Origin: an uncultured Spirochaetota bacterium
GTDB lineage: Bacteria > Spirochaetota > Brachyspiria > Brachyspirales > Brachyspiraceae
DNA: 64,000 bases
Direction: 5' to 3'
Assembly (NCBI GenBank): GCA_944390575.1
Contig: CALXQJ010000002.1
Location: forward strand, 372,001-436,000
This document shows, in pieces, positions 1-64,000 of this stretch. Position 1 is the stretch's first letter, and each line of letters begins with the position of its first letter. The translations under genes were made by a program, and so were the position numbers. The notes below the pieces were generated by a model. The model was not told where the DNA came from and did not search any database. It saw nothing but the letters and a program-made list of their open reading frames with translations.

Positions 1-3
1 GAA

Positions 4-705
4 ATGAAAACAAGAATAAGAACTAGTCAAATAGATAAGAATGGTTTTTTAAAGCCTTCATCTATTTTTGACCTTATGCAGGATTGTTCTTTTTTTCAGC
101 TTGATAGTGATGAGCATTTGAATAAATTTTTCTCAGAGAATAATGTTACATTATTTTTAGCCTCAAGACAAGTTGATATTTATAATCTCCCAAGATATAG
201 TGAAGATGTAATAGTAAAGACTTATGTTTATGAGTGTAATGAGTATTATGGCTTTAGAAATACGGTGATTTATGATTCTAATTATAATGAACTTGTTATT
301 TCAAATGCTACTGGAGCTTTTGTAGACTTTAATACTGGTTCACTTATTAGAATGCCTAAGGATTTAATAGAGTATTATAATAGTGGAGAAAAACAGAATA
401 TGAATTATCTTCCTCGTAAAATATCTTTTGATAAGGATGGTTTTACAGAGATATATAGATTTAAAGTAAAAAAATATTTTATAGATGATAATCATCATGT
501 TAATAATGCAAGGTATATAGATATGGCTATTGATTATGTTGATGATGATTTTGATAGAGTTAGAATAGAGTATAAAACACCTGCTAAATTAGATGATGTG
601 ATTATTGTACATAGAATGAGTTTAGATAATAAATATATATTAAAATTAGATGGAGAAAACAATATTACATATTCTGTATTAGAGTTTTCTTATAATTCTT
701 TTTAA
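4..705 (+). CDS. acyl-ACP thioesterase (FatA/FatB-type double hotdog)
   Basis: Hydrolyses acyl-ACP to release free fatty acid in the cytoplasm, judging by family. The 233-residue protein opens with the thioesterase-like 'MKTRIRTSQID.NG' block used for substrate binding in this family. Its second half carries the hallmark D-N-H-H-V-N-N-A-R-Y at residues 162-171, where Asn163, His165 and following residues match the family's catalytic Asn/His region. Length is near the 240-250 residues usual for bacterial members. The ATG is only three bases from the window edge, so no ribosome binding site can be checked and an upstream start cannot be excluded. The antiporter gene follows after 15 bp and may be co-transcribed. 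Substrate chain length cannot be read from sequence. Confidence 0.8.
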   Translation: MKTRIRTSQIDKNGFLKPSSIFDLMQDCSFFQLDSDEHLNKFFSENNVTLFLASRQVDIYNLPRYSEDVIVKTYVYECNEYYGFRNTVIYDSNYNELVISNATGAFVDFNTGSLIRMPKDLIEYYNSGEKQNMNYLPRKISFDKDGFTEIYRFKVKKYFIDDNHHVNNARYIDMAIDYVDDDFDRVRIEYKTPAKLDDVIIVHRMSLDNKYILKLDGENNITYSVLEFSYNSF

Positions 706-720
706 GTAAAAAAGTGGTTT

Positions 721-2316
721 ATGGATATAGCTATATTAATATCTTCTATTATCATTATAATATGTATATTGGCAAATAAGCTTTCAGTTAGAATAGGTGT
801 ACCTTCTTTATTATTATTTCTACTACTTGGTATGCTTTTTGGTTCTGATGGGATTTTAAAAATACCTTTTGAGGATTATTTATTTGCAGAGAAAGTATGT
901 ACTATTACATTAATTTTTATAATGTTTTATGGAGGTTTTGGTACTAATTGGAAATGTGCAAAACCTATAGCTACAAAAGCTTTTTTATTATCATTTATAG
1001 GTACTTTTATTACTTCTGCTATTACAGGTATTTTATGTTATTATGTATTAAAAATAGATCTTGTTCAAAGTTTATTAATAGGTGCTGTTATAGGTTCTAC
1101 TGATGCTGCTTCTGTATTTTCTATACTTCGTTCTAAAAAGTTAAATTTAAAAAATGGATTATCATCTCTTTTAGAACTTGAAAGTGGTAGTAATGACCCT
1201 ATGTCTTATATGCTTACTGTTATTTTTTTAGGACTTATAAATAAAACTTTAAGTAGTCCTTTATCTATAGTATATATGATATTTTCTCAGATATTTTTTG
1301 CTTTAATTGTATCTTTGGTTGTATCTTTTTTAGCATCTTTTATGCTTAGAAAGTTTAAATTTCCAATAGATGGGCTTGATACTATTTTTGTTCTTGCAGT
1401 GGCATTACTTTCATACTCTCTTTCTTCTGTTATAGGTGGAAATGGATATTTAAGCACTTATATTGTTGGTATAGTTCTTGGAAATTCTAATATTAATAAT
1501 AAGGTTTCTCTTGTTCATTTTTTTGATGGAATAACAGGACTTATGCAGATGATATTGTTTTTTCTATTAGGTTTATTATCTTTTCCTTCTCGATTACCAG
1601 ATGTTGTGGGTACTGCTATTTATGTAGCTTTTGTTATTACTTTTATATCAAGACCTATAGCTGTTTTTAGTGTTCTTATGCCTTTTAAGGTACCTATAAA
1701 AGAGCAAGTATTAGTTATGTTCTCTGGGCTTAGAGGGGCTGCTTCTATTGTTTTTGCTATATTTACTATTGTTAATAGTAGTTCATTAAGTTATGATATA
1801 TTTCATATAGTATTTTTTCTTGCTATAATTTCAGTTCTTTTCCAAGGTACACTGCTTCCTATAATAGCAAAGAAATTAGATTTGGTAGATGAATCATCTA
1901 ATGTTCTTAAAACTTTTAATGATTATGTAGATAATTCTGATACTCATCTTATACAAATAACAATATCAGAATATCACTATTGGGTTGGAAAGGCTATAAA
2001 AGATATTCATTTTCCAGAAAATTCTATAGTTGTGGGTATAGAGCGTGGTAATATTACAATTATTCCAAAGGGTGATACTGTCATAGAGGCTTTTGATATT
2101 ATTATATTGAATGCTAAAAAAACTAAATATTATGATTTGAACTTAAAAGAGGTACATATTGGTTTTATTCATCCTTGGAAGGATAAAGAATTAAAAGATA
2201 TAAAGCTTGAAACAAATAATTTAATAGTAATGATAAAAAGAGATAATACAACTATCATACCTAAAGGAAATACTATTATTAAGTATGGAGATACTGTATT
2301 ACTCAGAGAGATCTAA
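721..2316 (+). CDS. CPA1-family K+(Na+)/H+ antiporter with C-terminal RCK_C domains (NhaP2/CvrA-like)
   Basis: Inner-membrane monovalent cation/proton exchanger. About 12-13 hydrophobic segments fill residues 1-390, including the CPA1 signature region G-S-T-D-A-A-S-V-F near residue 125 and E-S-G-S-N-D-P near residue 154. These hold the ion-binding acidic residues of the family. The cytoplasmic tail from about residue 405 holds two TrkA-C (RCK_C) like repeats, each ending with 'IPKG.T.I...D..IL'; they suggest gating by a nucleotide or other ligand, as in NhaP2/CvrA. The 531-residue length fits that subfamily. It follows the thioesterase by 15 bp. Its 3' end overlaps the convergent hflX gene by 18 nt. 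Whether K+ or Na+ is preferred is inference from the RCK_C tail. Confidence 0.8.
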   Translation: MDIAILISSIIIIICILANKLSVRIGVPSLLLFLLLGMLFGSDGILKIPFEDYLFAEKVCTITLIFIMFYGGFGTNWKCAKPIATKAFLLSFIGTFITSAITGILCYYVLKIDLVQSLLIGAVIGSTDAASVFSILRSKKLNLKNGLSSLLELESGSNDPMSYMLTVIFLGLINKTLSSPLSIVYMIFSQIFFALIVSLVVSFLASFMLRKFKFPIDGLDTIFVLAVALLSYSLSSVIGGNGYLSTYIVGIVLGNSNINNKVSLVHFFDGITGLMQMILFFLLGLLSFPSRLPDVVGTAIYVAFVITFISRPIAVFSVLMPFKVPIKEQVLVMFSGLRGAASIVFAIFTIVNSSSLSYDIFHIVFFLAIISVLFQGTLLPIIAKKLDLVDESSNVLKTFNDYVDNSDTHLIQITISEYHYWVGKAIKDIHFPENSIVVGIERGNITIIPKGDTVIEAFDIIILNAKKTKYYDLNLKEVHIGFIHPWKDKELKDIKLETNNLIVMIKRDNTTIIPKGNTIIKYGDTVLLREI

Positions 2317-3405
2317 AATTATATTTAATATTCTTTTTCTTAATTCATCTATATTAATATTATTTTTTGCACTTATAAGTATAACATCATCAAAAGAAGT
2401 TTTTATTTTATTTATTTCTACTTTATCTAAACTATCTGACTTATTAAATACTATAATTCTTTTTATATTATGAGCTTCTATTTCTTTTATAGTGCTTTCT
2501 ACATTTATAATTTTATCATTTAAATGTTCATCACTAGCATCTACCAAATGTATAAGTAAATCAGCTTCTATAACTTCTGATAGTGTAGATTTAAAAGATG
2601 CTATAAGTGTATGTGGTAGTCTATCTATAAATCCAACAGTATCAGATATTATAGCCTCTACCGGTGCATCATTTGATAAATATAACTTCCTTGTATGTGT
2701 GTCTAATGTAGCAAAAAGTTTATCTTCTACATATACTTTTTCTTTGCATAATAAATTAAATAAAGTGCTTTTTCCTGCATTGGTATATCCTACTATAGCA
2801 ACTCTAAATACAGAACTTCTTCCTTTTCTTGCTGTTGAGGCAGAGTTTTCTTGTTTTTTTAATTGCATCTTTAATTTATGAATACGCTCCCTTGCACGTC
2901 TTCTATCATATTCAAGTTGTTTTTCTCCAGCACCACCTCTAAGACCAATCCCCCCTTTTATCTGACTTAAATTTGTTCTTTTTCCCTTTAATCTTGGATA
3001 TTGAAACTCTAAAAATGCTAATTCTACTTGCATTTTAGCAATATTAGTTTTAGCACGCATAGCAAATATTTCTAATATTATTTCTGTTCTTGTTAATGCT
3101 TTTATATTTGAATCGGTCTCTATAGAGCTTACTTGAGAACCACTTAATTCATTATCAAATATCAAATACTCTACATTATCATTTATAGCCATCAATTTAA
3201 TTTCTTCTAATTTTCCTTTTCCTATATAAGTAGAGGCATCTATTTTTTGTTGTATATATGAAAATCTATTTATAACTTTATAATTAGCAGTGTCGCATAA
3301 CATAGAAAGCTCATCTAATATTTTGTCTATATTAGGTTTTGAATACCTATTTTGTTTACTATCTACTACAAATATAATATATGCTTTTTTTATATTGTTA
3401 TTCAT
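2299..3405 (-). CDS. hflX: ribosome-associated GTPase HflX
   Basis: HflX is a translational GTPase that binds the 50S subunit and splits stalled ribosomes. The N-terminal HflX domain includes 'DASTYIGKGKLEEI' (about residues 56-69) and the glycine-rich 'GGIGLRGGAGEKQLE' linker near 151-165. The GTPase domain follows: G1 GYTNAGKST at 206-214, G3 DTVGFIDRLPH, G4 NKSD, G5 SAKN. The 368-residue length is normal for short HflX proteins without a long C-terminal extension. It lies 14 nt downstream of yqeK on the same strand and is probably in one operon with it. The stop overlaps the convergent antiporter gene by 18 nt. The ribosome binding site is weak (A-rich). Confidence 0.93.
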   Translation of the reverse strand: MNNNIKKAYIIFVVDSKQNRYSKPNIDKILDELSMLCDTANYKVINRFSYIQQKIDASTYIGKGKLEEIKLMAINDNVEYLIFDNELSGSQVSSIETDSNIKALTRTEIILEIFAMRAKTNIAKMQVELAFLEFQYPRLKGKRTNLSQIKGGIGLRGGAGEKQLEYDRRRARERIHKLKMQLKKQENSASTARKGRSSVFRVAIVGYTNAGKSTLFNLLCKEKVYVEDKLFATLDTHTRKLYLSNDAPVEAIISDTVGFIDRLPHTLIASFKSTLSEVIEADLLIHLVDASDEHLNDKIINVESTIKEIEAHNIKRIIVFNKSDSLDKVEINKIKTSFDDVILISAKNNINIDELRKRILNIILDLSE

Positions 3406-3419
3406 ATCTTTTATATTAT

Positions 3420-3983
3420 TTATTTTGTAACAAGTGAATTATAAAGTTCTATAGTTTTTTCAGATAAATAATGCTTTTTATATAAAACAAAACTAATAGA
3501 CTCATATATTACATCTAAAAAAGCTCTATCAAAATCTTCAAATACATACTCTCTTACTTTATCAGCACTATCTAATTTTCTAGTAGGCTCTAAAAAGTCT
3601 GCTGTATAAATAATTTTTTCAAGCATAGTCATATTAGCATGCCCTACAGTATGACTTTCTATTGCATTTATTATTTCACTATCTGTTATATTAAACTCTT
3701 CTTCTGTTATAATACTACTTACTCTTGCGTGTAATAATGCACCTGTTATATATTTTGGATAGTCTTTATTGTCTTTTCTTTTTATTATTTCTCTCATCTC
3801 TTCATCATTATATCTCTTTCCTAAGTCGTGACATAATGCTGCTATTGATGCTTTTTCTACATCTACAGAATAATGTTTAGCAAGTTCTACCGATAACTCT
3901 CTTGTTGATAATATATGTTTTTCTCTAAATGGTAAATGCTCTTTTATATATGAAATTATTTTTAATTCTATATCACTATACAC
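3420..3983 (-). CDS. yqeK: HD-domain phosphohydrolase YqeK (diadenosine tetraphosphatase)
   Basis: YqeK proteins hydrolyse Ap4A symmetrically to two ADP and limit alarmone build-up. The 187-residue protein has the HD-superfamily metal ligands: His23 in 'EKHILST', the His52-Asp53 pair in 'ALCHDLGK', and further histidines around 'GALLHARV' and 'SHTVG'. The layout matches YqeK rather than larger HD hydrolases. The chosen start is GTG at 3983-3981, because AGGA lies 7 nt upstream and no ATG is nearby. In Firmicutes yqeK usually precedes rsfS; here hflX follows instead. It is divergent from the TPR gene across a 178-bp gap. Confidence 0.85.
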   Translation of the reverse strand: MYSDIELKIISYIKEHLPFREKHILSTRELSVELAKHYSVDVEKASIAALCHDLGKRYNDEEMREIIKRKDNKDYPKYITGALLHARVSSIITEEEFNITDSEIINAIESHTVGHANMTMLEKIIYTADFLEPTRKLDSADKVREYVFEDFDRAFLDVIYESISFVLYKKHYLSEKTIELYNSLVTK

Positions 3984-4050
3984 TATACTATCCTATTTTT
4001 ATAATTACATAGAGTATAATATATATTCAAATAAAATAATAGTAGTTTAC

Positions 4051-4079
4051 TTGAAGTTTATATTAAAACTTTTTATAAT
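4051..4079 (+). promoter_or_regulatory. sigma-70 type promoter for the TPR membrane protein
   Basis: TTGAAG at 4051-4056 and TATAAT at 4074-4079 are separated by 17 bp, a near-consensus housekeeping promoter. Transcription would start about 4086, leaving a leader of about 75 nt that contains the 4111-4139 inverted repeat. Confidence 0.65.
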
Positions 4080-4110
4080 ATATTTTGGTATATAAAAAAT
4101 TTAATATAGA

Positions 4111-4139
4111 GTTTACATAATACCGAAAATTATGTAAAC
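4111..4139. promoter_or_regulatory. perfect 11-bp inverted repeat of the GTTTACATAAT box
   Basis: GTTTACATAAT (4111-4121) is followed 7 bp later by its exact reverse complement ATTATGTAAAC (4129-4139). The repeat lies in the predicted leader and ends 22 nt before the ATG at 4162. It can be a dimeric protein-binding site or, in RNA, a hairpin near the ribosome binding site AAGGAT. Single or direct copies of the same box occur near 16398, 16420, 22992, 38532, 49892 and 49962. No T-run follows, so it is not an intrinsic terminator. Confidence 0.6.
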
Positions 4140-4161
4140 AATGAAAGGATAATGCTAAACT

Positions 4162-5277
4162 ATGAAAGGAAATATAGCAGACGTAGCAAGAGTTCTTCTT
4201 AAAAGAAAAAAATATCAAAAAGCGAAAGATTATTTATTATCACATTTAGATATATTAGATAGAGATGCTGAGGCTTTATCTATGCTTTCTTTTGCAAATA
4301 TTTTTTTAAAAGATTTTTATGCAGCAGAAGAAGTTTCAAGAAAGGCTTTAAGGAGAGATAGTTTTTCTACTAATGCTATGCTTGCTAAGGGGTATATTAG
4401 TTTACAAAATGGACATAGAGAGAATGCCTTAAGAGAATATTTTAGAATTATAGATATAGATCCTAAAAATAAAATAGCAAAAGATAATATAGAGAGAATT
4501 AGATTTTTAACTAATAATGCTAAAGGAAATGAAATAAATCCAAGAGCATATTTACTTGGAAAAATAAATATTCCATCATATAAATTCTTTATAGCAATAC
4601 CAATTCTATTAATAATAGCTTTAATATTTTATATTTCTATAGATAGAATATATCCAAAAATTAGATATATTTTATTAGATAAAGAGCAAAAAGAATTAAG
4701 AAAAAAACTTGAAGATGTTTATTTATTTGAAGGTTTAGAGAAGGGTGATGTACCTGATAGTGCTAAAAGTCCTACATACTCACCACGTCAGGTTGCTGAT
4801 TTATTTAATAAGGCTAAGAGAGATTTAAGAGGTGCTAATGTTAATGAGGCTATACTTATTGTTAATGGTGCTTTATATAGTGATATTAATGAGTATTTAA
4901 AGGAGCGTTTTAGAGTTTTAAAAGATTTTGTTATAGCTCCTGATTATAATATTTTTAAGGAAAGTCCAGATTATTTAACTATTGCTGAAAATTATAAACT
5001 TTATGATGGTGGTTATGTTAAGTGGAAAGCTGATGTTAGCAGAATAAGTCAAACTAATGTAGATGGTATTCCTAAAAAATTAGCTCGTATATTAGTATAT
5101 GATTCTAATAATAAGGATATTATAGGTATTGCAGATCTTTTACTTAATGTAAATATAGACTTAAAACCAAATAGTTATATAGAGGCTTATGCTAAAGTAA
5201 TAGGCTATAATGATAGACAAAAATCTATATTATTAGATACTCAAATTATTAAACATCTTCCAAAAAAGAAAAACTAA
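4162..5277 (+). CDS. TPR-repeat single-pass membrane protein, function unknown
   Basis: The function is not recognised. The 371-residue protein starts with about three TPR-like helical pairs (residues 5-115, e.g. 'KAKDYLLSHLDILDRDAEAL' and 'ALREYFRIIDIDPKNKIAK'). One strongly hydrophobic segment follows near residues 138-160. The last 200 residues are soluble, Lys/Asn rich and have no recognised domain. There is no signal peptide, so the TPR part is probably cytoplasmic and the C-terminal part periplasmic. AAGGAT 11 nt upstream supports the ATG. It is monocistronic, with its own promoter at 4051-4079 and the inverted-repeat box in its leader. TPR proteins of this form act as scaffolds, but no partner is indicated. 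Confidence 0.6.
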   Translation: MKGNIADVARVLLKRKKYQKAKDYLLSHLDILDRDAEALSMLSFANIFLKDFYAAEEVSRKALRRDSFSTNAMLAKGYISLQNGHRENALREYFRIIDIDPKNKIAKDNIERIRFLTNNAKGNEINPRAYLLGKINIPSYKFFIAIPILLIIALIFYISIDRIYPKIRYILLDKEQKELRKKLEDVYLFEGLEKGDVPDSAKSPTYSPRQVADLFNKAKRDLRGANVNEAILIVNGALYSDINEYLKERFRVLKDFVIAPDYNIFKESPDYLTIAENYKLYDGGYVKWKADVSRISQTNVDGIPKKLARILVYDSNNKDIIGIADLLLNVNIDLKPNSYIEAYAKVIGYNDRQKSILLDTQIIKHLPKKKN

Positions 5278-5289
5278 TAAGTATAATAT

Positions 5290-5973
5290 TTATTTATATA
5301 TAGATTTATTATTATAAATAGGCTTATATCTTTTTTGTTTATCTAAGAATGATTTTTGATACCATTCATAAAGAGTAATACTTCCATCATCATTTACAAA
5401 TCCAATAGGGTCGTATTTATAAAATGGCATAAATGTTTTTTGAGTATTAGTGTCTGAAGCTCCCCATTCTAAAGGAACATCAACTCCAAATATGATTTTT
5501 TCTTTAATTGGAAATCCATATATATAAACATATTTAGAGTGTGTATCTATTGCTATTAAAGAGTTATCTAAATTTATAAATCCAGCACCTTTTCCAGTAA
5601 ATCTATAGAAATAGAATCTTTTTATCATCTCTTTATCATTGTTATTTTGTTTTTTTGTATATAGTGGATTATAACCTCTATAGTTATAATATTTCATATT
5701 GTATATATTAAAAAAACCAGCCTTTGTGTTATATCCATCGTATATATATTCATTTTTATTTTTATCATTTATCACCCAGTATTTTTCTTCTGTATTTTGA
5801 ATAAATTTAAATGTAGGTACATTATCTTTATCAAAACTAGCTACGAACAACCAATTATCAAATTTATTATGAGATTTTTTTTCTTTAGTTGTATCTATAT
5901 TATTAACAGGATATGTATTTTTATATAATATTAGGATTATTATTAATATAGTCATTTTTTTAAAATTGTACAT
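5290..5973 (-). CDS. exported protein of unknown function
   Basis: No family is recognised. The 227-residue product begins with a short basic stretch and a hydrophobic run (about residues 7-20, 'MTILIIILILYKN'), a signal peptide or membrane anchor without a clear lipobox. The mature part is rich in Tyr, Asn and Lys, with repeated 'YxxY' texture. No Shine-Dalgarno sequence precedes the ATG at 5973, while a good promoter (5981-6009) ends only 7 nt upstream, so the mRNA may be leaderless. A second in-frame ATG at 5955 ('MTILII') is an alternative start. It lies convergent to the TPR gene, 12 bp apart. Confidence 0.5.
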   Translation of the reverse strand: MYNFKKMTILIIILILYKNTYPVNNIDTTKEKKSHNKFDNWLFVASFDKDNVPTFKFIQNTEEKYWVINDKNKNEYIYDGYNTKAGFFNIYNMKYYNYRGYNPLYTKKQNNNDKEMIKRFYFYRFTGKGAGFINLDNSLIAIDTHSKYVYIYGFPIKEKIIFGVDVPLEWGASDTNTQKTFMPFYKYDPIGFVNDDGSITLYEWYQKSFLDKQKRYKPIYNNKSIYK

Positions 5974-5980
5974 TTTCTGT

Positions 5981-6009
5981 ATTATATATTATATGCGACA
6001 TAATGTAAA
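5981..6009 (-). promoter_or_regulatory. sigma-70 type promoter placed directly at a start codon
   Basis: Read on the minus strand, TTTACA (6009-6004) and TATAAT (5986-5981) are 17 bp apart. The -10 element ends 7 nt before the ATG at 5973, so transcription would begin at or next to the start codon. The -35 part overlaps a 9/11 match to the GTTTACATAAT box. Confidence 0.55.
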
Positions 6010-6042
6010 TATTGTCTTTTGTTTTTAATAGAAAAAATATAA

Positions 6043-6924
6043 TTATTTATTATGATTTTTAATTTTTTGATATAAAGATACGCATAAAAGTAAGTATATT
6101 ATATATATAATTACAAATGATGATGTATATGGTATTAATGCCATTTTTGTATTATATGCTGTGTTTAATATATAATTATAGAAATATGGTATAGCTATAT
6201 ATATGATTGCAAATAATGGAAATAGTATTATTAAATATAGTTTAGTTTTATAAATTAAGTCTATAAATGAGTATGATACTATTAGAGTTATTATTGATAT
6301 TGCAGTTATATATGAAATAGTAGCTCTATCAATCTTTGCATTTATATAGTCTAATCCTGATATTTTAATTATTATAATGCTTGATATTATAGTGAGCAAT
6401 ACACCTATAATTGTTATTATTGACGATAGTAGAAGCTTTGAAAAAAATACTTTATTTGAAAAGTATGCTTCTTTATTTTTAGTGATATTTTCTACTATTG
6501 ATATTATGATTGAAAAAGATAATGTTTGTAGAAGAATTTCTGGTAAGTTAATGAGATGAAAGCTCATAGGTAGTTTTGTATATATTATTCCCTCTATAGA
6601 GGAAGGGGCATAAGATGGAGTTGCAATAATACCTATTGATACAAATATCATCCATACATATAGCCATCCTATTTTAGAGTGCATAATATTTCTAATAGGG
6701 TATAGAGCTATTGCTATGAATAATGCTCTTATAATCTCTAGAAGCGGTGATATTATTATAGCTGTAGATTCTAAGTCTTGAATAAAATTTGCTACTAATA
6801 GATTACTATATACTGTAGAATAGTCTATTATATTTGAAAATAATGTTGCAAATATTATGTATGTAAATATATGTATAATTGCAACTTTTATATAGAAGAT
6901 AATAAAGTTTTTAAAATTATTCAT
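6043..6924 (-). CDS. multi-pass membrane protein of unknown function
   Basis: No family is recognised. The 293-residue product is almost wholly hydrophobic, with about seven or eight predicted membrane segments. They include 'FIIFYIKVAIIHIFTYII' near the N-terminus and 'VIIYIIYLLLCVSLY' at the C-terminus. Loops are short and only a few charged residues stand out. It lies 17 bp downstream of ymdB on the same strand and is plausibly the last gene of the rny-ymdB operon. A weak AGAGAA motif precedes the ATG. It could be a transporter-like or envelope protein; nothing in the sequence decides. Confidence 0.55.
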   Translation of the reverse strand: MNNFKNFIIFYIKVAIIHIFTYIIFATLFSNIIDYSTVYSNLLVANFIQDLESTAIIISPLLEIIRALFIAIALYPIRNIMHSKIGWLYVWMIFVSIGIIATPSYAPSSIEGIIYTKLPMSFHLINLPEILLQTLSFSIIISIVENITKNKEAYFSNKVFFSKLLLSSIITIIGVLLTIISSIIIIKISGLDYINAKIDRATISYITAISIITLIVSYSFIDLIYKTKLYLIILFPLFAIIYIAIPYFYNYILNTAYNTKMALIPYTSSFVIIYIIYLLLCVSLYQKIKNHNK

Positions 6925-6941
6925 AATATAATAATTCTCTT

Positions 6942-7757
6942 TTATTTATCTTGTCTTTCTACAATATCATCTTGATATATTTCATTTATCCTTTTAATGC
7001 TAACAGCTCTACCAGTTTCAGCTTCTACTTGTACTATTATTCCATTAATCATAGGAGATGTAGTTTCTACTTCAAATCTATGAGGCATTTTTGTTACAAA
7101 CTTTGCAATAGCAGCTTCTTTTTTCATTCCAATAACAGAATTAGAGCTACCACACATACCCAAGTCAGATATATATGCAGTATGAGAAGATAGTATTTTT
7201 TCATCAGCAGTCTGTACATGAGTATGAGTTCCAAATATACAAGATACTTGACCTTCTAAATAGAATGAAAAAGCTATTTTCTCAGCAGTAGCCTCAGCAT
7301 GAAAATCAATAAAAATAATATTAGTTTTTTCTTTTATATGTTTAATAGCAAGATTCGACTTTTTAAAAGGGCAATCTAATGGGTCCATAAATGTTCTACC
7401 CATTAAATTAATAACACCTATTTTATAGTCTATGATGTCATAAATATAATATCCAAGTCCAGGTGCTTCAGTAGGAAAATTATAAGGACGTAATAATCTA
7501 TTTTCATTTCCAATAAGAGCAAAAACATCTCTATTATTCCAAATATGATTTCCAGAAGTAAGTACGTCTATTCCACTATTAAAAAGTTCAGCAGCAGTAT
7601 CTCTTGTAATACCTATACCATTAGCAGAGTTTTCACCATTAGCAATAACAAAGTCTATATTGTGCTTCTTTTTTATTTCTTCTAAATGCTTTCTTATTGC
7701 AAATCTACCAGTAATGCCAACTATATCACCTAAGCATAAAATATTTTTTATAGTCAC
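6942..7757 (-). CDS. ymdB: YmdB-family metallophosphoesterase (2',3'-cyclic nucleotide phosphodiesterase)
   Basis: YmdB-type enzymes are dimetal phosphoesterases acting on 2',3'-cyclic nucleotides and, in Bacillus, affect motility versus biofilm choice. Dimetal-site motifs are all present: 'LGDIVGITGR' at the N-terminus, 'ANGENSANGIGIT' near residue 39, 'SGNHIWNN' near 68, 'DFHAEATAEK' and 'GTHTHVQTADE'. The 271-residue length matches the family. It begins 11 nt after the rny stop, the same rny-ymdB pairing seen in Bacillus, which supports a link to RNA turnover. Role in this organism is inference. Confidence 0.9.
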   Translation of the reverse strand: MTIKNILCLGDIVGITGRFAIRKHLEEIKKKHNIDFVIANGENSANGIGITRDTAAELFNSGIDVLTSGNHIWNNRDVFALIGNENRLLRPYNFPTEAPGLGYYIYDIIDYKIGVINLMGRTFMDPLDCPFKKSNLAIKHIKEKTNIIFIDFHAEATAEKIAFSFYLEGQVSCIFGTHTHVQTADEKILSSHTAYISDLGMCGSSNSVIGMKKEAAIAKFVTKMPHRFEVETTSPMINGIIVQVEAETGRAVSIKRINEIYQDDIVERQDK

Positions 7758-7768
7758 TTTCGAATCCT

Positions 7769-9298
7769 TTATCTTGCAACTTCAACTGCTCTAGTCTCTC
7801 GAATAACAGTGACCTTAATGACACCAGGATATTTTAAATTATCTTCAATATTTTTAGCAATATCACGAGCTATTTGCTTAGCCTGAGCATCATCTACAAC
7901 ATCACTCTTAGCCATAACTCTAAGTTCACGTCCAGCCTGTATAGCAAAAGATTTTTCAACACCCTCAGTACTATCTGCAATTTTCTCTAAATCCTCTAAT
8001 CTCTTAACATAATTTTCAAAAGATTCTAATCTCGCACCAGGTCTTGCAGCACTAATAGCATCAGCAGCCTTAACAATAACAGCCTCAACAGTATTAGTTT
8101 CAACATCATTATGATGAGCTCTTATAGCATTAACAATTTCTTCTTTTTCACCATATCTCTTAGCCAAATCAGCACCACTAAGAGCGTGAGAGCCAGCACC
8201 CTCACTTTCTATAGCCTTACCAATATCATGTAAAAATGCACCACGTTTAGCAAGGTTAGGGTTAGCTCCTACAGCATTTGCTATCATTTCAGCTATATTT
8301 GCTACTTCTTTACTATGTAGTAGCATATTCTGTCCATAGCTTGTTCTATAATGAAGTCTACCCATATGTCTTATAAGCTCATTATGCATATGTCCAAGAT
8401 TAAGATCAGAAACAGCAGCCTCTCCTGCTTCCATAATAGTTTGATCTACTTCTTTTCTTGTTTTTTCAACAACTTCTTCTATTCTTGCAGGATGTATTCT
8501 ACCATCTAAAATTAATCTCTCTAAAGATACTTTAGCAATATGTTTTCTCACAGGGTCAAAACAAGATATAACAACAGCTTCAGGAGTATCATCTATTATA
8601 ATATCTACACCAGTTAATGTTTCAAGCATTCTAATATTTCTACCTTCACGCCCAATAATTCTACCTTTCATTTCTTCAGAAGGTAAAGAAACACTTGTAA
8701 CAGAAGTTTCTTGTGCTACACTGCTTGAAATACGCTGAATAGTTTGTACTAATATTTCTCTTGCTTTTTTCTCACCAGTTTCTATAGCTGTTTTTTCTAT
8801 ATGATCAACAATCTTAGCAGCTGACTTTTTAGCATCATCTTCAATTTCTTTCATAAGAGTTTTTTTAGCTTCCTCTCTTGAAAGTTCTGCTATTTTTTCT
8901 AATTCTTGTTTTTCTTTTTCGATTATAGAGTCTAATTCTTCTTCTCTTTCTCGAATCTTTTTCATTTTATTCTCAATAGCATTTTCTTTATTTTCTAAGT
9001 ATTGAGATTTTTTATCGATATTTGCCTCTCGTTGTAGTACTCTATTTTCTAATTTTTGAAGTTCATTTCTTCTATCTCTATTTTCATTCTCTAATCTATT
9101 ACGCTCTTTTTGTATAGCAGAATTAGCTTCAGAAATTATATTATTTCTTTCTGTTTCTGCCTTTACTTTTGCTTCTTGAATCATTTTATTAGTAGCAATT
9201 TCAGTAGAATTATGCTTAATTTTAGCTATAATTAAACGGCTTGCATATCCAAGAACAAACGCAACTACAACAGAGGTGATTAAAGCTATTGTATTCAT
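7769..9298 (-). CDS. rny: ribonuclease Y
   Basis: Membrane-anchored endoribonuclease that starts mRNA decay. Domain order is typical: N-terminal membrane helix (about residues 3-20), a long Glu/Lys/Arg coiled coil (about 30-190), a KH RNA-binding domain containing '[15 protein letters not shown]', then the HD catalytic domain with '[17 protein letters not shown]'. The 509-residue length is normal (about 520 in Bacillus). The ATG at 9298 has a strong GAGGTG ribosome binding site. It heads the rny-ymdB operon. With RNase J at about 28-30 kb, the window holds a Gram-positive style RNA-decay pair. Confidence 0.96.
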
Positions 9299-9389
9299 AT
9301 ATTCACCTCTTCTTATATAATAGCTATAAAAATAACATATATTAAATAAAAGTCAATCACTTATTTTTTTATTAAGTTAAGGTATATTA

Positions 9390-11327
9390 TTAGTTATCAC
9401 AACCACAACTGCATTTTAGTATATCTATATTTTTTATATTAGTGTCTAACTCCTTATCAGCTATATTGTATAGTATTCTTAAAGCGTTTAGAACTACTAT
9501 AACTGTTACTCCAGTATCTGCAAAAATAGCAAGCCAAATGTTTGCAATACCAAAAGCTCCAAGTATGATGGTAGCAAATTTTATTAAAAAAGATAATAAT
9601 AGATTTTCTAATACTATAATATGATTTTTTTTAGCAAGTTTTATGATAGTAGATACTTTAGAAGGTTTATCATCCATTATTATAACATCAGCACTTTCTA
9701 TAGCAGCATCAGAACCCAATCCTCCCATAGCAATACCAATATCAGCACGTGCCAAAGAAGGAGCATCATTTATACCATCACCCACAAATACAGAAGACTT
9801 AGAACCATCCATAAGCTCCTCTAGTCTTTCTACTTTCTCTTCAGGTAAACACTCACCCTTAAAATTTTTTATTCCTATTTCATTAGCAAATACAGATACT
9901 CTATCATTATTATCACCACTTATTAAAGATGTTTTTATATTCATAGAGTTTAGTGTATTAATAGCTTCTTTAGTATCATCTTTTATACTATCATCTATTA
10001 AAAGTGAAGCACTATACTCACCGTCTATTGAAATATGAACATTTGCAAGTTTGTTTAAATTTGTTGGTATTTTTATATTGTTTTCTTTTAATAACTCTAT
10101 ATTTCCTATAATAATATTTTTATCTTCTATAATACTAATAGAACCCTTTCCACTAATATCTTTATGTGAACTAATAATACTATCATCTATATTTTTAGAA
10201 TACTTATTTTTATAGTGTTCTACTATAGATATAGCTATTGGGTGAGAAGATCCTGTTTCTGCGTATGCAGAGTATTTTAATAAAGTTTCATCATCATAAA
10301 CACTATTATTAAACACCTCTTTTATGCTAAACTCTCCTTTAGTTAAAGTTCCTGTTTTATCAAAAATAACATTATCTACTTTTGCTAATAAATCTAAAAA
10401 TACACCACCCTTAACCATAATACCAAACTTAGAAGCCCTTCCAATAGATGCAAAATATGTTAAAGGAATTCCTATCATAAAAGCACAAGGACAAGATACT
10501 ACTAATAATGTTAAAGATCTCTCAAACCAAATATTAAGTGTATCTTTTCCATATATAATAGTAGGTATTATAGTAAGAAAAATAGCCCCAAATACCACAA
10601 TAGGAGTATATATACCAGCAAACTTACTTATCACTTTTTCTATTTTAGATTTTCTATTTTGAGACTCTTGAACTAATTTTAGTATTTTTGAAATAGAAGA
10701 TTCAGCATACTCTCTTATTACTGTAGCTTTTAATGTTGTATTTCCATTTATAGTTCCTGCAAGTATTTCATCATCTACCTTTACATCTCTTGGCATACTT
10801 TCACCAGTTAGAGCTTTAGTATCTAAATAGCTTTCTCCTTCATATATAATAGAGTCCATAGGTACTTTTTCATAAGGATTTATTAATATTTTATCTCCTA
10901 TATTAACTTTAGATATATCTACTTTTTCTATACTTCCATTTTCTCTTATTATATTAGCATAATCAGCACGTATAGCCATAAGTGAAGCTATTGTTCTTTT
11001 AGATTTATCAATAGCCATATCCTCAAAATATCCACCAATTCTATAAAATATAAGTATAGCAAGTGCTTCTGTAAACTCGTGAAGTATTATAGCTCCGATT
11101 GTCGCAACACTCATAAGAAAACTTTCTCGCATAAATTTACCGCTAATAAAGTCGTTAAATGCATTCTTAAATACATTGCGTCCTAATATAATATATGGTA
11201 TAGAAAATAGTAAATACTCCTTTATACCATGTATTTTAGTATGAAATTTCCATATTATAGTTAGTATAATAAAACCTAATAATAGTTCTAATAATAGTAG
11301 ATTTCTTTCTTTATTATTCTTTAACAT
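9390..11327 (-). CDS. P1B-type heavy-metal (Zn/Cd) exporting ATPase
   Basis: Pumps divalent metal out of the cytoplasm using ATP. Visible motifs are the membrane Cys-Pro-Cys in 'VSCPCAFMIG' (about 278-280), phosphorylation site DKTGTLT (Asp323), the 'SSHPIA' His-Pro motif and the hinge GDGINDAP. There is no N-terminal HMA metal-binding domain. Instead the protein ends in a Cys-rich tail, KCSCGCDN, a likely metal ligand site. Start: ATG at 11327 is chosen because GGGGGT lies 6 nt upstream; a longer frame reaching 11369 lacks such a site. This start lies 14 nt inside the end of the ArsR-type repressor gene, so the two are translationally coupled. ZntA/CadA type is inferred from the zinc-type regulator next door. 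Confidence 0.9.
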   Translation of the reverse strand: MLKNNKERNLLLLELLLGFIILTIIWKFHTKIHGIKEYLLFSIPYIILGRNVFKNAFNDFISGKFMRESFLMSVATIGAIILHEFTEALAILIFYRIGGYFEDMAIDKSKRTIASLMAIRADYANIIRENGSIEKVDISKVNIGDKILINPYEKVPMDSIIYEGESYLDTKALTGESMPRDVKVDDEILAGTINGNTTLKATVIREYAESSISKILKLVQESQNRKSKIEKVISKFAGIYTPIVVFGAIFLTIIPTIIYGKDTLNIWFERSLTLLVVSCPCAFMIGIPLTYFASIGRASKFGIMVKGGVFLDLLAKVDNVIFDKTGTLTKGEFSIKEVFNNSVYDDETLLKYSAYAETGSSHPIAISIVEHYKNKYSKNIDDSIISSHKDISGKGSISIIEDKNIIIGNIELLKENNIKIPTNLNKLANVHISIDGEYSASLLIDDSIKDDTKEAINTLNSMNIKTSLISGDNNDRVSVFANEIGIKNFKGECLPEEKVERLEELMDGSKSSVFVGDGINDAPSLARADIGIAMGGLGSDAAIESADVIIMDDKPSKVSTIIKLAKKNHIIVLENLLLSFLIKFATIILGAFGIANIWLAIFADTGVTVIVVLNALRILYNIADKELDTNIKNIDILKCSCGCDN

Positions 11328-11682
11328 GTTGATACCCCCAAGAGTATATTTTATATATATGCTTATCATCTAATTTATAAAAAACATGTAGTCCCACTTT
11401 TCTTTTTTTTACAATTCTATTTTGCCATAGCGTTTTTAGATGTTGTGATACTGATGGTTGTTTCATATTTAATAATGATGAAAGTTCATGAACACATAAT
11501 TCTTTTTCTGTTAATGCGAATATTATTTTTAATCTTGTAGGATCAGAAAATGATGAGAAAAAGTTTGCCAATAGTGAAAAATCTTCATCATCTGGTAGAG
11601 TTTTTATTAATGATGATATATTTTCATTTGTAGTATTTACTTCACATTTTTCTTCATCTATAGATAAATCATTATTATTCAT
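11314..11682 (-). CDS. ArsR/SmtB-family metal-sensing repressor, zinc type
   Basis: Winged-helix repressor that leaves its operator when metal binds. The 122-residue protein shows the recognition helix region 'LLNMKQPSVSQHLKTLW' and wing 'GLHVFYKL'. The C-terminal helix carries D-x-H, ten residues, then H-x-x-E ('DKH...HVKE'), exactly the alpha-5 zinc site spacing of SmtB and close to CzrA. The alpha-3 site reads ELCVHEL, keeping one Cys but replacing the second Cys of ArsR/CadC's ELCVCDL with His. It precedes and overlaps the metal ATPase gene, so it most likely controls its own operon through the inverted repeat at 11702-11735. Zinc as effector is inference from the ligand set. Confidence 0.88.
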   Translation of the reverse strand: MNNNDLSIDEEKCEVNTTNENISSLIKTLPDDEDFSLLANFFSSFSDPTRLKIIFALTEKELCVHELSSLLNMKQPSVSQHLKTLWQNRIVKKRKVGLHVFYKLDDKHIYKIYSWGYQHVKE

Positions 11683-11701
11683 ATTTATAAAGCCTTTTTT
11701 G

Positions 11702-11735
11702 TATTACTATATTATAATATAATGATATAGTAATA
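11702..11735. promoter_or_regulatory. inverted repeat, likely operator of the ArsR-type repressor
   Basis: TATTACTATAT (11702-11712) and its exact complement ATATAGTAATA (11725-11735) flank a 12-bp AT-rich centre. The repeat covers the -10 element and predicted start of the arsR promoter, about 20-53 nt before the repressor ATG. AT-rich dyads of this kind are usual ArsR/SmtB operators, but chance dyads are common in such AT-rich DNA. Confidence 0.45.
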
Positions 11736-11750
11736 TATTTATAATTGCAA
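11722..11750 (-). promoter_or_regulatory. sigma-70 type promoter of the arsR-ATPase operon
   Basis: Minus strand TTGCAA (11750-11745) and TATCAT (11727-11722) with a 17-bp spacer. The -10 element sits within the inverted repeat 11702-11735, as expected for an autoregulated repressor gene. Confidence 0.5.
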
Positions 11751-11768
11751 TAGTATAATAAAATATAT

Positions 11769-11797
11769 TTGATTTTAATAGTTTTTTTATTTATAAT
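11769..11797 (+). promoter_or_regulatory. sigma-70 type promoter for the TM2/CsgG-like gene group
   Basis: TTGATT (11769-11774) and TATAAT (11792-11797) are 17 bp apart, 32 bp before the ATG at 11830. It would drive the TM2, CsgG-like and following exported-protein genes, which are separated by 12 bp and 1 bp. Confidence 0.6.
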
Positions 11798-11829
11798 TAA
11801 GCGAATGTATATTTAGGAGTTTGTGTTTT

Positions 11830-12069
11830 ATGGAGAATAATAATACTTATATTTATTTAGAGAATTCAGAAATATCAGACAGAAGCTGGATAGTAACTTT
11901 ATTACTTGCAATTTTTCTTCCAGTTCATAGATTTTATGTAGGTAGAATATGGACTGGAATTTTTTATTGGCTTACAGGGGGCTTATTTGGTCTTTGGTAT
12001 ATTTTTGATATAGTTTTAATTTTATTAGATAAGTTTACTGATAAGTATGGAAGAAAATTAAAAAAATAA
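11830..12069 (+). CDS. TM2-domain membrane protein
   Basis: Small 79-residue protein with a TM2 domain: two membrane helices joined by a short turn, 'LLAIFLPVHRFYVGRIWTG' and 'GGLFGLWYIFDIVLILLDKF', including the typical H-R-F-Y-x-G and W-Y-I-x-D signatures. TM2 proteins are widespread with no defined biochemical role. The ATG at 11830 is preferred: AGGAGT ends 9 nt upstream, whereas a TTG nine bases earlier directly abuts that site and cannot be used. It is the first gene of a probable three-gene unit with the CsgG-like gene 12 bp downstream. Confidence 0.75.
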   Translation: MENNNTYIYLENSEISDRSWIVTLLLAIFLPVHRFYVGRIWTGIFYWLTGGLFGLWYIFDIVLILLDKFTDKYGRKLKK

Positions 12070-12081
12070 TGCTATATTTTA

Positions 12082-13521
12082 ATGAAGAAAATCTTTTTAT
12101 GTTTTTTTATCTTAAATTTGACTCTATTTTCTCAAACAATATCTGATAGGTATGTAAAGGAGAATGTTGCTGTTTATCCATTTGAAGATGAAACTTCAAA
12201 AGATTTATCTTCAAAACTTACTATTCTTGTAGAAAACTCATTAACAAGATTAAATAGATTCAACTTAGTAGACAGAAGAAATTTAGATAAATATTTAAAA
12301 GAATTAGAACTACAATTAGCAGGAATTACAGATAAAGAAGTAATAGAAGTAGGTAAAATATACGGATATAATAAAGCAATAACAGGTACTATAACCTACG
12401 CTGATACCACTTTCGACTATGATAATTATGATGGGACTGGAACTATATATGGTAAAGTGGATCTGGTATTACATATAGTTGATGTTTCTACTACTAAAAT
12501 ATTATACTCATCTAAGATAACTGGTCTTAGCTATTATAGTGTAAATAGATATCCTAATAAAACATTAAGAGATGCTGCTTTGAGTGCTGCTTTAGAGGAT
12601 TTAGCTAAGAAAGTTAGTATGAAGATGAGAGATATATTTAAGATAGAGATAAAGATATCGTCTATCAATGATGGAAATATTGTACTTCTTGCTGGGTTTG
12701 ATCATGGAATCAGTAAAAATACAAGATTTAAGGTATACTCTAAGGGTAGTGATATTACTTTAGATAATGGTGTTGTTATAAAGGGAGGATATAAAGAGAA
12801 GGGTAGTCTTAAAGTTAAGGAAATAGGAAATGAGTATACTTTGGCTAGTGTTTCTAGGGGTAAAAATATATCTGTTGGTGATATTGCTCGGGAGTTTTAT
12901 GTTGGAAATTTTGTATTGGGGTTAAATTTATACTATTCTTCTTATAATTTAAAGGAAACAAAACAAACTTATAAAAGCTCTGTATCTACTGGTACATTTA
13001 ATGTAGATGTATCTAAAAATGATTTTAGTTTGGGAATACACTTTAAGACTGGATATAATATAGGTATGTTTACACCTAATTTTAGTTTTGGTATATTATT
13101 TGGAGACTTTTTTAAGAGTAGTTATGGTTTTGAGAATAGATTTAATGTTGATATTAATTTTGATATATATCAAGAAATAGTTCAGGCTACTATAATACCA
13201 TATATTGCTATAGCATTTACACAGACTCAAGTTGGTTATATTAGTGGGGGAGATTATTATTTTGATAATAATTATTATATATCAAATGGTTCTAAGATTT
13301 ATTCTACAGATTTACTACTTGGTATTGGAATTTTAGCTGATATTAAGTATAATATTACTGATGTTTTTGGAGTTGATTTTGCTATAGGGTATAGACTATA
13401 TACTGATAATATTAATATAGAGTATTCTCATAATGGTAATAGCTTACAACTAAAAGACAGTATTAAATTTCTTAATCTTACAGGATTTGAATTTTCTCTT
13501 GGAGTATATAGGGTTATATAA
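12082..13521 (+). CDS. exported protein with CsgG-like N-terminal domain and barrel-like C-terminus
   Basis: The 479-residue protein has a Sec signal peptide (residues 1-19, ending 'LTLFSQT'; no lipobox Cys). Residues about 25-190 resemble the CsgG/FlgT-N type periplasmic fold: 'NVAVYPFEDETSKDLSSKL' and 'LVDRRNLDKYLKELELQ', followed by 'GKIYGYNKAITGTITYADT'. A central domain with 'GNIVLLAGFDHGISKNTRF' recalls CsgG-associated folds. From about residue 280 the sequence alternates aromatic and polar residues and ends on 'GVYRVI', suggesting outer-membrane beta strands. It probably sits in the periplasm or outer membrane. Export role is inference; no curli genes are present. Confidence 0.6.
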   Translation: MKKIFLCFFILNLTLFSQTISDRYVKENVAVYPFEDETSKDLSSKLTILVENSLTRLNRFNLVDRRNLDKYLKELELQLAGITDKEVIEVGKIYGYNKAITGTITYADTTFDYDNYDGTGTIYGKVDLVLHIVDVSTTKILYSSKITGLSYYSVNRYPNKTLRDAALSAALEDLAKKVSMKMRDIFKIEIKISSINDGNIVLLAGFDHGISKNTRFKVYSKGSDITLDNGVVIKGGYKEKGSLKVKEIGNEYTLASVSRGKNISVGDIAREFYVGNFVLGLNLYYSSYNLKETKQTYKSSVSTGTFNVDVSKNDFSLGIHFKTGYNIGMFTPNFSFGILFGDFFKSSYGFENRFNVDINFDIYQEIVQATIIPYIAIAFTQTQVGYISGGDYYFDNNYYISNGSKIYSTDLLLGIGILADIKYNITDVFGVDFAIGYRLYTDNINIEYSHNGNSLQLKDSIKFLNLTGFEFSLGVYRVI

Positions 13522-13522
13522 A

Positions 13523-14113
13523 ATGAAGTATTATTTTTTATTAATTTTTGTACTTTTTCAGTCTTTTCTTTATTGTGACTTTTATTTTTCTGATGTAGAG
13601 AAAGAACGTGGCAATAAAAAAGCAAAGCCAGATATTGTAGAAAAGAATTATCAATTAAGATCTACATATGAAGTAAATACAAATGATAATCATTTATATT
13701 TTGATTTACAAGGTACTAATATTCTTAGAAGTAGAGGAGTATTACCTTCTCAGGTAGCAGAGCCTACTCAAGTTAAGAGTGATCCTTTTAGATATACTGA
13801 GGTTAGTTTTTTTATTACAGCACTTTTATCATATAGTTATGTATCTCTTTTGGTATTTGGTGTTAATACCTTAGAAAATTCTACAATACAACCATCACCA
13901 ACAGGTAGTGGACGATATAAAACACTCTGGGCATCTTCTACTTTTTTTGAAATAACAGCAGGAGTTATGACTGGTATTGCTGTTGCTTATGATTCTTATC
14001 AGCGTGTATTTGGAAATAAGTCAGAAGATAGTTTAAGCTTTAATGTTCTTCCTTATTATGATCCTTTTACTAAAGATGGTGGAGCTTTATTTAGTTTAAG
14101 CTATAGTTATTAA
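13523..14113 (+). CDS. exported protein of unknown function
   Basis: No family recognised. The 196-residue product opens with 'MKYYFLLIFVLFQSFLYC', a signal peptide that may end near Cys18. A lipoprotein-style cleavage is conceivable but the lipobox is poor. A hydrophobic stretch near residues 90-110 and another near 135-155 could be strands or helices, and the last residues 'LFSLSYSY' resemble an outer-membrane strand. The ATG at 13523 lies one base after the stop of the CsgG-like gene, so the two are translationally linked; a longer frame upstream is ignored because the signal peptide begins here. The 3' end overlaps the convergent DivIC-like gene by 4 nt. Confidence 0.55.
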   Translation: MKYYFLLIFVLFQSFLYCDFYFSDVEKERGNKKAKPDIVEKNYQLRSTYEVNTNDNHLYFDLQGTNILRSRGVLPSQVAEPTQVKSDPFRYTEVSFFITALLSYSYVSLLVFGVNTLENSTIQPSPTGSGRYKTLWASSTFFEITAGVMTGIAVAYDSYQRVFGNKSEDSLSFNVLPYYDPFTKDGGALFSLSYSY

Positions 14114-14580
14114 GAATGTTTTATTAATTGATGTTTTCTTGTTATTAAAATATAGAAAGCAAAACATATAGTTATTAGTATTGCTATTGCTATTAGAGCT
14201 TTTACATTTATATAGTTTTCAGAACTACTTTTATCAGTATATTCAACATCTTCTTTTTTGTTGTTATATATGTTTATATCACTTTTTTCATCTCTGATTA
14301 TTTTAATAATTTTTTCATTTTTACTTGTATCTAAGTATCCAAATGTTTTTGCATATGATAATATGTATTCTCTATCATTTTTTAATCTATCTATTTTTGT
14401 AGTAAGTTGCATTTTTCTTCTATTAAGTTCTTCTATTTTTTCTTTTTTTAATTCTAATGCTTTTTCTTTTTCTTTAAGAGAGATTAAACTTTTTTGAGTA
14501 AAAAATACTACAGTAGCTATTATAGTTGCTATCACTATAATATAGAAGATACTAGCTTTTAGTCTATAATTAAAATACAT
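14110..14580 (-). CDS. FtsB/DivIC-like membrane coiled-coil protein
   Basis: Septum-formation initiator-like architecture: a membrane helix (about residues 9-29), a Lys/Glu coiled coil (about 33-70), then 'DREYILSYAKTFGYL', matching the 'E.iA...lGyv' end of FtsB/DivIC. Those proteins bridge the division complex in the periplasm. This one is longer (156 residues) and has a second hydrophobic helix near the C-terminus (about 123-145), which is not typical. AAGG lies shortly upstream of the ATG. It stands alone between convergent and divergent neighbours. Division role is inferred from architecture only. Confidence 0.5.
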   Translation of the reverse strand: MYFNYRLKASIFYIIVIATIIATVVFFTQKSLISLKEKEKALELKKEKIEELNRRKMQLTTKIDRLKNDREYILSYAKTFGYLDTSKNEKIIKIIRDEKSDINIYNNKKEDVEYTDKSSSENYINVKALIAIAILITICFAFYILITRKHQLIKHS

Positions 14581-14658
14581 AATTACGCCTTATTTATTAT
14601 AGACATTATTATCGTAATAAGAATTTTAAAATTAAATATTAGTTGTTTTTTAATATCT

Positions 14659-15357
14659 TTATGCTAAAGATAGGGCTATTTCCATCATATTTGTAAAAGT
14701 TTGCTCTCTTTCTTTTGTAGTAGAGTTTTCTCCTGTCACTAAAGAATCAGAAATAGTAGAAATACAAAGAGCATTTGCATTTAGAAATGAAGCATTCATA
14801 TATAAAGCAGCAGCTTCCATTTCAACAGCAATAACATTCATTTTAGCCCATTTTAAAGTATCATTGCTTGCTGTATAAAAAGTATCAGAAGATAGAATAT
14901 TTCCAACACTATATTTTATATTCATATTTTTAGCTTTTTCTACTGCTTTTGTTAATAATTCATAACTTGCAATAGGAGCAAATGTTCCTGGTAGTTCATA
15001 TTGTGATGCATAATTAGAATTTGTACAAGCTCCCATAGCAATAACAACATCTCCAATATTTAAATAGTCTACCAAAGCACCAGCAGTACCAACTCTAATT
15101 ATATTCTTACAATCAAAAAACTTTATAAGCTCATAAGAATATATTCCACAAGAAGGCATACCCATACCACTACCTTGCACAGAAACTCTTTTTCCCTTAT
15201 ATGTTCCAGTAAATCCAAGCATATTACGTACAGAATTATACTGAACTACATTTTCTAAAAAAGTATCAGCTATAAATTTAGCCCTTAGAGGATCTCCAGG
15301 TAATAATACAGTTTCAGCAATATCACCTTTATTAGAATTAATATGTGCAGTAGCCAT
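14659..15357 (-). CDS. deoD: purine-nucleoside phosphorylase DeoD
   Basis: Cytoplasmic phosphorolysis of purine (deoxy)nucleosides to base and (deoxy)ribose-1-phosphate. The 232-residue length and blocks are those of hexameric DeoD: 'AETVLLPGDPLRAKFIA' near the start (phosphate-binding Gly-Asp-Pro), 'QGSGMGMPSCGIYSYEL' and 'RVGTAGAL', then 'NVIAVEMEAAALY' with the ribose-binding Glu, and 'ISDSLVTGE' with the base-contacting Asp. GGGGG precedes the ATG. It is 18 bp downstream of the HAD-phosphatase gene, forming a probable two-gene nucleoside/phosphate salvage unit. Confidence 0.95.
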   Translation of the reverse strand: MATAHINSNKGDIAETVLLPGDPLRAKFIADTFLENVVQYNSVRNMLGFTGTYKGKRVSVQGSGMGMPSCGIYSYELIKFFDCKNIIRVGTAGALVDYLNIGDVVIAMGACTNSNYASQYELPGTFAPIASYELLTKAVEKAKNMNIKYSVGNILSSDTFYTASNDTLKWAKMNVIAVEMEAAALYMNASFLNANALCISTISDSLVTGENSTTKEREQTFTNMMEIALSLA

Positions 15358-15375
15358 ATTGATAGCCCCCTAATA

Positions 15376-16158
15376 TTAATTTATTTTTTCTAATCTTTCT
15401 AAATCTATATCTGCAACAGAATTAAATACAAAATTAGGTCTATAAGGAAACTCTTTTAGCATTTCTTGAGTTGTTACTCCAGAAAGTACAAGGCAAGTTT
15501 TCATACCAGCTCCAAGCCCCCCAAGAATATCAGTATCCATTCTGTCTCCTATCATAACAGTATCAGCACTATGAGCAGATATTTTATTTTTTGCAATAGA
15601 CATCATAACAGGATTAGGTTTTCCTACAATATAAGGTTTCTTTCCAGTAGCAGTCTCTATAGCAGAAAGTATAGGTCCTACAGCAGGTATAAGCTCTCCA
15701 TTAGGAGCAGGATCTGTAATATCAGGATTAGCCCCTATAAATCTCGCCCCTTTATTTATCAAAGATACTGCTTTTTTTAGCATATCATAATTAAAAGCAG
15801 CAGTTTTACCAACAACCACATAATCAGGGTTATTTTCATCTATACTATATCCAACATTATATAATTCGCTAACAAGCCCACCAGTACCAATAACATAAGC
15901 AGTACCTTTTTCTTTTTGTGTATGTAAAAATATTGCTGTAGCTTGTGCTGCTGTGAAAAAATGTTCTGGTTTTAATCCATCTACACCTAAACTTTGTAGT
16001 TTTCTTTGTAGATCTATAGGAGTTTGTTCTGCATTATTTGTTAAAAATATAAATGGAATATTATTTTCTAATAAATTGTATATAAACTCTTTGGCACCTG
16101 GTATTAAATTATTACCTCTATATATAACGCCGTCCATATCTGATATTATATTAATCAT
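15376..16158 (-). CDS. HAD-IIA family sugar/nucleotide phosphatase (NagD-like)
   Basis: HAD hydrolase of the NagD/PNPase type that removes phosphate from small sugar phosphates or nucleotides. Motif I DMDGVIYRG near residues 7-15 holds the nucleophile Asp. Motif II is in 'PFIFLTNNAEQ', the cap C2 domain lies in the middle, and motifs III/IV are 'GKPNPVM' and 'MIGDRMDTDILGGLGAGM'. About 260 residues, as in the family. The ATG at 16158 is chosen because GAGGG stands 8 nt upstream; an ATG 15 bases earlier lacks a site. It leads into deoD, suggesting a role in nucleoside or ribose-phosphate turnover (inference). Confidence 0.85.
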   Translation of the reverse strand: MINIISDMDGVIYRGNNLIPGAKEFIYNLLENNIPFIFLTNNAEQTPIDLQRKLQSLGVDGLKPEHFFTAAQATAIFLHTQKEKGTAYVIGTGGLVSELYNVGYSIDENNPDYVVVGKTAAFNYDMLKKAVSLINKGARFIGANPDITDPAPNGELIPAVGPILSAIETATGKKPYIVGKPNPVMMSIAKNKISAHSADTVMIGDRMDTDILGGLGAGMKTCLVLSGVTTQEMLKEFPYRPNFVFNSVADIDLERLEKIN

Positions 16159-16385
16159 ATTTTCTACCCTCATTATTAAATTATAGGATAATATATATAT
16201 TTTTTATTATCAAAAAAGTATTCCTTATATTTGTATAGGGTTACTTCACTGATGATTTTATAATTATATAGAAAAAAGTCAATTATTAAATTTTAATAAA
16301 AGTTATTTATAAATATTTGTTTTTATTTAGATGTTTATGAATATTTAAAATATTTTTTAGTTGTTAAAATATTTTAAATTTATGA

Positions 16386-16414
16386 TTGACAAAATTAATT
16401 ATGTAAACTAATAT
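16386..16414 (+). promoter_or_regulatory. sigma-70 type promoter upstream of fliF
   Basis: TTGACA (16386-16391) and TAATAT (16409-16414) with a 17-bp spacer. The spacer ends in ATTATGTAAAC and a second copy lies just past the -10. It sits in a 361-bp gene-free stretch (16159-16519); I see no gene in its AT-rich left part (16159-16385). Confidence 0.55.
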
Positions 16415-16430
16415 AAAAAATTATGTAAAC
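16398..16430. promoter_or_regulatory. two direct copies of the ATTATGTAAAC box
   Basis: Identical ATTATGTAAAC copies at 16398-16408 and 16420-16430 are spaced 22 bp start to start, about two helical turns. One fills the end of the promoter spacer, the other covers the expected transcription start. This is the layout of an operator and matches the boxes at 4111-4139 and elsewhere. Confidence 0.55.
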
Positions 16431-16454
16431 TATCTAAATATTTATTTTTTTTGA

Positions 16455-16481
16455 TAAAGTAAACATAACAATAGCCGATAA
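16455..16481 (+). promoter_or_regulatory. sigma-28 (FliA) type promoter for the fliF operon
   Basis: TAAAGTAA (16455-16462), 11 bp, then GCCGATAA (16474-16481): nearly the textbook FliA promoter TAAAGTTT-N11-GCCGATAA. Transcription would start near 16488, about 30 nt before the fliF ATG. The sigma factor gene itself is at 59344-60156. Confidence 0.75.
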
Positions 16482-16519
16482 ACTATAAAGACAACTTTTA
16501 AGTAGGTGGTATTCTAACT

Positions 16520-18220
16520 ATGCAAGACTTTATGAATAAATTAATAAGTCAAGTAAAAAATATATTTTCTAAAACATCAAAGTTGCAGAAAGGGATAATA
16601 ATAGGTATAGTCGTTTTAGGACTTGGAGCTATTATAGCTACTATTGTATTATCATCAAGAAAGACAGGTTCTTTATTATTCCAAAGAGCATTAAGTCAAG
16701 AAGATGCAAGAAATGTAATAGCTGTTTTAGATGCTAATAATATAAAATATCAATATAGAAATGGTTTTATAACATTAAACAATGATGCAGACAAAGCAAG
16801 AGCAGAGTTAGAATTAGTAAAAGAAGGAAGAGTACCTACAGCTGTAGATGGTTGGGAACTATTTGATGCACCACGTATTGGTATTACAGATGCCGAGCTT
16901 GATGTAAATAAGAGACGTTCTTTAACTAAAGCAATAACTCAATTACTTATGAAATTAGAGTTTGTACAAGATGCTACAGTAGATTTAGCATTTCCAAAGA
17001 AAGAGTATTTAACAGATGTAGATGCTCCGGTAACAGCTTCTGTTGTAATTAAGGCACAGCCTTTTAAGGAAGAAGTATTGAGAGATCCTAAAACAGTAAG
17101 AGGATTACAACAATTAATAGCAATGGGAGTTGATAAATTAAAGCCAGAGTTTGTCACTATTACAGATAGTACAGGCTTAGTTTTAACAGACTTTACAGAT
17201 GAGGCAGCAAATTTAAAACTTAAAGTAGCACAAGAAGAATTAAAAATAGTAGATAGAGAAAGAAAGAAAATAGAAAATAAAATAAGACAAACACTCGGTA
17301 GAATATATACAAATAGAGTAGAGACAACAATAGCATTAGAACTTATTTGGGATGAGGTTACAATAACAAATAATTTAGTATTACCAATAATATTAAAAGA
17401 AGATAATCCAGCAACACCATTTGATGATAGTGAAACAACAAATAAGATTCAAGTATCATCACGTAATGTAACAGAAGAATGGAAAGGACAGCAATTTATA
17501 CCACAAGGAGCAGCTGGAGCAGAAGAGAATGTACCTCCTGGATATAAAGATAAAAGCGATAGATGGCAAACTTATGTTAAGACAGAAGCACAGGAGAATT
17601 ATGAATTAAGTAAGAGATATGAGGCTATTAAGAAGGGTAGCTATCAGATAGGTAAGATTTCGGCTGCTGTAGCTTTAGATGGTAGATGGGCTAAGGTTTA
17701 TGATGCTAAGGGGGAGCCTATTGTAACTAATGGTACTAGTTATTTAAGAGAGTATTTCCCAGTATCTGCTGATGAAATAAAAAATGTTACAGCTTTAGTA
17801 CAAGCTGCTATTGGATATGATGTTAAGAGGGGAGACCAAGTAAGTGTAACTCATATTCAGTTTGATCATTATGAAAGATTTGCAAGAGAAGATGCTGCAT
17901 TACTTAGAAATAATTTTATAAAGAAAGCATTAATAATAGCAATGATTTCATTACTTGTATTATTTATATTAGTATTGATAATTCGTTCTATTCAGAAAGA
18001 GGTTGCACGCAGACGTAGACTTAGAGAGGAAGAGCTTGAGCGTAAACAGATGGAGATGCGTCGTCAGGCTATGATGAATGCGAGTGAAGAACCTATTAAT
18101 GAGATGAATATAGAAGATGCTGCTCGTAGAAAACTTATGGATGAGGTTGTAAGATTATCTCATGAGCGACCTGAGGATGTAGCACAGTTGCTTCGTACTT
18201 GGATGGCGGATGATAAATAA
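16520..18220 (+). CDS. fliF: flagellar MS-ring protein FliF
   Basis: Forms the membrane-embedded MS ring that carries the motor and export gate. The 566-residue protein has two membrane helices, about residues 25-47 and 470-492, flanking the periplasmic ring-building domains. 'SLLFQRALSQEDARNVIAVL' opens the first of these domains. The C-terminal cytoplasmic tail 'ARRKLMDEVVRLSHERPEDVAQLLRTW' is the FliG-binding segment. AGGTGG lies 10 nt before the ATG. It is the first gene of fliF-fliG-fliH-fliI-fliJ-transglycosylase, preceded by sigma-70 and sigma-28 type promoters. Confidence 0.97.
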   Translation: MQDFMNKLISQVKNIFSKTSKLQKGIIIGIVVLGLGAIIATIVLSSRKTGSLLFQRALSQEDARNVIAVLDANNIKYQYRNGFITLNNDADKARAELELVKEGRVPTAVDGWELFDAPRIGITDAELDVNKRRSLTKAITQLLMKLEFVQDATVDLAFPKKEYLTDVDAPVTASVVIKAQPFKEEVLRDPKTVRGLQQLIAMGVDKLKPEFVTITDSTGLVLTDFTDEAANLKLKVAQEELKIVDRERKKIENKIRQTLGRIYTNRVETTIALELIWDEVTITNNLVLPIILKEDNPATPFDDSETTNKIQVSSRNVTEEWKGQQFIPQGAAGAEENVPPGYKDKSDRWQTYVKTEAQENYELSKRYEAIKKGSYQIGKISAAVALDGRWAKVYDAKGEPIVTNGTSYLREYFPVSADEIKNVTALVQAAIGYDVKRGDQVSVTHIQFDHYERFAREDAALLRNNFIKKALIIAMISLLVLFILVLIIRSIQKEVARRRRLREEELERKQMEMRRQAMMNASEEPINEMNIEDAARRKLMDEVVRLSHERPEDVAQLLRTWMADDK

Positions 18221-18295
18221 GTTAAGTAAGGAATTAATATTAGAAAATTGTATATTTGGTATAAAGTTATAAATAAAAATTAGGGGAGTACAATT

Positions 18296-19330
18296 ATGGC
18301 TGCAGCAAAACAGCAAGAAGAAAAAAAACAAAGAGTATTAAGTGGTCGTCAGAAGGTTGCTATATTCTTAGTTTCACTTGGGATGGAGGCTTCTAGCGAA
18401 ATATTTAAACACTTAAGAGAAGAGGAAATAGAGCAAATTACTTTTGATATTGCAAGACTTGAGAATATAGATTCATCAGATAAAGACTCTGTATTTAGAG
18501 AGTTTCAGGATATGATGATAGCTCAAGACTTTATAACTCAGGGTGGTATAGATTATGCTCGTGACTTGCTTGAAAGATCACTCGGTAGTCAAAAGGCAAG
18601 TGATATTATTAATAGATTAACTTCTTCTCTACAAGTGCGTCCATTTGATTTTATTCGCCGTACAGACCCTGCACACTTACTTAACTTTATACAAGGAGAA
18701 CATCCTCAAACTATAGCACTTATTTTAGCCTACTTAGAGCCAAATAAAGCAGCAAGTATATTAGGAGCTTTACCTGTAGAAGTTCAGCCTGATGTAGCTA
18801 AGCGTATTGCTGTTATGGATAGAACTTCTCCTGAAGTTTTACGTGAGGTTGAGCGTGTACTTGAGAGAAAATTATCTACTCTTGCTAGTGAAGACTTTAC
18901 TTCTGCTGGTGGTATAGATTCTATTGTAGAGATTATTAACAGTGTTGATAGATCTACAGAAAAGAGTATCATAGAAAGTCTTGAAGAGGATGATCCAGAA
19001 TTAGCAGAAGAGATTAAGAAGCGTATGTTTGTATTTGAAGATATTGTACTTCTTGATGATAGAGCTATTCAGAAGGTATTACGTGAAGTTGATACTGCTG
19101 ACTTGGCTAAGGCGTTAAAGAGTGTTGACTCTGATGCACAAGATAAGGTTTATAGAAATATGTCTAAGCGTGCTGCTGCTTTACTTAAAGAGGATATGGA
19201 CTTTATGGGACCTGTTCGTCTTAAGGATGTTGAAGAAGCTCAGCAGAAGATTGTTAATATTATACGTAAATTAGAAGAGCAAGGTGATATTGTTGTTGCA
19301 CGTGCTGGTGAAGATGAGATGGTTGTGTGA
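18296..19330 (+). CDS. fliG: flagellar motor switch protein FliG
   Basis: Rotor/switch protein linking FliF to FliM and interacting with MotA. The 344-residue product contains the N-terminal FliF-binding domain ('GRQKVAIFLVSLGMEASSEI'), the middle domain with 'EHPQTIALILAYLEP' (EHPQ motif), and the C-terminal torque domain with charged helix 'MFVFEDIVLLDDRAIQKVLR'. All are full length. GGGGAG precedes the ATG. Spirochaetes often have two FliG paralogues; this copy, in operon with fliF and fliHIJ and carrying the intact charged helix, looks like the motor-active FliG. A 75-bp gap separates it from fliF. Confidence 0.96.
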   Translation: MAAAKQQEEKKQRVLSGRQKVAIFLVSLGMEASSEIFKHLREEEIEQITFDIARLENIDSSDKDSVFREFQDMMIAQDFITQGGIDYARDLLERSLGSQKASDIINRLTSSLQVRPFDFIRRTDPAHLLNFIQGEHPQTIALILAYLEPNKAASILGALPVEVQPDVAKRIAVMDRTSPEVLREVERVLERKLSTLASEDFTSAGGIDSIVEIINSVDRSTEKSIIESLEEDDPELAEEIKKRMFVFEDIVLLDDRAIQKVLREVDTADLAKALKSVDSDAQDKVYRNMSKRAAALLKEDMDFMGPVRLKDVEEAQQKIVNIIRKLEEQGDIVVARAGEDEMVV

Positions 19331-19365
19331 TATTTTGTTTATAATTTATTAGGGAGTTATTAATT

Positions 19366-20268
19366 ATGCCAGAAAAAGTTTTTAAAGCTGCAAGTATTGT
19401 AGAACTTACTCAAAAAGTAAATATAGCAGTACCACATCATACTTCTAAAGAGGAATTAGATTATATAGATGAGGAAGAAGAGTATAAAGGTCCTTCTATT
19501 GAAGAGATAGAACAGGAAATAGCTGTTATTAGAGCACAGTGGGAAGAAGAATTAAGAGAAATGCGTAAAAAAGCAGCTGATGAGGCTGATCGTATTATTG
19601 AAGATGCTAAAACACAGGCTTTTGAGATATTCAAAGCTAAACAAAATGAAGCACATATTATATCAGAACAAGCTAAAGTAGATGCTTCTATGATTATTCA
19701 AGATGCTAACTCTCAGAAGGCTAAATTGGAAGCTGAATCTGAAAATGTTAAAGATGCTGCTTATAAAGAAGGATATGCTCGTGGATATGATGAGGGTTTT
19801 GAGAAGGCATTTGCTGATTCTAATAATGACTTAGCTAAATTAGCTGAAAAATTAAAAAAAATATTAGCTGAGACTATTAATAAAAGAAATGAAATTATAG
19901 ATGTAGCAGAGGCACAGGTTATAGATGTTGCTATACTTATTGCTAAGCGTGTAGTAAAAATGCTTACAGAGAGAGATAAGGGTATAGTTATACGTAATAT
20001 TCAAGAGGCTTTAAGACGTATTAAGGGTAGAACTAAAATTACTATTAGAGTAAATATAGATGATTTAGAGGTTTCTGCTCGTCATAAGGATGAGTTTTAT
20101 CAGATGCTTGATAAGATAGAGGGTGTAACTGTATTAGAAGACCCTAATGTTGATGTTGGTGGATGTATGATTGAAACTGATTTTGGTGATATAGATGCTC
20201 GTATCAATACTCAGCTTAATGAGATAGAAACTGCTATTAAAGAAGTTGAACCTATTAAAGGTTTTTAA
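19366..20268 (+). CDS. fliH: flagellar assembly protein FliH
   Basis: Negative regulator and stator-like partner of the export ATPase FliI. The 300-residue protein starts with a spirochaete-type segment, has a long charged coiled coil (about residues 50-175, with Ala/Glu/Lys heptads), and ends with the conserved FliH/YscL domain 'IDVAILIAKRVVKMLTERDK' near residues 188-207. Long length compared with E. coli FliH (about 235) reflects the N-terminal extension. AGGGAG precedes the ATG. It stands between fliG and fliI as in other spirochaetes. Confidence 0.92.
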   Translation: MPEKVFKAASIVELTQKVNIAVPHHTSKEELDYIDEEEEYKGPSIEEIEQEIAVIRAQWEEELREMRKKAADEADRIIEDAKTQAFEIFKAKQNEAHIISEQAKVDASMIIQDANSQKAKLEAESENVKDAAYKEGYARGYDEGFEKAFADSNNDLAKLAEKLKKILAETINKRNEIIDVAEAQVIDVAILIAKRVVKMLTERDKGIVIRNIQEALRRIKGRTKITIRVNIDDLEVSARHKDEFYQMLDKIEGVTVLEDPNVDVGGCMIETDFGDIDARINTQLNEIETAIKEVEPIKGF

Positions 20269-20303
20269 TATTTTTATTATTTATATAATAGGGCTTTTTG
20301 TAT

Positions 20304-21764
20304 ATGGATATAAAGAAACAGAGTATGGAGTCTATTGCTCAAATACGTGGTACTTTTGATAAGTATAAAAAAGTTATTTCTGATGTATCTTTATTAAAAT
20401 TTTGTGGTAAAGTGAAAGAGGTAATCGGGTCTATGATTATTAGTGAAGGTCCTTTTGCCAAACTTGGAGATGTTTGCCGTATTTATAAAAATGATGATAC
20501 TTATATAGATGGTGAAGTTATTGGTTTTAGAAATCAAGATGTTTTATTATCTGTGTATGGTACTGTTAATGGTATTACTTTTGGAAATATGGTTTATTCT
20601 TTTGATAAACCTTTATCTGTAGTATGTTCTGATGATTTGCTTGGTTGTGTATTAGATGGTCTTGGTAAACCTTTATCTGGAGGGGGACATAAGTTTTATG
20701 AAACTCCTGTTTCTACTGAGCATACTGCGGTTAATCCATTATCTCGTCCTCGTATAAAGGAGCATATACAAACTGGTGTACGTGCTATTGATGGAATTTT
20801 AACTGTTGGTAAAGGTCAACGTATAGGTATAATGAGTGGTACTGGTGTTGGTAAGTCTACTCTTTTATCTATGATAGCTCGTAATACTGATGCTGATGTT
20901 AATGTTATTGCATTAATTGGTGAGAGAAGAAGAGAGGTTCGCGATTTTATAGAGCGTGACTTAGGAGAAGAAGGTCTTAAAAAGAGTATTATTATAGTTG
21001 CAACTTCTGATGATGCACCACTTTTGAGAGTACGTGCTGCTTATGTTGCTACTACTATTGCTGAGTACTTTAGAGATAAAGGAAAGGATGTTATGTTTAT
21101 GATGGACTCTGTCACTCGTTTTGCTTTAGCTCAGCGTGAAATAGGTCTTTCTAGAGGAGAGCCTCCTACTACAAGAGGTTTTACACCGAGTGTATTTTCT
21201 GAACTTGCTAGACTTTTAGAGAGAACTGGTACTTCTAATAAGGGTAGTATTACAGCTTTTTATAATGTATTAGTTGAGGGTGATGATTTGGATGAGCCTA
21301 TTACTGATACTGTTCGTGGTATATTAGATGGTCATATTGTTTTGTCTCGTTATTTAGCTGATAGAGGTCATTTCCCTGCTATTGATATTAATAAGAGTAT
21401 TTCTCGTATTATGAATGAGATTGTTTCTGATATGCATAAACTTTCTGCTCGTGAGTTTACTAAGATGAGTGCTGATTATAATGAAGCTAAAGAACTTATT
21501 ATGATTGGTGGTTATGCTCGTGGTAGTATGCCTGATGTTGACAGGGCTATTGATTATAAACCTATGATGGATAGATTTTTACAACAGGATGCTAATGAGT
21601 TTTCTTCTTATGCTGATACTAAAGAACAGCTTATGTCTATGTTTTATGATCAGTCTGAGATTGCTAAGGATTTAGTTGATAGTGGGGATGTAAAACTTGC
21701 CTCTGGAAATAATACTATGTCTGAGAATGTTGTTTATGATAATAATGAAGTTGTTATATTATAG
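20304..21764 (+). CDS. fliI: flagellar export ATPase FliI
   Basis: F1-beta-like ATPase energising flagellar type III export. Walker A GTGVGKST lies near residues 178-185. Walker B 'DVMFMMDSVTRFALAQRE' and the conserved 'GEPPTTRGFTPSVFSEL' follow. Length about 486 residues is slightly above the usual 440-460, mainly at the C-terminus, which ends in an acidic low-complexity tail. The ATG at 20304 is preferred over a TTG at 20298 because AGGG ends 10 nt upstream of it. It lies between fliH and fliJ. Confidence 0.96.
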   Translation: MDIKKQSMESIAQIRGTFDKYKKVISDVSLLKFCGKVKEVIGSMIISEGPFAKLGDVCRIYKNDDTYIDGEVIGFRNQDVLLSVYGTVNGITFGNMVYSFDKPLSVVCSDDLLGCVLDGLGKPLSGGGHKFYETPVSTEHTAVNPLSRPRIKEHIQTGVRAIDGILTVGKGQRIGIMSGTGVGKSTLLSMIARNTDADVNVIALIGERRREVRDFIERDLGEEGLKKSIIIVATSDDAPLLRVRAAYVATTIAEYFRDKGKDVMFMMDSVTRFALAQREIGLSRGEPPTTRGFTPSVFSELARLLERTGTSNKGSITAFYNVLVEGDDLDEPITDTVRGILDGHIVLSRYLADRGHFPAIDINKSISRIMNEIVSDMHKLSAREFTKMSADYNEAKELIMIGGYARGSMPDVDRAIDYKPMMDRFLQQDANEFSSYADTKEQLMSMFYDQSEIAKDLVDSGDVKLASGNNTMSENVVYDNNEVVIL

Positions 21765-21777
21765 GGCTATTTAATTT

Positions 21778-22221
21778 ATGAAGAAGTTTGATTTTAAATT
21801 AGAGCCTTTATATAAGTATAGAAAGAATATTGAAAAAGAAAAACAAGCTTTAGTAGCTGAGGTTTCTGCCGAGTATAATAAGGAGCAGATGGGTATTGAT
21901 AATTGTATTGCTAAGATAAATGATAGTATTCATATTGTTGATAGTATTGAAGAGAGTAGTGATGATTATATGAATATGGCTTTATATTTGGGTGATTATA
22001 TATCTGCTTTAAGCTCGCAGATTATTATTCATCAAGATAATATGGCTACTATTGAAGTTGAGCTTAAAAAAAGACAAGAAGTTTTAAGTGAAGCTACTCG
22101 TGCAAGACGTGCTGTTGAAATATTAAAAGAGAAAAAGCTTTTAGAACATAAAAAAGAAAATCAAAAATTAGAACAAGCTAATTTGGATGATTGGAAAAGA
22201 GAGTATATTAATAAATATTAG
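21778..22221 (+). CDS. fliJ: flagellar export chaperone FliJ
   Basis: Small coiled-coil protein (147 residues) that links FliI to FlhA, like the gamma subunit of F1. The start 'FDFKLEPLYKYRKNIEKEKQ' is typical FliJ, and the rest is nearly all charged helix with 'KKRQEVLSEATRARRAVEIL', the conserved central repeat. No other domain. It follows fliI by 13 bp with AGGG upstream and is followed 11 bp later by the transglycosylase gene. Confidence 0.88.
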   Translation: MKKFDFKLEPLYKYRKNIEKEKQALVAEVSAEYNKEQMGIDNCIAKINDSIHIVDSIEESSDDYMNMALYLGDYISALSSQIIIHQDNMATIEVELKKRQEVLSEATRARRAVEILKEKKLLEHKKENQKLEQANLDDWKREYINKY

Positions 22222-22232
22222 GGTGTTTAATT

Positions 22233-22922
22233 ATGATAGAATCTATACAAAGAATACATAGTAGAATAGGTGAAATACAAAACAGATTTAATAAATTAGG
22301 ATTTAATACTCCTACTATTAATAATAAATCATTTGCAGAGCATTTAAATGAAGCTATGAGTGATATAGATACTACTAATAATAGCGAAAATAAAAAAGTA
22401 GAGGCTACTAATAATAAAGCATTAGATATGGATGCTTTTAAAGGTAAAATATCTCTTGGTGTTTATGAAGATTCTAGTTCAAATAATACAAACTTTGATA
22501 AAGCTATTAATGCATATCAAAAAAGAGAAGTGAAACATCCTGATACTTATAATAATATCATTAAAGAAGCTTCTGAAAAATTTTCTGTTCCAGAAGATTT
22601 AATTAAAGCTGTTATTAAACAAGAATCTAATTATATGCCAACAGCTATAAGTAATAAAGGTGCTATCGGACTTATGCAGATAATGCCTGCTACTGGTGAA
22701 GAACTTGGAATTAATGATAAAGAGCAATTAAAAGATCCTTATACTAATATTATGGCAGGTACTAAGTATTTATCACAAATGCTTAATAGATATGATGGAA
22801 GACTTGATTTGTCTTTATCTGCTTATAACGCAGGTCCTACTTTAGTAGATAGACTTCAGAGAATACCAAACATAGAAGAAACTCAAAATTATGTAAGAAA
22901 TATTATTAAGAATATTAAGTAA
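22233..22922 (+). CDS. lytic transglycosylase (SLT domain), flagellar operon member
   Basis: Cuts peptidoglycan glycan strands, probably to let rod or motor parts pass the wall. The C-terminal 120 residues are a classic SLT domain: 'IKAVIKQESNYMPTAIS' with catalytic Glu, 'GAIGLMQIMPATGEELGI', 'DPYTNIMAGTKYLS' and 'LSAYNAGPTLVDR'. The N-terminal 110 residues are Asn/Ser/Lys rich and disordered, with no signal peptide. Export must therefore be unusual, possibly through the flagellar apparatus; this is inference. It is the last gene of the fliF operon and may replace the FlgJ muramidase. Confidence 0.85.
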   Translation: MIESIQRIHSRIGEIQNRFNKLGFNTPTINNKSFAEHLNEAMSDIDTTNNSENKKVEATNNKALDMDAFKGKISLGVYEDSSSNNTNFDKAINAYQKREVKHPDTYNNIIKEASEKFSVPEDLIKAVIKQESNYMPTAISNKGAIGLMQIMPATGEELGINDKEQLKDPYTNIMAGTKYLSQMLNRYDGRLDLSLSAYNAGPTLVDRLQRIPNIEETQNYVRNIIKNIK

Positions 22923-22950
22923 ACATAATTATAATACTTATCTTTTACTG

Positions 22951-22978
22951 TTGACTTTTTTTATTGTAGTTTTATAAT
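22951..22978 (+). promoter_or_regulatory. sigma-70 type promoter for the TPR-NHL-VWA gene
   Basis: TTGACT (22951-22956), 16 bp, TATAAT (22973-22978). Transcription would start near 22985, 76 nt before the ATG. This separates the following gene from the fliF operon. Confidence 0.65.
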
Positions 22979-22991
22979 ATAATAGAGACTA

Positions 22992-23002
22992 CTTTACATA
23001 AT
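22992..23002 (+). promoter_or_regulatory. GTTTACATAAT-like box (10/11) in leader
   Basis: CTTTACATAAT lies 7-17 nt after the predicted start site of the TPR-NHL-VWA gene and matches the recurring box at 10 of 11 positions. One copy alone would be weak evidence; its placement by a promoter adds some weight. Confidence 0.35.
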
Positions 23003-23060
23003 ATATTAATATGTTAAGTATCCCAAAAATAATTAAAAATATAGGAAAAAAGAAAATACT

Positions 23061-25166
23061 ATGAAGATAAAATTAATAGCAATCATATATACTTTTCTAA
23101 TTATAAATACAACAATTTTATACTCATTTGATAAAACTCCATATTATGTTAATACTGAAACTTATGATTCATATAAAGAATTATTAAGAGGAGTTCATTA
23201 TTTTAATCAGGAAAGATATGATGCTGCTATTGCTAGTTTTAGAACTTCATTAAATACAAATCCTACTGATAAATTTATTCGTTATTGGTATAGTAAGGCT
23301 TTATATAAAGTTGGGAATATGTCTCTTGCTATTAATGAATGGCTTAATATAGATAGAATGGGTTATAGAGATCCTATTATTATATCTAAAATTAATAAGT
23401 ATTATGCTGCAAATGTGATAGAAGATAAAATAGATACTTTTAGTAATTTTATATATTTGAAAAACTTTTCTACTAATGCAAATTTTTTAAGAAACATAAA
23501 TCAACCTATACAAGTTGAGGTATTACAAGATGGTACTATTTATGTTTTAGATTATAGTGATTCTGCACTTAAACAGTTTGATGTTAATGGAAACTTAATA
23601 AAAAAAATATCTAATGGTAAAAGATTAGAAGAGACTAAGACTGGTTTTTTTAGAAAGGCTTGGCAGTTTATAACTAAGGCTTATCCTTATGAGAGATTAG
23701 AAAATCCAAGAGGTTTTACTCGTGATGGTGTTGGTAATATATATATAGCTAATACTAAAAAGGATATTATTTATAAGTATGATTCTAATGGTATATATAT
23801 AACAAATATTGGGGTTTCTGGTATTAGTAATGGGCAATTGCTTGGACCTGCTGCACTATATGCTGACAATAATGGACGACTTTATGTATCTGATACTGGT
23901 AATAATAGAGTTGTAGTTTTTGATGTTAATGGTAAGTATTTAGACAGTTTTGGAAGACTTGGTGAGAATGATGGAGAGTTTTATTCTCCTGCTGGTATAG
24001 TTGTTAATAATAATTATATATTTGTTGCAGATTTAGGTAATAGACGTATACAGAAATTTGATTTGAATGGTAATCATTTATTGAGTATCACTAATGAACT
24101 TTTTAAAGAACCTAGGGGATTATCTTTTTCTGAAGAGGGAAATTTGTATATAGCAGATGGTCGTAAGGTTTATTATTATGACATTAACAATGATGAGTTT
24201 ACTGTTTTTAATAATTCAGAGAGATATACATATACCCCTACATCAGTATCTGAAGGACCTAATAAAGTTATTTATTTAACAGATTTTTTATCTGGTAGAA
24301 TAGATGTATATACAAGAAAAGAAGAGTATTATGCTAACTTGGATGTATTTGTTGATAGAGAATATTTGAATAAGTTTCCTTTGGTTGTAGCTTCTGTTAC
24401 TGTTAGAGATAGGCTTACAAATCCTGTTGTTGGACTTACTGCTGAGAATTTTTTTGTATTAGAGAATGGTGAATATGAACCTAAGGTTGGATTTTATGAT
24501 GCACCTGAACTTAATGAGTATAGATTTATATATTTAATAGAAGATAGTGCTAATGCTCGTGAGTATGAGGGTAGAATAAAAGAAGAGATTAGTAATTTTA
24601 CTTATGCTTTAGAGGGTAATGATGAAGTTCTTGTTATACATTATAATGATCAGGTTTATAAGAATGGTAATTATGATAATGCTAATTTAAGAATATTGGA
24701 TAAGGCTTATAAGTTTAATTTTAGTGGTGGAGTATCTGCTTTGGATGAGGCTTATAGAGAGGCTATTAGATTATCATTAAATAGTTTTAAGAAAACTGCT
24801 ATTATACATTTTTCGGTTAGTGATATTGATGCTTCTGTATTTAATATGATTAATTATAATGACTTAGCAAGTTTTGCAAAAAATAATGCTATATCTATAA
24901 ATCAGGTTTATATTGGAAATAATACAAGTAATTATTATTTAGATTTAATATCAAAAACTACTTATGGTTCTTTAATAGATGCTTCTAAATCACTTAATTA
25001 TTCTGATGAACTTAATAAGATTAAGAGTATAGATTTTGGTAGATATTTTATATACTATAATAGCTTTAAAACTTCAAGACATGTTGGTGAGTTTAGAGCT
25101 TTGAATATTAGAGTTCAGTATAGAGATATGTATGGTGAGGAAGAATCTGGATATATTATTCCATAA
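23061..25166 (+). CDS. exported TPR / NHL-propeller / VWA-like protein
   Basis: Large 701-residue exported protein of unknown role. A signal peptide (residues 1-22) is followed by TPR-like helices (about 30-110, 'GVHYFNQERYDAAIASFRTS'). NHL propeller repeats come next (about 145-420, e.g. 'LENPRGFTRDGVGNIYIANT', 'GRLYVSDTGNNRVVVFDVNG', 'NYIFVADLGNRRIQKFDLNG'). The last 260 residues resemble a von Willebrand A fold ('EYRFIYLIEDSANAREYEG', 'VLVIHYNDQVY'), but the metal-binding D-x-S-x-S is degenerate. Such a chain suits binding other envelope proteins. It is next to the fliF operon but has its own promoter. Confidence 0.7.
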   Translation: MKIKLIAIIYTFLIINTTILYSFDKTPYYVNTETYDSYKELLRGVHYFNQERYDAAIASFRTSLNTNPTDKFIRYWYSKALYKVGNMSLAINEWLNIDRMGYRDPIIISKINKYYAANVIEDKIDTFSNFIYLKNFSTNANFLRNINQPIQVEVLQDGTIYVLDYSDSALKQFDVNGNLIKKISNGKRLEETKTGFFRKAWQFITKAYPYERLENPRGFTRDGVGNIYIANTKKDIIYKYDSNGIYITNIGVSGISNGQLLGPAALYADNNGRLYVSDTGNNRVVVFDVNGKYLDSFGRLGENDGEFYSPAGIVVNNNYIFVADLGNRRIQKFDLNGNHLLSITNELFKEPRGLSFSEEGNLYIADGRKVYYYDINNDEFTVFNNSERYTYTPTSVSEGPNKVIYLTDFLSGRIDVYTRKEEYYANLDVFVDREYLNKFPLVVASVTVRDRLTNPVVGLTAENFFVLENGEYEPKVGFYDAPELNEYRFIYLIEDSANAREYEGRIKEEISNFTYALEGNDEVLVIHYNDQVYKNGNYDNANLRILDKAYKFNFSGGVSALDEAYREAIRLSLNSFKKTAIIHFSVSDIDASVFNMINYNDLASFAKNNAISINQVYIGNNTSNYYLDLISKTTYGSLIDASKSLNYSDELNKIKSIDFGRYFIYYNSFKTSRHVGEFRALNIRVQYRDMYGEEESGYIIP

Positions 25167-25183
25167 TAAAATAAATATTAATT

Positions 25184-26491
25184 TTATTTTCCCTTACTAA
25201 AGAAAGATTGAACCATAAAGAAAGTTCCTATAATAGCAAGTACAATATTAGGAAACCACATAGCCAAAAATGCAGGTACTCTTCTACTACCAGCTAATAA
25301 TTCAGCACCAGTAATTAAGAAATAATATACAACAACTACTATAACAGATATACCAAATCCAAATCCACGTCCAGAACGCTTACCAACAATTCCAAGTGGA
25401 GCTCCAATAATTACCATAAATATACATGCAGCAGGTATAGAGATAAACTTATGAAATTCTACAAAATAATAATATGGTACAGCCTCTCTCTCACTTTTTC
25501 TTTTTGTCTCTTCTATACGTTGTATATTTGTCATAATATAAGAGTTTGAAAAGCTATTAATATCTATAACTTGACTATTATTAAAATTAGATGAATTATT
25601 ACTCTCTAAGCTTGAAGCATAATTATTTGTGAATGCAAAGTATCTTTCTTCCACTTCATTACTTATAGATAACAAAGTGTTATTGCTTGCCTTAACTCTC
25701 ATATCTTCCATTTTTTCATATATTTTCCAGGCAGGCAACTCTCTAAGTCCTCTATCATGAGAACTTAAAACACTAACCTTTCTTACTATATTAATATCCA
25801 TACTATCAAATATACTAAAATCATTACTAACAAAACCATAATTATGCATCTCTTGAACAACACCATCTGTAAGCCTTAGAGTTACAACTCTTGTATTTGC
25901 TTTATTATCTATCCAAGTTCCAGACTTTGCACTAATTACTCTTTTTGTAGAGTTTATATTATCATATATAACTATATTAGAAAGCCCATTTTTATCAGAA
26001 TACTCAGCACCAATAGAAAGATTCATATCAGGAATACGAGTAAACTCCAACTTACCAACAGCAATAGAAGGACGAATATTAATAATATAAGAAATTAAAG
26101 CTCTATATCTAAAATTAGATTCTGTCATCACTACATTATTAAAAAATAAAGCAAATATAAAAGTAAATACCCCAAGTAATATTATAGGTTTATATATAAG
26201 CATATGTTTAAGCCCTAAAGCACGCATAACAATAATTTCATTATCCGATGAAAGACGCCCATATCCCATAATACTTGCCATTAATATAGACATAGGTATA
26301 GTAATAGCAACATTGAATGGAAGCATATATACAAATATTTCTAAAGATAATAAAAGAGGTGCCCCATTATTAATAATAAGTCTAAAAAGTTCAGGCATTA
26401 ATTGTATTACAAAAATAAAGGTAAAAAATAGTATGCCTGCTAAAAATGGGGCTATAGTTTCAAGTATTATATATATATTTAATTTTTTCAT
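25184..26491 (-). CDS. LptF/LptG-family permease (YjgP/YjgQ)
   Basis: Inner-membrane permease of the LPS (or lipooligosaccharide) transport ABC exporter, partner of LptB. The 435-residue protein has three N-terminal membrane helices ('LETIAPFLAGILFFTFIF' first). A large periplasmic beta-rich domain follows (about residues 120-335), including an Asn/Ser-rich stretch, and then three C-terminal helices with 'IPAACIFMVIIGAPLGIVGK' conserved in the family. It is longer than the usual 360 residues because of the periplasmic insertion. lptB lies at 47720-48538. It ends a four-gene minus-strand group with RNase J and SppA. Confidence 0.85.
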   Translation of the reverse strand: MKKLNIYIILETIAPFLAGILFFTFIFVIQLMPELFRLIINNGAPLLLSLEIFVYMLPFNVAITIPMSILMASIMGYGRLSSDNEIIVMRALGLKHMLIYKPIILLGVFTFIFALFFNNVVMTESNFRYRALISYIINIRPSIAVGKLEFTRIPDMNLSIGAEYSDKNGLSNIVIYDNINSTKRVISAKSGTWIDNKANTRVVTLRLTDGVVQEMHNYGFVSNDFSIFDSMDINIVRKVSVLSSHDRGLRELPAWKIYEKMEDMRVKASNNTLLSISNEVEERYFAFTNNYASSLESNNSSNFNNSQVIDINSFSNSYIMTNIQRIEETKRKSEREAVPYYYFVEFHKFISIPAACIFMVIIGAPLGIVGKRSGRGFGFGISVIVVVVYYFLITGAELLAGSRRVPAFLAMWFPNIVLAIIGTFFMVQSFFSKGK

Positions 26492-26494
26492 ATT

Positions 26495-27067
26495 TTATAT
26501 TAACTTTGTAATTGCTCCTAATATTAATAAAAATAAAGCAATATAGCTAATAAAATCCAATATAATTGGAGAAAGTAAAATGACAAATGCTTTTAATGAA
26601 TTATCGATTTTAAAAGAATATTTTATATTTTGAAATATTAAAATTAAATAATATATTTGTAAAATAAAAGCTATAATAGCTTGTATTAGTCCAAGATTAC
26701 TAGATAAACTAAATAGCAATGTTATTGGTAATAATAAAATATATATGCTGTATAGTGCAAAATAGTTTTTTGTAAAAATTTGGAAGTTTTGTTCTCTATG
26801 ATTAGAGAGCATTGAAGCTATTAGGCTTGTAATAGATATTTTTATAAAATTTGAAGCTATTATATACACTGATAGTAGTATAGTAAGTAGTAAAATACTT
26901 ACTATAGATTTACTACTATTATATGAGTATAATGCTGATATAGAAATAGAAAATATAGAAATTAAATATATTATAATTGTATATTTAAAATCAAAATTTC
27001 TTTTTATTGCTTTTTTAGGATCTATTAAATACAAATATAATGCTTCCATAAGAGTATTTATTTTCAT
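26495..27067 (-). CDS. polytopic membrane protein of unknown function (Yip1-like)
   Basis: A 190-residue hydrophobic protein with about five membrane segments. The N-terminal 'MEALYLYLIDPKKAIKRNF' before the first helix resembles the short cytoplasmic lead of Yip1-domain proteins, but the match is weak. It sits 2 bp after sppA and 3 bp before the LptF/G gene, so it is co-translated with envelope functions. No catalytic residues are visible. Confidence 0.5.
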   Translation of the reverse strand: MKINTLMEALYLYLIDPKKAIKRNFDFKYTIIIYLISIFSISISALYSYNSSKSIVSILLLTILLSVYIIASNFIKISITSLIASMLSNHREQNFQIFTKNYFALYSIYILLLPITLLFSLSSNLGLIQAIIAFILQIYYLILIFQNIKYSFKIDNSLKAFVILLSPIILDFISYIALFLLILGAITKLI

Positions 27068-27069
27068 AT

Positions 27070-28161
27070 TTATTCTCCAATATAGTTTGGAATATAAAGA
27101 TACATAGGAACTCCTATATATTGTCCATTAATAATTTCTTCATATGGATATTTGAAACTTGTATTTATCATAGGTGCTTTAGCAAGTAAATAATTTAGTA
27201 TATTAGATTTATTTACAGGTTTTGTAATAATATTAGGCTCTTCAGCATTTAAATTAACCATTTCAGCAGCATCTTTAATGGCATCTCTTAATGTACCAAT
27301 ATTATCAACAAGTCCATACTTCTGAGCACTTTTACCACTAAATACTCTACCATCGAAAAGTTCAGAATAATTACCCTTAATTCTATCACCGCGAGATGTT
27401 AGAACAACATTTGTAAATTGAGCTACAAACTCATCAGTCATACTCTGCCAATAAGCAATTTCATCCTCGCGAGGTGCTCTAAAAGGAGAGAATGAATCTT
27501 TATTCTTACCACTTTTTATAGTATAGTTTTTTATTCCAATAGCCTGAATAAGCTCAGATACATTTATAAACTGAGAAATAACACCAATGCTTCCAGTTAA
27601 AGTAGTTTCATTAGCATATATCTTATCTGCAATCATAGCCAAGTAATATCCACCAGAAGCAGCAACTCCTCTAAAAGAAGCTATAATAGGTTTATTATAT
27701 TTCTCTTTTAGTTCTTTTAAATAAGAAAAAGCCTCCTCACAAGAAACAACAGATCCTCCAGGACTATCAACTTGAAGTACTATAGCTTTTACTTTATTAT
27801 TTTTCATATAATATTCAAAATCTTCCATTAACTGTGCTGTTACAGAAGGTGTTTCTATACCAATGGCAGATGTTTTATCTTGATGAGTTATAATTCCTGT
27901 TAAATTAATAACAGCTATACCATCTTTATTTTGATTATTATTCTTTGATAATGATATTGAACTTTCTTTAGGTTTTACAAAAATAGATACTATTCCTATT
28001 ATAATAGCTAAAAGTATTAATGAAGAAACTACAATGTATTTTTTACTTGTTTTTTGCTCTTTTTTATTTTCATAATTGGAATATTTGTTATTTTCTTCCT
28101 TAAAGTTTTTATCTGTTTCATTTGTTTGATTGTTTTCTTTTTGTTCCTCTTGAAATTCCAT
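27070..28161 (-). CDS. sppA: signal peptide peptidase SppA (36K type)
   Basis: Membrane-anchored serine protease that degrades cleaved signal peptides. The 363-residue protein has a 42-residue Asn/Glu/Lys-rich cytoplasmic lead, a membrane helix (about 44-63), then the S49 domain. The nucleophile Ser is in 'GVAASGGYYLAMIADKIY' and the general-base Lys in 'NYTIKSGKNKDSFSPF'. GAGGAG precedes the ATG at 28161, so this start is well supported. The first 133 nt lie inside the end of the RNase J gene in another frame. Confidence 0.92.
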   Translation of the reverse strand: MEFQEEQKENNQTNETDKNFKEENNKYSNYENKKEQKTSKKYIVVSSLILLAIIIGIVSIFVKPKESSISLSKNNNQNKDGIAVINLTGIITHQDKTSAIGIETPSVTAQLMEDFEYYMKNNKVKAIVLQVDSPGGSVVSCEEAFSYLKELKEKYNKPIIASFRGVAASGGYYLAMIADKIYANETTLTGSIGVISQFINVSELIQAIGIKNYTIKSGKNKDSFSPFRAPREDEIAYWQSMTDEFVAQFTNVVLTSRGDRIKGNYSELFDGRVFSGKSAQKYGLVDNIGTLRDAIKDAAEMVNLNAEEPNIITKPVNKSNILNYLLAKAPMINTSFKYPYEEIINGQYIGVPMYLYIPNYIGE

Positions 28162-29963
28162 ATATTTTTCTCCTCTTTTTTATTGTTTTGAGTATCTGAT
28201 ATTTTATTGCTATCATCAGATAATTCTATAGTAGAAACATTTTCTAAATTTGTAATATTATTTTGATTATCTATATAAAGACAAGCAAAAATAACAGGTT
28301 CTCTACCCAAAGTTTGCATAAACTTTTTCTTTAAAGCTTCTCTAATTTCATACTTCATAGTAGAAGGAGTTTTCTTATTTCTATTTAGAAGTTTCATTAT
28401 AGCATTTTTAGCTGCTTCTTTTGCTTCACTCATTATCTGTTCATTTTTAGAAGCAACATTTTCATTAACAGCTCCGTTATAAGTAAATCCTTTACTTTCA
28501 ATATCTATTTTTATATCATACCCATTAATATCATTTTTCTTAATAACAGCATTAACAACAACAACACCATTTAGTGATAATTGTTCTCTATCGTAGAATA
28601 TACTATCTTCTAAATCTCCAACACCTTTTCCATCAACATATATATTTCTTATTTCTATAGGTTCAGCAATACTTGCATTTAAATTTGAATCTATTTCAAG
28701 AACATCACCATTAAATAGTAAAAAACCTTTAGCATTTAATCCATTTAAATTTTCTACTAATTTTAGATGAGTTCTTAAATGTCTTTTTTCTCCATGTACA
28801 GGCATAAAGTATTTAGGTTTTACAAGTCTATACATTAATTTTAAGTCTTCACTTGAAGCATGACCAGATACATGTAGTAATCTTTTATCATCTGTAATTT
28901 TAGCTCCCAAGTCGGATAAATTATTAATAACTCTTGTTACAGCCATTTCATTACCAGGTATAACGCTAGAAGAGAATATAACCATATCTCCTTCTTCTAC
29001 TTTTATATATTTATGCGATTGAAATGCTATTAAAGAAAGAGAAGCATAAGGTTCTCCCTGAGTACCAGTAGTAATACATACAACTTTTTCTCTAGGGTAT
29101 CTACTAATTTTATCTACAGGTATAACAACATCATATAGATTTAAATACCCCAAAGATTCAGCTATCTTAGTATATTTATCCAAACTTCTACCAGAAAAAG
29201 CAACATATTTTCCATTAGTTTTAGCGGCAGTAACCAAATCCTGTATACGCTCTATACTACTTGCAAATACAGCAACAATAATCATTCCCTCATCATAATT
29301 AAATAGAGAAGTCATATTTTCTTGTATAACACTTTCAGATACAGAAAAACCATCTTTTTGACAATTTGTAGAGTCTGCAAGCATTAATAATACACCTTTT
29401 TCTCCATACTCAGCAAACTTATAAAGATCTATAAATCTATCTGTAGTAGGATTTAAATCTACTTTAAAGTCTCCAGTATGTATAATAACACCAAGAGGAG
29501 TAGTGATAGCAAGTCCAACACCATCAGGAATACTATGATTAACTCTTATAAACTCTATTTCAAAATTTATTCCTATTTTTATTTTATGTCTGTCTTCTAA
29601 TTCATATATTGTAACATTAGAGTAGTTATTTGGTTTATCATTAAGCTTTGATTGTAGGAATGCTACTGTAAGTTTTGAGCCGTATATTTTTGTATTTGGG
29701 AATTTATCCAAAAAATAAGGTACAGCTCCTATATGATCTTCATGTCCATGAGTAATAATAAGCCCTATAATATTTTTATCTTCCAAATATGAAGTATCAG
29801 GTATTACATAGTCTATACCAAGCATATGACAACGAGGAAACATAAAACCACAGTCTACAACTAATACCTCATCATTATACTCTATTACAGTCATATTCAT
29901 TCCAATTTCTTGAACACCGCCAAGAGGTATTACTCTTATTTTATTATTATCTATTTTCATCAT
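28029..29963 (-). CDS. rnj: ribonuclease J
   Basis: Metallo-beta-lactamase ribonuclease with 5'-exo and endo activity in mRNA decay and rRNA maturation. Motif HxHxDH is 'THGHEDHIG' (His72, His74, Asp76, His77). The beta-CASP domain ('GRSLDKYTKIAESLGYL', 'TGTQGEPYASLS') and the C-terminal domain ending 'GREPVIFACLYI' are present. 644 residues exceeds the usual 555; about 80 residues beyond the conserved end are a Lys/Asn-rich tail, the last 44 codons of which overlap sppA out of frame. The start ATG at 29963 is followed directly by a second ATG. Promoter at 30035-30063. Confidence 0.93.
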   Translation of the reverse strand: MMKIDNNKIRVIPLGGVQEIGMNMTVIEYNDEVLVVDCGFMFPRCHMLGIDYVIPDTSYLEDKNIIGLIITHGHEDHIGAVPYFLDKFPNTKIYGSKLTVAFLQSKLNDKPNNYSNVTIYELEDRHKIKIGINFEIEFIRVNHSIPDGVGLAITTPLGVIIHTGDFKVDLNPTTDRFIDLYKFAEYGEKGVLLMLADSTNCQKDGFSVSESVIQENMTSLFNYDEGMIIVAVFASSIERIQDLVTAAKTNGKYVAFSGRSLDKYTKIAESLGYLNLYDVVIPVDKISRYPREKVVCITTGTQGEPYASLSLIAFQSHKYIKVEEGDMVIFSSSVIPGNEMAVTRVINNLSDLGAKITDDKRLLHVSGHASSEDLKLMYRLVKPKYFMPVHGEKRHLRTHLKLVENLNGLNAKGFLLFNGDVLEIDSNLNASIAEPIEIRNIYVDGKGVGDLEDSIFYDREQLSLNGVVVVNAVIKKNDINGYDIKIDIESKGFTYNGAVNENVASKNEQIMSEAKEAAKNAIMKLLNRNKKTPSTMKYEIREALKKKFMQTLGREPVIFACLYIDNQNNITNLENVSTIELSDDSNKISDTQNNKKEEKNIWNFKRNKKKTIKQMKQIKTLRKKITNIPIMKIKKSKKQVKNTL

Positions 29964-30034
29964 TTTATTCTACTTTTGAATTATATTATTAAAGTCTTCT
30001 TATATATATTAAAAAAGATTATATATAGCAAGAG

Positions 30035-30063
30035 ATTTTAACTATAAAAATATATTAAGTCAA
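30035..30063 (-). promoter_or_regulatory. sigma-70 type promoter of the rnj-sppA operon
   Basis: Minus strand TTGACT (30063-30058) and TAAAAT (30040-30035) with a 17-bp spacer, about 72 bp before the RNase J start. It is divergent from and about 27 bp away from the sigma-28 promoter of flgL. Confidence 0.6.
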
Positions 30064-30089
30064 GCTATCATTTTTATTAGTTTATGCAT

Positions 30090-30116
30090 AAAAGTTGGTA
30101 TTTCTCTTTCCGATAA
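30090..30116 (+). promoter_or_regulatory. sigma-28 (FliA) type promoter for flgL-fliW-csrA
   Basis: AAAAGTTG (30090-30097), 11 bp, TCCGATAA (30109-30116). It has the same spacing as the fliF site and is close to the FliA consensus. The leader would be about 110 nt, AT-rich. Confidence 0.7.
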
Positions 30117-30232
30117 TTTTTTTTATATTAATTCTTAATTAAAGATAACAAAAATATAAAAAATTATAAAGCGTTTATTTAATTTTACGAAATTTCTACT
30201 GAAGTATTATATTTTTATTAGGAGACCAAAGT

Positions 30233-31486
30233 ATGAGAGTAACAGAACAGGCACAATTTAATAGAGCAGTAAGTACTATTAAAAGAAATTATAATGAACT
30301 AGAGTCTTCTCAAACAAGATTATCAACAGGACAGAGAGTTCAAGCCCCACATCAAAATGTAACATCGACAGTAAATTCTATCTACTATAGAACAAGAATG
30401 TCTTCAGTTAATAGATTTCAAGAAAATATAGTAGACGGACAAGAAAGGCTTAATGTTGCTCATGATTCTATGAGTTCTATTACTCAAGCTTTAGCAAGAG
30501 CTCGTGACTTAGCAGTTCAGGCCGCTAATAGCACTTATAATGCTTCAGACAGAGCTGTTATGGCTATGGAAGTAGAGGAAATGCTTGAAAGAGTTGTTGA
30601 TATTTCTAAGACACAAAGTAAGGGAGAGTATATTTTCTCTGGCACTAGTGTTAAGACAGAACCTTTTAGAGCTTTTTATTCTCATGATGAAAAAGCTGGT
30701 CGTTCTATTATTAAGTCTGTATCTTATGAGGGTGATGCTAATGCTCAAAATAGAGAAGTAGAAAATGGTCAATATTTAGATGTTGCTACTCCTGGTAATT
30801 ATACTTTTTGGAGTACTAATATGGAAATAATTTCTACTAAGGATTCTTCTAATTATACTGTAGCTAATAATCAAGATATTATGATAGATGATATGATTAT
30901 TAATATTAAGCAAGGTGATAATATTGAAACTATAGTTCAGAGAATTAATGATGCTAATGGTAATGTAAAAGCATCTATCGGTGAACTTCAAGGCGGTGCT
31001 AAAGTTATAGAGCTTAAAACTTCTACACCACATAAGATATTATTACAAGATTTAGCAGGTGGCACAGTGTTACAAGATATTGGTTTGATTAGAGAGGGTT
31101 CTGCTAATATTCCTGAAAATAATTATGAGCCTTCAGCTTTAGTTACTGGAAAGAGTGTATTTGAATCTTTAATATACTTAAGAGATGCTATGCTTAATGA
31201 TGATGTTGCTTCTATTGGTTATGATGCTTTAGGGTATATTGATAGTGCTATAGATAATGTTACTAGTGTACAGGCTAATGCTTCTTCTAAGGTTAGTAGA
31301 CTTGATATGGGATATAATGCTTTTGAGGATCAAAAATTAGCTATATCAGAGGCTTTAGCTAAAAATGAAAATATTGACTATGCAGAAGAGATTGTAAACT
31401 TTAATTTATGGCAATATGCTCATAATGCTTCTTTACAGACTACAGGTAAAATGCTTGGTAGAACACTTTTAGATTTTTTAAGATAA
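30233..31486 (+). CDS. flgL: flagellar hook-associated protein 3 (FlgL)
   Basis: Junction protein joining hook to filament. N-terminal 'TRLSTGQRVQAPHQNVTS' and C-terminal helices ('FNLWQYAHNASLQTTGKML') are the conserved flagellin-like D0/D1 segments; the middle is variable. The 417-residue length is normal for spirochaetes. AGGAGA is 8 nt before the ATG. No flgK is found upstream in the window, although flgK-flgL is common; here RNase J lies divergent. It is controlled by a sigma-28 type promoter and followed by fliW and csrA. Confidence 0.93.
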   Translation: MRVTEQAQFNRAVSTIKRNYNELESSQTRLSTGQRVQAPHQNVTSTVNSIYYRTRMSSVNRFQENIVDGQERLNVAHDSMSSITQALARARDLAVQAANSTYNASDRAVMAMEVEEMLERVVDISKTQSKGEYIFSGTSVKTEPFRAFYSHDEKAGRSIIKSVSYEGDANAQNREVENGQYLDVATPGNYTFWSTNMEIISTKDSSNYTVANNQDIMIDDMIINIKQGDNIETIVQRINDANGNVKASIGELQGGAKVIELKTSTPHKILLQDLAGGTVLQDIGLIREGSANIPENNYEPSALVTGKSVFESLIYLRDAMLNDDVASIGYDALGYIDSAIDNVTSVQANASSKVSRLDMGYNAFEDQKLAISEALAKNENIDYAEEIVNFNLWQYAHNASLQTTGKMLGRTLLDFLR

Positions 31487-31521
31487 AATTTTAATTTAAT
31501 AAAATAAGGATAATAAATTTT

Positions 31522-31965
31522 ATGCCAGAAATAGAATCTCGTATACTTGGTAGAATAGAGGTTTCTGATGATTCTCTTTATAATTTAGAAGGTAGTATTC
31601 TTGCTTTTGAAGATTATAATGAGTTTTATCTTGTTAATATGAATGAAGATGGTACTTTTAAAATACTCCAATCTAAAGATGATAAGAATGTTTGTTTTAT
31701 TTTAATAGATCCTTTCTTAGTATTTACTGACTATGAACCTGATATTCACGATGATGATATTAAGAAACTTGGTATTAAAAAGCCTGAGGATATATATTTA
31801 CTTACAATAGTTAGCATTCAAAATGGTGACTTAAAAACTATGACAGCAAACTTAATAGCTCCAATAGTTTTTAATATGGATAATCATAAAGCAAGACAAT
31901 GTACTGCTTGTGGGGATAAGTATACAACAAGGCATCCTATATTATCAGAAAGTAATAATGGTTAG
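31522..31965 (+). CDS. fliW: flagellar assembly factor FliW
   Basis: FliW binds CsrA and flagellin alternately, so that CsrA is released to block flagellin translation when flagellin accumulates. The 147-residue protein has the family's 'EIESRILGRIEVSDDSLYNL' start and the central 'DPFLVFTDYEPDI' and 'TIVSIQNGDLKTMTANLIAP' blocks. The C-terminus carries a CxxC ('CTACGDKY') not usual in FliW. It lies between flgL and csrA, 12 bp before the latter, the standard arrangement of this checkpoint module. Confidence 0.93.
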   Translation: MPEIESRILGRIEVSDDSLYNLEGSILAFEDYNEFYLVNMNEDGTFKILQSKDDKNVCFILIDPFLVFTDYEPDIHDDDIKKLGIKKPEDIYLLTIVSIQNGDLKTMTANLIAPIVFNMDNHKARQCTACGDKYTTRHPILSESNNG

Positions 31966-31977
31966 TATGGAGGTTTT

Positions 31978-32220
31978 ATGCTTGTACTTTCTCGTAAAAT
32001 AAATCAAAGCATAATTATCGGTGATGATATAGAGATAATGCTTGTTGATATTAGAGGCGATCAAATAAAGCTTGGTATTAATGCTCCTAAGAATGTTAAA
32101 ATCTTTAGAAAAGAAGTTTATGAGGATATAGAAAATCAAAATTTAGAAGCTTCTAAGTATACATCTAAAGAAATAGATGTTCTTGCTTCTTTTATTAAAA
32201 ATAAATTAGGCAAGAAATAA
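31978..32220 (+). CDS. csrA: carbon storage regulator CsrA
   Basis: RNA-binding dimer that blocks or stabilises mRNAs by binding GGA loops; with FliW it controls flagellin synthesis. The 80-residue protein begins '[20 protein letters not shown]', the hallmark CsrA start, and contains '[20 protein letters not shown]' with the Arg that contacts RNA. The C-terminal tail is about 20 residues longer than E. coli CsrA (61), as in species where FliW binds it. GGAGG precedes the ATG. Confidence 0.97.
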
Positions 32221-32327
32221 TTTTTTATTATTTTTCAATAATTAGAATTAATAATTTTCTCTTAAAGTATTATAAAATATTAAAAAAGTGTAAATTATAG
32301 AAATTTATACTAAAACAATAATATAAA

Positions 32328-32366
32328 AAAGCCTATATTCATAGTTTATACTACTATACAGGCTTT
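32328..32366 (-). terminator. bidirectional intrinsic terminator between csrA and the DJ-1/PfpI gene
   Basis: Arms AAAGCCT (32328-32334) and AGGCTTT (32360-32366) close a long imperfect hairpin. On the minus strand TTTTTT follows directly, so it best serves the DJ-1/PfpI gene; on the plus strand a weaker T-rich tail could end the csrA transcript. Confidence 0.65.
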
Positions 32367-32379
32367 ATTATTATAATAT

Positions 32380-32880
32380 TTATATTAATTTTTTTATTAT
32401 CTCTTTAGCAAAATAAGGCAAATCATCAGGACATCTTGAAGTTATTATATTTCCACATACTACTACTTTTTCATCTTTATAATTAGCTTTTGCATTTAGT
32501 AAATCATCTTTTATACCTATATAGCAAGTAGCATCTTTTCCTTCTAATACTTTTGCTGATATCAAAGTCTGTTGACCATGACAAATAGCACCTATAGTAA
32601 GATTATTATCAACAAAATATTTTATTATTTTTTGTACATTTTCATTTCCCCTTATTGCTTCAGGAGCTCTTCCACCAGGTATTATTAATGCTTTATAATT
32701 TGAAGGTACTACTTCTGAAAAATCTAATTTTGCATCTATTTTGAAAAAGTATTCCCCTTTTATCTCTCCCTTATTTAAAGCTGCTATATCAACTTCAATA
32801 CCTTCTTCTAATAATCTAAAATATGGGTAAAATAATTCAGAATCTTCAAAGAAATTGTCTGTAATAATTAATGCTTTCAT
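32380..32880 (-). CDS. DJ-1/PfpI family protein
   Basis: Class I glutamine-amidotransferase-like fold of the DJ-1/PfpI/YhbO group (deglycase, protease or chaperone activities are reported for members). The 166-residue protein has the nucleophile-elbow Cys in 'LTIGAICHGQQTLISA' and the fold's 'KALIIPGGRAPEAIR' block. The Cys-His pair is as in PfpI. AAGGAAG is about 10 nt before the ATG. Single gene, with its own terminator at 32328-32366. Specific activity cannot be read from sequence. Confidence 0.87.
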   Translation of the reverse strand: MKALIITDNFFEDSELFYPYFRLLEEGIEVDIAALNKGEIKGEYFFKIDAKLDFSEVVPSNYKALIIPGGRAPEAIRGNENVQKIIKYFVDNNLTIGAICHGQQTLISAKVLEGKDATCYIGIKDDLLNAKANYKDEKVVVCGNIITSRCPDDLPYFAKEIIKKLI

Positions 32881-33063
32881 TTTGTATAACTTCCTTTATA
32901 TTTTTTATTATTTATGACAACATAATGTGTTTTTTTATTACTATAACAATAAATTCTATTTTAATTTATTTCAATATAGTAATTATCAAATTTAAATCTT
33001 AGTATATACTGTACTGTAAAAATGATTTTTTTATATAATTTTATCATTTTTTTTGAAATTTTA

Positions 33064-34573
<1,510 letters not shown>

Positions 34574-34592
34574 ATAAAAGTGGAGATAATAG

Positions 34593-37745
<3,153 letters not shown>

Positions 37746-37777
37746 TCCCTTAATCTTCTTTGTATATATATAATATT

Positions 37778-37820
37778 AAGTCTCTAATTATATTTTTTAT
37801 AATTAGAGACTTAGCTTTTT
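37778..37820 (+). terminator. intrinsic terminator after lacZ
   Basis: A perfect 15-bp stem (arms 37778-37792 and 37798-37812) with a 5-nt T loop is followed by AGCTTTTT. It lies 33 bp after the lacZ stop and just before the end of the convergent LOG-family gene. Confidence 0.85.
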
Positions 37821-38478
37821 ATTTATAAAACTTATTTATTTCATCTAACACTTCTTGAGGCTTTGTAGCACATTTAAATAAATCTAAATCTTCTTTATTT
37901 ATATATTTTTCATCTACCATTTCTTCTCTAAGCCATTTTAATAATTTATCATAATAATCTGTACCCATAACAAGTAGTGGCATTCTTTTTATAACTTTAG
38001 TTTGTATTAAAGTTAAAGTTTCAAACATCTCATCCATAGTACCAAATCCACCAGGGAAAATAATTACAGCCTTAGAATATTTAATAAACATTACTTTACG
38101 AGCAAAAAAGTATCTAAACTTAATTTCTTCTTTTACATAAGGGTTAGTAGATTGTTCAAAAGGTAATTCTATACAAAGTCCTATAGAATCGCCACCAGCA
38201 TCATAAGCTCCTTTATTTCCAGCTTCCATAATACCAGGACCACCACCTGTTATAATTTCATATTTATTTTCTGAAAGCAATTTAGCTGTTTCATAAGCAA
38301 GTTTATAGTCTTTATGATCTGAAGAAGTTCTTGCACTACCAAATAATGATACTGCATTTTTATAATTAGACATAGTTTCAAAACCTTCTACAAATTCTCC
38401 CATTATTCTAAATATACGCCAAGATTCATCTCTCATATCTACATTCTGTAATTCAAATTCTTCTCTTCTTTTAGCCAT
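37819..38478 (-). CDS. LOG-family (TIGR00730) Rossmann-fold protein
   Basis: Lysine-decarboxylase-like / LOG-type nucleotide 5'-monophosphate phosphoribohydrolase fold. The 219-residue protein has the glycine-rich 'ITGGGPGIMEAGNKGAYDAG' and the signature P-G-G-x-G-T-x-x-E in 'IIFPGGFGTMDEMFETLTLI'. These bind the phosphate and catalyse base release in LOG enzymes; members without proven activity are common. The N-terminal 35 residues include 'EFVEGFETMSNYKNAVSLFG', as in the longer subgroup. AAGGAG precedes the ATG. Upstream is a sigma-28-like sequence with a TTTACATAAT box. Confidence 0.85.
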   Translation of the reverse strand: MAKRREEFELQNVDMRDESWRIFRIMGEFVEGFETMSNYKNAVSLFGSARTSSDHKDYKLAYETAKLLSENKYEIITGGGPGIMEAGNKGAYDAGGDSIGLCIELPFEQSTNPYVKEEIKFRYFFARKVMFIKYSKAVIIFPGGFGTMDEMFETLTLIQTKVIKRMPLLVMGTDYYDKLLKWLREEMVDEKYINKEDLDLFKCATKPQEVLDEINKFYK

Positions 38479-38531
38479 AGATTTTTCTCCTTATATTATT
38501 TTTATATTTTACTAACACTATAATTAACCAT

Positions 38532-38542
38532 ATTATGTAAAC
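38532..38542 (-). promoter_or_regulatory. GTTTACATAAT box before the LOG-family gene
   Basis: Exact copy of the recurring box (GTTTACATAAT on the minus strand), next to the sigma-28-like -10 element at 38542-38549. It lies at the expected transcription start of the LOG-family gene. Confidence 0.45.
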
Positions 38543-38568
38543 TATCGGAAAATAAATATCGACTTTTA
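38542..38568 (-). promoter_or_regulatory. sigma-28-like promoter for the LOG-family gene
   Basis: Minus strand TAAAAGT (38568-38562) and TCCGATAG (38549-38542). The AAAGT-to-CCGATA distance is one base shorter than in the fliF and flgL sites, so the call is weaker. The leader would be about 55-60 nt. Confidence 0.4.
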
Positions 38569-38693
38569 TATAAAAATATAATTATATCTATTTCAAAAAA
38601 CTAAAAACTAATATATTATTTTTTTGTTATTATACTAAACTTATAAAAGTTGTGTGTATTAATTATTTTAACAAGGGAGATACCTTAAATACT

Positions 38694-39698
38694 ATGGATA
38701 ATATCTTTATTAATATTTTATTTTCTGTGCTTGGTGTTTTTTTATTATATTTGGGTGGTAATTTTATAGTTGATGGTTCTGTTGCTATTGCCAATAGATT
38801 AAAAATAGCTCCTATAGTTATAGGACTTACAGTTGTTGCTATGGGTACATCTATGCCTGAATTATTTGTTAGTTTATTTGGAGCTATTCGAGGAAATAGT
38901 GATATTGCTGTTGGTAATGTTATTGGTAGTAATATTTTTAATATTATTTTTGTATTGGGTGTATCTGCTTTATTTATGAATATGTGTGCTGGGACTAAGT
39001 CTTATTATATATCTATGTATTCTATGTTTTTTATTTATATTGTTTTGTTTGTGATGCTTCTCAATTTTGATAATATGACTTTAATTGGAGATAAAATATC
39101 TGTTTTAGAAGGAGTTATTTTATTTCTATTATTATGTGTTTATGTTTTTTATTTATATAAGTTTATGTCTAAAGATAAAAATGAGCTTGCTAATTTTGAA
39201 AAAGAGGTTTCACATATTAAGAAGAGCTCTATTTTTATTGCTATTATAAAGATTATTATTGCTATACTTGCACTTGCTTTTGGATCTGATATTTTTATTA
39301 ATGGGGTGACAGAAATATTTGATGATTTTATTTCTGAGCATATTATTGGTTTTATTGTAGTTGCTGTTGGTACATCTATACCTGAGCTTGTAACTAGTGT
39401 TGTTGCTGCTATAAAAAAGGAGGCTGATATTTCTGTTGGGAATATAGTTGGTAGTAATATTTTTAATGTAGCTGGGGTGCTTGGTATTTCTTCTATAGCT
39501 TCTTATAAGTTTGGGGGTATTATATTAAGTGAAACACAAAACTATCTTATAGATTTTAATTTAATGTTTGCATCTGGAATTTTATTATATTTATTTACAT
39601 TAAGAGGTAGTAGTATAGGAAAGGTTAAGGGTATAATATTTTTATTTATTTATATTGCTTATGTTGTATTCTTATTAAAGACTACTGTTGTAGGATAA
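38694..39698 (+). CDS. calcium/sodium antiporter (CaCA family, YrbG-like)
   Basis: Inner-membrane Ca2+/Na+ exchanger. Two internally homologous halves are clear. Each has an alpha repeat: 'VVAMGTSMPELFVSLFGAI...VGNVIGSNIFNI' in the first half and 'VVAVGTSIPELVTSVVAAI...VGNIVGSNIFNV' in the second. The Glu of each 'PEL' forms the ion site. About 10-11 membrane helices and 334 residues fit the family. ATG 38694 is chosen: it starts just before the first helix, and AAGGGAGA lies 13 nt upstream. A longer frame from a GTG at 38652 has no binding site. A strong terminator follows. Confidence 0.9.
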   Translation: MDNIFINILFSVLGVFLLYLGGNFIVDGSVAIANRLKIAPIVIGLTVVAMGTSMPELFVSLFGAIRGNSDIAVGNVIGSNIFNIIFVLGVSALFMNMCAGTKSYYISMYSMFFIYIVLFVMLLNFDNMTLIGDKISVLEGVILFLLLCVYVFYLYKFMSKDKNELANFEKEVSHIKKSSIFIAIIKIIIAILALAFGSDIFINGVTEIFDDFISEHIIGFIVVAVGTSIPELVTSVVAAIKKEADISVGNIVGSNIFNVAGVLGISSIASYKFGGIILSETQNYLIDFNLMFASGILLYLFTLRGSSIGKVKGIIFLFIYIAYVVFLLKTTVVG

Positions 39699-39724
39699 TC
39701 ATTTTATAGGAAGATAAATAGTAT

Positions 39725-39761
39725 TAGGTGATTAAATATTGATATTTAATCACCTATTTTT
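39725..39761 (+). terminator. intrinsic terminator after the Ca/Na exchanger gene
   Basis: Perfect 15-bp inverted repeat (arms 39725-39739 and 39742-39756; about 3-6 nt loop in practice) followed by TTTTT, 27 bp after the stop. Confidence 0.85.
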
Positions 39762-39769
39762 GTTGTATA

Positions 39770-40114
39770 TTATTTTTCTTCTTTTACTTGAGATACAAAG
39801 ATTTTAAAAGAAGAATTAGATGCTTTTAATGAATGAGGAGCATTTGCTGGCATAAGTAGTGACTCAGAAGTTTTTAAGTTGTAAACTTTATCTTCTAAAG
39901 TAATCTCAGCTTCTCCTTCTATCACAGTTACAAGTACATCACCTATACCACTATGTGTAGGTATTTCAGCTCCTTTTGCTACTGCTAATATTTTCATAAA
40001 TAGACTATCTCTATCTACTAAAGATATAGCATTAACTCCACCATCTTTATAATCTATTAAGTCTTTTATAGAAAACACTTTATGAGGTTCTGCATTTTTT
40101 ATATATTTAGTCAT
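39770..40114 (-). CDS. cupin-domain protein
   Basis: Single-domain cupin of 114 residues. Cupin motif 1 is degenerate ('KGAEIPTHSGIGDVLVTVIEGEAEI': one His and Asp in place of the usual His-His-Glu) and motif 2 is 'LLMPANAPHSLKASN' with one His. Metal binding is therefore uncertain. It lies 25 bp downstream of the ferredoxin-like gene on the same strand and is probably co-transcribed. Function is unknown; such small cupins often bind small molecules. Confidence 0.75.
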   Translation of the reverse strand: MTKYIKNAEPHKVFSIKDLIDYKDGGVNAISLVDRDSLFMKILAVAKGAEIPTHSGIGDVLVTVIEGEAEITLEDKVYNLKTSESLLMPANAPHSLKASNSSFKIFVSQVKEEK

Positions 40115-40139
40115 ATATTAACTCCAAAATAAAATTTAT

Positions 40140-40961
40140 TTATATAATATTTCCATCAATAGAAATAGTATATTCTTTAGTAAAAATATTTGTATTAGTT
40201 AATTTCATAGCTTCTCTTACAATCATTTCTACACCATTACAATAAGGTACTTCCATTTTTACTATATTAATACTATTTATATTTTTTGTTTTAAATATAA
40301 TAGATAATTTTTCTATATATAAATCTATATCAGAATCTAATTTTGGACATAACATCATTAAAACTCTGTCTTTTAAAAATCTTTTATGAAAATTAGGATA
40401 TGTAAATGGTACACAGTCAGCACATATTAATAAATCAGCATTTTCTAAATATGGTGCATTAATATTCATTAGTTTTAACTGTATAGGCCAATTTGTTAAT
40501 TCTGAAGTAAATGATATATTTGAATTATTATTATTTTCTATATTTTCTCTTAATATAGTTTTTTGTATACTTCCAGGACATCCATTATGATGTAATTTGT
40601 TTTCTTCTAGAGTAGGTATTTCTATATTATTTTGCTTTAAGAACTCTATAGCTTGAGATAAAAATAAATGTTCTTCATGTTCTTTTAAGTGTTCAAGATG
40701 TGCTTTTATAGTATTGTATCCAGATTTTATAATGTTTTCCATAACTTTATATTCATTATATTCTTCTGCTTCTCTCTCTTCAATACTCATAGCATCAAAA
40801 GGACAAGCTTTTATACAAGCCCCAATACCATCACAGAATAAATCGCTAATAAGTCTTGCCTTTCCATCTATAATCTGTAATGCCCCCTCAGGACAATCAG
40901 GTATACACTCACCACAGCCATTACATTTATCTTCATCTATTTTTACTATTTTTCTAAGCAT
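40140..40961 (-). CDS. 4Fe-4S dicluster ferredoxin-type protein
   Basis: Redox protein with two [4Fe-4S] sites in the first 60 residues: 'CNGCGECIPDCP' and 'CDGIGACIKACP'. The second lacks one usual Cys (CxxxxxC in place of CxxCxxC), so that cluster may be ligated differently. The C-terminal 200 residues include a region of cysteines ('NGCPGSIQ', 'LLICADCVPF', 'MLCPKL') that could bind a further cofactor. The protein has 273 residues. It precedes the cupin gene. Electron partner is unknown. Confidence 0.78.
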   Translation of the reverse strand: MLRKIVKIDEDKCNGCGECIPDCPEGALQIIDGKARLISDLFCDGIGACIKACPFDAMSIEEREAEEYNEYKVMENIIKSGYNTIKAHLEHLKEHEEHLFLSQAIEFLKQNNIEIPTLEENKLHHNGCPGSIQKTILRENIENNNNSNISFTSELTNWPIQLKLMNINAPYLENADLLICADCVPFTYPNFHKRFLKDRVLMMLCPKLDSDIDLYIEKLSIIFKTKNINSINIVKMEVPYCNGVEMIVREAMKLTNTNIFTKEYTISIDGNII

Positions 40962-41018
40962 AATAATAGAATATCCTTACATAAAATTAACTAATAAACT
41001 TATTATATAAGCTATAAA

Positions 41019-41048
41019 TAAAAAAGTCCGTTGCCATAGCAACAGACT
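41019..41048 (-). terminator. intrinsic terminator after the GH57-like gene
   Basis: On the minus strand a 10-bp hairpin (arms 41048-41039 and 41034-41025, one G-U pair, 4-nt loop) is followed by TTTTTT. It ends the GH57-like transcript before the ferredoxin gene. Confidence 0.85.
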
Positions 41049-41086
41049 ATAATAATTGTTAATATAATCTAACAAAAAATAGTTAA

Positions 41087-43393
41087 TTATATAGAAAAAT
41101 TAAGCCAATGAGCTAATTCTATAAATAATTCTTTTTCATTATCATTAAAAGATATTTCTTCATTTTTATATTTTATTAAAATATTATAAAATATATTTTC
41201 GTATGTATTTCTATCTATAGGCATATCATTTTTTGTAAGAAACTTTATATCTAATATCATATTATAAAGTTCTTCACTAGCACAATTTTGATATAGATCT
41301 AATAGAGATTTTTTTATATTATCTCCAACCAAATTTGATATACCACTATTTGATACAAATACCCCAATATTTCTTGCACTATTTAATTTTTTTGAAACAT
41401 CATCATAAGCCTCTCTTCCTTTCTCTACTATCAATTCTCTAAGTATTGGAGAAAGTATAGCACCCATTACTCTTCTATAGTCATAATCTGGAGTTATATT
41501 ATTTGCTATATAGTAGTGTAATAATTTTTCATATTCTGGATATATTTTATGATTTAGATCATCTAAGTTTTTTATATCATCTTTAAATATAATATCAGAT
41601 ATTTCATCTCTAATATGACAAGGTAGATCTTTAAAACTTAGAGTATAATATGTTGTATCATATAATTCATTTCTACTATATGCTAATTTTATTTTATTTT
41701 TTAGCTCATAATTATCTCTTATACTCTCAACTATAAAATATAAATCATCATCCACATCATCTACTATAGTTCCTTCTATAATATTGTTTTTTATAATAAT
41801 ATCTTTAATTAAAGTATTATCTATTTTATACTCTTTATATTCTTTTTTTTCTTTTTCTAATAGAGTAAATGCTATATTGTTTACTATATACGCCTTATAA
41901 TAAAACTCATCTTTAGCTTCTAATTCTAAGAAATATCTTGCATTATGATGCTCTTCTTTATTACTTATAGACTTTTCTAATTTTTCTAAGAAAGATTTAT
42001 AAGTATTTTCTATAATACTTGCAAAGTTAGAATCTTTTTTATACTTTGTTAGAAGTTTTGCATAGTTAAATGATTGTTTTGCATATAGCATATTTTTTAT
42101 AGGCTCTAATCTCGATACATCTTCAAAAAACCAGCCACAAGATGTATATGCGAATAATGAGTATTTATACGACTCCATTAGAAAAATAAAGTCTCTATAT
42201 GAAATTTGTTTTTGTACTATTTCGTATAGATTTTTAGCATCAGTTTCATTATATATAGCTTTTATATATTCTTCTCTAATAGAATTTCTACTATCTATAT
42301 TAATATCTAATACATTACTAAATATTTCATCTTGCATATTACGAAGAATATCAAAAGCTTCACGTAAAGGTGTACGCCAAGATAAGTCTTCACCATTCCA
42401 TCCCCCGCATCCACAATTACTACGCCATCTCTCAACACCATGAGAACAACTCCAAGAAGTACCACGACCACCTTCTCCTAAATGTAGTATTACTTCTTCT
42501 TGAGGAGGACATATACTTAAATAATGTTCATAGTTTGTTGGTATTATATGATCTCTATGAATATTATCACTAAAATATTTTGCTAAACACATATCAGCAA
42601 AAGGTTCATGATGTCCATAGCTTTCACCATCTGTAGCTATATTTATAAGTTGTCTATCATTATATGAGTTTCTAATTCTCTCTGCAAATCTATCTGCTGA
42701 AGTAAGTAAATGTTCAAAGGCAATAGCTCTTGATATAAAAGGTTCATAGAAAAATACTGCTATTTTTTTACCAGTTCTACCATAAAGCCAATATGGTTTT
42801 GATGTATCTATTTTAGCATCTGAAATATCTACAGTACCATGATGACCTACTATATATTGTGCTTGATATGGAGAAAGTATAGTAAATTTAACTCCACAAT
42901 CAACTAAACAATCTACAACATCAGCATTAATAGCTGTTTCAGCAAGCCATATACCAGAAGATTTTCTATTAAAATATTTTTCAAAATTATAAAGTCCCCA
43001 TTTGATCTGAGTTTTCATATCTTCTTTTTTGGCAAGAGGAAGTATTATATGATTATAAACTTGTGCTATAGCATTTCCAAATCCTAGTCTTTCTATACTA
43101 TCTTTATCAGCTTCTATAATTCTCTCTAATAAGTCTTCTCTTGTTTTTGCTATATAGTCGAGTAGTGTAGGGCCAAAATTAAAACTTAAATATTTATAGT
43201 TATTAGACATATCAATAATACGACCACCATCAGCTAATATTCTTGAATATGCATTCGGGCTATAGCATTCTTTTGTTATTCTTTCATTCCAGTTTCTACT
43301 TGGCGAAGCACTTAATTCTCTTGGTATCTCATTTGTAAAAGGGCTTTCTCTTGGTGGTTGATAAAAATGACCGTGTATTATTAAATATCTCAT
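41087..43393 (-). CDS. GH57-type glycoside hydrolase with DUF3536-like region
   Basis: Cytoplasmic protein of 768 residues in the GH57 / alpha-amylase-like clan. The N-terminal 'YLIIHGHFYQPPRESPFTNE' is the H-G-H-F-Y-Q-P-P-R-E signature. 'SSGIWLAETAINADVVDCL' carries the likely catalytic Glu, and 'TDGESYGHHEPFADMCL' the acidic partner region. The C-terminal half (about 400-768) matches in style the DUF3536 proteins: helical, no other motif. The substrate is presumably an alpha-glucan, by family. AAGGAAA precedes the ATG; terminator at 41019-41048. Confidence 0.85.
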   Translation of the reverse strand: MRYLIIHGHFYQPPRESPFTNEIPRELSASPSRNWNERITKECYSPNAYSRILADGGRIIDMSNNYKYLSFNFGPTLLDYIAKTREDLLERIIEADKDSIERLGFGNAIAQVYNHIILPLAKKEDMKTQIKWGLYNFEKYFNRKSSGIWLAETAINADVVDCLVDCGVKFTILSPYQAQYIVGHHGTVDISDAKIDTSKPYWLYGRTGKKIAVFFYEPFISRAIAFEHLLTSADRFAERIRNSYNDRQLINIATDGESYGHHEPFADMCLAKYFSDNIHRDHIIPTNYEHYLSICPPQEEVILHLGEGGRGTSWSCSHGVERWRSNCGCGGWNGEDLSWRTPLREAFDILRNMQDEIFSNVLDINIDSRNSIREEYIKAIYNETDAKNLYEIVQKQISYRDFIFLMESYKYSLFAYTSCGWFFEDVSRLEPIKNMLYAKQSFNYAKLLTKYKKDSNFASIIENTYKSFLEKLEKSISNKEEHHNARYFLELEAKDEFYYKAYIVNNIAFTLLEKEKKEYKEYKIDNTLIKDIIIKNNIIEGTIVDDVDDDLYFIVESIRDNYELKNKIKLAYSRNELYDTTYYTLSFKDLPCHIRDEISDIIFKDDIKNLDDLNHKIYPEYEKLLHYYIANNITPDYDYRRVMGAILSPILRELIVEKGREAYDDVSKKLNSARNIGVFVSNSGISNLVGDNIKKSLLDLYQNCASEELYNMILDIKFLTKNDMPIDRNTYENIFYNILIKYKNEEISFNDNEKELFIELAHWLNFSI

Positions 43394-43497
43394 AATATAT
43401 TTTTTCCTTAAAAGTGTATATATACATTATATACTTTTATTACAAAATTACATTATTTTTTATTTATTTTGTTTTATTACTATAATATGAATATATC

Positions 43498-43526
43498 TTG
43501 ACAATAGTTATTCATTGAATTATAAT
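43498..43526 (+). promoter_or_regulatory. consensus sigma-70 promoter of frr-uppS-cdsA
   Basis: TTGACA (43498-43503), 17 bp, TATAAT (43521-43526): a perfect consensus promoter. Start near 43533, leader about 34 nt. Confidence 0.8.
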
Positions 43527-43566
43527 TCACATTAGAATATTATTTATATTTAAAAGGAAATGATTA

Positions 43567-44115
43567 ATGTCAAAAGAATCTCTTAAAGAAAGAATGGATA
43601 AAGCAATTAATAGCTTACAGCACGATTTAGCAGGTATTAGAACAGGTAGAGCTAATGCTTCTATACTTGATAGTGTTAAAGTAGATGCTTATGGTAGTCA
43701 TATGCCATTAAAACAGGTTGCTAATGTATCTACACCAGATTCTAAAACTATTATGGTGCAACCTTTTGATAAAGCTTTATCTGCTGATATAGAAAAAGCT
43801 ATTTTAAAGGCAGATTTAGGTTTTAATCCTTATAATGATGCTGGTAATATTAGAATTACTGTTCCTGAACTTACTAAAGAAAGAAGAGAAGAATTAAAAA
43901 AGGGTGTAAAGCATAGAGGAGAAGAAGCTAAAGTAGCTATTCGTAATATTAGAAGAGATGAAAATGATAAGATAAAAAAAGAATTAAAAGAAAAACTTAT
44001 TACTGAAGATGAGGCTAAGGGTCAAGAAAAAAAGATTCAAAATGAAACTGATTCTTATATTAAAAAAGTAGATGATATGATTTCTCATAAAGAAAAAGAG
44101 TTAGATACAATATAA
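43567..44115 (+). CDS. frr: ribosome recycling factor
   Basis: Splits post-termination ribosomes with EF-G. The 182-residue protein has the RRF fold's helices and conserved 'GIRTGRANASILDSVKVDAYG' and 'VPELTKERREELKK' blocks, with 'IRNIRRDEND' in domain I. Length is typical (185). AAAGGAAA is close upstream of the ATG. It leads the conserved frr-uppS-cdsA order and has a consensus promoter. Confidence 0.97.
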   Translation: MSKESLKERMDKAINSLQHDLAGIRTGRANASILDSVKVDAYGSHMPLKQVANVSTPDSKTIMVQPFDKALSADIEKAILKADLGFNPYNDAGNIRITVPELTKERREELKKGVKHRGEEAKVAIRNIRRDENDKIKKELKEKLITEDEAKGQEKKIQNETDSYIKKVDDMISHKEKELDTI

Positions 44116-44121
44116 AATATA

Positions 44122-44841
44122 ATGAGTTCTAAAGAAAATATCCCATCTCACATTGCTATTATTATGGATGGAAATGGTAGATGGGCTAAATTAAATAATA
44201 AAAATAGAAGTTTTGGTCATAGAAAGGGTAGTGAAACTGTTATTAAGATAGTAGAGGCTAGTAGCGAGTTTAATATTAAATATTTAACTCTTTATGCTTT
44301 TTCTACTGAAAATTGGAAGCGTCCTGAGGAAGAGAAAAAGTATTTATTCAAACTTCTAAAAGATTTCTATAAAAAAGAAATAAAAAGATTAACAGAAAAT
44401 AATGTACTAATAAAACATATAGGAGATATAACAGCATTCCCTAAAGATGTTTATGATACTATCATTGATACTGAGAGAGAAACTTTAGAGAAATGTCATA
44501 ATCCTAAACTTACTGTTATTATAGCATTAAATTATGGTTTTAGAGATGAGCTAAAGAATGCTATTAGAAATATAGTTTTGGATTATAAAGATAAGGATTT
44601 AAGTTTAGATAGTATAGATGATACATTTATATCGAATTATTTATATACTAAAGATATACCAGATCCTGATTTAATAATAAGAACATCAGGAGAGCATAGA
44701 CTTAGTAATTTTTTGATGTATCAAGCTTCATATAGTGAGTTTTATTTTACAGATGTTTTATGGCCAGATTTTTCTAAGGAAGAGTATAAAAAAGCTATAG
44801 ATGAGTATGCTAATAGAAATAGAAGATATGGGGGATTATAA
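44122..44841 (+). CDS. uppS: undecaprenyl diphosphate synthase
   Basis: Cis-prenyltransferase making the C55 carrier lipid for peptidoglycan and other envelope polymers. 239 residues; 'HIAIIMDGNGRWAK' with the catalytic Asp near residue 16, 'TLYAFSTENWKRPEEE', and 'IIRTSGEHRLSNFLMYQ' with 'ASYSEFYF' are diagnostic of the family. It follows frr by 6 bp and precedes cdsA by 6 bp. Cytoplasmic, membrane associated. Confidence 0.97.
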   Translation: MSSKENIPSHIAIIMDGNGRWAKLNNKNRSFGHRKGSETVIKIVEASSEFNIKYLTLYAFSTENWKRPEEEKKYLFKLLKDFYKKEIKRLTENNVLIKHIGDITAFPKDVYDTIIDTERETLEKCHNPKLTVIIALNYGFRDELKNAIRNIVLDYKDKDLSLDSIDDTFISNYLYTKDIPDPDLIIRTSGEHRLSNFLMYQASYSEFYFTDVLWPDFSKEEYKKAIDEYANRNRRYGGL

Positions 44842-44847
44842 TATATA

Positions 44848-45747
44848 ATGAAAAAGAGATTAATATCTGTAGGTCTTACTTTACCATTTTATCTTATTGC
44901 TATGTTTAATGATAGGGTTATATATTTATTTCATTTATGTATAGTATCTACTTCTATTATTAGCTCTTTAGAGATTTTTAATATGGCACAAATATCAAAA
45001 AAGAGTAGTAGAACTGTTATTGCTACTATAATTGCTATTGTGTTTACATATATATACATTATTACAGGAAATGATTTATTTACTGGAGATATATCGAAGT
45101 TATTTAAGATTATAAGTTATGATGATATTAATTTAGATTTTTCATTAAAAGTTGTATTTGCACTTATTACTATTTTATTCTCACTTAATATGTTTAAAGT
45201 TAATGTATCTTTTGAAGAGAAGGGTAGAGCTATTATTACTGCTATTTTTTGCTTTATGTATGTTGGTGTTGGAGTGTGGCATATTACATTACTTAGATTT
45301 TTTCCTGCTGGAGAATATTTAATTATTTTTGTTTTACTTTGTGCTTGGATTAGCGATACTGGTGGATATGTTATAGGTCGTAAAATAGGCAAGCATAAAC
45401 TTATAAATTCTGCTTCTCCAAATAAAAGTGTAGAAGGATTATTTGGTATGTTTATATTTACTATACCTTTTACTATTCTTTATTATTACTTATATAGTAA
45501 TGGATACTTAAAATATTTATTAGGTGAACAAACTCCACATTATTCTTTTACTACTCTTTTAATCCTATCTATAATACTCACAATCACAAGTTTTATAGGA
45601 GATATGGGAGAGAGTTTAATAAAGAGAATGTATAATACAAAAGATTCAAGCTCTATGTTTCCAGGTCATGGTGGAGTATTTGATATGTTTGATAGTATTA
45701 TTTTAACTGCTCCTATAGCATATTATATATTTCTTTATCTTTTATAG
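44848..45747 (+). CDS. cdsA: phosphatidate cytidylyltransferase
   Basis: Membrane enzyme forming CDP-diacylglycerol, the phospholipid precursor. 299 residues with about eight hydrophobic segments. The C-terminal signature is present as 'SFIGDMGESLIKR' followed by 'KDSSSMFPGHGGVFDMFDS', including the acidic residues that bind the metal pair. It follows uppS by 6 bp in the conserved frr-uppS-cdsA order. No dxr or rseP follows, unlike in many bacteria; the convergent ABC-F gene comes next. Confidence 0.94.
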   Translation: MKKRLISVGLTLPFYLIAMFNDRVIYLFHLCIVSTSIISSLEIFNMAQISKKSSRTVIATIIAIVFTYIYIITGNDLFTGDISKLFKIISYDDINLDFSLKVVFALITILFSLNMFKVNVSFEEKGRAIITAIFCFMYVGVGVWHITLLRFFPAGEYLIIFVLLCAWISDTGGYVIGRKIGKHKLINSASPNKSVEGLFGMFIFTIPFTILYYYLYSNGYLKYLLGEQTPHYSFTTLLILSIILTITSFIGDMGESLIKRMYNTKDSSSMFPGHGGVFDMFDSIILTAPIAYYIFLYLL

Positions 45748-45759
45748 TTTTTAATAATT

Positions 45760-47577
45760 TTACTTAAGTTTTTCTTTAATAGAGTCTATTTCTTCTTGTA
45801 TAGAAAGCCACTCTTCTTCTATACTTTCTATTTTATTTTTTATTTCTGATAATCTCATACTTTTAGTATTATCATATTCTGTTGCAGTTTCAAAGAAATT
45901 TAGTATTTCTTTTTCTTCTAATTTTAATTTTTCTAATTCACTATCAAGTTTCTTTATTTTAGATTCACATTTTGATAATTTATTTTTAATTTTTTTTCTC
46001 TCTTCATAATTATTTTCTTTACTATTATTATTAGACTCTTTTATTTTATTATTTTCATTTTGATATTCTAATTCTTTTTCTTTTTGTTCTAATGCTTCTA
46101 TACGAACTTTATATACATAAGCATCATAATCATTAGGGTATAGAGATATTTTTTTATTTTTTACTTCTATAATAGTATTAGCCAAAAGACTTACAAATGT
46201 TCTATCGTGAGAAGTGAAAAATATAGTTCCTTTATATTCTCTTAATGAGCTGGCAAGTGCTTCTACAGTTTCAAAATCTAAGTGATTTGTAGGTTCATCT
46301 AGTATAAGTACATCAGCACATTGACTAATTGTAGCAAGTAGAGAAAGTCTAGCCATCTCACCACCACTTAATACTTTGACACTTTTTTGTATATCATCAC
46401 CAGAAAACAGAAAACTACCTAATAGGTTTAGAATATCTTGTTGTAATAATCCTTCTTTTGCATTATTCTTAAAATATGTATATACATTGTCATTTGAACT
46501 TATATCTTTATAACTATCTTCACCAAAGTATGCTATTTTTATTCCATAAGAATAATTATAATTTCCAGAAACTGGTTTTAATCTATTAGATATAGTTCTT
46601 AAAAATGTAGTTTTACCCTCTCCATTTTGTCCGAGTATAGCTACTTTAGAACCTCTACTAATTTCTATTCTATCACTACTTGCTATAACTTTATCATTAT
46701 ATCCTATATTTAAGTTGTCTGTTATAATTGTAAAGCCTTTTTTATCTTCAACTTCAGGTAATTTAATTCTTACACTTTTTGCAGGATTATTTATCTTGAT
46801 AGTTTGAAGTTTTTCTAATTGCTTCATACGTGACTGAGCTTGAGTTGCTTTACTTGCTTTTGCTCTAAATTTTTCTATAAACTTTTCTAAATGAGCTTTT
46901 TTATCTTCTATATTTTTGTTATGTTTTCTAATAGTCTCTTCTACATCAGATTTATACTCAAAATAATCCTCAACATTTCCAGGAAAGTATGTTATTTTTC
47001 CTCTATCTACTTCAACAGTTTTGTCGCAAGTAGTTTTTAAAAACTCTCTATCGTGAGATACTATTAAAAATCCACCATTATAATCAACTAAAAAATTTTC
47101 TAAATCTATCAAAGTATTCAAATCTAAAAAGTTAGAAGGTTCATCAAGTATTAAAAAATTAGGTTCTTCAAGCATCATCTCAGATAGCTTAACTCTCATT
47201 CTATATCCACTTGAGAGATTATCAACATCATAATTAATTTTAATATGATCAATACCAAATCTATTTGCAATCTTTGCACATTGCCAAGATTCCTTTCCAC
47301 TAACTCTTGTTAAATAATCTATTGCTTTTTCATTTTTAGCAAAAATATTATGCTGTTTTAAATATCCTATTTTTACATCATCAGATAATACTATCTCTCC
47401 ATCATCTGCCTCTTCAAGTCCCATAAGTATTTTTAAAAGTGTAGTTTTTCCAGCTCCATTTCTACCTATCATACCTATTTTTGATTTTTCTTCTATTAGT
47501 AGATTCGCATTATCAAGTAAAGTTTTATGCATAAATCTTTTAGATAAATTTACTATATTTATAATACTTTTAGCCAT
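45760..47577 (-). CDS. ABC-F family ATPase (Uup/EttA-like)
   Basis: Soluble duplicated ABC protein that acts on ribosomes in known cases. Domain 1 has Walker A GRNGAGKTT, an atypical signature 'NLSSGYRMRVKLSEMM' and Walker B 'FLILDEPSNFLD'. Domain 2 has GQNGEGKTT, 'VLSGGEMARLSLL' and 'VLILDEPTNHLD'. Between them is the P-site linker (about residues 220-280, 'ASKATQAQSRMKQLEKL'). A C-terminal coiled coil (about 505-605) suggests the Uup branch. No membrane domain. Resistance, ribosome rescue or DNA-linked function cannot be decided. Confidence 0.9.
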   Translation of the reverse strand: MAKSIINIVNLSKRFMHKTLLDNANLLIEEKSKIGMIGRNGAGKTTLLKILMGLEEADDGEIVLSDDVKIGYLKQHNIFAKNEKAIDYLTRVSGKESWQCAKIANRFGIDHIKINYDVDNLSSGYRMRVKLSEMMLEEPNFLILDEPSNFLDLNTLIDLENFLVDYNGGFLIVSHDREFLKTTCDKTVEVDRGKITYFPGNVEDYFEYKSDVEETIRKHNKNIEDKKAHLEKFIEKFRAKASKATQAQSRMKQLEKLQTIKINNPAKSVRIKLPEVEDKKGFTIITDNLNIGYNDKVIASSDRIEISRGSKVAILGQNGEGKTTFLRTISNRLKPVSGNYNYSYGIKIAYFGEDSYKDISSNDNVYTYFKNNAKEGLLQQDILNLLGSFLFSGDDIQKSVKVLSGGEMARLSLLATISQCADVLILDEPTNHLDFETVEALASSLREYKGTIFFTSHDRTFVSLLANTIIEVKNKKISLYPNDYDAYVYKVRIEALEQKEKELEYQNENNKIKESNNNSKENNYEERKKIKNKLSKCESKIKKLDSELEKLKLEEKEILNFFETATEYDNTKSMRLSEIKNKIESIEEEWLSIQEEIDSIKEKLK

Positions 47578-47719
47578 ATAATTTTAAAACCATTTTGATT
47601 ATATAATAAGATATGCAATTTTATATTAATTTATACAATTATTCAAATATTATAATATTGAAAAAATTATAATTATATGATATTTTTTCTGTTATATATA
47701 TAATTTTATTAGGATTTTA

Positions 47720-48538
47720 ATGTTTAGTTTTTTTAAGAAAAAAAAGATAGAAATATCAGATGAAGAAGCAAAATTAAGAGCTGAAAAGTTCTTTAAATAT
47801 GATAAAGAAAATCCTTCAGAGATACGCGCTGTTAATTTAGTAAAATATTATGGAAAGAGAAGAATTATAGAAGGTATTTCTTATAGTGTGAAACAGGGAG
47901 AGGTTGTAGGTCTTTTAGGGCAAAATGGTGCTGGTAAGACTACAAGCTTTTATATTACTGTTGGTTTTGTAAAAGCTACAAGTGGTAATGTTTATTTAGA
48001 TAGCACAGAGATAACAAATCTTCAAATGCATCAGAGAGCAGAACTTGGAATAGGATATCTTCCTCAAGAAGCTTCTATATTTAGAAAAATGTCTGTAGAG
48101 GATAATTTACTTTCTATATTAGAATATAATAAAACTCTCACAAATAAAGAGAGATGGTATATAGCTGATAGACTTTTATCAGAGTTTAATATTCAGCATG
48201 TACGTAAACAGAAAGGGTATACTCTTTCTGGTGGTGAGCGTAGAAGATGTGAAATAGCACGTGCTTTAACAGTAAACCCTAAGTTTATATTGCTTGATGA
48301 ACCTTTTGCAGGTGTAGACCCAATAGCAGTTATAGATATTCAAAATATTATAGCAAGTTTAAAAGAAAAAGGACTAGGAATACTAATAACAGATCACAAT
48401 GTGCGTGAAACATTAAGAATTACAGATAGAGCTTATATTATGGGTGGTGGACAAATTTTAGTTCAAGGTACTCCAGATGAAATAGTTAATAATGAATTAG
48501 CTCGTAAGAACTATTTAGGAGAATCTTTTACTATGTAA
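47720..48538 (+). CDS. lptB: LPS export ABC transporter ATP-binding protein LptB
   Basis: ATPase driving lipopolysaccharide or lipooligosaccharide transport, working with LptF/G permeases such as the one at 25184-26491. Walker A GQNGAGKTT, Q-loop 'GYLPQEASIFRKMSVEDNL' typical of LptB, signature LSGGERRRCE, Walker B 'FILLDEPFAGVDP' and switch 'ITDHNVRET' are all present. The 272 residues include about 32 extra N-terminal charged residues relative to E. coli LptB (241). AGGATT lies just upstream of the ATG. An intrinsic terminator overlaps its stop codon. Confidence 0.95.
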   Translation: MFSFFKKKKIEISDEEAKLRAEKFFKYDKENPSEIRAVNLVKYYGKRRIIEGISYSVKQGEVVGLLGQNGAGKTTSFYITVGFVKATSGNVYLDSTEITNLQMHQRAELGIGYLPQEASIFRKMSVEDNLLSILEYNKTLTNKERWYIADRLLSEFNIQHVRKQKGYTLSGGERRRCEIARALTVNPKFILLDEPFAGVDPIAVIDIQNIIASLKEKGLGILITDHNVRETLRITDRAYIMGGGQILVQGTPDEIVNNELARKNYLGESFTM

Positions 48539-48584
48539 TAACAAATGATATTAATTTATTATTACATAGTATTGTTTATTTTTT
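48530..48584 (+). terminator. intrinsic terminator overlapping the lptB stop codon
   Basis: Arms 48530-48541 and 48559-48570 are exact 12-bp complements with the TAA stop inside the left arm. A T-rich run follows to 48584. The convergent ZIP gene ends just beyond. Confidence 0.6.
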
Positions 48585-48592
48585 ATTATTAT

Positions 48593-49393
48593 TTATCCTA
48601 AAGATACATCTAATATCATCATTATAGTAAAGCCTATAATAAAGCCAAATACTCCAGCATGATTGTCTTGTTTATCTACAGCTTCAGGTACTAATTCTTC
48701 TACAACAACATATATCATAGCTCCAGCAGCAAAAGCTAATGCTAATGGAAGTATTATTTGCATTTTTGTAACAGCAATAGCTCCTATAACTGCAGATATA
48801 GGCTCTACAATAGCAGATAAAGAACCTAATAAAAATGATTTCCATTTTGACACACCAGTAGATACAAGAGGAAGTGATAAAGCAGCACCTTCAGGAAAAT
48901 TTTGTATTCCAATACCAATAGTTAATGCCATAGCCGAAGCTAATGTAAAGTTAGGGTCGCCTATAAAATAAGCACCAAAAGCAACACCTACAGCAAGCCC
49001 TTCTGGTATATTATGTACTGTTATAGCTAAAAACAATAAAGTTAATTGAGATAATTTTGTATTTGGTCCTTCTTTTAGAGCTTCTCCATTAAAAAAGTGC
49101 ATGTGAGGAAGAATTTTATCTAAAATCCATATAAATAGTGTTCCAAGTAAAAATCCAAGAGTAGGTATTAACCATTTAGTTATCTCATTTTTAGATGATA
49201 AATCTATAGCAGGTAGAAGTAATGACCAAAAAGAAGCAGCAACCATTACTCCAGCAGCAAATCCATACATTATAGATAATATTCTTTTTTTTATTCCGCC
49301 TAAAAATAAAAAAACTAATGCTGAGCCTAAAGTTGTAAGCCCCCAAGTAATTAAGCCACCTGTTAAAGATGCTAATATTGCATTTTTAAACAT
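48593..49393 (-). CDS. ZIP-family divalent metal transporter (ZupT/GufA-like)
   Basis: Imports or exchanges zinc and related divalent metals. The 266-residue protein has eight membrane helices; the conserved metal-site motifs are 'VHNIPEGLAVGVAFG' in TM4 and 'GIQNFPEGAALSLPL' in TM5. ATG 49393 is chosen since GGAGAA lies 7 nt upstream; a TTG 15 bases earlier is inside that site. It has its own consensus promoter 37 bp upstream. Together with the arsR-ATPase operon it makes this window relatively rich in zinc handling. Confidence 0.9.
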   Translation of the reverse strand: MFKNAILASLTGGLITWGLTTLGSALVFLFLGGIKKRILSIMYGFAAGVMVAASFWSLLLPAIDLSSKNEITKWLIPTLGFLLGTLFIWILDKILPHMHFFNGEALKEGPNTKLSQLTLLFLAITVHNIPEGLAVGVAFGAYFIGDPNFTLASAMALTIGIGIQNFPEGAALSLPLVSTGVSKWKSFLLGSLSAIVEPISAVIGAIAVTKMQIILPLALAFAAGAMIYVVVEELVPEAVDKQDNHAGVFGFIIGFTIMMILDVSLG

Positions 49394-49429
49394 TATAATT
49401 TTCTCCAAATAATCAAACTGTAAATAATA

Positions 49430-49458
49430 ATTATATTAGATAAGTATTAAGTTGTCAA
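49430..49458 (-). promoter_or_regulatory. consensus sigma-70 promoter of the ZIP transporter gene
   Basis: Minus strand TTGACA (49458-49453), 17 bp, TATAAT (49435-49430): a perfect consensus promoter. It lies directly after the terminator 49476-49507, so the RNA upstream is a separate transcript. Confidence 0.8.
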
Positions 49459-49475
49459 TATAATGCTTTTTGTGC

Positions 49476-49507
49476 AAAAAAACACCCCACATAAATATGT
49501 AGGGTGT
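49476..49507 (-). terminator. intrinsic terminator of the minus-strand RNA
   Basis: Minus-strand hairpin, 12 pairs including one G-U (arms 49507-49496 and 49493-49482), then TTTTTTT. It insulates the ZIP promoter that follows. Confidence 0.75.
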
Positions 49508-49621
49508 GAAAGTAATGGGTTTGTATATATATCTTTAAGAGTGCGACAAATGAATTTTTTTGTAGCTATATATATAAACCATTAATCTAAAGAGAGAGTA
49601 AAATATTTATAGTTTTTCTAT

Positions 49622-49663
49622 AAAAAAATAATGAGCTCACCCTTCTCAAGGTGAACCCATCAT
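49622..49663 (-). terminator. hairpin with T-run inside the putative RNA
   Basis: Minus-strand stem of nine pairs with two G-U (arms 49656-49648 and 49643-49635, loop GAGA), extended by ATGA/TCAT past a 3-nt bulge, followed by TATTTTTTT. It looks like an intrinsic terminator or attenuator. Confidence 0.5.
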
Positions 49664-49690
49664 AATAGTGTTAGGAGTCTGATAATAATG

Positions 49691-49890
49691 AATAATTATT
49701 TATATTATAATACAATTATACATCCATTGGTAAAATAGATATATAAAATATTACAAATATAAAAATTATCATTTATGTTTAAATAATAACATTTAATTTA
49801 AAAAAAGCAAGCATTCTTTTTTTTATAAAAAGATAAGATTATTTATAATATTTTTATTGCAAAAAAATATTATTAGTTTATGATATTTTG
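49691..49890. other. AT-rich intergenic stretch, no gene seen
   Basis: Between the putative RNA and the fliP promoter I see no ORF, hairpin with G/C pairs or repeat; the sequence is nearly all A/T. Confidence 0.5.
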
Positions 49891-49891
49891 T

Positions 49892-49902
49892 GTTTACATA
49901 AC
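49892..49902 (+). promoter_or_regulatory. GTTTACATAAC box (10/11) before fliP
   Basis: It differs from the recurring box only in the last base. It overlaps the -35 of the probable fliP promoter and lies 70 bp upstream of a second 10/11 copy at 49962-49972. Confidence 0.4.
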
Positions 49903-49920
49903 ATCGATATTTTCTATGAT
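49893..49920 (+). promoter_or_regulatory. probable sigma-70 type promoter of the fliP operon
   Basis: TTTACA (49893-49898), 16 bp, TATGAT (49915-49920). The leader would be about 150 nt. No sigma-28 element is seen here. Confidence 0.5.
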
Positions 49921-49961
49921 CTATATTAAAAAATATTAATTTCTTTTTTGTCTAAAAATTA

Positions 49962-49972
49962 GTTAACATAAT
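49962..49972 (+). promoter_or_regulatory. GTTAACATAAT box (10/11) before fliP
   Basis: It differs at one base from the recurring box, and lies in the fliP leader 107 bp before the ATG. Confidence 0.35.
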
Positions 49973-50019
49973 ACTTGACTTTTTACCGTAATATGATAAC
50001 TTTTATATAAGTATCGTTA

Positions 50020-50062
50020 AAGTAAAAAATAATTTAAGTAAAAAAATAATTTAAGAAAAAAT
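50020..50062 (+). repeat. short AT-rich tandem repeat in the fliP leader
   Basis: A 16-17 bp unit of the form AGTAAAAAATAATTTA is repeated about 2.5 times just before the fliP ribosome binding site. It may affect leader structure or vary by slippage; its role is unknown. Confidence 0.4.
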
Positions 50063-50078
50063 TAAGGAATAATTAGTG

Positions 50079-50861
50079 ATGAAAAAGTTGTGTATTATGC
50101 TCGTGGTATTGATGCTTATAATACCATCATCAGTTTATGCACAAAATAATATACCTATACCTACAATAGGGCTTAATATACAACAAGCACAAACACCACA
50201 GCAAGTGAGTTTAGGGCTTCAAATACTGTTCTTATTAACTATATTGTCTTTGTCTCCTTCAATAATAATAATGACAACTAGTTTTATAAGAGTTTCTATA
50301 GTTTTAGGTTTTGTACAGAGAGCTTTATCACTTCAAGAAACTCCTCCAAGAGCTTTAGTGATGGGGCTATCTCTGTTCTTAACATTTTTTATTATGATGC
50401 CAACATTGACTCGTATTAATCAAGAGGCATTACAACCATATTTGAATGGTAGTATAGGGGTTAATGATTTATATTCTAGAGGTATAGGACCTCTTAGATT
50501 TTTTATGTTTAACTCGCTTAGGGGTGAGAATGGTATTAAGAGTTTGGATTTATTTTTAAGTATTAGTAACTCTGATATTAGGCTTAGAGACATACAATCA
50601 GCTTCTGATTTAGATAAAATACCTACTATGATTGTAATACCAGCTTTTATAATAAATGAACTTACAATAGCATTTAAGATGGGTATATATTTATTTATTC
50701 CTTTTATAGTTATAGATTTGGTGGTGGCATCAATACTTATGGCTATGGGTATGATAATGTTGCCTCCTATTATGATATCATTACCATTAAAGATAATTTT
50801 ATTTGTTGCAGTAGATGGATGGAAATTATTGATACTGCAACTAGTTGAGAGTTTTAAGTAA
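50079..50861 (+). CDS. fliP: flagellar export gate protein FliP
   Basis: Core of the type III export gate with FliQ and FliR. About 260 residues with a cleavable signal peptide ('MKKLCIMLVVLMLIIPSSVYA') as in other FliPs, then four helices. Diagnostic blocks are 'SLSPSIIIMTTSFIRVSIVL', 'GLSLFLTFFIMMPTL' and 'FIPFIVIDLVVASILMAMGM'. ATG 50079 is preferred over a GTG at 50076, since AAGGA ends 10 nt before it. It opens the export-gate operon here; no fliO, fliM or fliN is in front. Confidence 0.96.
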   Translation: MKKLCIMLVVLMLIIPSSVYAQNNIPIPTIGLNIQQAQTPQQVSLGLQILFLLTILSLSPSIIIMTTSFIRVSIVLGFVQRALSLQETPPRALVMGLSLFLTFFIMMPTLTRINQEALQPYLNGSIGVNDLYSRGIGPLRFFMFNSLRGENGIKSLDLFLSISNSDIRLRDIQSASDLDKIPTMIVIPAFIINELTIAFKMGIYLFIPFIVIDLVVASILMAMGMIMLPPIMISLPLKIILFVAVDGWKLLILQLVESFK

Positions 50862-50882
50862 TATTAATTTTGGAGTTGTGTT

Positions 50883-51152
50883 ATGTCGGATATTTCTATT
50901 ATTGTTTTAGTTCAAGAGACTTTATGGATATTTGCTGTTTTGTCGGCTCCTATATTAATAGTGTCTATAGTTGTTGGTTTGATAATTTCTATTTTGCAGG
51001 CTACAACATCTATACAGGAACAGACGCTTACTTTTGTTCCTAAGATGATTGCTATGCTTGTTATGATATATTTTTTAGCAGGGTGGATGCTTAATTATAC
51101 TAGTGCTTTTACTGTGAGGCTTTTTAGTTTGCTTCCAAGTATAGCACATTGA
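50883..51152 (+). CDS. fliQ: flagellar export gate protein FliQ
   Basis: Two-helix export gate subunit, 89 residues, with 'PILIVSIVVGLIISILQATT' and 'QEQTLTFVPKMIAMLVMIYF' being the family's two helices and connecting Q-E-Q-T-L motif. GGAG precedes the ATG. It lies 21 bp after fliP and 41 bp before fliR, in the standard P-Q-R order. Confidence 0.96.
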   Translation: MSDISIIVLVQETLWIFAVLSAPILIVSIVVGLIISILQATTSIQEQTLTFVPKMIAMLVMIYFLAGWMLNYTSAFTVRLFSLLPSIAH

Positions 51153-51193
51153 TAGTTTGTGTATTTTAAGTTTTTAGGGTTGTTTATAGTTTT

Positions 51194-51997
51194 ATGGATA
51201 ATTTTGTGAACTTCTTTCAGATTTATCTAATAATCATGGTTAGATTTGTAGGGATATTGATGATAGCGCCAATGTTCTCTTCTAATATTATTCCAAACTC
51301 TATAAAACTTTCTTTAGCATTTGTAGCTACAGCTATTATATTTCCATTAGTAGCAAATACTAGTGTTAAGGTTGCCTCTACTTTTGTTGAGTATTTTTTA
51401 TCATTAGTGAATGAGGCTTTAATTGGAATTTTAATAGGTTTTTTAATGTCTGTACTTTTTGCAGCATTTCAAGTTATGGCAAACTTTTTTGAAGTTCAAA
51501 TGGGTTTTGGTATATCAGAAACAATAGACCCTATTAATCAGGTTTCATTGCCTTTATTAGGACAACTTCAAGCATTAGTAGTTATATTAATATTTATAGC
51601 TATAGATGGACATAGTTTAGTAATAAGAACATTACATTATAGTTATAAAGCGATACCAGTATTGAGTGAAGCTTCTAAGGAAGTGTTTTTATCATCATTT
51701 CAAGGTGTTATAGACAGAATGATATATTATATGAGTTCTTTATTTTCTATAGCATTATCATTAGCATTACCTATAATGCTAACTTTATTTTTACTTGGAG
51801 TAAGCTTAGGGCTATTAGCTAAAACAGCTCCACAGATGAATATATTAATGCTTGGTTTCCCACTACAAATAGCATTAGGTTTAACTGCTTATTATGTTCT
51901 TGTATCAGTTTTAATAAAAAACTTTATGAAGATACTTCAAGTTAGTATATCTGATGTTCAGAGTTTAATAACTTTTTTATCTGGGGGCACTGTATGA
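51194..51997 (+). CDS. fliR: flagellar export gate protein FliR
   Basis: Export gate membrane protein, 267 residues, with six predicted helices. Family blocks include 'RFVGILMIAPMFSSNIIPNS' early, 'NEALIGILIGFLMSVLFAAF' and 'GFGISETIDPINQVSLPLLG'. Its stop overlaps the flhB ATG (ATGA), indicating translational coupling of FliR and FlhB, which bind each other in the gate; in some bacteria they are fused. Confidence 0.95.
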   Translation: MDNFVNFFQIYLIIMVRFVGILMIAPMFSSNIIPNSIKLSLAFVATAIIFPLVANTSVKVASTFVEYFLSLVNEALIGILIGFLMSVLFAAFQVMANFFEVQMGFGISETIDPINQVSLPLLGQLQALVVILIFIAIDGHSLVIRTLHYSYKAIPVLSEASKEVFLSSFQGVIDRMIYYMSSLFSIALSLALPIMLTLFLLGVSLGLLAKTAPQMNILMLGFPLQIALGLTAYYVLVSVLIKNFMKILQVSISDVQSLITFLSGGTV

Positions 51998-53184
51998 TAA
52001 TTAAGTTATTAGAATTATTTATAAAAATAAAAGCAAAGCTTTATAGAAAATACTTACGCCTTACAGGACAAGGATTCAACCTAACATTATTTGCTTCACC
52101 AGAAGATGAAGGTAGAACAGAACTTCCTACTGAACGTAAAAAGAGAAGAGCTAGAGAAGAAGAAGGGCGTGTTGTAAACTCTAATGAAATTAATCAAACA
52201 CTTGTACTTGCTGTTACTACTGCTGTTATTGCACTTCTTACTGGCTATTTGAGTCATTTACTTGGTCAATATGTTAAGGATGTATTTAGTAGAATTTCTA
52301 ATGCTGATAATCTTATGACTATGGAGATGATTCCAGATTTATTTTTAGATATAGTATTAATGGTAGCAAAGAGTTCTGGTATAGTTTTACTTGTGGCTTT
52401 ATTTGTTGGAGTAGGTTCTAATGTTGCACAGACACAATTTTTATTCACTACTAAAAAATTAAAGCCAAACTTTAAACGTATAGCTCCTACTTGGAAAAAC
52501 TTTAAAGAGAGGGCTTTTATATCTTCTCAGAATGTGATGAATCTTGTTAAGATTTTATTTAAGACTATAGTAATATCTATATTAACATTTTCTACTATAT
52601 ATTTTAAACGTAGCGACTTGTTTAATATGGTACATATGGAATTAGCACAGTCTATGCACGTTTTTTTCTTTATAGTATTAGAGATGGTAGCAAAGGTATT
52701 ATTATTTATGATAGTTATTTCTGTAATAGATTATTATTTTCAAAAGAGAGAATATATTAATAGCTTAAAAATGACTAAGCATGAACAGAAAGAAGAGTTT
52801 AAAGAAATGGAAGGAGATCCATTAGTAAAGAGTCAACTTCAAGATATGGCACGTAGAATAGTAAGTAGAACTATGCTTAAAAGTGTACCAGAAGCTGATG
52901 TTATAATTACAAATCCTACTCACTTTGCAGTAGCTCTAAAATATGAAAGTGGTGATTATGCACCTATTGTTACTGCTAAGGGGCTTGATCATATAGCATT
53001 AAAAATAAGAGAAATAGCTAAAGACAATGATATAGAAATAGTTGAAAATAAACCTTTAGCAAGAGAGCTTTATTATAATGTTGAGATAGGGCAGTATATA
53101 CCAGAAAAGTTGTTTCACGTAGTATCACGTATATTAGGTGAAGTTTATAGAATACGTAATGAAAAGATGGCTAAGGCTATATAA
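51994..53184 (+). CDS. flhB: flagellar export switch protein FlhB
   Basis: Controls the export substrate switch by self-cleavage. The 396-residue protein has four membrane helices and the cytoplasmic domain with the autocleavage motif N-P-T-H at residues 307-310 ('ITNPTHFAVALKY'). About 36 extra residues precede the usual start-like 'EDEGRTELPTERKKRRAREE', including an amphipathic helix. The ATG lies within the fliR stop (ATGA overlap), which supports this longer form. Next is flhA. Confidence 0.95.
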   Translation: MIIKLLELFIKIKAKLYRKYLRLTGQGFNLTLFASPEDEGRTELPTERKKRRAREEEGRVVNSNEINQTLVLAVTTAVIALLTGYLSHLLGQYVKDVFSRISNADNLMTMEMIPDLFLDIVLMVAKSSGIVLLVALFVGVGSNVAQTQFLFTTKKLKPNFKRIAPTWKNFKERAFISSQNVMNLVKILFKTIVISILTFSTIYFKRSDLFNMVHMELAQSMHVFFFIVLEMVAKVLLFMIVISVIDYYFQKREYINSLKMTKHEQKEEFKEMEGDPLVKSQLQDMARRIVSRTMLKSVPEADVIITNPTHFAVALKYESGDYAPIVTAKGLDHIALKIREIAKDNDIEIVENKPLARELYYNVEIGQYIPEKLFHVVSRILGEVYRIRNEKMAKAI

Positions 53185-53207
53185 GGAAAATGGGGAGATA
53201 ATAAACT

Positions 53208-55325
53208 GTGGCTACAATGAATGCTAAAAATATTTTAGATTCGATAAAGTTACCATCTAATGTAACTCGTCATACTGATGTACTTTTTGCAATAGGTGCA
53301 GTAATGGTTATAATGATGCTCATTATACCATTACCTAATATCATATTAGACTTTTTACTTATTACTAATATAATAATTTCTCTTTTAATTTTACTTATGG
53401 TTCTTAGTGTTAAGAGTGCTAATGAGTTTAGTGTATTTCCTTCTGTGTTACTTGTAATGACTGCTTTTAGACTTGCACTTAATGTTTCTACTACAAGAGC
53501 TATTTTAACACAAGGAGCAAATTTTAATGGTAAGATAATAACTTCATTTGCGGACTTTGTAGTATCTGGAAATATAGTAGTAGGAGTTGTTGTATTTATT
53601 ATTCTTATAATAGTTCAGTTTGTAGTTATCACTAAGGGTGCTACAAGAGTTGCTGAGGTTTCTGCTCGTTTTGCATTAGATAGTATGCCTTCTAAGATGA
53701 TGGCAGTAGAATCAGAACTTCAGGCTGGAGCTATTACAGATAAAGAGGCTGAAGAGAAGAGAAAGAAGATACGTGGTGAGAGTGATTTTTATGGTACTAT
53801 GGACGGTGCTTCTAAGTTTGTACAGGGTGATGTTATAGCTGGTATTATTATTACTGTTATAAATATTATAGGTGGACTTATAATAGGTATGACTTTACGT
53901 GGTGAACCTTTTACACAGGCACTTAATGCTTATACTCGTTTTACTGTTGGTGATGGACTTGTGAGTCAGATACCTTCTTTCTTTATGAGTTTTGCTACTG
54001 GTTTGCTTGTTACTCGTAGTAGTAGTGAGGATAATTTGTCTACTCAAGTTGCTGTTCAAGTATTTGCAAAACCTAAGAATTTATTTATAGGAGCTGCTTT
54101 TGCATTTTTCTTGATGCTTCTACCTGGTTTCCCTAAGATAGCGTTATTTGTTATATCTCTTGCTTTATTTTTAGCTGGATATGCTTTAAGAAAAGAGCAA
54201 AAAGAACTTGGACTTAATGAAGATGGTAGTAGAACTGATGCTGAAGAACAAGCTCCACAAGGACCACTTGATGTTACCCCTTTCTTGAAAGTTGAAAAGA
54301 TTGAATTATCTGTGGGTGCTTCTTTGATACCACTTGCTTTAGAATCTGAAGGTGGGGATTTAATTAACAGAATAAGTCAGGTGCGTCGTGAACTTGCTTT
54401 GGAAGTTGGACTTGTTGTACCACCTGTTCGTGTTGTAGATAATACTGTTATAGAACCTGATGAGTATACTATTAGTATTAATGGTACAGAAATATCAAAA
54501 GGTTTTGTACGTCCAACTATGCTTTTAGCTTTGAATGCTAATTCACCTAAAGGACCTACTCCAGAGTGTGAGCAAGTAAAAGAACCTGCTTTTGGTCTTC
54601 CTGCATATTGGATTAAAGTTGATGAAAAGACTACTGCTGAAGAGAAAGGATTTATGTTATTTCAACCTTCTTCTGTTATTGCCACACATTTTAGTGAAAC
54701 TATTAAGAGAAATGCTAATCTTCTTATTGGTCGTGAAGAAGTTCAGAATATACTTGATCTTATTAAAGATGATCATAAGGCACTTGTTTCTGAAGTACTT
54801 GCTGCAAAACCTCGTAATGAAAGTCCACTTGGATATATTCAAAAAGTATTACAGAACTTATTACAAGAAGAAGTACCTATTAGAAATAGTGTTGCTATAT
54901 TAGAAGGTGTTGCTGATGCTATTTCTATTATGGGTAGTGAACAGGCTACGGAGCTTGTTCGTACAAGACTTGCAGCTCAAATTTCTCAAATGGTTGCTGA
55001 TCCTGAGAGAAATATTAGAGTTATAACTTTAAGTCAGCAATTACAAAATAATATAGCACAAAACTTAGCTGATACTGGAAACTTACAAGGTTCTCAAATG
55101 ATTGCTATGAGTTTTGAGAGTATGCAGGCTTTAATTAAGAATATAAAAGATGCAGTTAAATTGGTACAAGATTCTGGTGTTGCTGATATAGTATTTTTAA
55201 CTTCTCCATTAATTAGAAGACCATTATATCAGTTTATTGCTAAGAATATTGGAAAATATAAAGTTATTGCTACAACAGAAATAGCACAAGGGTATAATGT
55301 ACAAGGTGTTGCTAGTATTAAATAA
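53208..55325 (+). CDS. flhA: flagellar export protein FlhA
   Basis: Largest export-gate subunit, forms the nonameric ring that docks chaperone-substrate complexes. 705 residues: eight membrane helices in residues 20-330, the FHIPEP-family block 'FPSVLLVMTAFRLALNVSTTR', and a cytoplasmic domain beyond about 355. The 'GDVIAGIIITVINIIGGLII' segment is also typical. The GTG at 53208 is chosen since GGGGAG lies 10 nt upstream; the ATG at 53217 is too far. It follows flhB by 23 bp and is followed by two microprotein genes and flhF. Confidence 0.97.
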   Translation: MATMNAKNILDSIKLPSNVTRHTDVLFAIGAVMVIMMLIIPLPNIILDFLLITNIIISLLILLMVLSVKSANEFSVFPSVLLVMTAFRLALNVSTTRAILTQGANFNGKIITSFADFVVSGNIVVGVVVFIILIIVQFVVITKGATRVAEVSARFALDSMPSKMMAVESELQAGAITDKEAEEKRKKIRGESDFYGTMDGASKFVQGDVIAGIIITVINIIGGLIIGMTLRGEPFTQALNAYTRFTVGDGLVSQIPSFFMSFATGLLVTRSSSEDNLSTQVAVQVFAKPKNLFIGAAFAFFLMLLPGFPKIALFVISLALFLAGYALRKEQKELGLNEDGSRTDAEEQAPQGPLDVTPFLKVEKIELSVGASLIPLALESEGGDLINRISQVRRELALEVGLVVPPVRVVDNTVIEPDEYTISINGTEISKGFVRPTMLLALNANSPKGPTPECEQVKEPAFGLPAYWIKVDEKTTAEEKGFMLFQPSSVIATHFSETIKRNANLLIGREEVQNILDLIKDDHKALVSEVLAAKPRNESPLGYIQKVLQNLLQEEVPIRNSVAILEGVADAISIMGSEQATELVRTRLAAQISQMVADPERNIRVITLSQQLQNNIAQNLADTGNLQGSQMIAMSFESMQALIKNIKDAVKLVQDSGVADIVFLTSPLIRRPLYQFIAKNIGKYKVIATTEIAQGYNVQGVASIK

Positions 55326-55360
55326 TATTTATAATTATTAATTTAAGAGGATGCTTACTT

Positions 55361-55534
55361 ATGAAAACTATAAAAATATTTGGTAGAAACAGAGAAGAAA
55401 TAGAACGTCAGGCTAGAAATAAATATGGTGAAAATTATTTTATTATTAGCATTAAAGAATTACATAAAAGATGTTTATTTGGTAGTATAAAAAGGCATTT
55501 TGAAGTTTCTATTGGTGTTTTAGAAAATTTTTAA
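55361..55534 (+). CDS. 57-residue Jag_N-like microprotein A
   Basis: A short gene between flhA and flhF. AAGAGGAT lies 8-10 nt before the ATG at 55361. The product starts 'MKTIKIFGRNREEIERQARN' and continues with 'GENYFIISI' and 'CLFGSIKRHFEVSI'. It aligns with microprotein B and with the first 60 residues of the neighbouring FlhF: G-R-N/D, a helix with E and A, G, then 'FIIS', then a basic 'FG.IKR' turn. The pattern matches the small Jag_N fold (beta-alpha-beta-beta, with 'GFLG.GKK'). Function is unknown. That it is real is supported by its ribosome binding site, operon position and paralogy. Confidence 0.7.
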   Translation: MKTIKIFGRNREEIERQARNKYGENYFIISIKELHKRCLFGSIKRHFEVSIGVLENF

Positions 55535-55552
55535 TTAAGGTTATTTATTATT

Positions 55553-55723
55553 ATGAAAACATTTCGGATTATTGGTAGAGATAAAAGAGAGGCTTTAAAA
55601 AAGGCACATAATATTTATGGAAAGGATGGTTTTTTTATTATTAGTGCTGAAGATAAAGAATGTAAGTTTTTTTTGGGTTTCATTAAGAGACAAGTTTTTG
55701 AATTAAAAGTTGTTCGTGTTTAA
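55553..55723 (+). CDS. 56-residue Jag_N-like microprotein B
   Basis: Second short gene, 18 bp after the first. TAAGG lies upstream of the ATG at 55553, spaced about 14 nt. Product begins 'MKTFRIIGRDKREALKKAHN', then 'GKDGFFIISAED', then 'KFFLGFIKRQVFELKVV'. Residue-by-residue similarity to microprotein A is high in the first 30 residues and the basic 'IKR' turn is shared. It resembles the Jag_N-like N-terminus of FlhF, which begins 30 bp downstream. Independent of FlhF it may bind the same partner or dimerise with it (inference). Confidence 0.7.
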   Translation: MKTFRIIGRDKREALKKAHNIYGKDGFFIISAEDKECKFFLGFIKRQVFELKVVRV

Positions 55724-55753
55724 TATATATATTATTTTTGGGGAGTAAAACAA

Positions 55754-57673
55754 ATGTCTGCTGTTGATATACGATATTTTAGGGGGCGAAATAAAAAAGA
55801 AGCTATTGCTAAGGCTACTATAGAACATGGTAGCAACTTTATCTATTTAAGTGATAGAGAAGTTAAAGTTGGTGGCTTTTTAGGACTTGGTCAGAAGACT
55901 GAGTGTGAAATTAAGATTATGCTTAATAAATCTAAATTGGATAGAAAACCTTTAAAAGATGAGTCTTTAGCAGAACCTATTAGACCTTATAAAAGTGAAG
56001 ATAGTGATATAGATGATAATTATGAGAATAAATTAATTAGTGATAGAATAGAAATAAAAAAGCATACAACAGAAACTATAGATGCTTCTGAGATGGCTGA
56101 TAGAATAGTAGCGGTAACTAAAGCATTAAAGCAAGCTCAAAAAGAAAAACATAATGAAGCTCTTAAGCAGCAACAAGAACTTGATAATAGAATTGATAGT
56201 AGAAAGACAGAAATACTTGCAGAAGCTCGTGAAGAGATTATGTCTGATACTTTACTTAATGATACGCATGATATAAAAGAAGAAAAAGATTTTATACCTA
56301 TTAGCAATAATAATTTACATCTAAATAATGATATACATTATAATAATTCATATAGAGATTATGATGATTATTCTAATTTTAATAAGAATGATGATAATCC
56401 ATATTTAAATATTAAATCATCCTTAATGGAACATCAAAGAAGTGTGAGAAATTATAATAATAATCAAGCTTCATTAGATGATAGTGTAAAGAGAATAGTA
56501 CAGGATCAATTAAAAGATATAGTAAAAGAATACTTAGAAAATAATATTCCAAACTTAAATAAGAATAATGACTTAGAACAGTATCATACTAATTATTCTT
56601 CTTTTGATAATCATTATACAAATAGCAGACAAAGTAATATTTATAGAGATAGTTATAGAGACAATTCAAGAAGATATTATAGTGGATTTGATAATAATAA
56701 TCAGTATGAAGATGATGGGTATAGAAGTAGTTTAAATGAGATTAAGGAACTTAGAGAAAATAGATTAAGAAATAATAATAGTGAACGCACATCTAAATTG
56801 TCTAATAATAGAAGAAACTACTTTGATAGACATTATGAAAGTAAGAGTCATAATACTCAAAATGATAGCGTAGAGTATAATGATGCTATGGAAGATGTGT
56901 TTCAGTTTTTAAGAAGTAGAGAGTTTCCTGAAGAGGTATTAATAGAGCTTAGAGACTATTTATTAAAGTCGAGTAATGCAAGATTTGTACAGTCTCGTGA
57001 GATAATAAAAGAGGAAATTGATAAGTATTTTGCTAATAGACTTATTTTTGCTGATGGTATAGAGATTGGCAATAAGAAAAAAATAATAGTATTTGTAGGA
57101 CCTACAGGGGTTGGTAAAACTACAACTATACCAAAAATAGCATCACAGTATATGAAGTCTGGTAAGAAAGTTTCTTTTGTTACTATAGACAATTATAGAA
57201 TAGGAGCAGTAGATCAACTTCAGAAATATGCTAATATAATGAAAGTGCCTTTTAGTAGTGCAAGTACTCCAGAAGCATTGAGAGCAGAGATTAGAAAAAT
57301 GGATTCTTCTTCTCTACTTTTTATAGATACTATGGGACGTTCTCCAAAGGCTACTGATGAAATACTTTCAGTTGCTCGATATTTTACTACTGTAGGTAGA
57401 TTTGATTTAGATATTCAGCTTGTTATGAGTGCTACGGCTAAGTATAAGGATGCTGTAAAAATAATGAATTCATTTAAACCTACAAATTATAAAGGTGTTA
57501 TTTTAACTAAATTAGATGAAACAGATTATTTAGCTTCATCTATATGTGCTATTAGTAAGTTTAAGCTTCCTATTACTTATGTTACTCATGGTCAGGGAGT
57601 GCCTAAGGATATATCTACAGCAAGGAAGTATGGTGTTAATATAGTGCAAGGGTTGTATGGTAATTTAAAATAA
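55754..57673 (+). CDS. flhF: flagellar placement GTPase FlhF with Jag_N-like N-terminus
   Basis: SRP-type GTPase that sets the place and number of flagella at the cell pole. 639 residues. N-terminus (1-60) 'YFRGRNKKEAIAKATIEHG' and 'VKVGGFLGLGQKTECEIKI' resembles the Jag_N fold and the two small genes just upstream. Residues about 80-380 are an Asn/Asp/Tyr-rich, probably disordered linker. The NG domain follows: G1 GPTGVGKTTT at about 450-459, 'DNYRIGAVDQLQKYA', 'DTMGRSP' (G3) and 'TKLDET' (G4). Normal FlhFs are about 400-450 residues, so the linker is unusual. flhG follows 20 bp later. Confidence 0.93.
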   Translation: MSAVDIRYFRGRNKKEAIAKATIEHGSNFIYLSDREVKVGGFLGLGQKTECEIKIMLNKSKLDRKPLKDESLAEPIRPYKSEDSDIDDNYENKLISDRIEIKKHTTETIDASEMADRIVAVTKALKQAQKEKHNEALKQQQELDNRIDSRKTEILAEAREEIMSDTLLNDTHDIKEEKDFIPISNNNLHLNNDIHYNNSYRDYDDYSNFNKNDDNPYLNIKSSLMEHQRSVRNYNNNQASLDDSVKRIVQDQLKDIVKEYLENNIPNLNKNNDLEQYHTNYSSFDNHYTNSRQSNIYRDSYRDNSRRYYSGFDNNNQYEDDGYRSSLNEIKELRENRLRNNNSERTSKLSNNRRNYFDRHYESKSHNTQNDSVEYNDAMEDVFQFLRSREFPEEVLIELRDYLLKSSNARFVQSREIIKEEIDKYFANRLIFADGIEIGNKKKIIVFVGPTGVGKTTTIPKIASQYMKSGKKVSFVTIDNYRIGAVDQLQKYANIMKVPFSSASTPEALRAEIRKMDSSSLLFIDTMGRSPKATDEILSVARYFTTVGRFDLDIQLVMSATAKYKDAVKIMNSFKPTNYKGVILTKLDETDYLASSICAISKFKLPITYVTHGQGVPKDISTARKYGVNIVQGLYGNLK

Positions 57674-57693
57674 ATTAGGAAAGTAATGATATT

Positions 57694-58572
57694 ATGAAAG
57701 ATCAAGCAGATGAATTAAGAAAAATGATGGGGTCTAAAGATAAGCGTCCTCAACGTGTTATTAGTATATCTAGTGGTAAGGGTGGTGTTGGAAAAACTAA
57801 TATTGCTATTAATTTATCTATAGCTTTACAACAGCTTGGACAAAATGTTATTTTGATAGATGCTGACTTGGGGCTTGGAAATGTTAATGTAATATTAGGT
57901 CAAATTCCTGAATATAACTTATACCATGTAGTTAAGGGTACTAAAAAAATACATGAAGTTATGATAGAAACTGAGTATGGTATTAGGTATATACCAGGTG
58001 CTAGTGGTTTTTCTTCTTTGGCAAATCTTTCGGGGCGTGGACTTACTAAACTTATTAGTAGTATGGAGTCATTGAATGATTCTGATATTATTATTATAGA
58101 TACTGGTGCTGGTATTTCGGATAATGTACTTTATTTTCTTCTTTCTGCTGATGAAAATATTGTTGTTACTACTCCAGAACTTACTGCTATACTTGATGCT
58201 TATGCGGTTGTTAAGTCTATATATCCTGAGAATTCAGAGGCTGATATAAAGATATTGGTAAACAGAGTAACAAAGCCATCAGAAGGAAAAGATGTAGGTC
58301 AAAAGATTATAACTACATCAAAAAAGCATTTAGGTATGGATGTTAAGTATTTAGGATATGTTTTTGAAGATAAAACAGTACCATATTCTGTAGCAGAGCG
58401 TTTACCTTTTTATCAATATGATAATAAGTGTCAGGCTTCTCTTTCTCTTACTACTATTGCTAAGAGAATTATAGATATGGAATATGATGAGACTAAAGAA
58501 GCTAAGGGTATTAGCGGTTTTATGGAAGCTTTATTTGCTTTTGTAAATAAAAAAATAGAGATTATTAAGTGA
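57694..58572 (+). CDS. flhG: flagellar number regulator FlhG (MinD-like ATPase)
   Basis: ParA/MinD-type ATPase that restrains FlhF. 292 residues. The deviant Walker A is 'SSGKGGVGKTNIAINL' near residues 26-40; 'VILIDADLGLGNVNVILG' and the switch 'IIIDTGAGISDNV' follow. The short N-terminal lead 'KDQADELRKMMGSKDK' matches the FlhG activation helix (D-Q-A-x-x-L-R) that stimulates FlhF's GTPase. Length is typical. The C-terminus has a probable amphipathic membrane-targeting helix ('SGFMEALFAFVNKK'). Confidence 0.95.
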   Translation: MKDQADELRKMMGSKDKRPQRVISISSGKGGVGKTNIAINLSIALQQLGQNVILIDADLGLGNVNVILGQIPEYNLYHVVKGTKKIHEVMIETEYGIRYIPGASGFSSLANLSGRGLTKLISSMESLNDSDIIIIDTGAGISDNVLYFLLSADENIVVTTPELTAILDAYAVVKSIYPENSEADIKILVNRVTKPSEGKDVGQKIITTSKKHLGMDVKYLGYVFEDKTVPYSVAERLPFYQYDNKCQASLSLTTIAKRIIDMEYDETKEAKGISGFMEALFAFVNKKIEIIK

Positions 58573-58601
58573 TTGGAAATATTAGTGTATAGGTGATAGT
58601 T

Positions 58602-59282
58602 ATGAATAGTTTGATAGAAAAGATAAAACGATATTACTCTAGTATTTTTGGTAAATTTGCCATTATGATAATGGGTTTAGCTTTTATTATAACATTTATA
58701 GTCTCATTTTTATTTAGAAATAGAATAGATGTTACTTTTTTTAAGTCTATAGTTTCTATGATTATAGTAGGTATTATTTTATACTTGCTTAGTTTTGTAT
58801 TAAAGAAATATTTAGGAGATATTATTGATACTAGTAGTGTAGATAATACTTTAACTCCTTCTTTTCCTGTTGATATTAATAATAATACTGAAACTAATAC
58901 AGAGAATAAAGAGTCTGAAGATACTATTGAAACTGTATTAGAGAATAATGATAATAATGTAGAAGTAAATGATAAAGATATAAAAGTAGCAAGTTTTATA
59001 GATAAAGATGACGCTACTTCTAATATGAGAGGAGATATAGGAGATATTATTATGAGTGCTCCTTCTTATAATGATTTTGTAAGTGGGAATTATTCTAGCA
59101 CATCATCATTATCTTCTATTCCTAATACAACAACAAGTAGTAGTAGTTTTGATTCTATGTATACTTCTACAGATAAGAAAGTAAATGAGATGAATGTAGA
59201 GAGAGCAGCATTAGAAGATCCAGATAAAACAGCTAAGGCTTTAAGGACTATGATGTCTAAGGATGATAAAAAAGAAAATTAG
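58602..59282 (+). CDS. two-helix membrane protein between flhG and fliA, unknown function
   Basis: A 226-residue protein. Two hydrophobic helices (about residues 18-38 and 46-68) come first. A long Asn/Thr/Ser/Asp-rich tail follows, with no recognised domain and likely disordered ('ENNDNNVEVNDKDIKVAS'). AGGTGA just upstream supports ATG 58602; a GTG nine bases earlier lies within that site. It sits 29 bp after flhG and 61 bp before fliA in the flagellar operon, which suggests an accessory role in motor placement or signalling. That is inference. Confidence 0.6.
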   Translation: MNSLIEKIKRYYSSIFGKFAIMIMGLAFIITFIVSFLFRNRIDVTFFKSIVSMIIVGIILYLLSFVLKKYLGDIIDTSSVDNTLTPSFPVDINNNTETNTENKESEDTIETVLENNDNNVEVNDKDIKVASFIDKDDATSNMRGDIGDIIMSAPSYNDFVSGNYSSTSSLSSIPNTTTSSSSFDSMYTSTDKKVNEMNVERAALEDPDKTAKALRTMMSKDDKKEN

Positions 59283-59343
59283 ATTATAAACAAAGAAAGT
59301 TAATTATTAAAAATAAAATGTTTGAAAAAAGAGTGGTTGTACA

Positions 59344-60156
59344 ATGAGAAAAAATAAAAAAGACAAGATACCAAATATTACTAATGAAAATGAGCAAGAA
59401 TATTGGTTGGAGTTTAAAAAGTCGCTTTCACCACATATTCGAGAAGCTTTAGTAATAAAGTATTCTCCTTTAGTTAAATATGTAGCTAATAAGGTACATG
59501 TTAATATGAAGTCTATCAGAGATATTGAATTTGATGATTTAGTAGGATTTGGTTCATTTGGACTTATGGATGCTATTGATAGATATGATCCAGATAGAAA
59601 TATTAAGTTTAAAACTTATGCTATGACAAGAATTATGGGTTCTATTTATGATGAACTTAGAAAGATAGATAATTTACCTCGTTCTATTAGAAAGGAAATA
59701 AAAGAAATAGAAAGAGCTAGAGAAATATTAGAAAATAAATTAAGTAGAAATGCACAACCACAAGAAATAGCAGATATGCTTGGAATACCTTTAAGTAAAT
59801 ATAATGAGACTATGCGTTATAATATAGAGTCTTCTCATGCTTCTCTTAGTGAAGTTTGGTATTTGGGAGATGATTCTGATGAAATATCAATAATTGATAC
59901 TTTAAAAAGTAATGATAAAACAAATCCAGAATATTTAGCAGAAAGAGAAGATGTAAAAAAGAAGATAGTAGAAGCTCTAAAAAAGTTGCCAGAAAAAGAA
60001 CAACAAGTACTGATATTATACTACTATGATAATCTAACATTAAAAGAAATAGGAAAGGTTTTAGATGTATCTGAAAGTAGAGTATCACAGTTACATACTA
60101 AAGCTATACAACAATTAAGATATAGTTTATCAGAGATAAAGAAGCAATTATTATAA
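59344..60156 (+). CDS. fliA: flagellar RNA polymerase sigma factor sigma-28 (FliA/WhiG)
   Basis: Alternative sigma factor that reads flagellar promoters such as those before fliF and flgL. 270 residues with regions 2 ('HIREALVIKYSPLVKYVANK', 'FDDLVGFGSFGLMDAIDRYD', 'FKTYAMTRIMGSIYDELRK'), 3 ('RNAQPQEIADMLGIPLSKYN') and 4 ('LPEKEQQVLILYYYDNLTLK', 'VLDVSESRVSQLHTKAIQQL'). No anti-sigma flgM is seen in the window. GTTGTAC only weakly precedes the ATG. fapA follows 27 bp later. Confidence 0.95.
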   Translation: MRKNKKDKIPNITNENEQEYWLEFKKSLSPHIREALVIKYSPLVKYVANKVHVNMKSIRDIEFDDLVGFGSFGLMDAIDRYDPDRNIKFKTYAMTRIMGSIYDELRKIDNLPRSIRKEIKEIERAREILENKLSRNAQPQEIADMLGIPLSKYNETMRYNIESSHASLSEVWYLGDDSDEISIIDTLKSNDKTNPEYLAEREDVKKKIVEALKKLPEKEQQVLILYYYDNLTLKEIGKVLDVSESRVSQLHTKAIQQLRYSLSEIKKQLL

Positions 60157-60183
60157 ATTATTTTTTTAGTGAGTGTAGTACTT

Positions 60184-62184
60184 ATGAATGAATTAAGAAA
60201 AAAAATATTAGAAAGTGATTTTTATAAAGAAGTTTATGATACACAAGATGTTATGTCTATAGAGTTAGAAGTTTCTTCTATAGAGGCAGGTATTGAAGAG
60301 GCTACTGCAATATTTCAGTGTCCTGTAGATGAACTTTCTTATAAGGTTATTAGAGATGCTAAAAAGGGTATTTTTAATATTGGTTCTACTAAATATTTAG
60401 TAAAGTACACTCATACACAACATTCTAAGTCTAATCTTTTATTTACTGGTTCTGAGTGCAAAGTAGATAATAAGCCATCTTTTTCTAAAAATGATATTAT
60501 TAATAAAGATACAGATATTATAGTAAGGGTAAAAAGAGATGGTGTATATTTAAAGATATTACCGCCTCAAGGTACTGGAAAGAGAATTAATGATATTACA
60601 GTTTTAGAAGGAAAGTTGCTTGCTTATGGTGTAGTAGAATATGATTCTTCTTTAGCTAAGGAATTATTAGAATCTCAAACTGGAGAGCTTGTTCGTATAG
60701 GTGATTGGGATGAGATGAAGTCTAAGTATAATGCTAAGCTTACATATTCTGTATCTGAAGATAAGATGCAGGCTTTTATTACTGCCACTTCTCCTAAAGA
60801 TGGTGGTCGTGAAGTTGATATTGAAGATGCACTTGAACTACTTAAAAATAGTGGTATTACTTATGGTGTATTAGAAGATGATATTAAAAAATCTTTAGAT
60901 GATGGTAATTTTAATGTTCCTATACTTGCTGCTGAGGGAAAGCAACCTATTCATGGTAGAAATGCTAAACTTGAATATTTAATAGATATAGATGGTAAGA
61001 CTATGCTTGAAGAAACTGAGGATGAAGATAGCATAGATTATAAGAGTTTTAGTAAGATAATAAATATAGAAGAAGGGGAGAGACTTGCTGAGAAATTACC
61101 TGCTACTGTGGGTGAATCGGGCATTGATGTTTTTGGAAACTCTGTTGATGCTAAGGATGGTAAGTCTATTGAGTTTAAGGATATACTTGGTAATAATGTT
61201 AAGATGGATGATGAGGATAGGTATATTATTGCTTCTATTTCTGGTCAGGTTATAGTTAAGAATAAAATTATTAGTGTTGAGCCTATATTTGAGGTTGCTG
61301 GAGATGTTGGTCCTGGCACTGGAAATATTACTTTTGTTGGGTCTGTTATTGTTAAGGGTAATGTTGAGGATAATTATTCTATTAAGGCTGAGGGACATAT
61401 AGAAGTTAATGGTACTGTTGGTAAGGCTGATTTAGAGGCTGATGGAGATATTGTTGTTAAGCTTGGTATACAGGGTAATGATAATAGTTATGTTAAGGCT
61501 GGTGGAAATGTTATTGCTAAGTTTATACAGTTTTCTAATATAGAAGCGGGAAATAATGTTATTGTTACTGAGGCTATATTAAATTCTAATATAGATGCTG
61601 ATAATAAAATTATTGTTAATGGTAAAAGAGCATCTGCTTCTGGTGGTAGATTAAGAGCATTATACGAGGTAAATTGTAAGACTATAGGTTCTACTTCTGG
61701 AGCTAAGACTATTATAGAAACTGGTTATAGTCCTGCTAAGAGAAGAATGATAGATTCTATGAGTAAGGAAAAAGAAGAACTTGAAGTTGCTATTGAAGAT
61801 TTTCAAAATAATATAAAAGGCTTAGAACAGCTTGCTAAGAAGAGTAAGTTAGATGATGAGAAAAAAGAACAATTAAGAAGCTTTAAAGAACAGCTTGAAC
61901 AGTCTATTAGTAGACGTGATGAGATTGTTATAGATAGAGAGAATATGTTGCAACAGATGGAGATTGAGAAGGTTAAGTCTTATATTAGTGCTGGTAAGGA
62001 GATATTTTCTGGGGTTGAGCTTATTATTGGGGCTGCTGAGTTTAATATTAGACAAGAATATAAGGCTATTACTTTTTTTGAGGCTGATGGAATTATTCAA
62101 AGTGAAAAGTATAGAGGTGAAGCTGTGATAGATACTAAGTATGATAATAAGCCTGTTGCTGAGTTTAAGGGGTATGAAAGTTAA
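60184..62184 (+). CDS. fapA: flagellar assembly protein A-like (FapA/DUF342)
   Basis: DUF342-family protein of 666 residues. The N-terminal third includes 'IIVRVKRDGVYLKILPPQGT'. The central part is a predicted parallel beta-helix with regular Gly/Asn/Val spacing ('IKAEGHIEVNGTVGKADLEA', 'VKAGGNVIAKFIQFSNIEAG'). A coiled coil lies at about 520-610. FapA helps the FlhF-linked polar placement system in Vibrio; in clostridia and spirochaetes it follows fliA as here. The ATG at 60184 is chosen because a GTGAG-type site precedes it by 10 nt; a GTG 15 bases earlier has no site. It overlaps the next gene by one base (TAATG). Confidence 0.85.
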   Translation: MNELRKKILESDFYKEVYDTQDVMSIELEVSSIEAGIEEATAIFQCPVDELSYKVIRDAKKGIFNIGSTKYLVKYTHTQHSKSNLLFTGSECKVDNKPSFSKNDIINKDTDIIVRVKRDGVYLKILPPQGTGKRINDITVLEGKLLAYGVVEYDSSLAKELLESQTGELVRIGDWDEMKSKYNAKLTYSVSEDKMQAFITATSPKDGGREVDIEDALELLKNSGITYGVLEDDIKKSLDDGNFNVPILAAEGKQPIHGRNAKLEYLIDIDGKTMLEETEDEDSIDYKSFSKIINIEEGERLAEKLPATVGESGIDVFGNSVDAKDGKSIEFKDILGNNVKMDDEDRYIIASISGQVIVKNKIISVEPIFEVAGDVGPGTGNITFVGSVIVKGNVEDNYSIKAEGHIEVNGTVGKADLEADGDIVVKLGIQGNDNSYVKAGGNVIAKFIQFSNIEAGNNVIVTEAILNSNIDADNKIIVNGKRASASGGRLRALYEVNCKTIGSTSGAKTIIETGYSPAKRRMIDSMSKEKEELEVAIEDFQNNIKGLEQLAKKSKLDDEKKEQLRSFKEQLEQSISRRDEIVIDRENMLQQMEIEKVKSYISAGKEIFSGVELIIGAAEFNIRQEYKAITFFEADGIIQSEKYRGEAVIDTKYDNKPVAEFKGYES

Positions 62185-63152
62185 TGAGTAATTTTTTTAA
62201 GATAGATGAGTTTTATAAATGTGCTATTTCTTGTGCTATAGAGAATGATCCTCGAGGGATTGATATAGTAAATAGAGAACTTGATTATGTAAATAAAGAA
62301 TATAATTCTATTTCTTCTGATAAAGAATTATTTGATAGAGATAGATTATTTAATCCTTATTCTGATAGTAGAATACTTAATATTGCAGAAGATAAAGAAA
62401 TAAAAAAGATTTTCTGTGGTATTGATATGCAAACTCCTGAGCTTTTACTTGCTGATAGGCTTAATGAGCGTGGAGCTAATATAGATTTGGTTATTACTCA
62501 TCATCCTAATGGTTATGCTTATGCTAAATTTTATGAAGTAATATCTATGCAAGCAGACAAGAATGCTATAAATGGTGTTGCTATAAATGTTTCTGAGAGT
62601 TTAACTAATAAGAGACTTGCTGAAGTTGAGCGTTCTGTTTCATCATCAAATCATCATCGTGATGTAATGACGGCATCTTTGCTTAATATTAATTATATGT
62701 GTATGCATACTTTAGCTGATAATTGTGTTGAAACTTTTTTGACTAATGAAATAAGAAAATTAAATCCTTATAGAGTTTCTGATATTGTAGATTTTCTTAA
62801 TACTCTTGAGGAGTATAAACTTTCTGCTAAGGGTGGTAATCCTGTAAAGTTATTTAATGGTTCTTTAAAAAATAGAGCGGGTAAGGTTGTTGTTGATATG
62901 ACTGGTGGGGCTTGTTTTGATTTGGCTTTTATTTCTGCTTTAGCTAATAGTGGGGTATCTACTCTTGTTGTTATGCATTTGAAGGACAATTTTATTGATG
63001 AGTGTAGGAAGTATAATATTAATGTTGTAGTTGCAGGGCATATGTCTTCTGATAGTTTGGGGCTTAATTTACTTTTTAAATATATTAAAGAGAAGAGTAA
63101 TAAGAGTTTTGATATTATACCTGCTTCTGGGTATATATTTGTAGATAGATAA
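62184..63152 (+). CDS. NIF3-like protein
   Basis: NIF3 / GTP cyclohydrolase-like family protein of 322 residues. 'IDLVITHHPNGYAY' carries the paired His of the metal site and 'VVVAGHMSSDSLGLNLL' near the C-terminus the second, with an Asp. Members have unclear biochemical activity (possibly a metal-dependent hydrolase). The ATG overlaps the fapA stop by one base, so it is translated with fapA; a link to the flagellum is not established. Convergent with recO. Confidence 0.78.
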   Translation: MSNFFKIDEFYKCAISCAIENDPRGIDIVNRELDYVNKEYNSISSDKELFDRDRLFNPYSDSRILNIAEDKEIKKIFCGIDMQTPELLLADRLNERGANIDLVITHHPNGYAYAKFYEVISMQADKNAINGVAINVSESLTNKRLAEVERSVSSSNHHRDVMTASLLNINYMCMHTLADNCVETFLTNEIRKLNPYRVSDIVDFLNTLEEYKLSAKGGNPVKLFNGSLKNRAGKVVVDMTGGACFDLAFISALANSGVSTLVVMHLKDNFIDECRKYNINVVVAGHMSSDSLGLNLLFKYIKEKSNKSFDIIPASGYIFVDR

Positions 63153-63169
63153 TATATAGCTTTTTTATA

Positions 63170-63952
63170 TTATACTGTTAATAATATTTCTTCTAATACT
63201 TTTAGACTTTTTATTTCTTTATGTATATGATTATTAATAGACTTTATCATAATATCTCTTACATTGTAAATTGAATTATTGTAGTATGATATTAAGTCTT
63301 TATTTTTTACTATATCTATTAATGGATTATATTTTATTATACGCATAAATTGTATGTCATCATTTGTTATTTTTATAAAGTATTTAGACATAACTTTGCA
63401 TCTTTCACAAATTAATCCCCCATCTATTATAGAATAATAATTTTCTTTTATATCTTGTTTTTCACACATTATACATCTATTAACCTCAGGCGATATACCT
63501 GCTATATGTAGAACTTTCATTTCAAAAGCTCTTAGTATAATGCTTATATATTTTATTGATAAATTCTGATTTTCTTTTTCATTTTCTATTAATGCATTTA
63601 ATACCTTTTCCATTAGAATGAAGTATCTATTATCAAAATCTTTTGCATTATGCATTAGCACTTCTCTTATATAAAATACCGCTAATGATGAGTATATAGA
63701 CTTTTCTAATATTTTATAATTATCTATAATAGATGTTTCTTTTAGTATTGATAGAGTATTTTCTTTTTTTTCATATATATTTATATTTAGCTTTGATATA
63801 GTTTCTAAGTCATATCCAAATGCTTTGCTATTTTTCTTTGATTGATGTGATATTGCTTGTATTATTGATTTATCTGTTAGAAGTGTGACTATTTGAGATG
63901 AAGTTTTATATTGATTTAATGCTAATACATAAGCTTGATAATTTTTTATCAA
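63170..63952 (-). CDS. recO: DNA repair protein RecO
   Basis: Recombination mediator that loads RecA with RecF/RecR. 260 residues: N-terminal OB fold ('YQAYVLALNQYKTSSQIVTL') and a helical C-terminal domain with the RecO zinc site C-x2-C...C-x2-C ('CIMCEKQD' and 'CERCKVM'). Length is typical (about 240-260). AGGAT precedes the ATG, at the window edge. The upstream 48 nt end with a possible terminator of a gene outside the window. Confidence 0.88.
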   Translation of the reverse strand: MIKNYQAYVLALNQYKTSSQIVTLLTDKSIIQAISHQSKKNSKAFGYDLETISKLNINIYEKKENTLSILKETSIIDNYKILEKSIYSSLAVFYIREVLMHNAKDFDNRYFILMEKVLNALIENEKENQNLSIKYISIILRAFEMKVLHIAGISPEVNRCIMCEKQDIKENYYSIIDGGLICERCKVMSKYFIKITNDDIQFMRIIKYNPLIDIVKNKDLISYYNNSIYNVRDIMIKSINNHIHKEIKSLKVLEEILLTV

Positions 63953-63973
63953 AATAAAATCCTTAAAATAAAA

Positions 63974-64000
63974 AAGGGTAGGCTACAATAATATAACCCA
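63974..64000 (-). terminator. possible intrinsic terminator at the window edge
   Basis: On the minus strand a GGGT/ACCC-ended imperfect stem is followed by TTTTTT just before recO. Too little flanking sequence is present to judge. Confidence 0.3.

Follow-up and report, generated by a model that had tools for sequence, protein, structure and literature searches.

How FlhF and FlhG fix the number and placement of flagella is not yet settled, a matter of interest in spirochaetes, whose cells carry several flagella at either end. The window analyzed here, a stretch of 64,000 nucleotides from a 2.0-Mb genome of the genus Brachyspira, carries two short genes immediately upstream of flhF, which raises the question of what these genes encode and whether their products could participate in FlhF-dependent flagellar placement.

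Organization of the flhA-flhF interval

The upstream neighbor in this gene string is flhA (positions 53208 to 55325, plus strand; assigned by its ORF and synteny), which is followed on the same strand by gene A (55361 to 55534; 57 amino acids), gene B (55553 to 55723; 56 amino acids), and flhF (55754 to 57673), with 35, 18, and 30 bases, respectively, separating these four genes. The flhF product is an SRP-type GTPase of 639 amino acids (SRP54 GTPase, E value of 2.4e-34; TIGR03499, E value of 2e-50), in which the N-terminal domain, here referred to as the FliG Interaction Domain (FID; see below), is joined by a long linker to the NG domain. Downstream of flhF, the plus-strand gene flhG (57694 to 58572) encodes a MinD-type ATPase (Pfam ParA/AAA_31) whose N terminus, read directly as DQADELRKMM, contains the DQAxxLR motif described as FlhF activating (PMC11236974). 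It is followed by a gene for a membrane protein of 229 amino acids with two hydrophobic stretches (58593 to 59282), a gene for a sigma-70-family factor, and fapA. The 229-amino-acid protein occupies the place of flgV (bb0268 in Borrelia [PMC11607428]), and, since a Pfam search returned no match for it, its designation as FlgV is a guess from position.

The two ORFs between flhA and flhF had been located correctly in an earlier, sequence-only reading of this DNA, in which they were proposed to form, together with the FlhF N terminus, a triplicated Jag_N-like domain with two free copies and a third fused to FlhF, the free copies possibly competing for the partner of FlhF. That reading had also drawn attention to the sequence GGFLGLGQK, which is indeed present in FlhF.

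Relationship of A and B to the FlhF N terminus

The mutual similarity of A, B, and the FlhF N terminus is borne out by pairwise scores well beyond those of shuffled sequences and by profile-profile comparison. The Smith-Waterman scores of the A-B and B-FlhF pairs (90, z of 14.0, and 58, z of 7.9, respectively) were reached by none of 2,000 shuffles, and that of the A-FlhF pair (49, z of 5.7) by two of 2,000, while the A family matched the Brachyspirales FlhF N terminus with a profile-profile probability of 95.8% (E value of 7.5e-9). B is 43% identical to A (E value of 1e-5) and, when searched against the whole genome, was matched at exactly three places, these being B itself, A, and the FlhF N terminus. 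An ATG-initiated ORF of at least 56 codons occurred in only 1 of 5,000 shuffles of the spacer between A and flhF.

When all NCBIfam models were applied, 12 of 13 A orthologs matched TIGR03499 (FlhF) and no other family (best E value of 3e-7); the A protein of the window aligned with positions 1 to 52 of that model (E value of 1.7e-4; 21.7 bits), and B alone gave a weak match (E value of 0.015; 15.3 bits). Both scores lie far beneath the equivalog cutoff of 174.15 bits and neither protein contains a GTPase domain, so that A and B, judged by their sequences, are not FlhF. Conversely, a profile of A applied across other spirochaetes retrieved FlhF N termini, distant ones included (best E value of 1.6e-9). 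At the level of family annotation A goes unrecognized, with nothing above the Pfam cutoff and a subthreshold FlhF match in NCBIfam.

A phylogenetic tree, whose 59 columns support the groups but not the position of the root of A relative to other FlhF proteins, united B with A (support of 99/99) and placed the Brachyspirales FlhF FIDs in a separate group (98/98), thereby rejecting a recent origin of A and B by duplication, in place, of the FlhF N terminus of the window. The branch leading to B is very long (1.52). B derives from A by a later duplication and has diverged from it. The GGFLGLG turn of FlhF is absent from both proteins, which carry LFGSIKR (A) and FFLGFIKR (B) instead.

Predicted fold and classification

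The N-terminal domain of Shewanella putrefaciens FlhF, which has been crystallized (PDB 9en1) and named FID, comprises three antiparallel strands and one helix (PMC11236974). Its counterpart in the window spans approximately the first 60 residues of FlhF (55754 to 55933, plus strand; TIGR03499, E value of 2.7e-6), and a profile of Brachyspirales FlhF N termini aligns with 9en1. AlphaFold2 models of A (pLDDT of 85.9) and B (pLDDT of 85.5) both display a beta-alpha-beta-beta arrangement; the B model was built from a mixed alignment, and the A model from A orthologs only, and the latter was thus not guided by FlhF. Among 350,542 chains searched using Foldseek, 9en1 ranked first for the A model (probability of 1.00; TM scores of 0.70/0.81), with an E value of only 0.05 owing to the shortness of the chain. 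VIA likewise ranked 9en1 first for A (Z of 7.3; root mean square deviation of 1.7; all 48 of 48 residues); dodecins (Z of 6.9), less than 1 unit away, count as a tie. For B, 9en1 was not among the best 50 Foldseek matches and attained first rank only upon VIA realignment (Z of 7.3; root mean square deviation of 1.5), followed by Jag 3gku_A.

The label "Jag_N-like" therefore probably holds for the fold class, although not for the nearest relative. Z values to Jag 3gku_A were 5.8 for A and 6.5 for B, a range in which a common arrangement can also score, and the closest structure for both proteins was the FlhF FID. By sequence, Jag_N (PF14804; cutoff of 25 bits), which represents the N termini of Jag/KhpB and FapA, matched none of the 13 A orthologs and did not match B, while the FlhF N terminus reached 19.1 bits, below the cutoff; Jag_N was consequently rejected as the nearest family. 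Searched against the PDB, the profile of Brachyspirales FlhF N termini gave only two hits, both weak, 9en1 (13.7 bits; E value of 0.53) and Jag 3gku (13.1 bits; E value of 0.82), and the profile of A alone yielded a chance hit only. Weak matches to Jag and FapA proteins were also obtained with a FID profile. Jag_N probably shares the fold at a greater distance, and, unlike Jag proteins, A and B lack KH and R3H domains and are linked to flhF.

The models of A and B reproduce the three antiparallel strands and single helix of the FID (first 44 to 60 residues), and homology to FlhF N termini is evident for A directly and for B through its grouping with A. In size (45 to 60 residues), beta-alpha-beta-beta fold, and linkage to flhF the two proteins likewise resemble the S. 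putrefaciens FID, but they are separate proteins which end at their own stop codons after 57 and 56 residues and possess neither the linker nor the NG GTPase domain of a full FlhF. As they fit neither the definition of FlhF nor the Pfam Jag_N model, A and B are classed as free-standing relatives of the FID, an assignment which for A is almost certainly correct.

Conservation of and selection on gene A

Gene A was found in all 31 Brachyspirales genomes searched, of which three belong to other genera within the family and two to a second family. The search took in 25 congeners, and species named in records of these loci are, among others, B. pilosicoli, B. hampsonii, B. innocens, and B. alvinipulli. 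In the Brachyspirales loci read, A is located directly between flhA and flhF. According to the sequence-only reading, loss of the ORFs in close relatives would refute its proposal. For A this refutation fails, every Brachyspirales genome examined having the same gene order; for B it succeeds, the gene being absent from every other genome searched.

A search of 393 Spirochaetota genomes for a free-standing FID elsewhere found none, the strong matches listed being long FlhF frames; the uniqueness of free-standing A is accordingly claimed within the Spirochaetota genomes examined. Forty genomes returned second hits. The strong ones fell within long ORFs, down to a piece of an FlhF N terminus close to the end of a contig, and those weak ones that could be read and were checked corresponded to Jag or FapA. 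Short-ORF hits in two other spirochaete genomes (G161 and G261) were dismissed as chance frames.

Between many congeners, A differs by 7 to 21 synonymous and 0 to 2 nonsynonymous changes, and the dN/dS ratio between many congeners is approximately 0.01 or below. For the same species, mean protein identity was 96.1% for A, 93.4% for the FlhF FID, and 95.0% for the FlhF G domain. The scarcity of nonsynonymous changes, coupled with this identity, argues that A is a functional, strongly constrained protein, and the substitution pattern indicates very strong purifying selection. The sole broken copy of A was encountered in Brachyspira sp. G79 (locus L063, from position 3001), where the frame ends after 41 codons beside runs of the base A, possibly reflecting a sequencing error, the alternative being a real loss.

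Gene B and other duplicates at the locus

The proposal of a single domain present in triplicate holds as regards the shared domain, but the copies differ in age, A being ancient and order-wide while B, sought in the genomes of 60 relatives, was found only in that of the window. B may represent a specialized second modulator in this lineage or a decaying duplicate. That B is nonfunctional and in decay, leaving A as the only gene of consequence, is a serious possibility to which we assign slightly less than even weight: B is missing from all other genomes searched and sits on the very long branch noted above, and a further duplicate of the FlhF N terminus, of independent origin, occurs in three species under little constraint (dN/dS of 0.59 for one pair). 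Against decay, the B ORF is intact and its predicted fold is retained, its GC content by codon position (0.39/0.27/0.16) is coding-like and resembles that of flhF, and it has TAAGG as a plausible ribosome site.

The independent duplicate, of 83 to 84 amino acids, lies between A and flhF in three B. hampsonii-like species (L016, 1716 to 1970; L018, 1715 to 1969; L020, minus strand). It resembles FlhF (z of 29) rather than A (z of 2.5), is weakly constrained in the pair measured, and looks like a decaying copy. Duplication of the FID at this locus has therefore occurred more than once, with only A being kept long.

A proposed role for A in FliG availability

In S. putrefaciens, the B-domain of FlhF, which contains the FID, suffices for binding of FliG via the FID, and FliG bound to FlhF cannot bind FliM/FliN (PMC11236974). 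The parts of FliG that the FID binds are its middle and C-terminal domains. Binding of FliG by the homologous FID in that species makes FliG, for Brachyspira by inference, the candidate for the partner of FlhF for which the free copies were suggested to compete. From its homology to a domain of measured function, A would be expected to bind FliG. The cells have a single FliG, encoded at 18296 to 19330 of the window (plus strand; the only FliG_C match in the genome, E value of 3.4e-45). We consider FliG binding by A slightly more likely than not; A could have changed partner.

It is tentatively proposed, at a little under even likelihood, that A is a free FID which binds FliG, competes with FlhF or hands FliG over to it, and thereby sets flagellar start. 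A would occupy the single FliG at the site used by the FID of FlhF and, being unattached to a GTPase, would hold FliG but not anchor it at the pole; by analogy with FlhF-bound FliG, it may also keep FliG from FliM/FliN. Since a free FID has no means of polar tethering, the simplest effect would be titration of FliG from FlhF, or its withholding from FliM/FliN, which would limit the number of basal bodies started. In this manner, A would set the amount of FliG that FlhF can capture and, by extension, when or how many periplasmic flagella start at each pole. In this lineage, B would be another modulator of the same kind, or else a duplicate in the course of being lost. Features which count in favor of this modulator are the exclusive match to TIGR03499, the first rank of 9en1 for both A and B, the linkage to flhF, and the strong constraint on A, while the absence of the GGFLGLG turn from A and the commonness of a 57-residue fold of this kind (as exemplified by the dodecins) count against it. 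The more ambitious version, in which A serves throughout the order as a dedicated regulator of flagellar initiation, a soluble FID that uncouples the occupancy of FliG from its tethering at the pole in bipolar, multiflagellated, single-FliG spirochaetes, with A and B forming, in this lineage, a duplicated set of differing preferences, is doubtful.

The same homology would also serve for a positive factor, namely a small FliG chaperone or placeholder which stabilizes FliG in its free state and passes it on to FlhF or FliF instead of competing for it. Tagged FliG in E. coli is stable only when FlhF is present (PMC11236974), and the greater conservation of A than of FlhF's own FID fits an indispensable role; the sign of the effect is not legible in sequence, however, and we regard this alternative as unlikely. 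The constant adjacency of A to flhF could instead signify that A acts on FlhF, pairing with its FID or another part and tuning dimerization or the GTPase cycle. The fold class includes oligomers such as the dodecins, and the 9en1 entry contains 12 chains, but copies in a crystal need not denote an oligomer and FID-FID pairing is only putative; such a role is quite unlikely. Departure of A from FliG to another role known for Jag_N/dodecin/Alba-like folds, for instance nucleic acid or ligand binding, would be compatible with the matches to Jag, dodecin, and Alba folds (Z of 5 to 7) and with a basic loop stretch, KRKNIFG..KK; it is very unlikely given that the sequence relatives of A are FlhF only, that Pfam Jag_N does not match it, and that its linkage to flhF is strict.

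Returning to the FliG modulator, a conserved free copy of the FliG-holding module of FlhF suggests a simple and testable layer of control, FliG titration, and points to an unstudied regulator of flagellar start at the cell ends. A also offers a minimal protein, already to hand, with which to examine the FID-FliG interface, which has yet to be mapped. Whereas the FID itself is known, a free-standing, selected, and order-wide FID beside flhF is undescribed in the literature searched, in which no description of A or B was found, in line with the sequence-only reading; passages of a 2025 review mention the FID only inside FlhF. FipA, an FlhF-interacting protein of polar flagellates (PMC11620751), provides a functional parallel to A by description only, being a small accessory factor in FlhF-dependent placement.

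FliG complement and further fold relatives

A single full FliG is present in Brachyspirales, in contrast to the two or more FliG_C proteins of many other spirochaetes. A simple link between possession of A and a single FliG is ruled out, as other spirochaetes that lack A also have one FliG; loss of a second FliG does not by itself predict the presence of A.

The fapA gene (60169 to 62184), which belongs to the same gene string as flhF, encodes a protein with a Jag_N domain above the Pfam cutoff (29.6 bits; residues 37 to 79). Four domains of the FID/Jag_N fold, those of A, B, FlhF, and FapA, therefore occur within 7 kb.
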